Origin: Ischnura elegans | Lineage: Eukaryota; Arthropoda; Insecta; Odonata; Coenagrionidae | DNA length: 64,000 nucleotides | Direction: 5' to 3' | Assembly (NCBI RefSeq): GCF_921293095.1 | Contig: NC_060259.1 | Span: 27,163,812-27,227,811, forward strand | In this document: positions 1-64,000 of the stretch, piece after piece | Layout: each line of letters starts with the position of its first letter | How positions within the stretch are numbered: the first letter of the stretch is position 1 | Translations under genes and position numbers: made by a program | The notes under the pieces: model-generated | Databases searched by the model: none | What the model was told of the DNA's origin: nothing | The model's input: only the letters and a program-made list of their open reading frames with translations

Positions 1-234
1 ATTCCACGTAATACATATATCTCCATACTCCAGGGAAGTGAATGCATATTTTGCATTGCAAAATCATGAAACCTCACAATCTCGTTGGTTTTTTACTTAG
101 AAGCATAATTATCGACGACGACTCAAAATTATTTTCGTGCTTAAATTGTGTACGACCAATGTACCACTGTGCGGACAATTCGTGGATTCGCGACCAATGC
201 ACATGAATGCGCGTATAATGTGCATTTCATGCTA
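1..234. other. Unassigned flank before the first LINE
   Basis: AT-rich sequence with no recognisable gene or repeat. It abuts the broken end of the minus-strand retrotransposon endonuclease; the retrotransposon-like reading frame appears to stop making sense at about position 245. Confidence 0.4.
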
Positions 235-1224
235 TCAGGCGCTGCTTGGGCTATTTGTCATCCAGGGCTTTAATTTTTTGGAGTCTTTAGTAGTGCTGTA
301 AGAAAATCTTGAAAATTCTAAACAAGAAGTAAGCTTCTCAATAATCAATTCGAAAGCTTTGGAAGCGTTATTTTCATTAAACACCACAGTCCAATCTACT
401 CCTGCTACACAATGTTTTAGATAATTGTAATTTATACCATACTTAAGGGGCTCACTCTCACAACCACCTCTGTTTTGACTATGATAATGCACAGGAGCAA
501 TAGAAAACACAGTCATAGAATGATCACTTATATCTAGGTGGAGTACTTCAGTGAGTAATTGAAATTTATACATATTCGCAATTCTAGCAAACACATGATC
601 TAAACAAGTCGAAGATGATCTTGTTATTCTTGTTGGAAGTTTCAGCAGACATTGTAAACCTTGGGAGCACATTAAATTAATATAATCATTAGAAACCTGA
701 TTATTATCTAAAATATTTATGTTAATATCACCAACAATAACCAGGTTACCACTAACTTTGTGAAAGACCCCTTGTATTTCATTTAAGAAATGATTAGGCT
801 GAATAACGTGATGCCTATATAGACATAACAAGTAAAAATTAATAAAGCCAAAGTGTAAAGTCAACAATACACAATCAGCAGAAGATAGTGTGACTGAAAT
901 TGAATTACAAGGAATTTCTTCAAGTACATACACAAGGAGACCTTTGGCTCTACTGTAATCAGTGCATTTAGCAAACATTTTAAAACCACTTATTTTGTAT
1001 AGACTTAACTCACTTTCGCTAATCCATATTTCAGTAAGTACAATTACAGTAGGTTTAAACATTAACTGAGATAAATTGATTAAGAACACATCAAAGTTCG
1101 TTCTCATACTACGTATGTTTTGGTGAATTATTTTCACTTCTTTCACTATACTAAGGCTATGAATATTTTGAGCGTTAGAGAGAGCGTTAGTGCTACAATT
1201 AAGATTACTATTTATGGAAGACAT
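235..1224 (-). pseudogene. Non-LTR retrotransposon ORF2, apurinic-like endonuclease domain, 3' truncated
   Basis: This is the N-terminal part of a LINE ORF2. The 329-residue frame reads as an exonuclease-endonuclease-phosphatase fold, the domain that nicks target DNA for target-primed reverse transcription. Visible landmarks are the early IIHQNIRSM block (Asn after Gln), the LTEIW block with its catalytic-type Glu, the VGDINI block near residue 165, the LDHVF block, and the SDHSMT block that supplies the terminal Asp-His pair. The frame ends with KPWMT, the usual lead-in to the reverse transcriptase, and then runs out, so the whole reverse transcriptase is absent. Its start lies 4 bases after the stop of the preceding ORF1 frame on the same strand, as in a normal two-ORF LINE. 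Loss of the 3' rather than the 5' end is unusual for this element class and points to later deletion or rearrangement. The family (Jockey/CR1-like) is inferred by eye. Confidence 0.82.
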
Positions 1225-1228
1225 TGTA

Positions 1229-1900
1229 TTATAAATTATTTATATCATTCATGCACGTGAGTACAAATACCGGTTCTTTTTCTGCTTTTCTCATCAGAAT
1301 TTTCCCGTCACGTATCCAAAGATATTTATAGTTTTTTTCTTTCTTCACAGCCTTCGCTGCATTCAGAACTCGCCTTCTGCTCGCACAAAGCGCCTCGTTT
1401 ACGTATATCGGTGAGGAAGGGCCCTGAAGGTTAAGGTTTCCAGTGGCGAAATCTCTCTTCACTCTTCTTTTGGCCACGAGGTCGTCCTTGAGCTGTTTGC
1501 GGACGAATTTCACATGAATTCCTCCGTTTCCACTTCCTCCTTTGAAGCGATAACAATAATCAATGTCACTCGCTTCCAGTTTTACCCCTAAGCCAACTCC
1601 AATTCGACACACAACACTCGTCAAATTTTCATTAGAGTTTAGGGGGTATCCATGCAGCTCAATGGAATGAGAGAGCATACGCTGTTCTTGATCATTGCAC
1701 TGGTTTTCAAGAGCCGCGATTTGTTTCTTCAAGTTAATATTTTCCTATAGCAATACATCTATTTTTTCAAAACACTCATCTACTCTCTTACCATGGGCGT
1801 TAATAGACGAGGAAAGGTCTCCGACAGCATCTACTTCAAACAGCATGTTTACGCCCCCGCAAAAACTAATGTCTCTGTTGCCACTATTTATACTAATTGA
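1229..1900 (-). pseudogene. Non-LTR retrotransposon ORF1 (nucleic-acid-binding protein), interrupted
   Basis: The open part (1229-1732) has a short coiled-coil-like start rich in Lys, Gln and Glu. It is followed by a region with the ELHGYP, CYRFKG and IHVKFVRK blocks typical of the RRM-like and C-terminal domains of LINE ORF1 proteins, which coat element RNA. The same frame continues upstream for about 50 codons through a single TAG (positions 1745-1747, between VLL and ENINL) up to a TAA at 1901-1903. The real ORF1 was therefore longer and carries at least one nonsense mutation. There is no good ATG at the start of the open part; it opens at a TTG. The endonuclease frame follows directly downstream on the same strand. 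No zinc finger is visible in this copy. Confidence 0.72.
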
Positions 1901-1989
1901 TTACTGCAAAACGTTTTATGCTTTACACCTCCTTCGCAAAAGTGTTCCGACAATTTTTCAAGTGAATACACCTTTATCGATTTGATGTA

Positions 1990-2225
1990 GCAGAATTAAA
2001 ACTTTAAAACCGATACCGAAAAACATTATGGCGGGCGTCGATAAGCTTAAGACATGCTCTCAAGCACCCCAATAAGCTATCGACATTTTTCGTAAATGCT
2101 ACCGAGAAAATATCGTTAAGCAAACATAGAGAAAACCAATTGTCTTAGATAAGATTTTCGATAAGCTAACGACGTAGCAACGTCGATAAGACTTGCTATC
2201 GAGTTAGAGAAAGCCCCTACAGGGC
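1990..2225. repeat. Degenerate repeats around an ATAAGCT(A)TCGA-type word
   Basis: Words such as GATAAGCTTAAGA, AATAAGCTATCGAC, GATAAGCTAACGAC and GATAAGACTTGCTATCGA recur in about 220 bases, in direct and inverted orientation. I see no coding potential. It could be the eroded end of a small inverted-repeat element. Confidence 0.35.
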
Positions 2226-2394
2226 TCACCTTTTATAGAGCCCAAGGAAGTAAGAGATCTTCCCATTGGGGACCTTTAGTCCTTCGCTAAGGACATTGGC
2301 CTCTTTGGGTGATCCATTAACGGTGGTAAGCACAATGGACCTACAGGTAAAAGTGCCCTGGGAGCTGATCCCCCACCGCATAAACGAATCTATC
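2226..2394. other. Unassigned segment between repeats
   Basis: A less AT-rich segment that ends in a short CTAT run (ATCTATCTATCTATCATC). A short open frame crosses it but has no recognisable domain. Confidence 0.3.
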
Positions 2395-2398
2395 TATC

Positions 2399-2740
2399 TA
2401 TCATCAGTCACTGTTGCATTTCCTAAGGGAACTGTTGAGTTTCAACATTTACTGTTTGATTTTTCTAAAGTTACTGTTGAATTCAACAGTGGTCCCAATT
2501 AATTACTGAAAATTTCAACAGTTACTGTTGGATTTTAACAGTTACTGTTTGACTTTCTACAGTTGCTGTTGGATTTCAACAATTACTGTTGGACTTAAGC
2601 AGTTACTTTAGGGTTTCATCGGTCACTGCTGGATTTTCTATGGTTACTGTTGAGTTTCAATAGTTACTTTTGGATTTGAACAGTTACTGGTGTATTCAAC
2701 AGTTGTACCAATTAACTGCTGAAATTTTCAAATGTATATT
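2399..2740. repeat. Minisatellite of about 25-bp units
   Basis: About a dozen diverged tandem units built around GTTACTGTTGGATTTCAACA fill this stretch. A longer block (ATTCAACAGT, then CCAATTAA, then CTGAAA) occurs twice, near 2479 and 2695, which suggests a higher-order duplication. The repeat lies immediately upstream of a retrotransposon ORF1 start and may be part of that element's 5' region, but this is inference. Confidence 0.75.
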
Positions 2741-2870
2741 CATATGGATTCAAGATAATTATGGACTAATAATTCACATGGAAAACTGATTCAGACGGAT
2801 TGAGGGATCATATGGATTTTAAAAATACACATATTCTCGACACAAGACCTGCAATCAAGATTGAGAAAAG

Positions 2871-3161
2871 ATGGCGGACAGCCACAGTACGTTGACTTGT
2901 GGTTCTTGCAAATTACCGGCCGAATTAGCGGGAAATATTATTCCCTGCGTTTTGTGTGATAAGATATTTCATCACAAATGCACCGGCCTTAATGATATTT
3001 GTCTGAAAGTGCTTAACGATCACCATTTCATGAAATGGATGTGTTTTTTATGTCGCCTACGGAAGTTCCCGATCGAAAAAATGGTGGCCGATATTGAAAC
3101 ACTTCACCTGAAACAAACTTTCACAAAACACCTGAAAATGGATTATGTCCTACTTAAGTGA
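2871..3161 (+). pseudogene. LINE ORF1 N-terminus with PHD-type zinc finger, truncated
   Basis: The 96-residue frame starts at a credible ATG (GAAAAGATGG). It has an ordered Cys/His series, CGSC, CVLC, HHKC and CFLC, typical of a PHD finger (Cys4-His-Cys3). PHD fingers occur at the N-terminus of ORF1 in some Jockey/CR1-group LINEs, and the neighbouring reverse transcriptase supports that origin over a host chromatin gene. The zinc finger ends around residue 65. The frame then runs for about 30 residues and breaks at 3161, where it overlaps the start of a reverse-transcriptase frame by 17 bases. The rest of ORF1, the endonuclease and most of the reverse transcriptase are missing, so this is an internally deleted copy. 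Confidence 0.65.
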
Positions 3162-4155
3162 CAGACAACAAGTTGTTTGTTATCCATATGGATCCTCAAC
3201 TATAAAATCTGGTCCCTTGAAACTAACCAGAGGTGTACCTCAAGGATCTCTCCTTGGTCCACTGCTTTTTTTACTTTTTATTAATGACCTTCCGAATCAC
3301 TTGTCACATGGTAGAACCATTCTTTATGCAGATGACACCTCCACCATTGTCACAGCCAAAAGTGCTCAACATTTGGTGGACATCACTAATTTGACCATTA
3401 AGGAAATGCATCAGTGGTGTAAAAACAACAACCTCATTATTAATGAAGATAAAACTCTCTTCATACAATTCCTCATTAAAAGCTCTAACAAGAGAGTTCT
3501 TCTCCCTCATATTAATAATATTAATCACTCCACAAATGTAACTTCAACAAAGTTCCTGGGGTTCCTAATCTCAGATGGCCTCGATTGGTATCCTCATATT
3601 CAGGCCATAATCAATAAAATTTCTGTGGGTACTTATATGATCAGGAAATTATCTCCTATTGTGTCATTTGAAACCCTGAAAATGGTTTATTATGCCAAAG
3701 TACATGCTCATATTTCCTATGGAATATTGCTTTGGGGAAATTCAACTGCTGCCAAAAAAGCCTTTTCTGCTCAGAAAAAGGCAATTAAGACTATGCATCA
3801 AGTTCCTATCCGCACCCCTGGCAAGCCCCTCTTTGCTGCATCAAAAACCCTAACACTCCCTTCTCTCTATATCCTGACATGTGCCAACTTTATTAAAGCA
3901 AACCTTGATAAATTTCCTTCTAATGCCACCTTCCACCATCACCACACAAGATCAAGTAATAATATACACCACGAGCAGTACTCCAGCTCCCTCTGTTTAA
4001 AGGGTCCCAGGCATTCAGCCACTGCTATATTTAACAAAATCCCTGTTGAAATAAAAGATTGCACCTCAATTTATGTATTTAAGAACAAGCTGAAACTCCT
4101 TCTCTCTAAAAAGTGCTATTACAGCATTTCCGAATATATGGAAGATAATTTGTAA
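3137..4155 (+). pseudogene. Non-LTR reverse transcriptase, C-terminal half (partial)
   Basis: The open frame (ATG at 3145, 336 residues) covers the second half of a LINE reverse transcriptase and its C-terminal region. It shows SYLSDRQQV, motif B GVPQGSLLGPL (about residues 30-40) and the catalytic LYADDTS (YADD at 61-64). The thumb-like FLGFLISDGLDW and ISYGILLWGN follow, and last the HHHHTRSSNNIH, ATAIFNKIPVEIKD and KLLLSKKCYY blocks that end these proteins. Motif A with the first catalytic Asp is absent because the frame is joined at about 3137 to the ORF1 start. The frame is uninterrupted to its stop. That implies the internal deletion is recent, or happened before or during insertion. 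Confidence 0.88.
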
Positions 4156-4397
4156 TTATGATAATCTCCATGATGCTAGTTGTGACATCTTATTTTGTCC
4201 ATACTATTGTATTGTACTTATTTATTTCATCAATTCTTATGTATTTAGAAAATTATTTTTATTGTTTCCATGTAAATTGTAAATCTTGATGACACATCAT
4301 CATTGTATTTTTATTTGATATTTGTATTAGCTTTTTTATGACGTAGCCATGCAATTGTACTCTTGCCAATCGGTGAAATAAATTATTATTATGTTTT
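4156..4397 (+). other. LINE 3' UTR and putative tail
   Basis: AT-rich sequence after the reverse-transcriptase stop. It ends with GGTGAAATAAATTATTATT, a polyadenylation-like signal followed by a short ATT repeat, the usual kind of tail in Jockey/CR1-type elements. No flanking target duplication was found by eye. Confidence 0.5.
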
Positions 4398-4472
4398 TTC
4401 TTAAATTTTCTTCAGTTTTCACTGAGTAGCTTTAGTGTTAAGAGCACGGGTTTTCACCAAGGTAACTCTTCA

Positions 4473-4889
4473 CTATTGAATTGCGTTGAGAAATTTTCTC
4501 GTGATATGACAGGTTGAAATTATTACAGCCTTTTGCAGTTTGATGTAAGTATTTGGATGGAGGTTGAGTATTTTGAAACTATTTTGTATGTGTTTTGGGA
4601 TGATACCGGTAGCTGAGATGACAATTGGAGCTATATAAACCTGTTCCATATTCCATATTCTTTTTATTTCTATTGCAAGATCTTGGTACTTGTTAATTTT
4701 TCCTGTAATTGTCTTTTCGATGTTATGCGACAGTGGCACGGCAATATCAACTATGTAGCAAGTTCTATATTTCTTGTCAATCAACACTATATCTGGTCTA
4801 TTATTAACTATAGTTTTATCTGTTTGAATAGGCAGATCGTAATAGATTTTAAATTCGCCGTTTTCAAGCACTGTTTCAGGGTGGTACAC
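4473..4889 (-). pseudogene. PD-(D/E)XK-like domain fragment from a retroelement-associated ORF
   Basis: The 138-residue frame contains RPDIVLIDKKYRTCYIVDIA, a Pro-Asp followed about 17 residues later by Val-Asp-Ile-Ala. It then has KYQDLAIEIKRIWNM and a hydrophobic IAPIVISATGIIPKHI segment. This arrangement recurs at the C-termini of many uncharacterised reverse-transcriptase-containing ORFs in invertebrates and resembles restriction-like nuclease folds. The catalytic Lys is not certain by eye. The fragment starts with MYHPETVLENGE and has no upstream partner on the minus strand, so it is probably a 5'-truncated insertion. A host gene is unlikely given the surrounding retroelement debris. Confidence 0.5.
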
Positions 4890-4933
4890 ATAATATGGGG
4901 TCTTAGTATCTATTAACTTGTGTCTTGTGTGTT

Positions 4934-4956
4934 ATTATTATTATTATTATTATTAG
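4934..4956. repeat. (ATT)n microsatellite
   Basis: Seven ATT units in a row. It sits just before a retrotransposon tail fragment and could be an old LINE tail or priming tract. Confidence 0.8.
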
Positions 4957-4963
4957 ATAATAA

Positions 4964-5410
4964 TGGATTTGAGCCCCAAAGGACGAGCCCTTAACGACCA
5001 CATCCAAAATCCTTATTGCTGAAAGCTTATTTAACTTCAAATTTTCAAGTGATTCAATTTTTAAAACGCAAAAACGTGTAATACAACTAATTTGTAATGT
5101 TCCGTACCATGCACCCTGCCTCTCTCTTTTCAAAAAACTTTGTATTCTGACCATACCTTGTGTCTCTATCTATGTTCTAAGTCTATTTACTTTGAGAAAC
5201 ATAAACCTGTACATGACCAATGACAATTTCCACTGTTACCAAACCAGGACCTGTAGAGATCTACACCAATCTTTCATCAGGACCCTCAAGGTCCTAAACA
5301 TATGGGCCTGTTGATTTTCAACAGGCTCCCTCCTGACATCAAAAATCAAGAGAACACAATGATGTTCAAAAGGAAATTGTTGATGTTTCTAAATAATAAT
5401 CAGTTTTAAT
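4964..5410 (+). pseudogene. LINE reverse-transcriptase C-terminal tail, decayed
   Basis: Translating plus across a frame change gives blocks typical of the end of a LINE ORF2: KTQKRVIQLICNVPYHAP, LFKKLCILTIPCVSIYVL, YQTRTCRDLH, and, in a second frame, LLIFNRLPPDIKN and FKRKLLMFL, then a stop near 5409. These match the order of the same blocks in the copy ending at 4155, but the sequence is clearly different, so it is another family or an old copy. A frameshift lies near 5310. Confidence 0.65.
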
Positions 5411-5559
5411 CTATCAAAGAGTTTATGAACTCAATATTTGTTTCCTGATCGAGTTGAATATTAGATTATGTTTCTCTCCAGTTTTATATATCCTATGTTT
5501 AACCTTAGTGATTGCAATATGTAATCCCTGGTAATAATTGACGTGCCTTATATCATGTA

Positions 5560-5630
5560 CTATGGGGGAAAAAAGTATCCCAACAAAGTTTGTGCCGCCA
5601 CCATCGCTTCGCAGGAGAATGGGTTCCCTT
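5560..5630 (+). repeat. Left terminal inverted repeat of the 3.6-kb element
   Basis: Begins CTATGGGGGAAAAAAGTATC and pairs with 9075-9145. TA precedes it. Confidence 0.8.
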
Positions 5631-6159
5631 TCTAACAGTATATAATCCTTGGAAAGAGACGAGGGAAATTCAAATACGGTCTTTTTCAGCCACCAAGGTC
5701 GTGACGGTGAATTTGCCTGCCTCGAACGTATTTCGTACTCCTCTCTACAATGATGGCGCATTTGAAATCCCTAGGAATAGTGCCTTACTTTTACCGCTAT
5801 TTCGCTCTAACCCTCATTTCCTTTCCTTCTTCGCTCCTACTCCGGCACTCGTAATAAAATTCACTGAAAGCCCATCTCCACTTCCTCATTTTCTCGTCTA
5901 TGAGAATTTACGGGATAAATATTCGCTAGACGTAATCTGCAAGGCAGCAATGGCGTGGAGCGATTTTGAGCATCAGGAATTACCCTAAATACACTGGTCA
6001 ACAAAAAACTTTTTTCTAACCTAGAGATGTTGTTGGATGATCCTTGAGGTGCTTTTCGTCCTGTTTCCAAATCTCGGCTCAGATATTTTCTATCACGTCT
6101 ACTTTCTTTAGGACAACCTAACTAAATAAGGGTTCAAGAATATTCAAGCAAATAAATCG

Positions 6160-7804
6160 TGATTTTAAAAATGTGAAAAATAGGTACTTTCGTAGGATTT
6201 TCTTATATATTTAGCATCTGGTAAGTTCCTATTCAGTGTCAATCAGTAATCTGATAACATGTTGCTGAAATTTCCTTGGTTCTATTTTTCCAAATGTAAA
6301 ATATCTTGTTCGAAACCCTCTCTCTGTTCATCTCTAAAAGTCTTAGGTTTGGTGGAAAAAGGCAGGGTTTGAGTCGAGAAAATAGATTTTAAAATTCATA
6401 TTGCAGCCCATATTTTGGTACAATTTAATTATATTAACATAGCCACCAGATCATGATAATTTTCTGCCATGATATTTCCTAAAAAATGTCCCGATACATT
6501 TTTAAATGCGTTCCACGTGCTTTTCTCCATTGATCTCACTTGCTATTGAAATTCTGTATCCTTCAATTCCTAATCTGTGGCCCAATACATATTCCTTATT
6601 TGATCTCACTTAATTGAACAACTTTTTGTTTCAAGTAAGTAAAACCAGCACCATATTTGTCCATGGCTTCAAAAAATTTTTTAAAAAGTCCTTATTTAAT
6701 AGGAGGAGGAAAAAGAATATTTTTTTGGATCAACCTAAGGCTGAAAAAGGACATTTTTGGATCCAGGGACGAGTTCTTTACGTTCCAGACACATTGTTTT
6801 CAAGCAACAATTTTTTCTGTCCCTGATATCCCATTCGCAGATGAAGCAAAACATTTCGTATAGCCAAGCTGTAATCCTAGTAATATTGCAATTACTTTAA
6901 GTGGCCACAAATTTTCCATGTATATTTTCGGTAGTGATTTTTTTCTGAAAGTAACTGCATATTCTCGTAAGATTCTTTCATTTCAGTTTCATGAGTTAAC
7001 AGTATTGATGGGAGCTCATTGCCATTACGTATGCCTTTAAAATAACCTATGTGGAATAAATGAGCAAACGCTAATCATCTGTGTTTAATTCGAAATTAAG
7101 AGTATCCATAACAGAGAGAACATCATTGCAAAAAGCAAATCTGTTTTGGTGAAGAAACCAAATCAAATTCGTCATGGCGAGAGCGGGACATCAAAAGTTT
7201 CGAATTTGGATCCAACAATTTTCAACCCTTAAATCGTGATCCTAATATTTTACCATGCTTTCAGGATAAAATTTAAATTGTGAAGTAGATCATTTAAGTC
7301 CTCTTGCATCATAAAACGAGGTACAGCAGATTTACTCGGTCCAAAATTTGGGTCCTTCGAGTTTCTGAATCCTTCATTATGATGTTCTTGATTACTTTCT
7401 GAATATTTTCTAGGATTAACATACTCCATTGGTTTCGGCACTTGTAAGTTTTCGGAGTGAGGGAACGGTAGTATCGCTGATTCAAAGTCGTCTGGATTTT
7501 TTACAGTGTGTTTTGACTTCGCTGTAATTCCTTTCATTTTTTCAACAAAAATAACAGTCTGAACAATGATCTGCCAAATTATGGGGACGGCAAATTCCTT
7601 ATGACGTAGTCCCTTCGACCAACCAGTAAGAAGCTCTACATTGGTGGTACACAACACATGGGGATCCCATTCTTTATCTTGGCCACCCAACAGGCAGTCA
7701 AAATAAAGTTTATAGTCCTGTCTGAAAAAGGGAGTAATTTTCCACCTTTGAGCCTTAAAAGTAATTTCACCGTATGCGTAATAAAAGTCATTAGGATGGT
7801 TCAC
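6160..7804 (-). pseudogene. Decayed member of a multicopy arthropod protein family of unknown function
   Basis: The open part (7250-7804, 184 aa, starting at a GTG) has FYYAYGEITFKAQRW, LYFDCLLGGQDKEWDPHVLC, LLTGWSKGLRH, KGITAKSKHTV and EDLNDLLHNLNF. I recognise this order from a large family of uncharacterised arthropod proteins present in many copies per genome. Following the minus strand through stops and frameshifts recovers the rest. FCNDVLSVMDTLNFEL lies near 7100-7150, LPSILLTHETEMKESYENMQ near 6960-7020, ICGHLKVIAILLGLQLGYTK near 6860-6920 and CEWDIRDRK near 6830. FKIYFLDSNPAFF follows near 6360-6390, then DEQREGFEQDI near 6300-6330 and LNRNLPDAKYIRKS near 6200-6240. The Cys pair expected after the ITAKSKH-proximal Trp is missing in this copy. 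It sits wholly inside the TIR element, which suggests it is element-borne. Function is unknown. Confidence 0.68.
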
Positions 7805-9074
7805 GCACTATCTATGCCTAAATTCTGATTAAAGCTAAGCCACTTCTCAGCGATTACGTTGTAATAAGCTGTAATTTCTTACGAGCAACAAAAGTCTATC
7901 TTCTACTACCTTCAGAGAAATCAAACATCTTCTCGCTCCTACAGCTGGTCACATGCTGATGTGAAGTTGCAGCTGATGCAGCATTGCTTTGAACAAAACG
8001 ATAAGATAGTACAATTTTAAACATAGCTTGACAGAATAGGAACGCATTACATCGTAGGACAACATGTTTTGGCAGGAAAGTTTTATTTACACTTTCTCAT
8101 ACACACTCACTTTCTCACGATACATAAATGAATTAAATTACTACTTTCTTAAAAGCAAAAATATACATTAAGCTGTCCTAAAGAAACTAACTGTGATAGA
8201 AAGAATCTGAAAAATACGCCTTAGACAATTGTCACTTTCAAAGGTTTTAGTGCGTCAATTGCAGTTGAAAATTTCCTCAATGATAAGCACATGATTGCTA
8301 CAAATTTAATAGACACACAATTTTTCGAGTTAAATTCCATAAATCGCAAAACAAAATTAACATATTATTTTTTCCTAGCCAGTGGTAAAAAAAACTTTAT
8401 TTTCTGCAATTTGATACCTCACTTTCTTTTTAATGTATTGGGAAACCAATTTTGTAAAATTAAAACTGCATGCTATGTTGGTGTCAAAAAGTACTTTTGA
8501 CAATATATAAGGGTCAAATAAAATATCTAAATTAATGTGGACGAAAAATACACTCCAATGAATTCACACTTCACTTGGGACAATGTCTCTCCTTTTATTA
8601 AATTCGAAATCTCAGCAGCAGTTTGATGTATTATTGTCAGCATCAACATATCCGGTCGTAAACCTAGGAGCTAGCCGGTCACTTCTCAGGTGGAGGTCTT
8701 CTCCGACGCGTTCTGGCAATGTGCACGGCAGTCCTTCCAGAAAAGCTAAAACTTCTTCAAAACCAACTGCATTAAAATGCGTGGCCCATCGAATATTCTC
8801 GTTGACTGCCTTGTTTACGTTAAGGGAAAGCTTGCTATGGCCCATAGTGATTTTTGTCGTTTCGAAGAGATATGCGAAGGAAAATTCAGAGGAGCGTTTC
8901 CAATGCGCGCACATGATGCCGTCGAATGCGCCTCAAATTCTATGGAGTTCATCGCCAGTCATGCTCTGGGTTGCGGGAGACTCGGTAGTTGGTCGCGTAT
9001 TTGGACGACGAAGATAAGAAATGGTTTGCCTTGTTTGAATTTCCCTCACTGACCAAAGAATAACAGCCCACTGG
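7805..9074. other. Element interior, upstream of the decayed gene
   Basis: About 1.3 kb between the start of the decayed gene and the right inverted repeat. Open frames at 8583-9017 (plus) and 8612-8914 (minus) overlap each other and show no recognisable domain. It may contain the lost 5' exon and promoter of the decayed gene. Confidence 0.35.
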
Positions 9075-9145
9075 AAAGGAACCCACTATCCCGCGGAGCG
9101 GTAGTGGCGGCACAAACTTTGTCGGGATACTTTTTTCCCCCATAG
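9075..9145 (-). repeat. Right terminal inverted repeat of the 3.6-kb element
   Basis: Inverted copy of 5560-5630, ending GATACTTTTTTCCCCCATAG and followed by TA. Confidence 0.8.
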
Positions 9146-9222
9146 TACATAACTAATTGTTTTGTGAAATGATCTCCAGGCAAATAAAGAGTATTATTAA
9201 CTTCACAATAGAAATTACGTTA

Positions 9223-9341
9223 CCGAAAGTCTTTTCCACAGCATCATATATGCTCCGTTAGTTTTCAAACTCTCAGCTAAAGCATCTTCCACAACAGCAC
9301 TTTCAAGAAGTTGTTCCCTCAGTGATGGCGCCTCCCTGGTC
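9223..9341 (-). other. Possible exon, unknown gene
   Basis: On minus, an AG (in GAAGTAG) is followed by an open stretch reading TREAPSLREQLLESAVVEDA, then LAESLKTNGAYMMLWKRLS, and a GTAACG donor-like site. It has an amphipathic, protein-like composition and lies downstream, in the same orientation, of the THAP-domain exons at 13,458-13,598 and 10,113-10,259, so it might be a later exon of that gene. I do not recognise the domain, and chance is possible. Confidence 0.22.
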
Positions 9342-10112
9342 TACTTCGAAGTGGAAAAGTAAAGGACATCAGGGAAGACCCTTGGGATATGGCACCACGG
9401 GGAAGGCCCTTGGCATGTGGCTGTAATATTTCATTTTTGGCCGGTCATTAGTTTTCCTGACTTCTCATCGAGGTAGGAGGTTTCATGTACCACATCCTCA
9501 GCCAGGCAAAACCGGATAAACACCTTAAAATAAAGATAATTTCATTGGTACACAGACAAACAACTGTATTTCAAGTGAAGATTACAGTCGTCCGATAACG
9601 ATGTCGCCAGAAAAGGCTTAAATGATTCTCTGTGCACACAACGGTAGTTATAACTATAGTTTCAATGTCACTTCAGTGGATGTATCAATCTAATAAAAAT
9701 TTGAAAGTCCTGCCAAATCACCAGCATAAAAATATGTATAAAGAATATGATATCTCTTAAATCACATCTCAGCTCTTACCATGCATGAAGACATCACCAC
9801 AATGAATTTTAGTGGCAGGAAAGAAAAAAACACAGAATTAAAATACAGATATTTTATATTGTCATTATTCAATCACAATAATAGTAGCAATTCTCTCTTG
9901 TTACCATGAACTACTTTGCTGAAACAAATACTGTCTTTCTCTTATGATCAAAAATTATTTTAAGTGCATTGGCAGAAGCCATACTAACTATCTTCAATAG
10001 TTTCTCCAACGAATGTCTATTGCCACATCGTCACATCATCCACTTAAAAAAAAAAACAAATCCACATCCACCATTGTTATATATATGGAACTTATTCCAC
10101 TGTCTTTCTGTC
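9342..10112. other. No gene recognised
   Basis: AT-rich sequence with a poly(A) run near 10,050. No domain or repeat boundary is recognised. Confidence 0.4.
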
Positions 10113-10259
10113 TTCTGAATGATAGTTTGGCAACTGAAGAAATGGCACCTTCCCCCAGTCTCGGCACCTTTAATTCAACACGAATTATCTCCCCATCTTC
10201 TCGTGCAAGGCCACAGATTCTTTTCTGACATCACTCGATGTGAAGTGCAGCTCACACAC
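10113..10259 (-). pseudogene. THAP zinc-finger gene remnant, second THAP exon
   Basis: On minus, an acceptor (TTTTAG) precedes VCELHFTSSDVRKESVALHE, then a one-base frameshift, then IIRVELKVPRLGEGAISS. This is the second half of a THAP domain: the Cys-x2-His pair (CELH), then the conserved basic/hydrophobic stretch and the Pro of KVPRL. It joins in phase 0 to the exon at 13,458-13,598, giving Lys-Val-Cys across the junction. THAP domains are zinc-dependent DNA-binding domains of P-element-type transposases and many host regulators. After GAISS the frame shifts again and degenerates. The frameshifts mark a pseudogene unless they are sequence errors. Confidence 0.6.
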
Positions 10260-11060
10260 CTAAAATTAATAAATAAGAAAATAGCAACTAAATTACTTAG
10301 TCATTTCATTTTCAATTTAAGGCATTTCTGAACGAGAAATATATCTAATGACTTGGCTGGCAAATATAGAGATAACTATACATACCTCAATGATTTTTTA
10401 TATAAAACTAGATATAAGCATAAGATAATTTGAGATGATGAAAGCCGGACACAGTTAAATTCCGGTTCATTGCACCACTCACGATTGTAATAGAAAAACG
10501 CATATTTTCATTCTCGGCGGTTCATACACACTAATAACATATACAAGTTTCTGACGAGACTCAATGAATTTCTCATCATTGCTTTCCATGCAACTCATTA
10601 AGTGAGTATTGTTGGTCTTGCGAAATGATACATAAGCTCAAATTAATTTGAAAACAAGAATACCTTAAAATGTATGTGCTTTTCCCCGTAATATACGTTA
10701 CTACGCCAAAAATACAATGTCTCAGGAAGTTTCATCGAAAATACCCGATTATATAACTTAGGGCGTAAATAATTCAAGCAGCTTTTCAACTCTAGGTTAT
10801 GAATGAATAGTTAAATAAGTGTTTTTAACTGAGTACTGAGTTTCAGACGCATAACACACCAAAGGGCAAGCTAAGAAACAATATTCGATTCTATAAACTT
10901 GTCTGCTAAATTATAATTCCCAGTAACTCCTTCAACCACACGTTTACTGAACGAAATAATACAAGAAACAATTAAAATAAAAGAATTTTCAGTCAAATTG
11001 CTGCTACAATATTTTAAATCACCACTTTTAGAATTGGAGACATTCATCAACATCCCCAAG
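10260..11060. other. Intron-like sequence, nothing recognised
   Basis: AT-rich sequence between the two THAP exons and beyond the 3' end of the LINE insertion. Small open frames here show no domain. Confidence 0.4.
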
Positions 11061-11177
11061 CCACATCTAGCTAGAAATTACATAATATAATTTTATTTCT
11101 GTTGGTTACATTATGCAACATAGAAATCGTCAGGTATACATGCATACATAAATATATACAAGGCATAAAATAGAGGG

Positions 11178-11990
11178 TCACATTTTACAACAATCACAGC
11201 CATTATCAAAATATTCTGCTAAGGTGTAGTATGCTTTCTTAATTAGGAGCTCCTTTAGACATTTTTTAAAATTGGATATGGATGTAATGGATTTTATGCT
11301 CGGTGGTAAGCTATTGTAGATGACTGAAGCTGAGTGAAGTGGACCGTGCTGAGATGAGGACAGAGAATAATGGGGCAAGTGAATGTTATTATGATTACGA
11401 GTGTGGTAGGAGTGTACTTTGTGGTGAGCTGGGAAATCTTCTGGGTTTTGCTTTACAAATAGGGCACAGCTTAGAATGTAGAGGGATGGAACAGTAAGAA
11501 TTGACAGTTTTTTGAATAGGGGTCTGCCAGGGGTAAGTGAGGGAAGGTGAAGGATAGCTTTTAGGGCTTGCTTTTGGAGAGAGAAGATCTTTCTGGAGAG
11601 AGAGTCATTTCCCCAGAATAATATCTCATAGGTGATGTGGGATTGGATTTTACCGTGAAAAAGTAATTTCAAGGTGTCTAAGGTGACGATTGGAGCTAAT
11701 CTTCTAATGAGGAAGATGCCAACTGTTATTTTTTTTGTAACATTATTTACATGGTGAGACCAATCCAGGTTTTCATTGATTGTTAACCCAATAAACTTAA
11801 TGGCTTGGGAACGAAGGATGGGGTTATCACTTACTCGGAGTAGGAGGCTGGAAGAGGGAGGACTTCTTTTGTGATGGAACTGAAGATTAAAGGATTTCAG
11901 GGAATTTATGGTGAGACCAATGGATCTGCACCACTCGTTCATGTCAGAGACAGCGGTTCTGCAGAGGTATCCAAGTTCAGTGGAGTTTTT
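11178..11990 (-). pseudogene. LINE reverse transcriptase, thumb and C-terminal domain
   Basis: In the same frame as the preceding reverse transcriptase, after one TAA codon. The open part from 11,942 reads MNEWCRSIGLTINSLKS, then FIGLTINENLDWSHHVNNV, GIFLIRRLAPIVTLDTLKLL, SHITYEILFWGND, SYHTRNHNNIHLPHY and a terminal LKELLIKKAYYTLAEYF. The block order matches the plus-strand copy ending at 4155, so both belong to the same broad lineage while differing strongly in sequence. The frame ends CDCCKM. Confidence 0.9.
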
Positions 11991-13058
11991 TTATTGTAGC
12001 AGACATGACGTATCATCAGCATATTGGAGCAGTTTCCCAAGAGTAATTGAGTTGGGAAGGTCATTTACAAATATTAGGAAGAACAGGGGTCCAAGTATTG
12101 AGCCTTGAGGCACACCTTGATGAACTTCTAGTGGCTCTGACAGTGTAATTTTGGGACCTTTCGCAGTATGATAGTTAAATTTGACTTGCTGCTGCCGGTT
12201 AGTAAGGAAGGATTTTATCCAGAGTAAGGCATTACCATTGATACCCAGCCTCGAGAGTTTAAAGTACAAAATTTCATGATCAATACTGTCAAAGGCTTTG
12301 CTAAGATCATAAAATATGCCAACAGTAGAATTTCTATTATCTAGAGCCTTGTGGATATAGTTTAGTAGTTGGAATATGGCACTGATTGTTGATTTTTTGT
12401 TTCGGAAGCCATGTTGACTTTCATGAAGCAATTTTTGTTGTTCCAGAAAACTTACAAGACGATTATATAAGATTTTTTCAAAAATTTTTGAGAAGTATGA
12501 GAGAATGGATATAGGCCGATAGTTGTATGGATCTGACCGGGAGTCCTTTTTGTACATAGGGGTAACGTGGGCTAACTTAAGATAGTTGGGAAAATATCCA
12601 TTGTCAAAAGCGGAATTAATGATGTCTGCCAAGGGATGGCATATGAATTTGTTAGCTGCTTTGATGATTGGAATGGGGATTTCATCAAAACCTGAGGACC
12701 ATGTATTTGGAAAGGATTCTATGACTTTTTGAACCTCTTTGGGACAAGTGGGAAAAAGAAAAAAGGACCTAAAGGATGGAGAGCTTTTGGAGAGTAAGGG
12801 GTATGGGGGAGGGGAGTCAGTGGTTTTTCTGCTGAAAGTTGAGTTATTGGTAGCAATAATTACAGGATCTGTAGTTAGGGTACCATTGAAATTATCATGC
12901 ATAGCATTATGTTGACCTGATTTGGTGTTGCACTTAATAACATCCCATGCTGATTTTATGGGATTGGTCGAGGAAGCGATGTACATCTCGTTGTTGATTT
13001 TGCGGTGTGTCCTCACTCGCTCTTTTAAGACCTTGAGAGATTGTTTGTAAGAGGCCAT
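11991..13058 (-). pseudogene. LINE reverse transcriptase, fingers and palm
   Basis: A 355-residue open frame with all palm motifs. It has YRPISILSYFSKIFEKILYN (about 180-199), SQHGFR, motif A FYDLSKAFDSIDHEIL with the first catalytic Asp at 251, LGINGNALLWIKSFLTNRQQ, motif B GVPQGSILGPL and motif C LQYADDTS with YADD at 346-349. It ends at a TAA directly after SCLLQ. The minus-strand frame carries on in the same phase as the next entry, so this single nonsense codon is the main defect here. Confidence 0.92.
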
Positions 13059-13120
13059 TAGGCAATTATCAACATATTTAGCTTCCTGATGAAGCTCTCG
13101 TAGGCGTCGCCTCTCAACTA

Positions 13121-13456
13121 CTAGGTCATGGGAGTAGAGCTTTCTTTTGGAGTCTTTCGGTCCACATCTAAGGTATTCTTGGGGAAAGCTGCATTAAAAT
13201 ACATGGTGAAGGTATCAATGAATTTTTTAAATTTGTCTTTTGCATGTCCTGCTTCATAAATATCATCCCAGGTTTCAAGAGCTATTGAATTTACAAGGTT
13301 AATGATTGATTCATCATCAAGAGTTCTCTTATGGATAAGATGAGGGATTTTGTAAGAGGTTTTGTTCAAGGACTCAAGCGAGAAAAGAAGAGCACGGTGA
13401 TCAGATAGTATAGAGGTTACATCCAAATAATTACAGCGTGAAAGGGTAAGTACATA
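13121..13456 (-). pseudogene. LINE endonuclease end and linker
   Basis: The frame contains LTLSRCNYLDVTSILSDHRA, whose SDHRA block is the terminal Asp-His of the apurinic-like endonuclease. A linker with IALETWDDIYEA and FIDTFTMYFNAAFP follows. In the frame upstream of about 13,456 the protein changes character because it is reading the THAP exon out of frame. A two-base frame change between 13,060 and 13,120 separates it from the reverse transcriptase; the minus-strand frame upstream of 13,058 continues as KLYSHDLVVERRRLREL. Confidence 0.7.
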
Positions 13457-13457
13457 C

Positions 13458-13598
13458 CTTACTGTTTTTCGTGGAGGTGGAATTGTCTCTTCTGATCGGC
13501 CGAATCCACTTGATCTCCAACTCAAGATATTTTGGAAAGCTGAAAACTTTAACTTTGGGTCCACTCCTAGAGTTTTCTACGCACACCGGCACTGAACA
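13458..13598 (-). pseudogene. THAP zinc-finger gene remnant, first THAP exon
   Basis: In the correct frame on minus the sequence reads CSVPVCVENSRSGPKVKVFS, then FPKYLELEIKWIRPIRRDNS and TSTKNSK, followed by a GTATGT donor. This is the first half of a THAP domain: a Cys-x4-Cys zinc pair, the FSFP block, the invariant Trp of KWI and the basic RRDN. The first Cys lies at the very edge, and a pyrimidine-rich AG just after it (TTGTTCAG) could alternatively be an acceptor. The longer frame at 13,121-13,564 reads this exon out of phase and is a shadow here. No upstream start exon was identified. Confidence 0.62.
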
Positions 13599-13599
13599 A

Positions 13600-15040
13600 G
13601 TTAAAGGCGTTTTTCACAAAAATACCTCACAAACACATGTCTCTTAAGCCCAGCGAATGAAATTCAAGAAAAAAGGAAAATTCACTATCCTTTTCAACAA
13701 CTAACACCACATAAATCCCTAAAAATTCGTGAAACTTAACGAACTTCACTCGTACACAACGTAGTAGTTTCAAGGATATCACTACTTCGCTCAATGATGA
13801 TCTTATGAGTTGACTCATTAAAACCGATAATGCGCAAATAGGCAATTATTACTTTTTAAAGTGAATATTAATCGACAAATATAATCTTCCTCGGCAGTAT
13901 ACTCTCCTACATGTTACATGAATATTTTTGGTCGCTAATATTAACTCACAGCTGTGGTAACCTAGGTTTATGCATTATACCGGTATGGATACACCAATAT
14001 ACATAATGAAAATCCCTACATATAACAACGCTGTAATACAGCAATAATACGTTAAAAAATATATTACGTATAGTACACATCAATTTCCTTGGTAAATACA
14101 TATATTATATACGCGAGTTATTGTGCTGTGTAGGTAGATTAACAAGCGTCAATGTAAAATGCTAACCCAGTCACGGGTCATGTTTTTCTTCCTTCTAAGT
14201 AGTCATTTATTCATCCATAGTGTTCCACATTCTTCCACAATATACTATAAGTACAAAAATAATTCATTTAATACCCTCGAAAAATCAAGTTCTTTTCGTA
14301 ACAACAAACCAGGATATGCGCCGTGTACTGCATTAGCGTTGGTGAGCGAGAATTTCAAAAGCATATAAGTCTGTGGTAAGAATTTATTGAGAAATAATTA
14401 AAACTATTAATTATTAAAGCAATAACACAAACAATGTTAAAATCAACCTCCAAATACACTCGCGCGAAGAATTTCTGCGAGAAACCAACACTAATTCGTC
14501 CACCGATCGATGCTCACATGAAATCTCTTTGTAAAATTACCAATTTACTAGGATATCCCGGATTAATAGCGGAGTTCAAAATGAAAGAAAAGATTTGAAA
14601 CCCACCTAGGAATTTCTGTCGGCTGGAACTCGTTTCTTGGAGTGGCCATGGAAGAATCTTACATGGAATGGCAAGTATCATTAAATATCTACCAGATGCA
14701 TAAGAATGTCTATTTAATGGAAGTATTTCTACTGCTTAATCTACAAAAAATACCGTAATTTTAAATACTGCTAGTAATTTCAAAAAAAAAATATTTGAAG
14801 AAATGATACATACTTCAAAAATAAAAAAAAATTGATAAATAAGAAGCCGTCGAAAGATTCTGCAGAATTTATTATCATTAAACGCATTTAATAAATCAAA
14901 ATTGATAGATGAGTGTTAACTGTCTCAGTTCCACGATGGTTCTACGTATCCACGTCCTTTGGAATATAGCATTCGCTTCGTTACATACTTGGGTGTCGTA
15001 AATATATTTTTTACTTAAAGCGCAATAAAAAACGATTCTC
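13600..15040. other. No gene recognised
   Basis: AT-rich sequence containing short A runs (for example near 14,780-14,830). No domain, repeat or RNA gene recognised. Confidence 0.4.
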
Positions 15041-15043
15041 ATA

Positions 15044-15240
15044 TTTCATTTGTCGTTTAAGTTTAAAAAGTCGCCGCCAGGGGTTAAGATGAGTTTCAGT
15101 ACTCATTTGTTTTTAATTCCTAATGTCGCCGGGGGTGGCGCGAGGGGAAATAAAAGCGGGCATTACAAACCTCATTTGTTTTTAGTTTACAATGTTGCCA
15201 AAGGGGCGCTGTCCACTAACGACGGATTGCTCGGTTTTCA
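15044..15240 (+). repeat. Three degenerate tandem units before the (TTGGG)n array
   Basis: Units beginning TCATTTGT start near 15,044, 15,102 and 15,171. Each continues with a T-rich stretch, then (A/G)TGTCGCC- or TTGCC-like and GGGG-containing cores. The period is about 58-69 bp. The third unit runs up to within 20 bases of the pentamer array. Confidence 0.55.
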
Positions 15241-15256
15241 TATGGTCGGTAAGGGG

Positions 15257-15810
15257 TTGGGTTGGGTTGGGTTGGGTTGGGTTGGGTTGGGTTGGGTTGG
15301 GTTGGGTTGGGTTGGGTTGGGTTGGGTTGGGTTGGGTTGGGTTGGGTTGGGTTGGGTTGGGTTGGGTTGGGTTGGGTTGGGTTGGGTTGGGTTGGGTTGG
15401 GTTGGGTTGGGTTGGGTTGGGTTGGGTTGGGTTGGGTTGGGTTGGGTTGGGTTGGGTTGGGTTGGGTTGGGTTGGGTTGGGTTGGGTTGGGTTGGGTTGG
15501 GTTGGGTTGGGTTGGGTTGGGTTGGGTTGGGTTGGGTTGGGTTGGGTTGGGTTGGGGTGGGTTGGGGTGGGTTGGGTTGGGTTGGGTTGGGTTGGGTTGG
15601 GTTGGGTTGGGTTGGGTTGGGTTGGGTTGGGTTGGGTTGGGTTGGGTTGGGTTGGGTTGGGTTGGGTTGGGTTGGGTTGGGTTGGGTTGGGTTGGGTTGG
15701 GTTGGGTTGGGTTGGGTTGGGTTGGGTTGGGTTGGGTTGGGTTGGGTTGGGTTGGGTTGGGTTGGGTTGGGTTGGGTTGGGTTGGGTTGGGTTGGGTTGG
15801 GTTGGGTTGG
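15257..15810 (+). repeat. (TTGGG)n telomere-like array
   Basis: About 111 consecutive TTGGG pentamers over 554 bases. Only two deviations are present, T to G changes at 15,557 and 15,567, exactly two units apart, giving two GTTGGGGTGG decamers. TTGGG differs by one base from the ancestral arthropod telomere repeat TTAGG. The G-rich strand is plus. All three plus frames (Gly-Leu-Gly-Trp-Val repeats) and a minus frame (Pro-Asn-Pro-Thr-Gln repeats) are open only because the pentamer contains no stop; I do not regard them as genes. The array could form G-quadruplexes. It is internal to the window, so here it is interstitial. Confidence 0.97.
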
Positions 15811-15898
15811 AAAGGGAATTCATGTTTAATGCATATTTTATAATTTCGTGGATGCCTTTCGAAGTCAATTTTCTGTATTTCGGTAGGTTTTTTTGATA

Positions 15899-16035
15899 AT
15901 AGATGGCAGTACTCGTCTGATTAAGTTTTCTCTTTTCCCGTCCGATGGCAGCACCGTTAAGATTAAGTTCAGACTTTGCCCGTCAGGTGGCATCACTAAT
16001 TTGATTTAGTTCTGCATACGCTCGTGAGATGCAAG
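15899..16035 (+). repeat. Three degenerate tandem units after the (TTGGG)n array
   Basis: Units of about 42-45 bases starting near 15,901, 15,943 and 15,986. Each contains a GATGGCAG or GGTGGCAT start, then GATT(A)AGTT and a CCCGTC-like end. The flank is thus repetitive on both sides of the pentamer array. Confidence 0.6.
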
Positions 16036-16365
16036 CACGAGCGTAAGCAACAAGTGTGTATCCCAAGAGCCCTGCATATTTATCCCAAGAACCCTACGGA
16101 TTTTTGATAATTTTCTTTGAATGAGTATCCTTTTGAAGGAAATCATTGTCATGACAATTAATCTGACTGAACTATCCAATCATATGTCAACCAGTTCAAT
16201 TTCTTCGCAGATTAAATAGGAAGTATTTTATGATCCGTAAACTATTTTGCACATTCAGTCGTCGTGTGGCCTAGTGATAATGACCTGGAATATTATTTTT
16301 TCGATTGTTTCCTATAATTTCCTTCGGTGAACTTGTATCTTATAAATGGTAAGACGTTCGGTGAA

Positions 16366-16860
16366 CTAAAAAGCCAGCGACTTAACAATCCAATACCACA
16401 TAAGTGATAAGATGGACACATTTGCCATAACTTTCAAGGCTCTTTTTTGCATAGAGAATGCTCTAGCAGCAGCACTTGTGTTTCCCCACAAAACTACACA
16501 ATAAGCCAAGTGAGAATGAATTTTGGCATAATATATCAATTTCAGTATTTCTAATGAAGTAGTTGGAGCCAATTTGCGAATCATATATATTCCCGTTGCC
16601 ATTTTGCTAACTAAATCCTCATCAATATGGTATTGCCAATCAAGGTTTTCAGTTAATTTCAAACCTAAAAATTTTGTAGAGCTAGACTGCTGAATGGCTG
16701 TTGATGAATTGGTCTTAAGTAGAGGACTCGTTCCTCCATGGAGGACTAATTTTGTGATGGAAATTTAATAAACATGTTTTGTTTCCATTCAATTTTAAGT
16801 TATTACTTTTACACCAGCCAATCATCTGTGCTACTGACGAGCGTGCCATATCAATCACCT
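16366..16860 (-). pseudogene. LINE reverse transcriptase thumb fragment
   Basis: On the far side of the hAT insertion the minus strand reads IGWCKSNNLKLNG (near 16,800), then, after a shift, KLTENLDWQYHIDEDLVSKM, GIYMIRKLAPTTSLEILKLI and SHLAYCVVLWGNTSAAARAF. It ends abruptly after KVMANVSI; the last 15 or so residues of the open frame are flanking sequence. Confidence 0.75.
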
Positions 16861-16872
16861 CCCCTGTCTTAT

Positions 16873-17819
16873 TAGTGATGGGCAAAGTCGATCATTTTAG
16901 TGATTCAATCATTTTGACTCGAGTCACATAAGTGATTCAATCAATTGATTCAATCACTATGATCGAAAAGACTCAAATCAAGATTCAATCACTATGATCG
17001 AAAAGACTCAAAGGAGTCATGATTGAAAAGACTCAAAAGGAATCATGATCGAAAAGACTCAAAAGGAATCAAGATCGAAAAGACTCAATCAATGGATGTA
17101 ATAAATCACTTTGAATAATCGAATAAATACTGCCTCATCTGCGAAGAGCATTGGTAACGCTGATTGCTATCCATATTATCATTTCATATACTATTTTAAT
17201 TGTGAATTCCTAGATGAGTAAATTAGATTGCAAAAATGAAGGAAGCAGTGTCATGAAAATATTTGGGAAGGCGAAACTGCCACAGTTTCTTAACACTAAT
17301 AAAATAATTTCTAACTATAGTTGATCAAAATATAACACAAAATACACCACACACGCATGCATGAATCTGATCTGCAGGATAATTTTATGAACGGCACAAT
17401 AAAATATAACCAGCTTTAACTTCTACTTCTTAGCGTTCTCCTACAGGAGTCATCTTAATATTTTCCTTTTACGTGTATTGGTGTTATTAATACTGATAAC
17501 TGCTGGAAAACATTTAAGAAAAAGATTACACAAGTATTCAGTTCTTCATAACATAGTATTTAATTTTATCACAACTATTTCTGCCCTGACGAAAAGAGAT
17601 TAAGCATCGGTCCATAGAGTTTACATTACTAGAGTATTTATGCATCGGTCGTTCCAAATTTTGAATCAAACCGGAAACCGAGATGATTGATATGAAACCG
17701 GAAGTCGGAGTGATTGATGATTGATGATCGACTTGTTTAACGAAATGAATCATGAGTCATTTGATTCACCTAGTGATTCAATCTTTTTGATCGAATCGTT
17801 CATGATCGACCCATCACTA
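16873..17819. mobile_element. Non-autonomous hAT-type element inside a LINE
   Basis: Ends are TAGTGATGGG and its inverse CCCATCACTA. The 8-base duplication TGTCTTAT flanks both sides exactly (16,865-16,872 and 17,820-17,827). An 8-bp duplication with TAGTGATGGG-like ends is diagnostic for hAT elements. The 947-bp interior has no transposase. The subterminal regions are rich in GATTCAATCA and GATCGA words, as hAT subterminal repeats often are. Confidence 0.92.
16930..17095. repeat. Tandem 25-28-bp repeats inside the hAT element
   Basis: About six units of the form GATCGAAAAGACTCAA plus a variable AAGGAATCAT-like part. They lie in the left subterminal region and could be multiplied transposase binding sites. 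Confidence 0.75.
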
Positions 17820-17836
17820 TGTCTTATTACCAAAAC

Positions 17837-18570
17837 TCAGAGTAGTAGCATCATCAGCATATAAAATGACTTTACTCTGATGCAAATGAGATGGTAGGTC
17901 GTTAATAAAAATGATGAATAATAGTGGCCCAAGAATGGATCCTTAGGCACTCCACAATTTGAAATAAGGACATCTGAGTAGTTCTGATTAACATCACCAT
18001 TACAATTAGTGTTTAATTGCACTACCTGCTTACGATTAGTTAAATAGGATTTTATCCAAGCTAAAGCATTGCCATTAATTCCGATTTGGACAAGTTTACT
18101 GTACAATATGCAATGGTTAACAGTATCAAATGCCTTTGTTAAATCATAAAAAATCCAATAATTGCTTTCTGGTTGGCAAGACCCAAAGTAATGTCATTAA
18201 CAAGCTGAAAAACAGCAGACATAGTTGACTTGCCTTTAATAAAGCCATGTTGGGAGAGATTCAATAAATTAAATTTACACAGACAGACAATGATACGGTT
18301 GTAAAAGAGTTTTTCAAAGATTTTCGAGAAAACAGAAAGTAGTGCTATGGGTCTATAGTTATTTGAGTCACTCAAAGATCCCTTTTTATGAATTGGGCAT
18401 AACACAGAAAATTTTAAATTTGTCGGAAAATGACCATTGCAGATTGATAAATTGAAGATATCCGATAGAGGGGTAGAAATAATTTTAGCAGCTAGCTTAA
18501 TAATAGGCATAGGTACCCCATCACTTCCGACAGACCATTTATTAGCGAGAGATTTTATGACATCTTCAAC
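17837..18570 (-). pseudogene. LINE reverse transcriptase palm, frameshifted
   Basis: The frame at 18,139-18,510 has PMPIIKLAAKIISTPLSDIF, FPTNLKFSVLCPIHKKGS, NNYRPIALLSVFSKIFEKLF and LSQHGFIKGKSTMSAVFQLV. A one-base loss in a T run at about 18,145-18,150 then shifts it. The next frame (17,837-18,106) continues with KLVQIGINGNALAWIKSYLT and NRKQVVQLN. A second shift follows at the motif B region (CGVPK). After correction for phase the palm reads on towards a YADD-type motif near 17,860. This copy is clearly dead. Confidence 0.78.
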
Positions 18571-18574
18571 CTGT

Positions 18575-19780
18575 AGTATGGAGTATGCCTATCCTTTACA
18601 CTACGCATGTGTCAACCTTGGTCACACCTTTACCTTCCCGTTTACACTGCAATGGTATGATCAAAATTTCCAGTTTACACAACGCGTATACCGGCCGTAC
18701 CATTGTTTCATTAAACGTCATGCAAAATGCGCAAATCGTCTTTCAGCTGACATTTTTCGTTGGCTTAGACCATATAAGAACTAGACCCGCCATTCCCTAC
18801 CCCTACCCATGTCTCGCCGTGTGGCCAACATCTCCCCTCCGCTCCCTTCCTTCCCCAACCACTTTTAAAGCGACGTGACGTCACGGTTGGGACGCTCATC
18901 GTCGTAGCGCATGGCTATGAATGGGGATTCATTGTATCACTGCGGTATTCTGACCATTTTCTTCGCGATTTTTCAATTAAAAGTACTAATATATATTGCG
19001 CTATGTACGAGAAGTATTCTCTCAGCCATGGTTGGATTGGTGAACTTAACAATTAATGAAGAGTGGCATTTTTCGGCATTGGCAGCGACGAAAAAATATT
19101 GCGGCAGCAAAATGAAGACAAAGCCCTTTGTAAACTTACGCAGATTTTTTTATTATCTCGTCAGCGATCTAGCATCATTCGGAACATCGTTATAAAAACA
19201 TGAAATCTTGCACAAAAGTTGTAAACGGGGGGAATTTTAGAGAGGAAAAGGGTCATGGTGTAAAGAATTTGCCGGTCGTCCACGAAGTAACGCGGCAACG
19301 CCTTCGCATCAGAATTCATATTATTTAGGTAAGTAATATAAATGCATAATTTTTTACTTAGCAGACAGCTCTCGTGTTATTTATATTTTGCGATGGTGGA
19401 AAAAGGTCTTGCGCCGGCTTTGCAAGTGACACCTACGACAGTCTGTGCCTACGATTTACGTACGCTACGGAAAATTCTGGGAATAAATAATACCTATTAA
19501 CATATTTATAATAAGAGAGAAAGAGAGGATTGGATTAAAATAATTTTAAAGATAAATTTGCTTTAAAACAATCAATTATATTTATTTCATTGAATAACTT
19601 AATAAATATATTCTTGCAATTTTGTACGTATGTACTTACCGAGTTTTCAATGAAATTTTTTAAAACTATTTATGACATGATTTTATTTTTTAGATTTTTG
19701 TCATGATGCGTAACAAAAGAGGATGCAAATTCAAAGATCATATAAGAAGTGAATCTCATTTTATTAAAAAAATCCAGGAG
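18575..19780. other. No gene recognised
   Basis: A locally GC-rich segment (18,780-18,910, containing ACGTGACGTCACGG) is followed by AT-rich DNA. Several small open frames overlap, with no domain. The GC-rich part may be a repeat end. Confidence 0.35.
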
Positions 19781-19784
19781 CGAT

Positions 19785-20011
19785 TACTTTGTCTAATGTG
19801 TGAAATGTAACGGGTAATTTTCTATTTTTCACGGCAGTAGGAATGATATTTCGAAGCACTTGGAGACGCAAGAGCATAAAAGATATTTAAATACTTCTGC
19901 ATCTTCCTCCAAAATACAGAAATTTATAATAAAAACGAAGAAAAGAAACTTGCATCAGCAGAAGGATGCCTTTCCATGCCATTTTTCATGGTCATTCCTT
20001 CAGATCTAAGG
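19785..20011 (+). pseudogene. BED-type zinc-finger remnant (transposase-like)
   Basis: One frame, with two stop codons, reads FV, stop, CVKCNG, stop, FSIFHGSRNDISKHLETQEH, then KRYLNTSASSSKIQKFI. A Cys-x2-Cys pair, a histidine-glycine-rich bridge and a HLETQEH pair make a BED-like finger of the kind found at the N-terminus of hAT-related transposase and domesticated ZBED-like genes. A Ser-rich linker normally follows, as here. Downstream the catalytic domain is not recognisable. Just upstream (19,700-19,780) a different frame reads FKDHIRSESHFIKKI, a plausible N-terminal extension. Confidence 0.5.
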
Positions 20012-20200
20012 CCTGTACATCACAAGTTATTAAATCGGTTTTGCAGCGCACATGATACACAACGCCGTTCAAAACAGTTGCTGTTTTGTTGCCCGCAGAT
20101 GTGGAAAATATTGTCACTAAAATATATGTTGAATTAAAACTTTTGGGCTATGTCGCCGTGTCCGATTTTGGGTGGCCCAAACGTTTCCCGACCGATGCTG

Positions 20201-20247
20201 GTCGCTTTCTCAAGGGAATCCCTTTCAGATTCCCTTGAGAAAGCGAC
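20201..20247. repeat. Perfect 20-bp hairpin with 7-nt loop
   Basis: GTCGCTTTCTCAAGGGAATC is followed by CCTTTCA and the exact reverse complement of the first 20 bases. There is no T tract or other terminator context. Confidence 0.9.
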
Positions 20248-20934
20248 CTTAAATGGCCTAGGACAGAACTAAAAACAATTGAGTACTGAAACTCGGTCTT
20301 TGAGAGAAGAATCGAACAAAAAATGAGCTAAAAGCTCATACATTGGATCACAGATCCGTTCAAGAAGACGTCCATCCGGATCATTTTTCCATTCTACGAA
20401 TATTTCATTAGAAGATCCTCAAGTTCACCTCTAAATGCATGGTCGAACACCGCGAATTTTTTCAATGGGTTTACAGAAATCGCCACTCGCTTCGTTGACA
20501 AACAAATTGATCCGAGTATCACGAGAATATAAGATATAATTAGGGGCATTGACCGAAATTTACAGAAGACATGATGATGTGATCTATCAAATTCATTAAT
20601 TTTCAATACTATTCCTCGCAATGGCAAACATTACACTGCAAAATATTAGATTAAAGTGATAAGTACTCATAACGTATTGCGGGCATTTTCGAAAGCCGAT
20701 AAAAATGCGACCGAAGTGACAACTTAATTCAGCTTTTTATGGAATGGATTGGGGCTCCTCTTAGTTCCATTCATTGAACGATGGCGGACTAGTACAAATG
20801 AACCGATAAATTTCATAATTGCCGCCCGGTCGTTGTTGATATTGGGATTATCTGTTGTAATGCGTTGTTATGGTTTTGGTTTCAATTCTGCATGGCGGAG
20901 TTGGTGTGAATATATCAGTAAACAATTAAGTTGA

Positions 20935-20970
20935 TATAAATGTCGATCTGACAGAGACTTATCTCAGTTC
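20935..20970 (+). promoter_or_regulatory. Putative core promoter of the P450 gene
   Basis: TATAAA at 20,935-20,940 is followed by TCAGTTC at 20,964-20,970. The initiator A at 20,966 lies 31 bases from the first T of the TATA box, the normal spacing for a TATA plus arthropod TCAGT-type initiator. Transcription from here would give a 5' UTR of about 177 bases to the ATG at 21,143. Confidence 0.6.
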
Positions 20971-21142
20971 AGTATTGGTATATTTGTGCTTCGGAGGTGA
21001 CTACTTGAAAATCCATGCTGTATGCTTGTCAGGGTCATACGTTATTTTTCGACCGTTTTTGTTGTAATTTGAGTCAATATCCTTTGGGGTATAATCTGTG
21101 GCCCGTGTATTAAAAATCTTGTATATAGTCACAATTGTCACT

Positions 21143-21314
21143 ATGATCTCTAATCTACCGTGCAAATCAGCGTCTGTTAAATTTAGGGTTGATGTATATT
21201 GTCGTCGAAATTTCTCATTGTCTGTTGTTCGATGTGGTAAAGTGAAAAAGTTCAGCGAAATTCCTGGTCCATTTCGATTGCCTGTATTGGGAAATTTGTA
21301 TCTTTACAAATTGG
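21143..21314 (+). CDS. P450 exon 1
   Basis: The start is the ATG of MISNLPC, the first ATG in frame after an upstream TAA. The longer frame from 21,098 opens with GTG and is not needed. It encodes the targeting region and [19 protein letters not shown]. It ends in phase 1 at GTAAGC; intron 1 is only 67 bases. Confidence 0.85.
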
Positions 21315-24300
21315 GTAAGCTCACTCTGAATGGGATGAATATTTTAATGTAGTAAGTATATACTAACAGCTATTCTGACAGGTATATACAATCCTCTGAA
21401 GTATCATGAAGTGCTGAAAGATCTCTTCAAAAGATATGGGCCACTCGTGAGACAAGATATAGGTATGAGATCTATCGTACACGTTTTTGATCCTGAAAGT
21501 GTGAGAGCTGTTTATGAAGGAGAGGGAAAGTCTCCTCATGTTGAGCCACTACAAGAGACTGTAATGATGTATAGGAAACAGCGAAATATATCCCTAGGCC
21601 TCGGGAATATGTAAGTGTAATGTCGTCAATTGTCTCATAAATGCAAATTGCAATATTATTAGTTATAAGTAATCATTCATGCTGTTTTTGATATATTGGG
21701 ATTTAATTTAGCGCCTAACGAGGTGAAAATTGTGAAATATTTATCTCCATAATTCTATGACATCAGTGGGCAGAGTTGTGTCCGTTTCGATTTAAACTCT
21801 GCTGTGATTGCAGGAACGGAGATGAGTGGTACCGTCTAAGAAGTGCTGTGCAGCAAATGATGCTTCGACCGACTGAGGTTCATTATTATTTGCCTCACAT
21901 AAGTGAAGTCGCATCTGATTTCGTCGAAAGAATTCGAGAGAAAACTAAAGGCAACGGGGAGTTAGGAAATTTAAGAGAGGAAGTTTCGAAGTGGTCCTTA
22001 GAATGTGAGTTTTCTCAAAGGTAATGCTGAAAGTCAATGAAAGCAGTAGTTCGATCGCCACATGTATCTTTTATATTTCACACAGAATTTCAGTTTATTT
22101 TGATTTTTTTGTATTGTAGATAGTAAGTATCAGTCGTAATTTTGTGTATGGCGGAGGACTAAAGGCGTTTAAATCAACAACACTAATATCTATTTTAACT
22201 TTTACAACTGTGAAATGTTACAATAAATGATTCGCTCGCCTCAGCTAGGATCCAGGTTCAAATCCCAGAAGTAGTGGAGTTTCCTGACTCCCACTTGCAT
22301 GGGCGTACCCAGCAAGGGGTAGGAGGGGGCAGCTGCCCCCCCCCCCTAGAAGCAAAAATCGCAAATGTCTTTAAGGAAAATAATATATTTTCAAGCAAAT
22401 AATTTCAGAAACTAATAAATAGCTGTTACAGTTTCCTTTAAAATGTTGATGTCATTCATCTTTTCCATGCTTAAATCTTACCTACAACTTGAACAACCAT
22501 GGCTTGTCCCCTCCCCCCTAGTTTTGGTCCTGGGTATGCCCTTGCCCACTTGAGTACTGTCAGTGGGTTTTACAAGTACAGTACTTTGTCCAATGAAATG
22601 GATGCGAAGTTGTGGTCCCCACGGCACCTGTCATTAAAAGCAGGCTAGTGCAGAGGCTGGGTTTCTATCCATCCTTCTCTCCCTACCTGCTCCTCAGATG
22701 CAAATTACTTCAGCTGGCTATTATCTCCCCAAAAGAATAGACTATTAAGGCCTGTTTACAGAGTTCATCAACCCATATGAGTTAATGTCGAAATCTGTGA
22801 ACACGAATATGTACCTGTTCTAATTTGGTTATTGCATTCATGCACGTTCCGTTCTGGTCCACAAAAATCATTCATGCAAACAGACATTAATTTGTAAGTG
22901 TTAATGTATCATGTAAACAGGCCTTTAGGGTGAGTGATGCGACTTGTGGGATTACACTTTCATGAATAAAGTTGTTATATCTTGAGTATTATGCATAAAA
23001 GAGTATTATTGTAGGAGATGGGGCTGATATTTTTTACCATGAACTTATTGGAAATTTTGGGAAAAAGTCTTGAAAATTACTATAACCACTAAAAAGCTGC
23101 TCTCATGGCAATGGTAATGTCCCCTCCTCTTCCATTATACTGGCTTGTTTTTTTCCTGATTAAGTTTTCTTCATGTCAATTCCATCAATCGCTATATTTT
23201 TCTATCCCTTTTTATGGCTTGGTTATATGATTCATTAGCACCTACAAATCAGTCTGAATGCATGTATATGAGAATGATCGGTGAAATTCACGGTGTAACC
23301 ATACCAACTTCTACAAATGCATGTGAAGAAAAAGAGAACCTTAATTTTTGGGCAAAGGAAATTAATTTGGTTCATGCATCCATTGAAGTTCCATCTCCAT
23401 TGAACTTTTCTCTTGTGCATTAGGTCATACAATTTAATTTATCAGCTGTAATCAGATGTTTAGATCACTAACAGTGTTTTGCTCAATTTTTGGTACTTTC
23501 TTGTTACAGTCACGTTTGAAAATCTTAAAATTATCACATTGGCAAGCAGTTATATAAAATATTTTGCTCACTCCAGTACAGGAACCTGGTTGATGAATTC
23601 TTTGATTAAGTGATGATGGTGTTCCTACAAACTTCTCTTGTCTGTCAACGCCAGGGGTGCTTACAACTAGCACAAACTCACTATCATGGGTATGTATCAA
23701 GCTATTTTCACTACTGCTGCAAGGTCATCATCAATAGTCAGCAATTTGAAGATTGGTTTGGTGCAAATCTCCGTTCAAATTTCCTATCAGATAATATTTA
23801 TACACTAACATAATTCTTCTGTGTGTGATACTTCCATCATGTGCACCATCTTATCTGAGGCCATCCTTTACCATTGTTCCCATATACGTCTGCAATAATT
23901 GTTTCCATCACACCATTTTGTCTAATGATGTGCTCTTTAAACTGTCCCACTGTCTTCTCAAGGGTTTCACAAGACTTCTCTTCTTAAGATTTCCACGTGA
24001 CTCAGGTGATTGATTCATTCACTTGATCTTCATTTTTCTGTAATGCGTGGTACCTACCACATTTCAAATGCTTTAAGCCCTGCCTTCTCTTTTGTTTTCA
24101 TTCTTCTTATATTTCCTCCGTAAAGAAGCACTGGTACTCCCAAGTGTAGAAGGTACCTGTTGAAAATTTAGGGAAGTGAAAATATAAAAGAAATACTGTG
24201 GAAATGATTATTAGCGTGTTTGTGGTAGATTATTAAGGAGGTTGATGTCTCTTCCACTTATAGAAGTACATATATCCTTATATGTACAGTGAAACCTCGA

Positions 24301-27300
24301 TATAACGACACCCCACGGTGCACTAATAAACACTCGCTATAGCGAATTGTCACTTTACCGGAGGTGGAGCAAATAATAGCCGATATGCCTGTTGCAAACA
24401 GATATACAGGTACAGGAGTGGTGCGGCGATAGATAAACATCTATCCGATAAACGTAAGCATAAATCCAGACGAAAGGCGATGTTTTTTTGCATCACTAAA
24501 TTTCCTTACTCAAATAACGACTAACTATTCAAACAATTTATAAGCGCCGCACTGATTAAAAATTATGCAAAGCATTGTTTCGTCAATCATTATACATATT
24601 TATCGAACGACAGTTTACCACATAAATTTGAGACTGAGCACTCCATTAACTTCATTTCTAACAGATCGCTAGCAATCACAGAGGTTAAGGAGTCTTCATG
24701 AAAGTCTTCCGGCGGTGAAACCCTCGCTATGGCAAGAGCCAACACCGAAAGGGTCTCGTAAAAACGAATTTTTTAACACACTTATTATAGGGTCAATTGA
24801 CGGTGCATCGGCTATCTCTCGTAATAGCGGGGGTGTCGCTATAGCCCGTACTCGCTTTAACGAGGTTCCACTGTATTTGGTATCATTAAAAATATCCTTC
24901 CTTTCTGTCTCATCACCATTAATCTTCTCTCCTACTCATTTTTCAGTTTAAACTTCCTTCTCCTATTCTACATGACTGGTAGACCTGACCATCCTGAAAT
25001 GAAGGCTTTGGGAATCCCTGTCACTTCCCCATTGCTTCAACTACTTACCCTATCTGTTCCATCCGTATTATCTCCTTGAAAATCATTTAAAATTATTCCC
25101 ATTTCATTTTTCTCTCAGAAGAAAGGCCGTTTGTATTCTCCTTTTACTCTAATCTTGACTGCCTGAAGTCTATTCTCACTTCATGGTTACTGCTTCTGCT
25201 CCAAATTATTCAATGTGGCATGAAAGGCCTGTATCATTCTATTCTCAAGCATCTGTTTAATATTATTATTATTATTTCGTCTTTTATTCTCAAGCGAATT
25301 TAGGACATTGTTGTCCTCTCTTCCAATTAACTTGATGGACAATCACAAACATCCATGCCCTGGATGGTGATCAATCCACCCAGGCGGGATTCAAACCCGC
25401 GACCTCTAGGTTAGCAGCCGGGGACTTTACCCCGACGCCACCGAGGCCGGCAATAATATAATAATAAGGTTTATTATTATATTGTAGCCATGTCAGTTGC
25501 ATTTTTATTTCCAATGAAACTTATTTAGTTTTCATCTCTAACAAGGAGAGGTCACGTACCTTGCTCCCCCCTTTTTCAATGCCACATTTTTTATGGCATT
25601 CAGAATAGTGAACACATCTCTGAACTGGTAGTGGTTCCATTGAATGGGCCTTAATTTGGCTGTGATTAATTAATTTTCATGCAGTACTTTTAACAACTTT
25701 TACTGACCCATCTGTACGAAGCCCCGGTGTTTTGTAATTATATAAGGCTTGTTAAAAGTACCGCATGAAAATTAATTAATCACAGCCCAACTAAGGCCCA
25801 TTTAATGGAACCACTACCAGTTCAGAGATGTGTTCGCCATTCTGAATGCCATAAAAAATATGGCATTGAAAAAGGTGGAGAGGGTACGTGACCTCTGCTA
25901 GTAAGGGTTAACTCCTCACGATCTTTTATATGCTGGCATATTCTCATGATATTGTCATTAGGACTATGGCTGTTATGTTTTCGGCTAAGGGTTCGACTTT
26001 CTTCTTTGATGGAAGGAAAGGAAAAATGATAATTTTTCAGTGTTAATTTATTTTCTGTATTATTGTGAAAAAAAAGGGAAGTAGAATTGCTCGGAGATTA
26101 ATGCCATTCTTATGGAAGTAGAAGTTTACTATTGTGGGAAAATAAAAACCTTGGAGATGATTTCTTGTAAAATTCTCATGTTATTGAGCCCACACATCAC
26201 CCTTGTAATATATTAATGGATTTACTACTAGTAATTTATTTTTATCAAGTTAAAATAAAAATTACATTTTTCAATTATTTGTCAAAAGGCAAAGTATTAG
26301 ATCTCCCTTGGCTATGGTTAATTTGTTGTAATTACTTCTTCCCTGTTTTGTATCACTTACTTACGATGAGCAAATGGGGCAGATCATGTTTGGTCCGAAG
26401 ACCCATCAACAGCAAGTAACAATTTTCAGGGACATATTTTGGAATTTTTTCACCCATCAAGCAATAAGTTTATCATCTATAAACTGTAATTTTGGATAAT
26501 AAAATGCTAGGACTAAGACTATTCTCTCGACCTATGTATTTTTCGGATCAGTGGCATAACTAGGAATTTGCTTAGGGGGTGGGGGGGATGGATTGGTCAG
26601 GGGTGGTGATGGGGGGAGGGGTAAATGGCAAAATTTTGAAAAATTACATGCCTGGAAATTCATTTTTACATAATTTTGGTACGAAAGATTTAACTTGAAG
26701 TAGATGCAGTTATTACATGTCATAACTGGACAATATCTTTAAGAAAAAATTTATTTCTGTGAGGCTTTGGGGGGGGATCTATCCCCTCTCCCCCCCCCCC
26801 CCCCATAGTTACGCCACTGTTACATCACTCGTGGCTTATACTCCCAAAGTCACCACTCATGCCTCATTCATTTGCATCACTACTGTAGGGTGAAGAGTTA
26901 CAAAAGAAAAATAATTAAAAACTAAAACTCATTATTTTGATAAAGGTAATAACAACTAAGTCTTAAAAAAAAATTACTTCAGACTATTTTACCTCCATCA
27001 CTAAACTAATGTGCTCAATCAAGGCAGGTAATATAGACTGGTTCTTCTAATAATTGTTTTAAACTACTAATCATAAACAATTACTCATAAACTAATGTGA
27101 ATGAGTATTTCAAGCCTATCAGCATTAGATAAGAGTTACAGTCCCTGCCTCATGTACGTGTGTAAGTGGAACTTGTCAATTATTCTTACATGCAATCTTG
27201 GCTAACGCATGTTGCATGCAAGCTTTGTAAAAATCATAAAATTTAGGCACCAAAATATTGCATAGGCTGTTTACAAGCCTATAATGTCGAATATTTCAGG

Positions 27301-30300
27301 TATATTTTAGCAGCTTCTTGTGAATTTATAAGATTGCTTTTTAAATATGCAGCAGACTCCTGATTATCCAGCTGGGGTTTACCTGTTCATGAGTTCATGC
27401 TCCTTCAACGTATTCTGCAATCCTAGTAAAAAAATATAATCAGGTGCAAAAGCACCAGGATATTTGCATTTTAATGCAGGGCTACACCGGGTTTATTATT
27501 AATATCAGAATCTCCTTCTTGAAATGGAATTATTTTATTTACTTGCTGACAAGAAATGTTTGAAGTTTACTTGGATGTCTGCTCTAGTATTACAGGTGAT
27601 AATATTTTCATGAATTCCCTGACTCTACGTGGATAATTATCGCTTGGATTTATTGATCGCCATGCCACATCAACTGTTGTGAAGTGCATTGACATTAATT
27701 AAAAATCCGTAAGTGAAGAATTGGCTCTCTTGCATGAAGTTAGCAATTGAGGCTCTTAATTCTCTTTTTTTGCCAGTTTTGACTGGTTCCGTAGTTGGGA
27801 TAAAGCAGGAACATAGCTTGAACTTTGAGAAAGTAATCTTTAGGCCCTGTGGTGTTATAATGAAAACTGTGTAAAAATTCATGTTAAATGGCTTCAGGTT
27901 AAGTCCTGGTTTCCTACAACTGCTGCTGCATGTGGTCACGTCCCCATTGCCTTCACGGTTGCAATAGGGTGGTTTCCTTTTTTTTGCCTAAATCGAAAGA
28001 TTATTACTCCTGGAGTATGTATTTCCCCCCTTTTGATTTTTAAGTGATGTTATCTATTTTTCGCAATAAAATGAAAAGTGAAAATTTTCAAGCACACGAT
28101 ATTGCGATGGCTAAGCATGAATGCTGGGAAAAGCCCGTGTGATGTCATTCTGGTTCCGGCTGCCACCGTGTGAGGCCACCTTGGTGCGAGGCTATGAGCG
28201 CTGCTACTATGCAGGCTGCTAGTGGATAGCAGAGTACCCTGTTAGCAGGTAACACTTGGCACAAATAAGGATTATTAATACCCTATCAAATGAAGGAAAC
28301 TTTCCTACTATAGACAGTTTTAATAGGTGATTATTAAGAGATGTTTCCCTGAGCTCTGTGCCTCATGCATGAATTGGTAATCTCAGAAAATGTATAACTC
28401 CTGATTAATGGTATAGCATCTAGGTCCCTGTGACGTCATGTTTTGTGACATCGCATGGGCTCTGGCCTTTTTCAAATGAGTTTAATATTGACCATTAACA
28501 TTCGTCGAAACTGGGATTTCTTAAACCAAATAATTTGTATATTATGAATACACAAATGGTGGGTAAAGAATTGCAATCAATGCCTTTCGTTTTCTTTGAT
28601 GAAGGAAACTACCCTATTGTGCTCATGGATCCGTGTCCTGCTGCAGTTGCAACCTGTAAGAGACGCGAGTACGCAGCGTGGTGCCTGGCAGTGTAGCTTC
28701 TTGTGTCGTGCAATGGTTTCGAAGCTTTTGTGCAAACCACTGTACTGAATTCATGATCTTGCTGCCACGATCACATGGTTTTCGGTAACCAGGTGCAATA
28801 AGGAGCATTAGGAATACAAATACAATCGCGTAATCCCCGTTAAAAAGATCACAGTCAGGAAAAGAAAGCCCTTAATGATTCCTGAAAGTAATCTAAAATA
28901 ACAAACTGGGTGTAAAATAATAGATTGTTTGATTTACATACGTTGAGAAAATTACAAGAAATGAATGTGAAAGTTTGGATTATTTGTGTTTTCCAATTAT
29001 TCTTGCCGCCTTCCCCATAATTAGCATGGATAATCAGGCGTTTGCTGTAATTGAATTTTTTAAAGCTTCATTTTTTTCATAATCCAGAGTCCTATTTAAT
29101 GGAAGAAGCAACAATATTGCAGGTATTCAAAAATATGATGCCATTACCATGTGAATGTGTGACATATGAAGATGATTTTTGTTCTTATGGCACTTTCCAT
29201 GCCTATCAAAAAAAAATGTTCAAAGTTTACGCATTTTTGTGATTTTATACACTGGTGAAATTTTTATTATGCTCCCCATGTGACTGACAACTTTTTTGTA
29301 CTTTTCAGTAAAAAAATAAACAATCATTTTAAAATTGAGAAATTTTCAACATTCTAGTTTCATTATTGTCCGAAGTCAGCCAAACATTTCAACATTGACT
29401 TTTGTCCTTGCGCAGCAGAATGGCCATTTTGGGTGTTTTTGTAAAAAATATAACTTAATGAAAAATTAAACTTGAAAATCAATATTGGCCTATTTGTAAA
29501 TAGTTCATATATATCTGCAATATATTTTCTTTTCTTAAATGGGTGTATGGTGACCCTCTCCTGCATGATGTTGAATGGAATGGCCCTGAAGTATTCTATG
29601 ATGGGCTGACAGTGCAGGTGTCCTTCATTTAACATGAATTTTTCCACGGTTTTCATTATAACACCACTGGGCGTCAAGATTACTTTCTCAAAGTTCAAGC
29701 TATGTTCCTTCTTTATCCCAACTACGGAACCAGTCAAAACTGTAATGTCACCCTTTAAAAAACAAGGGCAAAACAAGAAAAGAGAAATAGAGCCTCATTT
29801 GCTTCAATATTTTCGTGAATTCCCTGAATCTACATAGATAATTATCGCTTGGATTTATTGATCGCCATGCCACATCAACTGTTGTGAAGTGCATTGATAT
29901 TAATTAAAAATTCATTAGTGAAGAATTGGCATGAAGTTAACTGAATAAAAGTGCATGAAACATTAAAGCTTTCTAAAATCTTTATCAATGGAAATTGTGT
30001 CAAATCACAAGAAGAGTAGTATTGGTTTTATGCTTTATAGACATAAGGAAATAGATTTATAGGAATTTTTTAAAGTGATAATTTAAGCTACCCTTGAAAT
30101 ATGATGAAAAATTGATAAGTGTTATTCAGGCATCATTAGGCAATTGAAAATAGTCCCAGGAAGTCAGCTGATGAGGCCCAAATTTTAAAATACACCACCT
30201 GTAATACAACTCTCCCTTAACACTAAGTTTTCCCGACAAAATCCTGGAACATATCTCTTATGTTAAGTGAGGGATACCTGTACTATTGTCTGATTGTACA

Positions 30301-33300
30301 CTCCTGTGTATGTGTGGCTCCTAATTACAATATTAAGATATCGCTTGGGCCCTTTGTCATGTAATGGCATGGATTTGGTTTTTTTCCTCTGCATTGTTGG
30401 GCAGCATAATGCTGAGCTACCAATTCATCGGCTTTTAAAACCTTTTTTGGATCTAGGATTTAAGCTAAGTGTGGGTGTTAACCGGAGGATGAAATGTGGT
30501 TACATACTTCACCATCAAGCTACCAGTCATTCCTTTTGTCCTTGTGTCCCTTTTTTGTAATGGATGCTCTTGCCTGCTTACAGGGTACCCTATCCCTCCC
30601 TTTACACCCATCCTCTCTATAAATTGGGTATTAGGCTGCGAAATGATTTTATCTTCCTTAGGCATCAGATTAATAAATTTATTTCTTCACTCCTTTCTTT
30701 CCTGTATCTTTGTGTCCTTCCTTGGTTTTGTAAACATTGTATAAACAGTTAAAACTTTCTTTAGCCATCAATGGGTGCTCCTATTTCATCGGGGCTCTCT
30801 TCAGTTTCTCTTCCCTTCAGTATCATTCTCGTTCAATGCTTTGGTGGTCATATTCTATTCCTTTGGTAGACTAGTGACGCCAGCAGTGCCAGTTGCTTAT
30901 CTGGGAGCCCCAGTTTATATTATACCAGGTTATTTTTCATGGATATGTGGCTGAGGAACTACATAATCTGAAGTTATTATGCTTCTGGTATTTTTTAGAC
31001 ATGAGAGCTCCCTCAATTTTTTGCTTTACTTCATATTTCGTGATCCTGGGCCAACCCCTGTGTAATAGCTCTACTACCTTGGATACAGCTCTTGACAAGG
31101 AGTTTTTCAGCTTTGTCTTGTAAGAATAGTAATCAATGAGTGTCTTACTAGCACCACAAAGCCAAACTGGTGTTTATTCCTGAAGTTCTGCCCAAACATG
31201 TCCAAAGAATTGCACTGTACATTGTGCATAATGCATTAGTATCAGCTGAAAATGTGATGCCATCACACTTCACAATTTTGGACTTCTCGTTATGGGTGAG
31301 CTATGTTGTTAGTTGTTTGGGTGGATTCTATTATCTCTTTTGATAAAGATGATAAATGAAGGATGAAATTCCCCAAGAAAAAATCATTTGGCTTAGCCAG
31401 GATTCGAACCTGGATCTCGTTATTTGCAATCAGATATTCCGCCAGTTACATCATTGAGCCATCTCCTTCCAAGACATTTCTCAGGTTGTGTTTTACTGAA
31501 CAAGGTGTTGATGTCTCCAGTCACACTGGCAGTCTAGACAGAGGTTGTGCTTAATCAGCTACTGCTGGAGAGCTGTGATGAAGTTGATTTTCACCAATCT
31601 GTAAAATTTTACATCTTTTATGGCACTGGATAAATTTCTCTGCTCATACTTAAATTTTGCGTGGCATCTGCTTTTGACAAAAGTAAAAACATAAAAAGTA
31701 GTGTTTCTATAATTATCAAATAAAATTTGTTAGGGACACTAAGTAATTTTGATGCTCTTTTCCAGCTGCAGGAATGGTTTGCTTTGAGACTCGCCTTGGC
31801 AGTTTAGCGGGAGGTGAGTCTGAGAGGCAAGCAACCAAGGTGGTGGAAGCAAACAGGAAAATTTTTCTGTTATCAAGTTCGCTCAAATTTTCTCTTCCAC
31901 TTTATAAACTTTTTACTACTCCCAAGTGGAAGTCGTTGGTTGAAGAAGAGGATTACTTTTATGGGTGTGTTTCATGGGTGCTAATTTTGCATTAGATGTC
32001 CATCATGATACGATATATTGTATATTGGGTTCTGTTAACATGTTCCAGTATTTTTTTTCAGATTCGGTGGCAAATATGTGGACAGTACCATTTCAAAGAT
32101 TAAAGATCTGCAAGATAAAAATAAAATGGGCGACAGGACTAATCACTTCTTAACATATCTTTTGTCAAAGCCTGAGCTGTCATATAGTGATATCAAAGTA
32201 ATAACCCTGTCATTGTTTGGAGATGGGTTGAGTACGGTATGAATTTCTTTGAGTTTTACAAACTATGTAATTGATAATTTTTGCATGCTACTTTACACAT
32301 GGTGTCTTAATCAATTTAAAAATTTTCATTGTGCTGTCATTTCCAAAAATATGAATATGCCATCATTCCTCATGATTTAATGGGGGTAAAAACCTGGAAG
32401 AACTTTAGCAGGTTGGCACACAAGAAATAGGGGTTGATGGAGAGCCAATGAGGATGGGTGTGTATGCGACAAGGCTGGAAAATAATTTAGTAAAACAGCA
32501 GGAAGAACCCAGTAGAAGGAATGCACCAATGAACTTAAGAATACACCAGTATATGCTGTGTGGTATTACATTTTCGGGTTCTAGTCTTGAAGACCCTACC
32601 TTTCTCTTAAGATTTATATTTGATGATACATTCTTCTGAGAAAATAGTATGATCAAGTTAGCTTAGTTCGATTGTGGTTGGTGAGAATGAGATCGGCTAT
32701 CTCACTGCTCTGTTTCAGAAACCAGCTATCTGTAGGAATGCAAGTATACTCATGTTATCACCGCTAAAAAGATCGAGGTCAGGAAAAGAAAGCTCTTAAT
32801 TAATCCAGAAAGCAATCTAAAATAACTGACGATGTACCTAAATAATATATTATCATTTGATTTATATTAATTATGAAAATTAAATGATATTCAAGTGAAA
32901 GTTCTGATTATCCGTGTTTTCTAATTATACGTGCCCCCTCTCCCCATGATTAGCCTGGATAATCGGGAGTATGCTGTATGCATATTTATGTGTAATGTGC
33001 ATGTTATGTCTAAAACAACAGCTTTTGCCAGTGCAGTGATTGGTTGTGAGATGGATCACAAAGGCCTAAAATAGTTTATTATTTGAAATGTTCATTTCTA
33101 AGAAATACATTTTTGAGGCAAAGTGTAAAGCGTGAACAATTTTGCGTTAATCATCAGTGGCACGCCCACCTAATTCTCATATTCATCCCACTTCTTGTTT
33201 TCACCAGGCAGGAAATGTATGACTCCCAATCTTTGTACCGATCTTTAACCAGTATGTTAACACAGACGACAGATTTTTCATCCACCCCTTACCACTGGGT

Positions 33301-36300
33301 TACTCTCTTTTGCAAATCCCCAACCGTCAAAATGTAGCCATCTATGCAAAGGTTACGTAAATCTTTGCTCAATTTTTAACTTTTGTGTGACTCATTACAA
33401 TTTAAAGAGTATTTCAATTAATTGCAGTGAGTTAACGATTATAAGAGACAAAATGCAAAATGAGTAAAGGAACTGAAAAAAATTAGGGGTGAAGTGTCTT
33501 GCAATCTAGACCTGATCGAAAATCCTTTATCTTCAAAGCAGCACATGTTTTCCAAAGGTCACAACAGCTACTTTCACTGCATAATACCTAAAATAGAAAC
33601 AACAGTGAAAACCAAGGAAAGTACATATACAGTATATGCACGCAACCTTCACATCCAACTTAGTCCAACATAAATTGAAACAGAATTATCAATTTGCAAT
33701 AATGAAGTAAATTTTACCTTTGAGTGCATTTATATTGATGCATAAATGAAATATTTGTGGTGCTTTACAACGAAAGGATTGAGGGAAACTAAATTTCCTT
33801 GAGAATCAGGAGTCGACAAGAGCAGATAAAATATAACGTTAAGTGTATCTCTTTTTTGTGATTAGGTTTTCTCCTTTGCCCTCCTCATTAACCCAGGTAA
33901 TAGTGAGTGTACTGTCTTAATTACCCTATGATATTGTTCAAATGCTATGCCAGTATGTATTGCATGCTAAATTACAGAACTGCTTATTCAGTATTTCAAA
34001 AACTGCTTCTGAATTGTTGCCTACCTAGTTAGTATATTTTTTATTCTAATGGAATGATCTACTCTGTTGTAAGGAATAAAAATCATTATGTTTTTTATAG
34101 ACTACTCCAACATTGATATGCAATTTGTATTGCTTGGCAACCAACCCTGAAGTCCAAGAGAGAGCTTTCAAAGAAGTTTCATCAGTTTATAATGGAGGGC
34201 CAGTAACTATAGACATGATAAATAAGATGCCATATTTAAAGGCTGTCATCAAGGAAACATTCCGGTTAGTTAATCATAATTAAAATATTTTGATAGAGTT
34301 TATGTCAAATGTTGTACTTCATCATAATTTCTTTGTTGCAGTGTTTATCCAAATGGAACTGAAATATCTAGGATTGTGCACAAAGATCTGATTCTAAATG
34401 GATACTTGTTACCAGCTGGGGTGAGTTTTCAATGTACATAACTGATGTTTTGTTAACCATTGCAGATCCCTGGGATAGTGTGTTACAGTGGACTCTCGTT
34501 ATTACGAAGTTTGCGGGACCGAAAACCTGGGGTTCGTAATAACGAAGTTCGTATGAACGTTTCTTTTAAGTGTCGTCGAAAAAAATAACAATATATATTA
34601 TACACGATTATATTACGCGCAAAGAAATTAAAACAAGAAAATCCGTTTCAGTTTCTTAATAGAAGAATGTGGCATGGCGCAATCCAGGGTTTATATTTTC
34701 CCGAGTGTAGTAAGTCCTCTATATACGTACTAGATGCTTTCCGAGACCTTGTTAGTAAGTTAATAAACCTGCAGTTCGCCCGCCGATAGTTGTCCAATGA
34801 CAGGCAGAACGGTCTAGTTCGAGGTAGGGTGCAACGTTGCTAGGTAAGAAAGCGAAACCCCTACGTCACATGTAAACAAAAGGGTTCTGTAAAGGAAGGA
34901 ACGACAAGCGTGAAGGACCCAAAAGAAGAATCGTTTGTTTTGTTGATTTGAAGAAAGGGCTTGTTTTGGTTGTTCAGGCTTATTTCGATGCTCCATATGC
35001 ACGAGACAACATTGTATGACTAGGTGAATGTTTGAGGTGCGTTTGGGGACAGCAATTGGCTACAAACTGTGCTGGCGCAGGGTTTTCCGCCCCTCAATTT
35101 GTGCTGAGATTGGATAATTCTTGCCGGCCGTACTGTATGCAAGGAATCGAGGAGTATGGTTATCCTTCAGAATGAAACACTGCATCACAATTGTGCGCTA
35201 ACTCACGATTTTGACGAACTGAACTAGCTGGGCATGCGACGCAGCCGTAGCCGAAAATAATCTTTCTCCGCGGTAAGGAGGGACGGGCGAAATGCTGAAC
35301 AGTTCCTAACTCTTCACCGGATTCAATGATACTTTATTCAGATGTTGCCTGAAGTGCGAGTTCCTCTACGCCACACCGCTAAAGGCACTAAATTTGAAAT
35401 TTTTCAATGCTTGTATCTCTGAAAGTTCGTGAATCGAATGTGCGTAGGAAGAGGACTAACTGTACATCCAGTTAACGTGCGGTTATGAGTGGGTAACCGT
35501 AATTCCACAGGAATGAAGCTTATTATTGTTGCCTGTACATATACTGAAGAAAGAACCATAATTAACGCTCTCAGGCACAGTACTCGAGGAGAACTTAAAC
35601 CTGGTATAATTATTTAAACTTAGCGTAGTGTATACCCACCTAAATGTCGTTGCTTATTCGTTGAACTTCGTAATAAAGTTCATTTCATAACTGCCGGGAC
35701 CAAGTGTGGGGTTCGTAATTTCGTTATAATGAAAATTTCGTAATAAAGTTTCCTTTACTATAGATTGTATAGGCCTAATGGGGAAAGAAACACTCCAATG
35801 GCCGTAACAAGGGACCTCGTCACAGGTATAAACAAAACACTGTGTGGTATGCTGGAATGGGAAAATTCGCAGCAGTGACCAACCCCAGCCTCTCAACTGG
35901 AAACCCTTTACTAACACACGATCAACAGCGTAGAAACCTTCGCGAGGGTTTTGGGGGTCCTCGCTAAGGCTGCTTATGTTGAAACCAATCACTCGCTTAA
36001 CTATGAAGGAACCTTCGTGAGGGTTTTGGGGGGCCTCGCTAAGGTTGCTGAAGTTAAGGAAACACACACACACACGATCACACAAACAACACTTACTCCG
36101 TGGGTTATACTCCGGGAGAATATGCTCAAAACTGAGTGATGGAACTGCCTCCTGGACGGGAGAAGCGTACTGGTTTCGGAATCCAAGATTCCCTTCTCAA
36201 CGCAACTGAGGTTAAAGCTTCACTTCAACAAGGTTGAGTGATGAAAAAACAATAGACACCGCTGAAATATATGAAGAAGAGAGTGAGGGGGAGGGGAATG

Positions 36301-39300
36301 GTTGTGGTGTTGAGGGTGGAAGATGAGAGGGGGAAATTGTGGTTGGACGTAAGGTATGGGGGGGGGCTGAGGAGGAGGGGAAGAGTTAACGGACGGGGGT
36401 AAAGAAGGGGGGGGGGGGGGAAGGGGGAAAGGGAAGGTTTAACTTGGACGGAGGGTGGAATGGAGCAGGCAAAGGGTAGGGAATGAATGCGCCGAGTTGA
36501 ATGCACCTCGTAATGGGGTCTGAACCATTACAATACGTAGCACAGAAAGCAAATAAAAGCCCGTTCCTCCGTTCACTTTAACAGAGCATCCGTTAAAAGT
36601 ATTTCTAACTTTTTAACTACAAGCGAACTTTTAGTTCATCCGCTATATCTACTTAAAATTAAGTAACAACTTTTGATGCATGGAAATAGTTAATGAAAAT
36701 ATCATCATCGTATGCGAACGGATTACCTACACGTATCCCGTATCCTCCTTCTTTCCAGATGAAATCGGCGTCTTTATTTTATATATCTAGCCAATGCCCG
36801 TTGAGTCCGTATATGTGCTCCCCCGCAATATTAATATATTTCTTGAAACAATCGCTATATAATCGGTGACACTCCGTAAATTTCTTCTATAACTCCGTAG
36901 GCGAGCAATGTTATTTCGTATGGCCCGAGTTATGACCGCCTCCTAGGCAGGCCATAGTATTACGGCCTTTAGGCCATAGCTACCGCCCGACTTATGGCCT
37001 TTCGCTCAGAGTAGAATCGCTCGAAGCCATACGTATGTCTCGAGGCCGTAGTTATGGTCGATTTCGACTTATGGCCCGGCCATACCATTAGTGGAATAAC
37101 CCTGCTGACCTGCAATATCTAAATACATTGCATTTAAGTCAAAATTTTCTTAACACATTGGTGGGAAACAGACCAGCGAAATACCAGTGGATTTCTGATG
37201 CCAAGGGTGACAGCGACTGATTTGTTAGGCATGGTTTGTGATAAAACTGGTAGCACCACAGTACTTAAATACAGAATAAAATTAATTGTACGTTCATTTG
37301 CAATGATATTTCAATGCATGATGTACCAATATTGCATGAAGCCGATAAAATGGAATTTTGAACTAAAACACCATGGAGGGCAAAGTGTTAGAGAACAGGA
37401 CAAGATGGAATATGCTATATGTACTTATATTATGACATGTTTTCAGACCCATTGCAACTTGAACCAGAGTGTTCAGTATAAGTCTAAAAAATACTTCAAA
37501 GATCCAGAGAAGTTCTGGCCAGATAGGTGGCTGAGAGGTGAATCGAGTGGAAACATTCATCCTTATTTGCTCATCCCATTTGGAATTAAGGCAAGAACCT
37601 GCGCAGGTAATATTGTCACAGCCTTTATTATTTTATGAGTTTTTAATATTTGATAATTGCATTTGTTGAGTACTGTTTACCAATTGAACAAAATATGATT
37701 AAAGCATTGACTGTGAATCCTTGGTAATATTTTTGTTACCAATGAAGTGCATCTACACCTGAATGTCTCCTTGGCTGTTGCTGAATCAACCTTAGTAGCA
37801 GCAGGGGTTGTCCCGTGGGAAATGATAGCTTTTAATTTATATTGCAAATGAATTATTAGAATTGTATTATTCCAAAGCAGTGTGATATGAAAATCACTTG
37901 CCATGTTGGTTGCTTGACAATTATTGCATGCTTAGTTCAAATGAATTTGATGGTGGGGAATGTGACTTGGGTAATTCTTAGTACATACATAGTTGTTGAA
38001 TTGTATCATAACATTGTATACGTTTTCTCTTCATTTACTCTCAGAGTCTGAATGCCCATTGGAGATTTCTTCCTTACTTGTGTATGTTAATATGTTCCAT
38101 GCACAGTTTTCTTCAAATCCATGTTGCATCTATGCCTTTATTATAGTTTACAAAAGAGCAATAGATGCAATTTTAGTGTTTGATGATTTATTACTTGAAT
38201 TTTATTGGATTTTAATTCTCGCTTTGAAACACAAATGACTTAAATTTTTTTTGCAAATTTATTTTTTATGAGAAACGTGGAAATCCTTAAATGCTAGAAT
38301 TAGAGCAGTGCACGAACCAAATGCTGCCAAAGTTGAATTAAATATGAGTTGAAATGAAAGTTGGAATTTTTTCATCAACATTTAATTATGTTACTATGTT
38401 TGGCAATTTTAGAAAATATAATATCAATATCTATTATGATGATGATTCTTATTTAATCCGACGTAAACACTCTTTAAGTAACATCAAATCATGAAAAGCA
38501 GTTCAGTAATAAATTTTGTTTTACATTCAATGAAGATTACTAATTATTGATTTAAGATTTATCCTGTAGATTGGATGCAAAAATTCTCTTGGGCTTTATA
38601 CGATGTGATACAGTAGAACTCCATTATATTGGGTACTGCGTAGCAAGGATAGCTATTCGTTAGGGTAGGGGGAGGATTTCCCCAACTTTTCCATGTGGAT
38701 CCACCCGTAATGAGCTCTCACATTTGCCCTAGCGTTATAACAAGTTCATTTTGCTGCAGATTTTGTCTAGGATATATGACTCTCACAATAACCCCATGGT
38801 AAACTTCGACCGGAGGATGGTTGTAAGCTTATTTCAGATGAATTTCATCAAGGTAAGGCATAATTGTTGAAAATAAATTAAATCTAATTGTCTCCTCCAT
38901 AATTTACTGAAATCATTGTCCAGTATGTGCCTATATGACTTATTTCCATGCCTACTGACAACTGAAAAGCTAGATTCAGATGAAAACCATCATGCACCTC
39001 AGTATCTAGCACATTGTAGTGCTGTTCCTCAAAGAATTACATGATGCTTCTTTGGCAATCTACATTTTAAGATGCTATCAAGCCATCTTCCACCAGCCCT
39101 CAATCAAATAGTGTATGGCAAATGCCACCACCATCTCCCTCCCTGCCACCATCTTCCTTTTGGCCATCATCTGTCTCCTTGCCACCACAGATGCTGAGGG
39201 CGAGCTTGTCAGCTTGCTCAGCCTCTACAATCTCGTGACTGCCCCTTATGGCACCATGCCAGACAGTCTCCATGTGGTTTTATATATTTTTTTCCTGGAA

Positions 39301-42300
39301 GGAGTAATTTTGTGGATTGACCAAATGATACACCATTGAATTTTTTTATTCAACAATGAATGAGTGAATTGCACAAAATTCTACTAGTAGAAACTGTATT
39401 CACCCATGTGTCTAGATGTTTCTAAATTCTGCCTTTCCTCTGCTCTGTTAATACTCTAAGAATTCACCGTGGGGAAAAAGGAGAAAGAGAAGATCATGGG
39501 CAATGAAAGAAGTGAACCCTGTAGAAACCCGGACAAAGTGAACCGTATTAACATGTTGCGTACCGGGGTATTTAAATTCCTAGGAACGCCGATTCTGGGA
39601 AATATGAGCCTATCAGGGCGTAATGCCTTTGGTTTAAACATGGTTAAAAAGCTAATGTTTAGAATATAACTTTACCTAATCAAATGTTATGATGCATCAA
39701 TTCATTATGAATAACGAACAACAACTGTAAACGTACTAACGAATACGTATTGTACGCTTTAAAATTATTTATGTTGACGAGCCTAAATGACGAGAATCTT
39801 CGTCATCCGTCCGGAACGTTCGGGAAAAAAATGACGAGAATTCTCGCTATCCGTACGCAATGTGTTAAAAGTGGGCAAAGATATAATTCGAAAAACTTGG
39901 AGAAGTAAATTTTCTGAAGGACTAATTCCAGTAGTTCCCAATGCTCCTGCATTCAAGTGCCTATGAGCTTTGTGTTAATTCTTTTCCACCACTGTAATAC
40001 ATACGTTTAGGCCATGCAGTTAGTCTATTCATACACCTGACTTTTCTTTGCCACAAACATAATGAGGATTTTACTCTTGGTGCCAATCATTCCAGTTTCT
40101 TGCGTCCGTCTGAGAACTTATCCCTAAAAATGAGGGATGGTTGGATCGGATACCTTGGATCCAAATATCCGCAGATATTGCCCTTCATCGGATACATTGG
40201 ATCCAAAGTCGCGGAAGACATCGGATCTGGATCCGAAATTTTTGATAATAGCTTCAGTGAATGCAACGTGCAATAAGGGTGGAAAGAGTTCTGATTCTAT
40301 CTTCGAATGTGCCGTCGCATGCGATTCTTGTCCTACTCATGTTTGAAAGCTCTCGCAGAGGTTACGTAGGAGAATTTCAGCCGTGTAAAGTAAAAATGGC
40401 AAAATACGACTGGCACATAGTGTGACTCTTCCTAAGAGATTGAACAATCATCGGAGGAATCTCAGCAACAGGAATTTGAAAATGCATTTGGATCCGAAAA
40501 TATCCAATCCGAAAGATTCGGCTCCGAAAATCAAGGATCCGATCCGAATCCGTATCCGATAAAAATCCTTAATCCGTCCATTCCTACTAAAAAATGCAGA
40601 TATATATCCACTTCATGCTAAATATACTGTCAGGAGAAGTTAGTGCATCCATGGAATTGTATTATAATTCTACTGTATTTGTGATGGAGGAGCTGAAGTG
40701 TCAGATGGGAGAAAAATGTGGTGAAATGCTAAAATAATTTTTGAAAGCATTCTGAATTTCTATCTGAATATCTCTGAATTTTATTTTAGAATATCTCTGA
40801 ATTTTATTTTAGTAATTCTATGGTAGATATATCTACTTTTAAAAAATAGGAGTTTCAGCTCTTTCTCAAATTGGTTGTTGGAGAAAATTTTACTAACAAC
40901 TAGATGGCCCGGTGAACTTTGTATCACCTTTGTGTCTATCTATGCATGCATAAATCAATTGCAGTTAGTTCCTCTCGCTAAAACTTGAAAATGTCTTAAC
41001 CGATTTGGCTAATTTTGGCCATAAAACCGGGTAATGAAGGAGATTACCCAGTGGAGTACCCAAAAAGCCTTCACTACCAGCATACTCCTGGAAGGCATCA
41101 GATCTTTTCTGCAAAAATTTTATGCTCGTCCAGTAATTCAACCATGTATATTTTTTTCGGTATTTCAAAATACAAAGATGACGAAGACATTTGAAAACAA
41201 CTGTCATATTTTTTAATGTTGGCTGAGAAAGGTTTACAATTATTTCCCAATCCAAAAACTAATGAATGTAACGCATCTAGTGGTGGCACCAATTGCAGTA
41301 ATTTTACTTCTCCACCAGCACAACATAATCCAGTAGATTCACCACTGTATCTTAATAATAATTTTACCTTATATAATTTATTATAATAGCCTTACAATAT
41401 TAACAAATGATTTTCATTTCCCCAACTGCTACTGATTTATCAGAACAATAATCTGCAACCCGATCGAAGTTGAATGCTTCTCGTTCCAGGATCCTAGGAG
41501 CACTGGGTCTTAGTCAATTAATTTCTTTGTGTCATGCCCCCTGTTGAGTTTGATTTTCACGAACGTGTTGCATTCTAAGTTTACCCACTCCATCTTCAGT
41601 CACTCCATGAAGCATTTCTGCCACACCAATACGGCTATTATTATTTTTATCTGTCTCATCTGTCTATTTGTACGTTAACACATAAGATAGCTCGTCACAC
41701 ATTTTATTAATATTCAAAGATGTAAGCTTGGGCGTCATCTCCTAAGCATTGTAAATAATCATAGGAAAGAAAGTTCTCGTGAACTTAGTGGTAAATAGTG
41801 TCATGATATCACACTGTAGAAATGCCTGACTTTCTTAACATAAACAATAAATGGTTATTGAGGAAATTAGCCAAGAGTAAGTGAAGAATGATTTCCCGCA
41901 CTAAATTTGTGAATAAATAGTGACAAATTAACTTTTTAACAACTGAATATTAGGATATAAATTGTGAATGAACTCAGAGAGAGATATCAAACTACATTAA
42001 CAATACTGACAGTCGTCAAGGGGATAGTAAGCCAAAAACGCTAACATTTCAGAATTTTTATGAATTCTTTTCAAAATTCCTCCTAAATGGCGTGGACAAA
42101 GAAAATTGATTGCCGGAATAAGAACATGTATGTGTTTTTATTTGTAATGATATATTACTAATTTAAATGTGCAAAAGAAAAAGGCCTGTAGGCATCAATG
42201 ACAAAATTTACATGCATTTCCTATGGAAATGGGTCAGGGCCCACTCCAGGACCTCATGGGCCCTGCAGAATTATATTCCCACCGTTTAAACCTTCCCTGA

Positions 42301-43353
42301 ACTTTTACGAACATTTTAAAACCAAAATTAGCAAAATTGGTCCAGCAGTTCCAGTTTTAGCAAGACTAACACACAGCAATTCATTTTTATTATATAGATT
42401 TGTAAACCATAAAAGTTAACAATATATGTAGGTATACAGTATTGGTATTGAATCAATTTATTTGAAATTAAGTGTCTAATGCAAATTCTCAGCTTGAAAT
42501 TGAGACAAAAAGCATGAATCTACAATTGGTTGGAGAGATATAAGGACGTCTATATTTAAGGAACTACTTGGTAAACTTTAAAAATTAATACAAACATGAA
42601 TGGAACAAAAAAAATTTATTTGCAAAATGGGTTATTTAGTGTGAGGTGGATGTTTACACGCACAGGAATTGTGTCTGAGACCCTACATGTGAAACATTTA
42701 ATTTATTGAAATGGAATGACCCATATGTATTCATATTTACCTGTCCAACTAACCTGTGGTATTAACTTGGCAAAAGGAGATTTTTTCATTATTTTCACTC
42801 TAAAAAATATGAAAGTGAGAGCTAGTTTGTTTTTCCTTTGACCCGTACTAGAGAAAATGAGGTTGATGAAAATAAATAAAACTTGCTAATTTCTTTTAGG
42901 AATTTTAACAATAACCTGGGTTATGTTATTATAAAAATTCATTTGTGAAATTCACTAGTTTCATTTATTTTCATCATAGAAAATTTTCACAAAAATCACC
43001 CCTTACACCATTGGATTTGTTAGAAAATGAGGTGCACTGTAGTTGAATTGAGTTTCATAATTGTTCATTAGTTCTACTCCTTAGCAAAATCTGTAATTCT
43101 GAGTTTATATACATAGCATGATTCTCATCCTGCAGCATGAAATTGATCTCTTTTGGTTGACTACATGAACCCATGGTTTAATTTATCCAATATAGGCCGC
43201 CGATTTGCTGAGCAAGACCTAATTGTCACCTTGGCACTCATTTTATACAACTTCAGACTTAAGTGCCACCTGAATCGTCCTCTGGAACAATATTACAACG
43301 TACTTCTCTTCCCAGAAGACTCATTGAAGATACATTTCATAAGTCGTGGATGA
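21143..43353 (+). CDS. Mitochondrial-clan cytochrome P450 (nine exons)
   Basis: A complete P450 gene of 508 residues joined from exons 21143-21314, 21382-21610, 21814-22004, 31766-31964, 32062-32236, 34101-34264, 34342-34420, 37447-37606 and 43196-43353. All introns are GT-AG and all phases agree. It has a basic, acid-poor N-terminus suited to mitochondrial import and the proline hinge PGP at 41-43. Helix C shows W139-x3-R143, helix I GDGLST-TT around 317-324, helix K E374-x2-R377, then FWPDRW and the haem loop with ligand C455. Mitochondrial P450s use adrenodoxin-type electron donors; RRFAEQ after the haem loop fits that clan. The subfamily (steroid-hormone 'Halloween', CYP49/301-like or CYP44-like) cannot be settled by eye. 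Oddity: the first Gly of the Phe-x2-Gly-x-Arg-x-Cys-x-Gly signature is Lys451. A related first exon lies 15 kb downstream. Confidence 0.9.
21382..21610 (+). CDS. P450 exon 2
   Basis: Encodes [20 protein letters not shown] to LGLGNM, covering the first beta sheet and the B-C region. Acceptor CTGACAG, donor GTAAGT, ends in phase 2. Confidence 0.88.
21814..22004 (+). CDS. P450 exon 3 (helix C)
   Basis: Begins [19 protein letters not shown], with the helix C Trp and Arg that contact a haem propionate, and ends at KWSLE. Donor GTGAGT, phase 1. The following intron is 9.8 kb and is filled with mobile elements. Confidence 0.9.
22220..22744 (+). repeat. tRNA-derived SINE-like repeat, interrupted
   Basis: Contains a B-box-like CCAGGTTCAAATCCCAG at about 22,250-22,266. 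An A box is not evident, so the copy is 5' truncated. It is interrupted by a hAT-type MITE that duplicated CCCACTTG. The far boundary is a guess. Confidence 0.4.
22298..22544. mobile_element. hAT-type MITE with 8-bp duplication
   Basis: Ends CATGGGCGTACCCAG and the inverse CTGGGTATGCCCTTG. The flanking 8-mers CCCACTTG at 22,290-22,297 and 22,545-22,552 are identical. The 247-bp interior is non-coding with a C/G-rich run. Confidence 0.85.
22748..22924. mobile_element. PIF/Harbinger-like MITE
   Basis: Ends AGGCCTGTTTACA and its exact inverse TGTAAACAGGCCT. TTA lies on both sides (22,745-22,747 and 22,925-22,927), the 3-base TWA-type duplication of PIF/Harbinger elements. 177 bp, no coding sequence. 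Confidence 0.82.
22925..24284. other. P450 intron 3, nothing further recognised
   Basis: AT-rich intronic sequence with short open frames lacking domains. Confidence 0.45.
24287..24873. mobile_element. Tc1/mariner (pogo/Tigger-like) non-autonomous element
   Basis: Ends CAGTGAAACCTCG and the inverse CGAGGTTCCACTG with TA on both sides. Inner copies of the TATAACGA/GCTATAGC type extend the inverted repeat. 587 bp, no transposase. Confidence 0.85.
25261..25455 (-). repeat. tRNA-derived SINE
   Basis: On minus, the head has GGTGGCGTCGGGGTAAAGTC (A-box region) and GGTTTGAATCCCGCC (B box), about 40 bases apart, as in a tRNA-like RNA polymerase III promoter. A unique body follows, then a tail of (ATT) repeats at 25,261-25,276. 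About 195 bp. It inserted in P450 intron 3 in antisense orientation. Confidence 0.85.
25547..25902. mobile_element. Fold-back element with arms of about 155 bp
   Basis: The segment from AGGTCACGTACC (25,548) to ACTTTTAACAA (about 25,697) is repeated in inverse, about 90 percent identical, from TTGTTAAAAGTACC (25,751) to GGTACGTGACCT (25,899). The spacer is about 50 bases. The RNA would form a long hairpin. No target duplication was established. Confidence 0.85.
26549..26819. mobile_element. Small TIR element with CAGTGGCRTAACTA ends
   Basis: Ends CAGTGGCATAACTA and the inverse TAGTTACGCCACTG enclose 271 bp with G-rich and C-rich tracts just inside. Ends of this type are common in hAT MITEs, but the flanking 8-mers differ, so the class is tentative. 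A single similar end occurs near 49,056-49,069. Confidence 0.65.
27590..27890. repeat. Dispersed repeat, copy 1
   Basis: The 27,605-27,722 part is a direct copy of 29,817-29,930 (GATAATTATCGCTTGGATTT and onward). The 27,775-27,890 part is an inverse copy of 29,630-29,745. The two halves are therefore rearranged relative to each other between copies. Confidence 0.85.
27964..28617. mobile_element. 650-bp TIR element, copy 1
   Basis: Ends ATAGGGTGGTTTCCT and the inverse AGGAAACTACCCTAT. It is homologous along its whole length to 53,626-54,275, with shared blocks such as GATGTTTCCCTGAGCTCTGT. Non-coding. Target duplication unclear at this copy. Confidence 0.8.
29630..29935. repeat. Dispersed repeat, copy 2
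   Basis: Partner of 27,590-27,890, with the order and relative orientation of the two halves changed. The open frame at 29,363-29,776 and its neighbours here have no recognisable domain. Confidence 0.8.
29936..31375. other. P450 intron 3, nothing firmly recognised
   Basis: Near 30,205-30,285 an inverse CAGGTATCCCTCACTTAACA-like end suggests a further pogo-like fragment. Otherwise AT-rich intron. Confidence 0.4.
31382..31472 (-). repeat. tRNA-like SINE head
   Basis: On minus, GATGGCTCAATGATGTAACT (A box) and AGGTTCGAATCCTGG (B box) are spaced as in tRNA genes. The acceptor-stem halves do not pair well and the middle is not a clean anticodon arm, so this is a SINE head or tRNA pseudogene rather than a functional tRNA. 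Confidence 0.6.
31766..31964 (+). CDS. P450 exon 4
   Basis: Encodes [14 protein letters not shown] to EEEDYFYG. The acceptor TTTTCCAG is used; the alternative CAG five bases later would create TGA across the junction. Ends in phase 2; the next intron is 97 bases. Confidence 0.88.
32062..32236 (+). CDS. P450 exon 5 (start of helix I)
   Basis: Encodes [16 protein letters not shown] to [11 protein letters not shown]. The oxygen-activation segment is split exactly after the first Thr, in phase 0. Confidence 0.88.
32758..32976. repeat. Second copy of a pogo-like right end
   Basis: Homologous to 28,838-29,047 (AAAAAGATC, AGGTCAGGAAAAGAAAGC, GGATAATCGGGAG blocks), ending GCTG then TA. The left end of this copy was not found. 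Confidence 0.7.
32980..34100. other. P450 intron 5, mostly unassigned
   Basis: 33,160-33,215 shares a stretch with 61,537-61,592 (GCACGCCCA, then CTTCTT(G/A)TTTTCA). A CAGTACACTCACTATTACC-like inverse end lies near 33,915. Otherwise nothing recognised. Confidence 0.4.
34101..34264 (+). CDS. P450 exon 6 (helices I to K)
   Basis: Begins [20 protein letters not shown] and ends in KETFR, with the Glu and Arg of the ExxR motif. The Arg codon is split by the 77-base intron. Confidence 0.92.
34342..34420 (+). CDS. P450 exon 7
   Basis: A 79-base exon encoding [20 protein letters not shown] and YLLPAG, the beta-sheet turn after helix K. Acceptor TTGCAG, donor GTGAGT. A pogo-like element sits 65 bases into the next intron. 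Confidence 0.9.
34486..35760. mobile_element. Pogo-like element in P450 intron 7
   Basis: The left end CAGTGGACTCTCGTTATTAC and the right end, inverse of TAGTAAAGGAAACTTTATTA, are related. TTCGTAAT(A)ACGAAGTT words recur at both subtermini, and TA flanks both sides. 1275 bp; the interior shows no intact transposase. Confidence 0.7.
35936..36060. repeat. Tandem duplication of about 70 bp
   Basis: ACCTTCGCGAGGGTTTTGGG and ACCTTCGTGAGGGTTTTGGG start two units about 71 bases apart, each continuing CCTCGCTAAGG(C/T)TGCT. An (AC)n run follows at 36,061-36,073. Confidence 0.85.
36270..36480. repeat. G-rich low-complexity tract
   Basis: A purine-rich stretch on plus with GGGGGGG runs. The minus frame gives a Pro/Leu-rich shadow ORF. 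Confidence 0.8.
36918..37086. mobile_element. Possible MITE rich in TATGGCC
   Basis: GTATGGCCCG at the left and the inverse CGGGCCATAA/CGGCCATAC at the right. At least seven TATGGCC or GGCCATA words occur in 170 bases, in both orientations. Boundaries are tentative. Confidence 0.45.
37447..37606 (+). CDS. P450 exon 8 (PERF-like motif and haem loop)
   Basis: Encodes [30 protein letters not shown] and [13 protein letters not shown]455 is the thiolate ligand. The Gly four residues before the Cys in the consensus is Lys here. Donor GTAATA, phase 1. The longer open frame from 37,198 is intron read-through. Confidence 0.9.
37607..39547. other. P450 intron 8, first part; nothing firmly recognised
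   Basis: A lone CAGTAGAACTCC pogo-like end lies near 38,612. An open frame at 39,115-39,339 has a hydrophobic start but no support as a gene. Confidence 0.4.
39552..39864. mobile_element. PiggyBac-like MITE
   Basis: Ends CATGTTGCGTAC and the inverse GTACGCAATGTG lie between two TTAA tetranucleotides (39,548-39,551 and 39,865-39,868), the piggyBac target. 313 bp, non-coding, with GACGAG/CTCGTCA words at the right subterminus. Confidence 0.7.
40132..40586. mobile_element. hAT-type non-autonomous element
   Basis: Ends GAGGGATGGTTGGAT and the inverse ATCCGTCCATTCCTA are related. The flanking 8-mers CTAAAAAT and CTAAAAAA differ at one base. The subterminal regions are packed with GGATCCGA/TCGGATC words, typical of hAT subterminal sites. 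455 bp. Confidence 0.75.
40587..43195. other. P450 intron 8, second part; nothing recognised
   Basis: AT-rich. Short open frames at 40,965-41,292 overlap on both strands and show no domain. Confidence 0.45.
43196..43353 (+). CDS. P450 exon 9 (C-terminus)
   Basis: Begins [20 protein letters not shown], the haem-proximal L helix, and ends [15 protein letters not shown] with TGA at 43,351-43,353. Confidence 0.9.
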
Positions 43354-43473
43354 AGAAATGCCAGAATTCTGATATAGTCACTTTTAAGGCTAAATGCATT
43401 TATTCCAATGGGAGTGTGTATTAAATGTGCCTTAAACCATCAAGTGAACTGTGAATGGAAATGAAATTTGCAT

Positions 43474-43479
43474 AATAAA
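43474..43479 (+). terminator. Putative polyadenylation signal of the P450 gene
   Basis: AATAAA 121 bases after the stop codon, followed within 50 bases by GT-containing sequence. Confidence 0.6.
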
Positions 43480-44100
43480 TCATTGTGAATAATGGAAAGG
43501 TTTAATTGTTATGTAAGCCATATTGTTTCCATAATTTTTCTACATTTCATTGTAAATGTAGAATAACGGGTCCAATACATTATGGTGGTGAATGACCTCC
43601 TGATTTTTTATATCTTTGGGAAAATACAGTTGGATTCATAATTATTGCTATTAATTAAGTGGCACTTATCAAGTAAAGATTCAGAAATGACGTTCACGCA
43701 TTTTTTATATTCTTTGAGGGAGAGAATTTGAATTGAATTCATGTATCCACAATATTGTACTTACTAATCGTGTCATCAAAGAGGACTAGTTGTAATATAT
43801 GTCGTGTTAACTGTCAAGGTCTTTTCTATCGTGCATTTGATATTAAATGAAATAGCACAACTTAATTTTGCTTGCATTTGTAAATCCTCCAATCTTTAAA
43901 AAATATCATCATGCCAACAAAGCCGCTCAAAATATCTTTGCCTCATCAAAACTCAAGTGCTGTTGTCTCTTTATTGAGTTATAGTAAGTACTTTCTGTAA
44001 ATTAGTTCCTGGCCCCACGAATCTCATAGTTTGCTAAATATCTGCAGAAATGATACTCTTCTTACACCTGGATTGTCCAGGACCTCAATTTTTCTTTATA

Positions 44101-45018
44101 CAGAAAAACCTCTATGAAGTGAACCTCTTTACATCAAAAACCTCCTTACTTCATACCACCCCTATGGTCCCGTCAGATTTACATGTAAATTTATCGGCAA
44201 ACCTCTTTGTAGTGAACCTCTTGATATCGTAAAACTTCCACTTATCATACCGAGGAGATACCCCTGAGACAGCCTAACTACCTCCGCAAATTGTACCAAG
44301 ACAATTAGAGGCCACTAATGCAGCCTCAATTACATACATGATAGTAATAATAATGGAATGACATTTTCAGCAATAAAGGTTTCACTCTTATTTTTTTCTT
44401 ATACACCTGTAACCCATTAGTGCATAGCGTCCGATATATCGGACGTGTGCATGTCTCACATAAATACTTCTCTAGTCGATAATTCAATGAGTCAACTAAA
44501 ATATTAGCAGGAGGGTGAAGACAGACATCCATTTGAACTTAATACAGTATTAAAATGTAGTGCAAGTCAACTGGAGCCCATAACAAAATAAAATACGTCC
44601 GATATATGGAACGCTATGCACTAATGGGTTAATATGCTGTAATTTTCACATTAATCATTAGTTGTGGCCATTTTTCCATATGAGAGCATACCTAACAGTA
44701 AATAAGAAAAATGGTATCCAACTATCCCAATCATTTTAAATGACTGTTGAATTAAAAGAGATCACATTGTTTTCTCTCAAATCATGGTAAAAAACCATGC
44801 GATAGCGCTCGCTTTCTGTTATTAATAAATATATTCACTAATGCATGCATGTTCGTTTAAACACATAAACATAGTGGTTTTAAAGACAGTAGTGCCTTTT
44901 ATTTCCGAAGGATATGAAAAAATGATGCCTATCACTGAAACCTCTCTATAGTGAACCTCCATACATCAAATTGCCCAAATTTTGGTCCCCTCCGTTACGA
45001 TGTAAAGAGGTTTTACTG
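44101..45018. mobile_element. Pogo/Tigger-like non-autonomous element
   Basis: The left end CAGAAAAACCTCTATGAAGT and the right end, inverse of CAGTAAAACCTCTTTACATC, are related, with TA on both sides. A second inner copy (CTGAAACCTCTCTATAGTGA) precedes the right end. It contains another small element at 44,412-44,629. Confidence 0.82.
44412..44629. mobile_element. Nested MITE with ACCCATTAGTGCATAGCG ends
   Basis: ACCCATTAGTGCATAGCGT and its inverse are nearly perfect, extended by CGATATATCGGACG and its inverse. The flanks are TA and TA. The right side also reads TTAA and the left GTAA, so a mutated piggyBac target is an alternative. 218 bp. Confidence 0.8.
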
Positions 45019-45627
45019 TATATTTTAAAGTGTTGTAATTTAGTTCTATACAAAGTACATGTGCGTTATACATTTTGAATGACTGAAACTCTTGATGGTT
45101 CTATATTTTAGTAAGCTTTTAAATTTTAGATAAATTCTCTATTTGGTATGAGTATCAAATGTAATCAAATACATATACGCTTATTTAATATTAACAATTT
45201 CCAATTCTTGGAAAGATAATCATGTAAAATTTAATGTGAAGTGTGCCATTTATTGTGAATTCTTTGAGTTATCTATATAAGTTAAACTTTTGTGAGACAA
45301 GAATTGGTGGAATAAAGTTTTTGTTAAATTAATCTCTTTCTATCCAGCTGCCTCTATTTGAAGAGGGCTAGTGGCCTGAAATTAAGGTCGCTGTCTCGAT
45401 GTGATAATCCTCAGAAAACAATAAGTATACTGAGCTATACTGATTCATATCAAGAATTGAGTTAGAATTACATATGTACATATTTATGAAACTCAGTGAT
45501 TTTTGTGTTGTAGCGAGGATCGAGGATTTCCCCTGTTTATACCATCTCTTTTGGCTTATATACCTCATCCTATATCATTTGAACCATTTTAGCTGACATA
45601 TGATCTGGTTTTTTCTCGGCGAATGTT

Positions 45628-45706
45628 TCTTATAAATATTTCTCGGGTTTCTAGCCGAGTGAGTGAGTTTCTCACTCGGCTAGAAACCCGAGAAATATTT
45701 ATAAGA
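45628..45706. repeat. Perfect 36-bp hairpin with 7-nt loop
   Basis: The arm 45,628-45,663 is the exact reverse complement of 45,671-45,706, separated by TGAGTTT. The word CATTTTAGCTGAC occurs before (about 45,586) and directly after (about 45,707) the hairpin. Confidence 0.95.
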
Positions 45707-45719
45707 CATTTTAGCTGAC

Positions 45720-48230
45720 GTTCGTTTTTAACTGTGCCAAGGCTAGTTCCCTGGGGTCTTTTATTTCTCAACATTTTTTGTAAGAATAATGGAAAGGAAA
45801 AATTTTAAGATTATAAGACACTCCCCAGGCATTCCATTTATGCTTTTTATCTTGTTAAGGTTTCCTTGGGCATAGTTGAATGTTCTGCAAAATGGCTTTC
45901 ATAGCATTTTGTGGGTGTTGGTTGAGCAATGCAAATGCGAGATAAGGGTTCACATTGTATTCATGGGTATTTTACGGATGCTTAGCGATAAGATTCCTTT
46001 AGGCATTGCCTGCCCTATCAATAAGCTTTTATGCAACCTCGTCACTGGGAACCATCCCAATAAACCACATTGAGGCATAAGCCATGTGGTGCCAAGTATG
46101 TTACTGACCCTGGAGATAAATTTAGGAAAATTAATCTAATGAAAGGTAATTTCTAGGACCAGGCAATATAAACATGGCAGTCAATCATTCCTTCGTATTG
46201 TACTTGCTTTGTTCATGTATTTTCCCTGATTACACTGTAAAGTTCTCTTTCCCGAGGTACCTGGTTTATTATTTCCTCATGTTGATTGATGCATTATAAT
46301 AACTGGTGAAGTGTGAATAAAGAATTTGTTTTGATTTGGCAAAAGATGTCCTACTGAGAAGAGATATTGGCTCTTGATCTAGGTATTTGCGAAATGGTTT
46401 TGGAACAAGTCTTACTCCATAAGTATGGAAACCAGCAATAGATGAGGACTTGTGGCAAAAGTCTTTGAGTCAACCTTAAACAATGCCATCATGAGCAATC
46501 CTGAAAATAAATGCCACCAGGATTAAAAATTATGTCATACAACCAAGCTATTTTGTGGGTTAAACACTGGCACAAATGGCACTGAATTTAATCGCCTTTA
46601 TTGAAGTCCTTCAACTTTTTTCAGACCGAATGTTCTCTTCCCTCCACGACCAACTTCTCCTCAACATAAGGCATCGAAACTTGAACAGAAACCCACAGAA
46701 AACATCATGCACCTCAACTGACACTCGACTGATGTACTCCTTAAGCACATATGGTCACAGAAATGGTCAAGAATTACGAAATTTAAATGCCTTCTAAATG
46801 AGACCATGGAATGACAACAATAAAGCATTTGGGAGCCTTTCATTTGGCCCTACCAAAACGCATAAAAGGAAGTGTTTGAAGAGAGCTCTTTAATGTGGAA
46901 GAAACATCCATTTGAGGATTTCCCTCTGCATTTGGTAAATCTGAGGTACACCTAGCAGGGTATGATGAAAGCTTTCAGAAGGTGTTTACTTGAGAATATT
47001 CCAGGAGTTTGCATTGCTCTATGAAGCTCAATAATCATCAGAACGCTCTGGGAATGTCCATCAAATGCTTTTCTACCCATTTTCTTTCAACGTAAAATTG
47101 CCTGGGATGAATTTTATGAAATCGTAAGGTCTATATTACTACTATCTACTCCAATTTGGTAGGAAGGAAGTAGTGCAAGCATCCACTGATGTGATGAAAT
47201 AAGTCACATCAAAGATCTACTATCTGTATGTTTCTAAACTAAACTACTGTACCATATATTTACCAATGTCATTGTAGTTATATGTAATGTTATAAAGCAT
47301 TCTAGTGGATAAGTTAGGAAAATATTGAGCATTTGGTGAGTTACCAAAGCTTGTATCCCCTCTCAAGTTGGACGTATCTGTTCATTTAATGGTCTAGTCC
47401 TATTCATTTTATGAAAAAATCCAATTCTCTTCCTTTTCCATCCTCAATAACCAAACATTCTTCCCTCTAACATGGATTTAAACGCACTCTTCCCACTCAA
47501 TACTCCCTCTATCAAAACTTTCTGTTTCCTCCATGTCTCATGTAGAAGTTTTCTCTCGACACCAACCATGTCTAGCACCTTTTTGTTCCTATTCCTCTCG
47601 CTACACTTCACCTTCCTCATTCTTCTCCATGCCTATATCTTGATTGCCTCCAGCCTTTTATCATCCTCTTTCCTCAGCCTCCACTGTGAATCGCTTCAGT
47701 CCAGATAAGGCTCTTCACTAGCCTTATCATCGGCTTAACCTTATTCATGAACATTTCCCTTGCCTGACTGATTCTCTGTTTTATATTATTGCTGCTGTTT
47801 CCATTTTTATCTTATTTATTGCACAAATAGTTGAACTGTTGCAATAGCATTAAGGTACAAATATTTCTTGTGGTGCCCTGTTGACTTCATTAGAGAGACT
47901 TATATATTTGTCAATTTATTTTTTCTCTGAATAAAGTATTTAAGTAATGGATAGTAGTATTAAATTAGCCAGTTTTTACAATGTGTTTAAAATCACAATG
48001 CATTTATCTATTTGAACACGGTAGAATATATTTGTGCACCAATCTTTAACGTAGTGTCCATAAGTTAGCAAACATGTTGGTCACTCCATGTCAACTCAGC
48101 CAATGACGTTAGCTAGGACTTGGCTTTGAGAGGGATGGTTCATATTGAATAGTGCATGAAATTTTTGTAAACAACATGAATTTATTTTAGACAAACATGG
48201 CTACATTAAGTGTTTGTTATAAAAAGTCTT
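45720..48230. other. Intergenic, nothing recognised
   Basis: AT-rich sequence 3' of the P450 gene. No domains, RNA genes or clear element ends. Confidence 0.4.
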
Positions 48231-48233
48231 ATA

Positions 48234-48959
48234 CAGTGGAGAACCTCAAATCCGGAATCCAGAAAACTGGAAAACCAGAAACCCGGAATGCTTGAAAATT
48301 CCTCTGTGTAGTGTTTCGACTTGCCACCTTGTGGCACCACTCTCTGAGCCTTGTCCTGGGGCACGTAGGAAGTTAGCATACACTATGAACATATGCAAAC
48401 AACCTAGGCAGAAACACGGAGGGATCTTAAATATCAAGCACAAGAGCCTGAACGCATTTATAAATTAATCAATTAACAAAATATAGAAGCATTTGCACAG
48501 ATTTACAGTCCGACTAAGGAAGTATTGATAGATATCGAAACGTCTGCTAGCAAATGCTATCAACGAAAGCTATTTAGCATGAAGAAAAAGATATATTTAT
48601 TGCTCATTCTCATCCAGTTATAAGCATGTATAGTGTTTGCTGCAGAAGCTATGGCCGTGATTTGACGACTTATTCGACAAGTTTTTTGCCTCCTTCAATG
48701 TAGTGTACTTGAATCCATCAAAGGTGATGACTTCTTCTAGGGGTCTAATCATTTTAAAGGAAAGTTATATATATTAAATTGAAATATGCTAGAAAGCTTA
48801 CGCTAATTAATGTTAAAAATCCCTTTCATGTGTAATTCTGAGTTAAGGTTTTATTGTATTAAAATTCTCAAAAAAAAGTACCACTTTCTCTGCAAGGTGA
48901 AAACCAGAAATCCTAAAGCCCTTTGGTACCAAGCTTTCTGTATTTGAGGTCCTCACCTG
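48234..48959. mobile_element. Pogo/Tigger-like non-autonomous element
   Basis: The left end CAGTGGAGAACCTCAAATCC and the right end, inverse of CAGGTGAGGACCTCAAATAC, lie between TA dinucleotides. 726 bp, no transposase frame. Confidence 0.8.
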
Positions 48960-48961
48960 TA

Positions 48962-51900
48962 CAGTTTTTTCCCCTCTAAAATGAAGGCAAGCTATCATGA
49001 TAGATAGGCAAAACGAGGGTTTTTTGGGGGAGGTTTCTTTTCCGGTCATCTCCATCTTAGTTACACCACTGAATTCAGCCAATTTTTGGGGTCATAATGC
49101 TGACCAACTCAGATTTTTATTTTTATTTTCCACAGGTAATTAAATTTGTAGCCTATCCTCAGGGGGTCAAGAATGAATAGATACAGATGTTGCAATGGTG
49201 AATCTGTACATGTATTTATAATCCAACCTGCCTGGAGCATCTGGGCAAACTATTACCTGAATGGAATGGAAAATAGATGCATTGGTGTGGTGGAGGTATG
49301 ATTCATTTTTGACCAATTCAGGAAATTGTATTTTCATGGGTGAATATAATGCATTGCTACATTGGCCCCGGAGACCAAAGTTGCCACTAATGCCTAAGTC
49401 ATTTACATCACTATTACAAGTTTAAGAGTCAAAAAAGTACATTGACGAAAAACTTAAATTGCTCATTATTATTTTTAGAAAAGGTAATTAAAATTAATTT
49501 TATTTACAATAATTAATGGAGGATAACCTAGTTCCATACCTAAATTAATATACTCTATTAATACTGGTTATTTTTAATTATTATTGTAAATTAATAGTAA
49601 TAAGCTATTACATACTTATAAACTGAGGTGAATTTTGAAAAATATTTCAGTCTTTCAACATCAAATTAAAGTTACCGTCTCCACCTCTGATCTGCATTTG
49701 TATATGATTCTATCTAGCTTTGTCAAAATTCACTACATGCCAGCTTTTCTAACGTGTGTTTTATGCAAACTTTAACCCTTTTTGTGCGGCGGGTCAATAT
49801 ATCGTCTTTTGCCGCTGGGGCAAAAAGTGCTCTTGGACTCTTCTGTCTCGTGTCTTACAAACCAAAACACAAAGCAGAGACAATTCAGACGTAGCATAGG
49901 GAAAGGAAGACTTATTTTCAGTGGAGACAACTTAATTGATTTAATTATAACTCTTGTATAAAATATTCATTAGACAGAAACATAAATTTACCTTTTGCAA
50001 ATGGGAGATATAGTCTATTTTAAGGCTTTGATGAAGAGATTAATAGAAATTGTCTGCTGCAGCATTAAACACTGTAATGTTTTTCAATTAATGCTGAAAA
50101 ATTGCTTATTATTTTAGTAAAATAGTTGTTCTATTGAAAAATGTTATGTAATTTTTTGGTAATAGATAAGGGTGGAAAAGATGCTCTAACTCATGTTCAG
50201 AAAGTGATGTAGAAATATTTTTGCAAGTATCCAAAATGCCCTGATCATTTGCTGAAAATCTACGAGGAGAGGTCTAACAAAGGAGCTAATGGTATGAAGT
50301 TATAGTCGATACAACTGTATAATGAACTCCACATAAAACCATGCTTAAGTCAAAATAGCTAGAAACTATCAAAAGTAATACGTATACACTACTTGTACGT
50401 GTACACTACTTATGATAAATCCTGAAAAGCATATTAATATCTCATAGAAAATAAACTTTTATAGGCATTTAAAATTTTTTTCTTATACACATGAGTGTTA
50501 TGCACATAATCTCAATATATTTTTGTTGGTGTGCCCATGGGCAGCGGTTAGAGTTATGTTGGGGGCGATCAATCCTGCAAGGGGTTGAGGGACTATGTAA
50601 TACCCTCCGTGAAAGTAAGGGGAGTAAGCTTATTTGTTTCATTTTAATTGTTATTAGAGCCCATAAAATTGGCATTCTTGCTGGATGCATACAACCATTT
50701 CTTTCAAATAAAATGCAAAAATAATTTAAATAACAGCTTACCTTCATACCTTGATGATGGACTATTTATCCAGTAGAAAGTGGAACAGTGAACGTTTTTG
50801 TTGTACCTGTGAAGAAGACGTGGTATGAATCATTTATAACTTATCCTTTTAATGTAGGAGATTGATTTATGGCTACCAAGATTTTTGTTCTGGTATTTGG
50901 AATCATACATGCACTGCTGTGTCATATTATTTGCATCTTGAATGATCTCATCTCCTCATAGGAAGTTGAAATTGAAGCTGTGAAGATGATTAGAGTCAGA
51001 GGCTATCATTTTTACGTAAAGAGGCTCACATTGCACAAGAAAATAGGGTCAAGCTGGGTTCAAAGTTCCTTGATAAGACCCTTCAGTAATAGGAATGGGT
51101 CAGTGGGTTGAAAAAATCTAATGGGTCATAGAATGCATTTGTATGGTGCTTCAGTCAGCTGTTTGATGTTCTATAGTGCTCTTCTTGGCCTAGCATTGTC
51201 CATGCATGAAGGATTGGCATCGAGTAGGTAAATATATCCAGGTCTAACTGCAGTCCATTGTCAGTTATACAGTTCTTTTTTCCCTTCATGTGATAATTTT
51301 CCTGCATTCATTTATGCTTGTAGTTCTTGTAGTGCACTTTTTTATATTTGAATGTCACAGATGAAAACCTATAAAATATTAACATACTTTTCAAGTTTAT
51401 TTAAGAGTATTATATTCCTTCAAGGTTATTTTAATTTTTTGTGGCTATTTTTCCCAAAATATGGTTTTAAGCAGAATTCATTAAAACCCTGCCTCTGTCG
51501 AATCAATTTTTACTAATATATAGTCCTTTCTCTAGAGCTCTTGTGTTAATAGAAGATTTTTAGCTTATTCTCTGGGCATCATAGATATTTTGGAATATAT
51601 TTCCATATCAATTGTTGAGCAGATGCTAGTTATGTTCCCATTTGAGTTTACGATGATTGAGATTGTGATAATGCATATCAAATATTTCTAGCTGTATAAC
51701 ATGGACACATTCTTGGCAGCCATACTTGGCATTAACTTAAATAATTACTCATGGAAAATGTTGTTGACTATTTGATATAATCATAAATTTTTGGGGCATT
51801 TATTTTTTGTATTCAGTCATTTAGAGGATTTATTTTCTAGTAAAAATTATGCCAGTTGTTTTAATTTGTATACTTATTGCGTAATGATTTTTCGAATTTC

Positions 51901-53620
51901 GGGGGCACAGCTTGCGTAACAGACTTGTGGAAAAATTAATCGGTATTTTTATTTTAATTGGTGAATAATTTATAATAGAACAGGTAATCATCCAAAGAAA
52001 CTTCGCTAAGTATGGTTGGAAATAAAATTTTCTTTTCAATAAATACTGTTTTGTCAAGCCAGTTATCAGCTTAAGGTATCAGTGATTTCCTTTAGAAGTT
52101 TTAGCGTTGACCTGTATTTTTGCCATTTTTTTGCCAGTGTTTTCTTTGAATTATTTTTAATTATTAGCTGAAGTTACCTAGCTAATAAATTTTATCAATA
52201 TGTTTATGAACATTATGGGAAAATATTTAAGAACAAGATTACTTATTCTATCATGAGATTTCCTGTAAACATTACTTCATCGTATGAATAAAAGGGAATG
52301 TTTTTTGTATGGCTAACCTATTTATAGCATTCTAATGTTTTAATTAGCCACAGTAATATTGCCAATGTGATTTTATTTCCAAATCGATATTCTCGGAATG
52401 AATATTTGCCTCAAAATTTGGAAATAACTACGATAAACAAGAAATTTGTCATTATTTTTATCAGAGAGAGGTTGTAATATTAAGTAAAGGGGATATCATA
52501 TGTGATAAATATTGATATTTATGCCTCAATGTAGTTACCCGTTATATGCCAGTTTTTCATTGATAAGATGAGTTAATGCTCTTTGTCCCAAAACATCCAT
52601 ATTGTGGATAAATACAGAAATCGCTACATAGTTCTACCTTTTATCTCTTTCTCCTGCCAATAATTCTTTGAAGACATGTTTTCTAGTCAGTGCCATGGAG
52701 TTATTGGCAGCAAATTGTTGAGGAAAGTCAAAAGCTGGGGAATTGTGTTGATTGCACAAATGTCAGTCCTAAACTGTGAGAAAATTGAAATTTCATTAAG
52801 GCGAAAGGTGATTGCCCCGTTTAATGATTTTTCTAGTTTGAGTGATGATTACGATACTATGGACATGAAACCTTTGCTAACATATAACATTGCATGCATT
52901 GCTCACTGCATTTTTTCTGTCCAGCTCATCAAAATTGACATAAATTGGAAATTGAAAGTTTTATATGTTTCAATTAATTGAATACATTACTTTTGGCAAA
53001 AAACAGTCACAACAAAAGAATTCTAGCCAAGCCAATAGTCCAATGCGAATTGTAAAACCAAGGTACATGCTGGTGTTAATTAATAAATCAAATAACAATA
53101 ATGACCAAAACATGACCCGACGGCATCGCCAGCATCGAGTTGGGGGAACTAGAATGACTCATCCACTCAGCGAGAGGAAGGGTAGGCCTGCAAAACCGTG
53201 GGAGGGTAGGGGCTGTGGTGGGGTTGGAGAGTTCTCTGGGTGTATGGGAACTCTGCCTTCATAGCAGCGAGGCACTGGATTCAATACAGATGGGAGCAAG
53301 GGAGGAGCATGTAAGATCACGAAATTTTGTGAAATATTTTTTTCTAGGTAGAAATGTGCGAGCCAAGTGATTTGTGCAAGTTTGAAATACAGGCCTGCAT
53401 TTTTACGATTCTACCAAGTTCTGTTGATGGAGTGCCATATTTATTCGTGCGCTGAATCCGAAAAATGTCTCATTTTTACTAGATTGAGTCAGAACTTTTT
53501 TTTAATTCACCATCTGTACATTTCTAAACTTTCATATATGGAAGAAAATCAAAAATATAAGACATACAATTATATGTGTACTAATGTGTAAAATACAATG
53601 TAATGTGCACATACCTACTT
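48962..53620. other. Intergenic, nothing firmly recognised
   Basis: A lone TAGTTACACCACTG end near 49,056-49,069, and a TTTAACCCTTTTTGTGCGGC end-like word near 49,772. Open frames such as 52,676-52,981 carry no recognisable domain. Confidence 0.4.
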
Positions 53621-53625
53621 TTATA

Positions 53626-54275
53626 ATAGGGTGGTTTCCTATTATTTTTTTATTGCCGAAATCAAAAACTCCTGGAGTGCGTATTTCACGCTTTTAGATT
53701 TTTAAATGACGATATCTATTTTTCACGGTTAAATGAAACGTGAAAATTTTTGAGCGCGCGAAAACGCGACGGGTAAGTATGAATGCTAGGATAACTCCGT
53801 GTGAAGTATTTCTGGTTCCCGCTGCCGCAAGTGAGGTGACCTTGGGGCGAGGCTTTGAGCGCTGATACAACGGAGGATGCTAGCAGGTAGCCGAGTACCC
53901 TGCTAGCCGGTAGCGCTTGGCTTAAATAAGGATTATAAATACCTTATTAAACGAATAAAACTTTCCGACCTGAGCCAGTTTTATAGGTGATTATTAAGAC
54001 ATGTTTCCCTGAGCTCTGTGCCTCATGCATGCATTGGTAGTCTCAGACGATGTAAAACTCCTATCTGCTCGTATAGAAACTAGGTCCCTGTGATGTCACA
54101 TGGAGTGGCATCGCATCGGCGCCAATCTGGCCTTTTTCAAATGTGATTAAAATTGCCATTCATCTAAACCGGTATGTCTAAAACCAAATAATTTGTATAC
54201 TATGAATAAACTAATGGTGGGTAAGGAATCGCAATCAAGGCCTCTCGGTTTCTATGATGAAGGAAACTACCCTAT
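53626..54275. mobile_element. 650-bp TIR element, copy 2
   Basis: Same element as 27,964-28,617, with ends ATAGGGTGGTTTCCT and the inverse AGGAAACTACCCTAT. Here TA flanks both ends, which favours a Tc1/mariner-type origin. Confidence 0.82.
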
Positions 54276-54889
54276 TATTGCATATAATCCTTATTACTTT
54301 CAAAATTGGATATAATAGTGGAAATTATGTTAATACTACATATTATGCTAATTCAAACAAAATTATGCTGTTGTAGTGAAAACTTCTTGTTGGTTTTTGG
54401 GTGCGGTCTAATATAGGAACATGTGATTCGGTGATAAATTGATAAAAAAAAGTGATGGAACCATGATTAACAAAGTTTGATTACATATGTCCGAGTTCCA
54501 TATACAGAGATACATATATGTGGTGCGCATCCCTATTCTTGAAATCATACGGAGGTAAAACACTAATCGTGGAAAGTCATTGGTTGTCACAGGAGAGCAC
54601 GGTACATATGCGACTCATGCTATCAAGGTCTTTCAAAAATTGGGGACCGGGGAGGCAGGTTGCGTGAGAAAAGGGGAGATGACCAGAAGGAGAGGCGGAA
54701 GCTATTCGAATGAAACCACTTGCCTTTGTTCTCAGGATCTCAGGTAACTTGAAACTTTTACGCAACATCAGTGAAATTTTATCTGGCTATAGAACTCCGG
54801 GCTCAATCCATTCCACTTCCATTTTTAATTTTTAACAGGGAAACTACTTACATGCTTAAAAAATGTCAAAAATATACTGTGTATGGTGC

Positions 54890-55390
54890 CATTTTCTTTT
54901 GAATTTTCTGCTCAGAGCAAATGTTTCAATCCAATCAAGATACCTCATCATTTGCCGAAAGTCAGGGTTAGAGACATTTGGGCCCATTAAATGACTCATT
55001 TTTTTTACAGGGTTAGAGACATTTGGGCCCATTAAATGACTCATTTTTTTGGCCTCGACAAACTGAAAGCTTTGAAGGTTGGCTGAAAAAGGTCAGTTGT
55101 TGAGAAAGGGTGAAACAAGTTTCTATTGTTCTCGTGTAATTTGATATTTTATTTTGAAGGGTTTATGGTCTTCATAACATGAAACCTGAGCCAGCAATGA
55201 TCTGGGTTGTCAGAGGCTTGTTGGGGGGCTACGGAGGAGAGGGAAATGTTAGGGGAGTGGACTGAGGACTGATGGGTGGGGGATAGTGGATTTTGGGTAA
55301 TGTGGGAGGTAGTTACTATTCTACGGCACTGAGGTTCTCCTGATGGTAGTTCTATCTCTTTACAAAGATTCACTCTATGTGCCTGTTGTG
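54890..55390. repeat. Dispersed repeat family B, copy 1
   Basis: Blocks shared with 59,690-60,430 and 61,930-62,500 include GAAAAAGGTCAGT, AACTTGATATTTT-like, a G-rich central tract and CGGCACTGAGGTTCTCCTG. Non-coding in all copies. Confidence 0.8.
54964..55050. repeat. 45-bp tandem duplication inside repeat family B
   Basis: AGGGTTAGAGACATTTGGGC and onward is repeated with no mismatch except at the end. The other copies of the family have a single unit. Confidence 0.93.
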
Positions 55391-55867
55391 TATAGCCTTA
55401 AAGTAGTTCTGCTAAAAATTATATTCCAACTTCTCTAATCACCTTTTTACTATTTATTATTTTATTCTATATATCAGGTATTATTTTTATCACTTATTAT
55501 TATTTATTACAGTACTGTTACAATAATTTTTGCTGTTACTACTATGGCCTTGACTGGAACACATGCCTCCAACAAGTTATTTGCAGTGTAATTAGACTAA
55601 TAGGCAAATGTGTATTGCTGGTTGCCTGTGGTCTACTGTGTTTATTCCATGTCATAACCTTTATTTTTTTCTAAATTTAGTTTAGTGGTACTAATGGTTG
55701 GAAGCTAAGTCATTCTAAAACATTTCCAGTAATTCATAAGATGAAATAATTTTCAGTGAGAAAAATCATGATGCAATGCAAACATGCAATCTTTTTCTAA
55801 AAGTTTTATTTCCCATAGTTCATTATGATTCATAAAATGTTAGGGTAGATAGTGAAGAGATGTGGAG

Positions 55868-56060
55868 TTTGGTGGCCCTGTGGGTAGTGTGTTGGCTTAT
55901 TGATAGAAGGATCCTGGGTTCAAATAGAGGAAGCCCTCAGAAACCTTGATCAAAATTCCTCTTTCAAAAGTTTGAGTTAGCATATCTGGCATATATATTC
56001 CCCCAACACACTTGGTGATCTTTGGTAAGGTCACAGGGGTACTAATAAAAATAAATGAAA
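55868..56060 (+). repeat. tRNA-derived SINE
   Basis: TGGTGGCCCTGTGGGTAGTG (A-box region) and CTGGGTTCAAATAGAGG (B box) are about 45 bases apart. A short body follows, with an A-rich AAAATAAATGAAATAA tail. Confidence 0.72.
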
Positions 56061-58300
56061 TAATATCATGAGATACATTTAGGAATTACCGGCACACAAT
56101 TGTAATCATGGCTATCGTTGGCTGAGTTATTAGAAGTTTTAATGCTAAGTTGATATTGTGCCGAACAAAACTCGATAATGAGTATCTCCTTTCACTAGAT
56201 GACATTAATTTGACACTATGCCATTTGGTCCACCCGAGAGGGGCGGTGGAGACTGGCTCCTCTCACCTGTGGGTCGTCAAACCAAGGGTCACGTGAAAGC
56301 ATGAAAAAAGAAAGAGAGAAAGTCACTATACTATACCTTGACACAGCAGAGTGAACTGCGGCATACTGCTGATCTATGGGACATAATTTTACAGGTCTGA
56401 ATTTCTGTCGTACCCTTTTGCCCGTCTCCATTCCTCTGTGACACGTGTAACTGACAGCATTTTGAGGCTTGCTGTCAGGTGTTGCCTCACTAGTGGGTGG
56501 CAAGTGTTGAACTGTCAATGCAGCACTGTGAGGTCAAGCTTTGCACGTCCAACCTAATGAGGGCTTCCAAGTGTGACCAGGAGAAGATGAATGAGCAGGG
56601 ACTTGCTGGCTTCAGCAATGACTAGCCCAGATAAATACTGTAGCTGTCCTCAGTGGTGGGGATGGGCACAGTAGGTTGGATTGCCATCAACAGAGATTCA
56701 CCATTAAAAGTGAACCAACGGTTTTTTAAAAATTTTTTATGCTGTTTCTTCAGCGGCAAACAGAAAAAACTACCATCATACCCTTACTTCAAATCATTTT
56801 CTGACCTTTTCTTGACTCTTCTAAATATTTCTTATTTTGCTTTAGCCATTTGCGAATCCAGAGATGACCGGCTGCTTCAACACTGATACAGTGCAGTAAA
56901 ATTTCTAATAACTCATGGCATAGTAAATTCAGAACTGTTGTGCGCCTTTTGTCCACCACCATGTTGTAATGGGGCATTAAGAATCTTGCCAGAATACTGT
57001 TTCTGCGTAGAATAGGCAGTTTTGTTTTGATGCTCGTGCACTTTTTAAAGAGGAAATGAATTCAAAAAGATCACTTTTATCAACTTTTTATACATTAACT
57101 AAAAGTTACAAAGATAGAAATGCTATAATAATCATTTGGTAAACCTTGGTGGTTCATGAGGTAGAACAGGTGGGGCAAATTTGGGAGATGGGGGGTCAAA
57201 TCCAATTCAAGGCAAATGATTTTTCATCTGTTGAATTTTTGCACTTGTGGGTGACACCATACTTCTAGCTACTGGCTAGTCTACCTGTATTTTGTGGGAT
57301 AATTAATTATTGAAGCTGAGGGGTGACAGCAAGGATTGAAATCTTTTTTAAATCAAATTTTATTCTGTTGAAGGTGACTTTTGTCAGGACCGGTAGAGAG
57401 GCATGTTGGGAGGATAGGTAGTAGCAGGCTTGGGAATTATTTATACATATGCATATAATGCAATCTTATGTTGGAGGCTGGGCATATTTGCCATTGATGG
57501 AGATAGATTGTTATTAGTTGTGCAGGAGATAGATGGTAGAGGGGGAACTGGGCTGCTGCTTGGTTGTGGCTTCGATGTGCACAGAGGTTTTAAAACTATG
57601 AATATAATACGAAATGTGTGTATCAAGGATAGTTACTTTGGAGGAGGAGATAGATGAGGTGAAGGAAAGAGTAGAATTCATTCATGGTCAAAAAAAGAAG
57701 AGTCAAGGTCTTTTGGCCATAGGAAGAGAATAGTTTTGATATTAATACAGAAAAGGCTTTAAGGGGTATTCGGAGAGTAATTTTTCATTGAGGAAACCAA
57801 GATAAAAATGAGCGTATGAGGTACTACACCTATTTCCCCACAGCCTTTGAATGATAGGCAGTGGAGGGCATTGAAGGAGAAAATATTATGGGAGAGGATG
57901 AAAAAGCAGGTCTAAGAGGAAGTCATTGCTGAGAATGTGAGGGCTATTGTGTTCCAATAGGTTGTGGCAGAGAAAAAGAAGGCCTTGGTCATGGAGAGTG
58001 GATGTATAAATGGATATTATATCAATGGTAGCTATCGTGAGAGATGTGTTGAAGGGAGTGTGGTATTCTGGTACATCCCTTCAGTAGGTAAAGGAAGAGA
58101 TTAGACAGGATACTGCTGGGAGTGGTCCACAAATGTAACATCCCTTTACCATCCCTGCCAGCTGAATATAAAGTCCTTTCAGTAACCATTTATCTTTTTT
58201 GCTTCTAATTAGAATCCTATTTTACTGAAAATAATATAGTATTTAATCACTACATAATTTTTCAGGGAAATTGTGAAATCCATGTGTGTCCTGGTTGATT
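56061..58300. other. Intergenic, nothing recognised
   Basis: Includes open frames at 56,216-56,518 (minus) and 57,430-57,657 (plus) without recognisable domains. Confidence 0.4.
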
Positions 58301-58309
58301 CCATAAAGC

Positions 58310-58511
58310 ATGGCAGTTCAATCCACTAAAAGACTCGGCTCCATCACTCTGCCATCCTTTTACAGCATTGCCTTTAGAGGATGTAGGTCTGCAAATTTGA
58401 CTCTCCGAGAAAGTGCTATTGAGAATGAATACGAAAAAGTCAAACCCTATCATCAAGTTCCTGGTCCAAGAAGCCTTCCAATAATTGGGACATCTTACCT
58501 CTACCGTAATG
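58310..58511 (+). CDS. First exon of a second mitochondrial-clan P450
   Basis: ATG at 58,310 opens 67 codons. The N-terminus is rich in Arg, Lys and Ser (MAVQSTKRLGSITLPSFYSI), fitting a mitochondrial presequence, and is followed by QVPGPRSLPIIGTSYLYRNG with the PGP hinge at 51-53. The exon ends at GTTAGT in phase 1, at the same point after LYxxG as exon 1 of the upstream P450. Over the hinge region the two exons are clearly paralogous, while the presequences differ. Exon 2 was not found in the remaining 5.5 kb, which is largely mobile-element sequence, so the gene is partial here. Confidence 0.8.
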
Positions 58512-59689
58512 GTTAGTACCAATATAAATGTGTCCAGGAAGCTTGTTCTGACCAAAAATTTTAAATTTTCAGTGATGAATCTTATATCTTTCTGGTGTAC
58601 GGCACAGCTCCATTTTCTTTTTTGTAAATTTTCTCTTGAGCATTATGTTAACCAGCAATGACTCTCCAGTTTAAAATCACTGTAATCAGCTTGGGTCTGT
58701 TAAAGGGGTATATAGTAGGGCGGATTGGAAAAATCGATTATTTTCAAATCCATTTGGCCCGATGAAAAAAGTTGTGGGACTGATCAAAAATAAGGCCTGA
58801 AAAATTTGAGACCTCTAGGTGAACCCCTGACCCTCGCTCAAATGCAATTTAGGGGGGAGGGTCAAAATTCGAAAAATTTAATACCGTATAAGCGCGTGTA
58901 AGAGGCGCACCTTTTTTCCAGATATTGCAGCCGAAAATGGGGGTGCGCCTCTTACACAAACTTCTTATCTTCCCCCCCTCCCCTTCACCGGTTGCAAGTT
59001 CAAGGGGAACTGAGTGGCCTTGGTTTTCAGCGTGAGTCAGTCATCTGAAACCCTGGGTCAAAATCAAGCGGCAGGCAGGGGAGTTTCTCCCTTAGTGACG
59101 TATTTTTAAAATGCTCCTGTTTGAATTTCTTGCAAGCATCGCGCCGTCACATCGGTACCCCAGAGGTGAACATTGAAAAGATCGCGCGGGTTGATTCGCT
59201 CCGGAGCGCGCGCTAAATTTATTTACACGAGTGGGCATCCCGCGGCATTTATACTGCATATAGTAATATTGGTGTCAAAACCTGCGGTTGAAAAAATTCG
59301 AACGAGTGTGCTCATTGTTGGACTTAATGGTGGATAGAAGAATCGGAAATGCTTATAAGTGAAAAGCGCTGAAGGAGACGTCGAGGGGAAGAGGGCTCCC
59401 TCCCCTCCGTATTTAAAGCTACGAGCGAAGGAGCAAGGGAAGAACACGTCCGATCTTGCATGTGACGTCGTTGCCTTTAAAGCGAAGGGGCGAAGGCGCA
59501 GCAATGTGATATACGCAGTTTGCGTTGCCTGAGTTTCCAGTCCGTCTCGTCTTGTTTGAATGCGCTTATGCTACGCTTGTTTCTTCCGAAATTGTGCTGT
59601 TTGGACTATGTTGAATATTAGTAGCCTTATTTTAGCTATAAATCTTTGTGTCAATCAATTAGAGTTCAAAAAACTTAAATGCTGTAAGA

Positions 59690-60430
59690 TATACGTCGCG
59701 TTAGGTCTAATTCTTTTTAGAACCTCGTGCGTGTCATACAATTGCAGAAAGATATCGAGATATCTTCGAGCTCAGAAGGTGACTCACGTAGCATTTGACC
59801 TCCAGAAACTCGGGTAATTGAATCTGGTAGACCGAAAAAGGTCAGTAGGTGGAATGGGGTAGGGATGAAACACGTTTCCATTGTTCCCCTATAACTTGAT
59901 ATTTTCCTGTGGAGTCTCGGAAAGGAAAAAAACGGCAGAGGCATTAGCTGATGGAGAGCCGAGTGTAGTTCCGTTAGGCCCCTTGCACACACACCGATTT
60001 TGGACGGCCGGTAAAATATTGGCCGATATTTTACCGGCGAAGCGATGCTTGCACACACGCCGGATTTTTACCGGTCAAACGATACGTTGCTAAGTTTTTC
60101 AGCCGGCGTCGGCGATCCACAGTGACAATAGCCGGCAGCTAACCGGCATTTTGCCGGTGCCGGCGTGTGGTCGGTACGTGTGCTAGCTCCAATGCTCTCA
60201 CATTGTTCACTATTGGAATGTGGACGGCCTATATTTTACCGGCCGTCCAAAATCGGTGCGTGTGCAAGGGGCCTTAAATCTACGACGTGGTTATTATCCT
60301 ACGGCGCTGAGATTGCCCCGATTGTTGTTCAATCTCTTGGGAAAGCTCATGCCATTTGCCTGTCGTGTTTTGCCTTAAAATTTTCCACGGCTGCAATTCT
60401 ATTGCAATACTCCGGCGAGAGCTTTTAAAC
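59690..60430. repeat. Dispersed repeat family B, copy 2
   Basis: Shares the ACCGAAAAAGGTCAGT, AACTTGATATTTT and CTACGGCGCTGAGAT blocks with the other copies. It is interrupted by the MITE at 59,977-60,273. Confidence 0.72.
59977..60273. mobile_element. PIF/Harbinger-like MITE
   Basis: Ends GGCCCCTTGCACAC and the inverse GTGTGCAAGGGGCC continue as a near-perfect inverted repeat of about 43 bases (CACCGATTTTGGACGGCCGG inside). The 3-base TTA is duplicated (59,974-59,976 and 60,274-60,276). The interior is rich in CCGGC. Confidence 0.9.
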
Positions 60431-61038
60431 AGAATTGTTCGTGAGTAGGACAAGCAACGTAGAGCGATGGCGTATGCAAAGAGAGGATCGGAACTCTTTC
60501 TACTCCCTCTTATGCCGCCGCAGTTATCAAAATTTCCTCTTTCAAATAGTACTGAAAGAGGACATTTCGATAACTGTCGAAATTCCAGGCATACGTCTGC
60601 AACACCGCACGATAGGATAAAAAAAATGTCGCAAAATATTTTTTCTTTATAGCCTCGATCCTCAAAATAGGGGTGCGCCTCTTACACGTGTGCGCCTCTT
60701 ACACAAGCTTATACGGTATTTTATGGTCATTCACTATAGATTTTGCCAAGTTACTGCTCTTATAGGGCAAAAATTCCGAGCATTTTGACGTTTGCCAAAT
60801 GCATGTTCTAACGTGCCTTTAAAATTTTTTCCATCCATCCCATCTCACCTCCTCACACTCGTCAGCTCTCCAGCAAGTAGTTCATTGTCAGTGTGACCAA
60901 AAAATCCGTTCCTTTGAATAATTGGATATATAACTGCTTTCAGCTCTTCTGGCAGGGTTCTCAACCAGTTGACAAGCCTCCAGAAATTTAAAGGACCATA
61001 TTTACTAAAAATCAAACGGGCGTTTAAGCATTTTTAAT

Positions 61039-62701
61039 TAGAGATAGGTCAAATAGCAGATTTCTCGAACTCGAATATCGAATTTGAAAATTAAATCATT
61101 GCTTGAATATTCTAATACCTCGAATACTAGTAATAAAGCATATTAAACGTACAATTCTTCTTCTATTTCCCTTGATGAATGTATCAATAAAAAGGTATAT
61201 AGTAGAACCTCGATCTATCGTTTTTCAAGGGGATGGACAAAAAAAACGATGAATATGGGAATGTTTGACTAGGTTGCCTATAGAGCAGGAAAACTCAGGA
61301 TTTTGGTGAGTAATTGTGATTTCCTTTAAAGGATTCAAACAGGAATTTAGCTGATTAATGGAATATTTAAATTTTATGGAAACAATTTGGGCATATAGTT
61401 GATTCAACTAACATCTCTCTCAAATATCCTAAGGGGACACACCACCTCGCGAAAAAATGATTTCATGCCGTCTCGGCATTTACACTGCTACGATGGATTT
61501 TTGTCTGATGTATACATTCTTATCTACCAAACGCCATTTCAGCAGCACGCCCATCTGATACTCGGCTTCATCCAACTTCTTATTTTCAACAGGTTTCCCT
61601 TACCCCCTCTCCTACTGTCAAGTGCTAGCGGACAATCGGAGACGTTTTGCAAAATACACACGCTTCTCCACCGGATTTTCTTCTTCTTCAGTTATTTTCA
61701 GTCCATCTTTGGAAGTTCTCACAAGATAAGCAGATGAATTTGAATTGCTATCAGGGAGAAACCAAATATCCTGAGAAAATATCCCTTCGTCTGTGACTGT
61801 GGCAATAGAGATTTATAGCATAACTCATAAATTGTAACTTGATACATGTTTTCGTAAAAAAATGCTGCATCAACTTCCGAGCAGCTCAGCTGCGAGGATA
61901 TCGAGTTCGTCTTTCCGACATTTATTTTCTTGCGTAAAATGCTTAAATAAAGTCAGAAATACGTCGTGTTTGGTCTTATTCTTTTTTAAATTACGCGCAC
62001 ATTACTAATATTTCAATCCAATAAAGGTGTAATATCAATTGCCAAAAGTCATTGTTAGACATCTTTTGGGCTAGTAGATGACTCATGCAGCAGTTGACCT
62101 CCAGAAATGAGGACCCTCCAAGCAGGTAGGCAGAAAAAGGTCAGTGGGGGAGAAAAAGGGAAGTGTGAAACACGATTTTATTACTCTCCTGTAACTTGAT
62201 ATTTTCTTTTGAAGCTTTTGATTTATGGTCTTCGTAATACAAACCCTGCGGGAGCTGGGGCCTTTTGTTTGATTTCGGAGAGGAGGAAAGCGTCTGAGGA
62301 GGGGCTGAGGGCTGATGGATGGAGGGGGTAGCGGATTTTGGGAATTGTGCTACGTACATAGTTACCATCCCACGGCACTGAGGTTCTCCTGGTGTGGGAA
62401 ACCAAGGATTTTCGTATTTTTTCACCCGATCAATTTTGGTTCCCCACGTCGAACTCTTTTCACCACTCTATTCTGCGAATTTGATGTAGTTCGTCAACTT
62501 GCCTAAAACAACGCTGCATGCACTAAAAGACTAGAGTTCTCTACATTTTTCCGAGTCAACTTCCAATGACGTGCGTGCGATGGTGTATGGCATGAAATTC
62601 AAAGTATTCGAAATGGTACCTTTAGAATAATTATTCGAGACCTTGAATATCGAATACTTTCTAGTATTCGAGTATTCGCGGATACTATTCGCACATCTCT
62701 A
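61039..62701. mobile_element. hAT-type non-autonomous element
   Basis: Ends TAGAGATAGGTCAAATAG and the inverse of TAGAGATGTGCGAATAG. The flanking 8-mers TTTTTAAT and TTTTTAGT differ at one base. ATTCGA/TCGAAT words crowd both subtermini. The interior holds a copy of repeat family B and no transposase. Confidence 0.8.
61930..62500. repeat. Dispersed repeat family B, copy 3
   Basis: AATACGTCGTGTTTGGTCTT, CAGAAAAAGGTCAGTGGG, AACTTGATATTTT and CACGGCACTGAGGTTCTCCT blocks in the same order as in the other copies. Confidence 0.75.
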
Positions 62702-62709
62702 TTTTTAGT

Positions 62710-64000
62710 GAAAGTTATTATATGTATGTATTTAATTGGCGTTTGGATTTCTGGTGTTTTCGTAATTTTCGGAGTGAATTCCTATAAAAAATGCATAGTA
62801 AATTTCCAAAAGATACTGCTGTCAGTTCTCAGGGTATTTGAGTCAATTCCGGAAGACAATTCTGATGGTATAGGTCCAAGCCCTACAACATCATGGTTGT
62901 TGTCCTTCTTGAAGTTAAGAGCATAAAGGTCCTCAAATTTGGGTCCCTAGATTGCCCTCCCAATTTTTATATCGCAATGATAAGTCAACTAAGTGCAATT
63001 AGCGGATAGACCACTTCAAGGGATGAAATATGACTTGATGCTTTCCCAGCGAATGATGTGAGTAAACTCTTCTCGGGATTCAACAACATTAATCCCTGAT
63101 GATGAGCCCCACGTCGGAGCTTGAAACGTTGGCCATTATGGAAAAATTAACCTGGTGGGAATACGAGAAGAGTTAACCCATACTGCAAGGGATGTTGGAA
63201 TTATGCTTGTAGCAGAGGGATAATCCCCCTTTTCTGGGCGGTATTCACTTGGTACCAACATATTCAAATCCTTTTTAATTTTGTGTATATACTTTTCACT
63301 TGGAAAGGAATGGAAAATCGCAGATTTTATAACTTTTGCTGATCCTCCGACGGGGGAGGCAAACCCCAAAAAGTGGGACCCTGTTTCTTCAAGTAACACC
63401 GCATATATGTACCTTTCTAAACTCGGATTGATAAGTCCTCTTGCCTTTTATCATCTGAAAAGAGTATAGTCTTTCATTCCATCAAAATGGATTCCTTTGA
63501 TACCTCTCCTTTCATTTTCACAGTAATTAGCATCTTTTTCTGTCTACGTAAGTAATCCGGTACACTACCTTGGATGTATCTTCCGAAGTTATGATTTTTC
63601 CGTCAGCTAAAGTTGAGGGGACGATCATTGCTGCTGCTTGGTTCTTGCATATGCATACCTCTATCATAGTTGGCAGACGCATTTTCCCCGCAGAAGTTCC
63701 AATTTGAGTTTAATCCCTAATGTTTATTTCATGAGGAACGTAGAAATACAAATCGGCTGATTTCTTGTCAGTTTAATTTTCTTCAGATGAATTGATGAGG
63801 AAAATTTTTGATACCATTTTCCCATACAAGAATTGACTATGTTGACTCAATGCTCTCCGACGATTCCCTCTTTTTCCTCAGTTGTCGAGTCGAGTTTCTT
63901 TAGGATTCAATCCAGCAGTCATCATCTTTTGTTTCATCTGCTGGTCTCTCAAAATGCTTCTTCATTAGGGGGAACCTTAAGCTCCTTCTTGCACTTAAGC
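62710..64000. other. Intron-like sequence, nothing recognised
   Basis: Probably the continuing first intron of the second P450. Open frames at 62,708-62,926 and 63,281-63,469 have no P450 features. Confidence 0.4.

Follow-up and report, generated by a model that had tools for sequence, protein, structure and literature searches.

The stretch of DNA analysed here, 64,000 nucleotides long and called the window throughout, contains a nested pair of transposons of known kinds. Very probably, the interval 5560-9145 is a non-autonomous element, probably Tc1/mariner-like, that carries an inert passenger, the fossil of a Chapaev3-like transposon spanning 5992 to about 8221. The decayed gene inside belongs to a protein family that we take to be widespread in arthropods and that annotation usually leaves 'uncharacterised'. 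Judged from its sequence, this protein is most likely the inner element's own, putative transposase, which would give the family a likely identity. The case also holds a warning: a gene lying between clean inverted repeats may not belong to the element that they bound. The features of the locus are as follows.

5558-5559, no strand: left TA target duplication, with GTAC at 5557-5560 (sequence and uninterrupted LINE sites)
5560-5630, plus strand: left terminal inverted repeat of the outer element (repeat search; near-exact copies across the genome)
5631-5991, no strand: left part of the outer element's body, found without the inner element in locus L071
5992-8221, minus strand: inner fossil transposon, Chapaev3-like, with its left end CACTGGTCAACAAAAAAC at 5992 (one common junction in each of the 20 outer copies fetched)
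6079-6121, plus strand: left arm of the inner inverted repeat (repeat search, shuffles, pairing in locus L028)
6180-7807, minus strand: decayed putative transposase gene of the inner element (interrupted by stops and shifts of frame; 7250-7807 is its longest open part)
8168-8210, minus strand: right arm of the inner inverted repeat (repeat search, shuffles)
8222-9074, no strand: right part of the outer element's body, of which 8232-8584 is found without the inner element in L071
9075-9145, minus strand: right terminal inverted repeat of the outer element (repeat search)
9146-9147, no strand: right TA target duplication, with GTAC at 9145-9148 (sequence)

The interval 5560-9145 is a mobile element bounded by inverted ends of 71-76 nt (89%) and a TA duplication, which confirms the inverted ends and the TA duplication described in the earlier note. 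The repeat arms, 5555-5630 and 9075-9150, are 76 nt long and 89% complementary; the first 22 nt are the same at both ends of the element, and a gapped alignment extends the pairing to about 120 nt. With up to three mismatches, the 22-nt end is found at two places in the window, which are the two ends of the element, against a mean expectation of 0.00 in 100 shuffles. The ends start CTATGGGGG and the insertion site is GTAC; the outermost ATGTA/TACAT letters derive from the palindromic target ATGTACAT. Because the target is a palindrome, the same sequence fits limits at 5560-9145, with TA duplicated, or at 5561-9144, with GTAC duplicated.

The element is inserted in the 3' end of a LINE. Eleven of the 16 loci having that LINE end span the site without the element: eight of them read CATGTACATA and three are slight variants (L056, L059, L064). 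The other five do not span the junction, and two of these carry the outer element (L049, which is the window itself, and L050). Together with the palindrome, the empty sites leave TA or GTAC as the duplicated unit: they confirm the TA duplication, and GTAC as the unit fits them equally. LINE-like open reading frames, including reverse transcriptase, were recognised by eye at window positions 235-1744, 3136-5440, 11178-13576 and 16366-18588, and one of these frames has the outer element inserted in its 3' end.

We searched the genome (1.72 Gb in 110 contigs) for further copies. The 21-nt outer end TATGGGGGAAAAAAGTATCCC occurs 266 times with at most one mismatch, 136 times in forward and 130 times in reverse orientation. 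When GTAC is required in front of the end and up to three mismatches are allowed, the counts are 199 and 194, or 393 ends genome-wide. Reversed-pattern controls gave 0 in both searches. Twenty outer copies were fetched by top left-end identity, a choice that may under-sample copies lacking the cargo; 19 of these 20 contain over 200 nt of the gene region, the exception being L017, which aligns only up to window position 6215. Seventeen different left flanks occur among the fetched copies, so that some copies must be duplicates and not independent insertions; flanks are shared in the following cases (L014 with L015; L017 with L023 and L026; L009 with the window). Among 12 full-length copies, the window's included, mean pairwise identity is 95.9%.

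Among the first 100 end positions listed, 27 pairs of ends face each other at less than 12 kb. Their spacing is 3.5-3.9 kb in 21 cases and 1.31, 2.42, 7.57, 8.30, 9.14 and 10.04 kb in the others. A contig end lies within 3 Mb of 16 of the 27 pairs, and the lengths form three tight groups; both facts suggest duplicated chromosome ends. Many composite copies are seen near contig ends, for instance at C4:135.4-137.9M, C9:113.9-115.0M, C8:117.2-118.0M and C1:0.09-1.33M, and they are probably chromosome-end segments duplicated repeatedly.

The family of the outer element is indicated by L071, a 1.31-kb copy with TATGGGGG ends that lacks the inner gene. It consists of a counterpart of 5557-5979 (79% identity), about 30 nt, and a counterpart of 8232-8584 (69%), and it is the product of an internal deletion at one locus. 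The open reading frame entering from its right end matches the Pfam family DDE_3 with 60.2 bits (cut-off 28.6), which we take as a marker of Tc1/mariner-type transposases. On the evidence of this gene-less copy with its DDE_3 fragment, the outer element is probably Tc1/mariner-like. A search of the larger open frames of the window copy gave no DDE_3-type transposase, and the fragment was seen in L071 only. Among the best 150 of 358 candidates scored, the closest relative of the fragment is 91% identical; relatives lie at C8:107351222 and C11:7653173. The DDE_3 profile run on the whole genome (best 150 of 1224 candidates scored) is by itself not informative about the outer element. Against the link to Tc1/mariner counts its source, one internally deleted and diverged locus.

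The outer element resembles Tc1/mariner in its duplicated TA and in the DDE_3 fragment that L071 has between these ends; it differs in its strong preference for GTAC, in its foreign cargo, and in that a complete transposase was not seen. Tc1/mariner elements need only TA as their target. GTAC precedes 84 of 100 exact outer ends, counted by eye in the part of the genome common to two listings of ends, and among the fetched copies it stands on the left flank in 19 of 20 and on the right flank in all 11 that are readable. These figures would suit an outer element outside Tc1/mariner, belonging to a group of its own whose duplicated unit is the 4-bp palindrome GTAC; L071 would then have acquired its DDE_3 piece from elsewhere. 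We consider this unlikely: TA is the centre of GTAC, and the DDE_3 frame enters straight from the right end, the expected outcome if the element's own gene had suffered an internal deletion. We keep a Tc1/mariner-like outer element as the preferred reading.

The inner element is delimited by its own ends. Its CACTGG end is present, with at most three errors, at the identical junction in all 20 fetched outer copies. L028 retains both ends: there, 5992-6121 pairs with the right side, and the inner repeat extends to CACTGG and CCAGTG. In the window copy the right end is largely deleted near 8210-8222, and as this right terminal part (about 75 nt) is missing, the right limit is approximate. A CCAGTG near 8380 was rejected as the right end, as L028 and L071 place that end near 8222. 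The inner inverted repeat of the window is by itself only moderately significant, its score being matched in 4 of 200 shuffles. The duplication of the fossil is ATA instead of TWA, as seen at its left end in the window copy and at its right end in L028; decay may be the cause.

The gene itself, on the minus strand between about 7807 and 6180, is in pieces spread over three frames. The longest piece that is still open (7250-7807) encodes 185 amino acids that are 31-41% identical to four proteins or pieces from the same genome. With at least 151 matches in its own genome (150 of 1629 candidates scored), it bears out the decayed, multicopy gene of the earlier note. The piece has no match in Pfam or NCBIfam up to E 1, nor in viral contigs and genome contigs outside this genome. 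Nine of the ten in-frame stops of the window gene, read in hand-chosen window frames, are common to at least 10 of 12 aligned copies, which represent 11 separate insertions (the window and L009 share flanks); one stop is found in the window only. As most stops are common to the copies, the gene was dead before these outer copies arose, and the single junction indicates in addition that the inner element entered once.

Intact relatives exist elsewhere. Using as bait a protein sequence of 557 residues, we found at least 85 matches in the genome (78 of 4224 candidates scored), six of them free of stops over at least 552 of the 557 residues. Seven gene copies outside the outer element were fetched (L065-L070 and L073). 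All have CAC-type ends, and six of the seven show a readable TWA duplication; in L070 it is not clearly readable, at the left end. These relatives, with ends and duplications of their own, tell us that the ends belonging to the inner gene differ from the TATGGGGG ends.

The seven copies fall into three groups. The first consists of L065 and L066, with 96.9% identity along 2827 bp; the empty target of L065 is seen at four other loci. The inverted repeats of this group measure about 315 nt; in L065 (1354-4180) they are 95% alike and far longer than those of the L067 group, and an extra inverted pair of 106 nt overlaps them in part. In the second group, L067 and L068 show no difference along 2587 bp (100% identity), and L073 matches at 99.96% over 2584 bp. 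These three occupy different sites (C5:22.99M, C10:48.25M and C7:97.67M), each with a TWA duplication and a 570-amino-acid open reading frame, and such near-identity points to very recent movement. Left ends of the L067 type with 0-1 mismatch number 12, of which six follow TAA, five follow TTA and one is undecided; two more appear at three mismatches, a limit at which the control also gives two. Right ends with an exact TWA, which this search required, number 10. A family with copies 99.96-100% identical and an open 570-amino-acid gene offers a natural test of present-day movement in Chapaev3-like transposons. L069 and L070 form the third group.

The earlier note had suggested that, should intact copies elsewhere have these outer ends, the gene would be the element's own and possibly transposase-like. 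A single transposon of this kind, with the TATGGGGG ends as the sites of its enzyme, would fit the near-constant presence of the gene region in the fetched copies and the regular spacing of facing ends. We nonetheless judge it highly improbable. The inner CACTGG end and the common stops mark the gene as cargo, and the seven gene copies with CAC-type ends, together with the gene-less outer copy that has DDE_3 instead, lead us to reject it as the outer ends' own; the transposase-like character stands, through an acidic triad and a low-confidence RNase H order. The note had also named ends without the gene and the gene without these ends, throughout the genome, as evidence against its reading; both kinds of separation do occur, shown at one and at seven loci respectively rather than for the genome as a whole. 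The preferred reading remains that of two nested transposons.

Several features tie the inner gene to Chapaev3 (CMC superfamily; Merrow, Garfield, Conan). For this group, the part of PMC4079192 that we consulted describes elements that duplicate TWA, insert always between A and T and end in CAC/GTG; their transposase, 556 amino acids long in the silkworm, has a DDE core and the motifs C(2)C, LH and H(4)H. In our relatives the ends read CACTG, except that L069 and L070 have CACAG on the right. The base before the duplication is A in five of six cases (G in L067), and T follows in all six. CF[IL]C, PPLH and H-x4-H are present in all five proteins examined (L065, L067, L069, L074 and L077); in our reading they would be the C(2)C, LH and H(4)H motifs. 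An acidic triad D-53-D-197-E is found in L067, L069 and L074, while L065 and L077 have D-E-E at equal spacing; in L066 the first two acids are both missing.

The relatives share with Chapaev3, as far as the consulted part of PMC4079192 describes it, the TWA duplication, the CAC/GTG ends, the motifs and the DDE core, and are also alike in the T after and the mostly A before the duplication and in a transposase of about 560 amino acids. The window copy differs in being a fossil nested in another element, in its ATA duplication and in the loss of the first two acids of its triad; the L065 group differs in its 315-nt inverted repeats and in an E for the second D. Assigned by these published features, the group of the inner gene is most likely Chapaev3. 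A new or unrecognised group, as first suggested, is not borne out, given that the relatives show the features in PMC4079192, as consulted, with small exceptions.

At E values up to 1, none of L065, L067 and L069 matches a Pfam transposase family. The N-terminus of L069 weakly resembles zf-AD (18.1 bits, below the cut-off of 28), a domain absent from the features that the consulted part of PMC4079192 gives. On these two grounds one could place the inner family as a separate relative within the superfamily of Chapaev3, outside Chapaev3 itself; but the TWA duplication in its A/T context, the CAC/GTG ends, the DDE core and the motifs C(2)C, LH and H(4)H all agree with Chapaev3, and we give this placement little credence. 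The Chapaev3 assignment is retained. L065 weakly matches RT_RNaseH_2 along its first strands (E 0.19), again below the cut-off; both weak hits fall at suitable positions in the protein.

PIF/Harbinger transposons make a TWA duplication and were considered for this reason. The TWA of the inner element's relatives is alike, whereas their CAC-type ends differ; with no Harbinger-type Pfam match in L065, L067 or L069 up to E 1, the candidate was dropped.

A structure model of L067, built from an alignment of seven natural sequences, has a poor mean pLDDT of 51. It places the first D on a set of three strands, followed by a helix, a strand and, right after it, the second D; a long helical stretch then leads to a helix bearing E513. 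We take this to be the order of RNase H-like transposases with an insertion. Foldseek returned no match at E 0.001 or better with this model; the weak top ranks include IS621-type recombinases, YqgF, RuvX and a terminase nuclease (RNase H-like), along with unrelated entries. Of the RNase H fold that the earlier note proposed looking for, the relatives show the three spaced acids and, in this model, the strand-helix order, with no significant fold match; the model is a hint of such a fold in the relatives, not proof. A model of the 185-amino-acid piece alone (pLDDT 39.7) was not used.

On this evidence the inner transposon inserted once into the outer element, and its gene was dead before the outer copies arose. 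For the outer element we propose cut-and-paste movement: a Tc1/mariner-type transposase acting in trans would have recognised the outer ends and cut at the TA within GTAC, the inner gene being uninvolved. The intact relatives of that gene would act as DDE transposases on CAC-type ends. We find it quite improbable that the whole of a more specific history holds, in which a cut-and-paste element with a near-obligatory GTAC target acquired a transposon from another superfamily, already dead, and spread mostly in cargo-bearing form, with chromosome-end duplications as a further aid. If true, one transposon would be a vehicle that multiplies the fossil of another.

Alignment A1 has no match in viral contigs, and nothing of weight among solved structures and PHROGs. 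The end and motif patterns gave no match outside this genome, nor did plasmid and phage collections at the DNA or protein level. A literature search for the motif string returned 0; on few literature searches, we do not claim the Chapaev3 link as unpublished. Over the whole window, Rfam at gathering scores and a tRNA scan found nothing.

The window has other repeats of its own. At 15254-15810, and 27 Mb from the contig start, the 5-nt unit GGGTT (TTGGG) is repeated 111 times without interruption, with 99% matches; to us it resembles the telomere repeats of some beetles. Two inverted pairs, one of 130 nt (25567-25878, 94%, with a 52-nt loop) and one of 117 nt (27774-29742, 95%, around 1.7 kb), are possibly other terminal-repeat elements.
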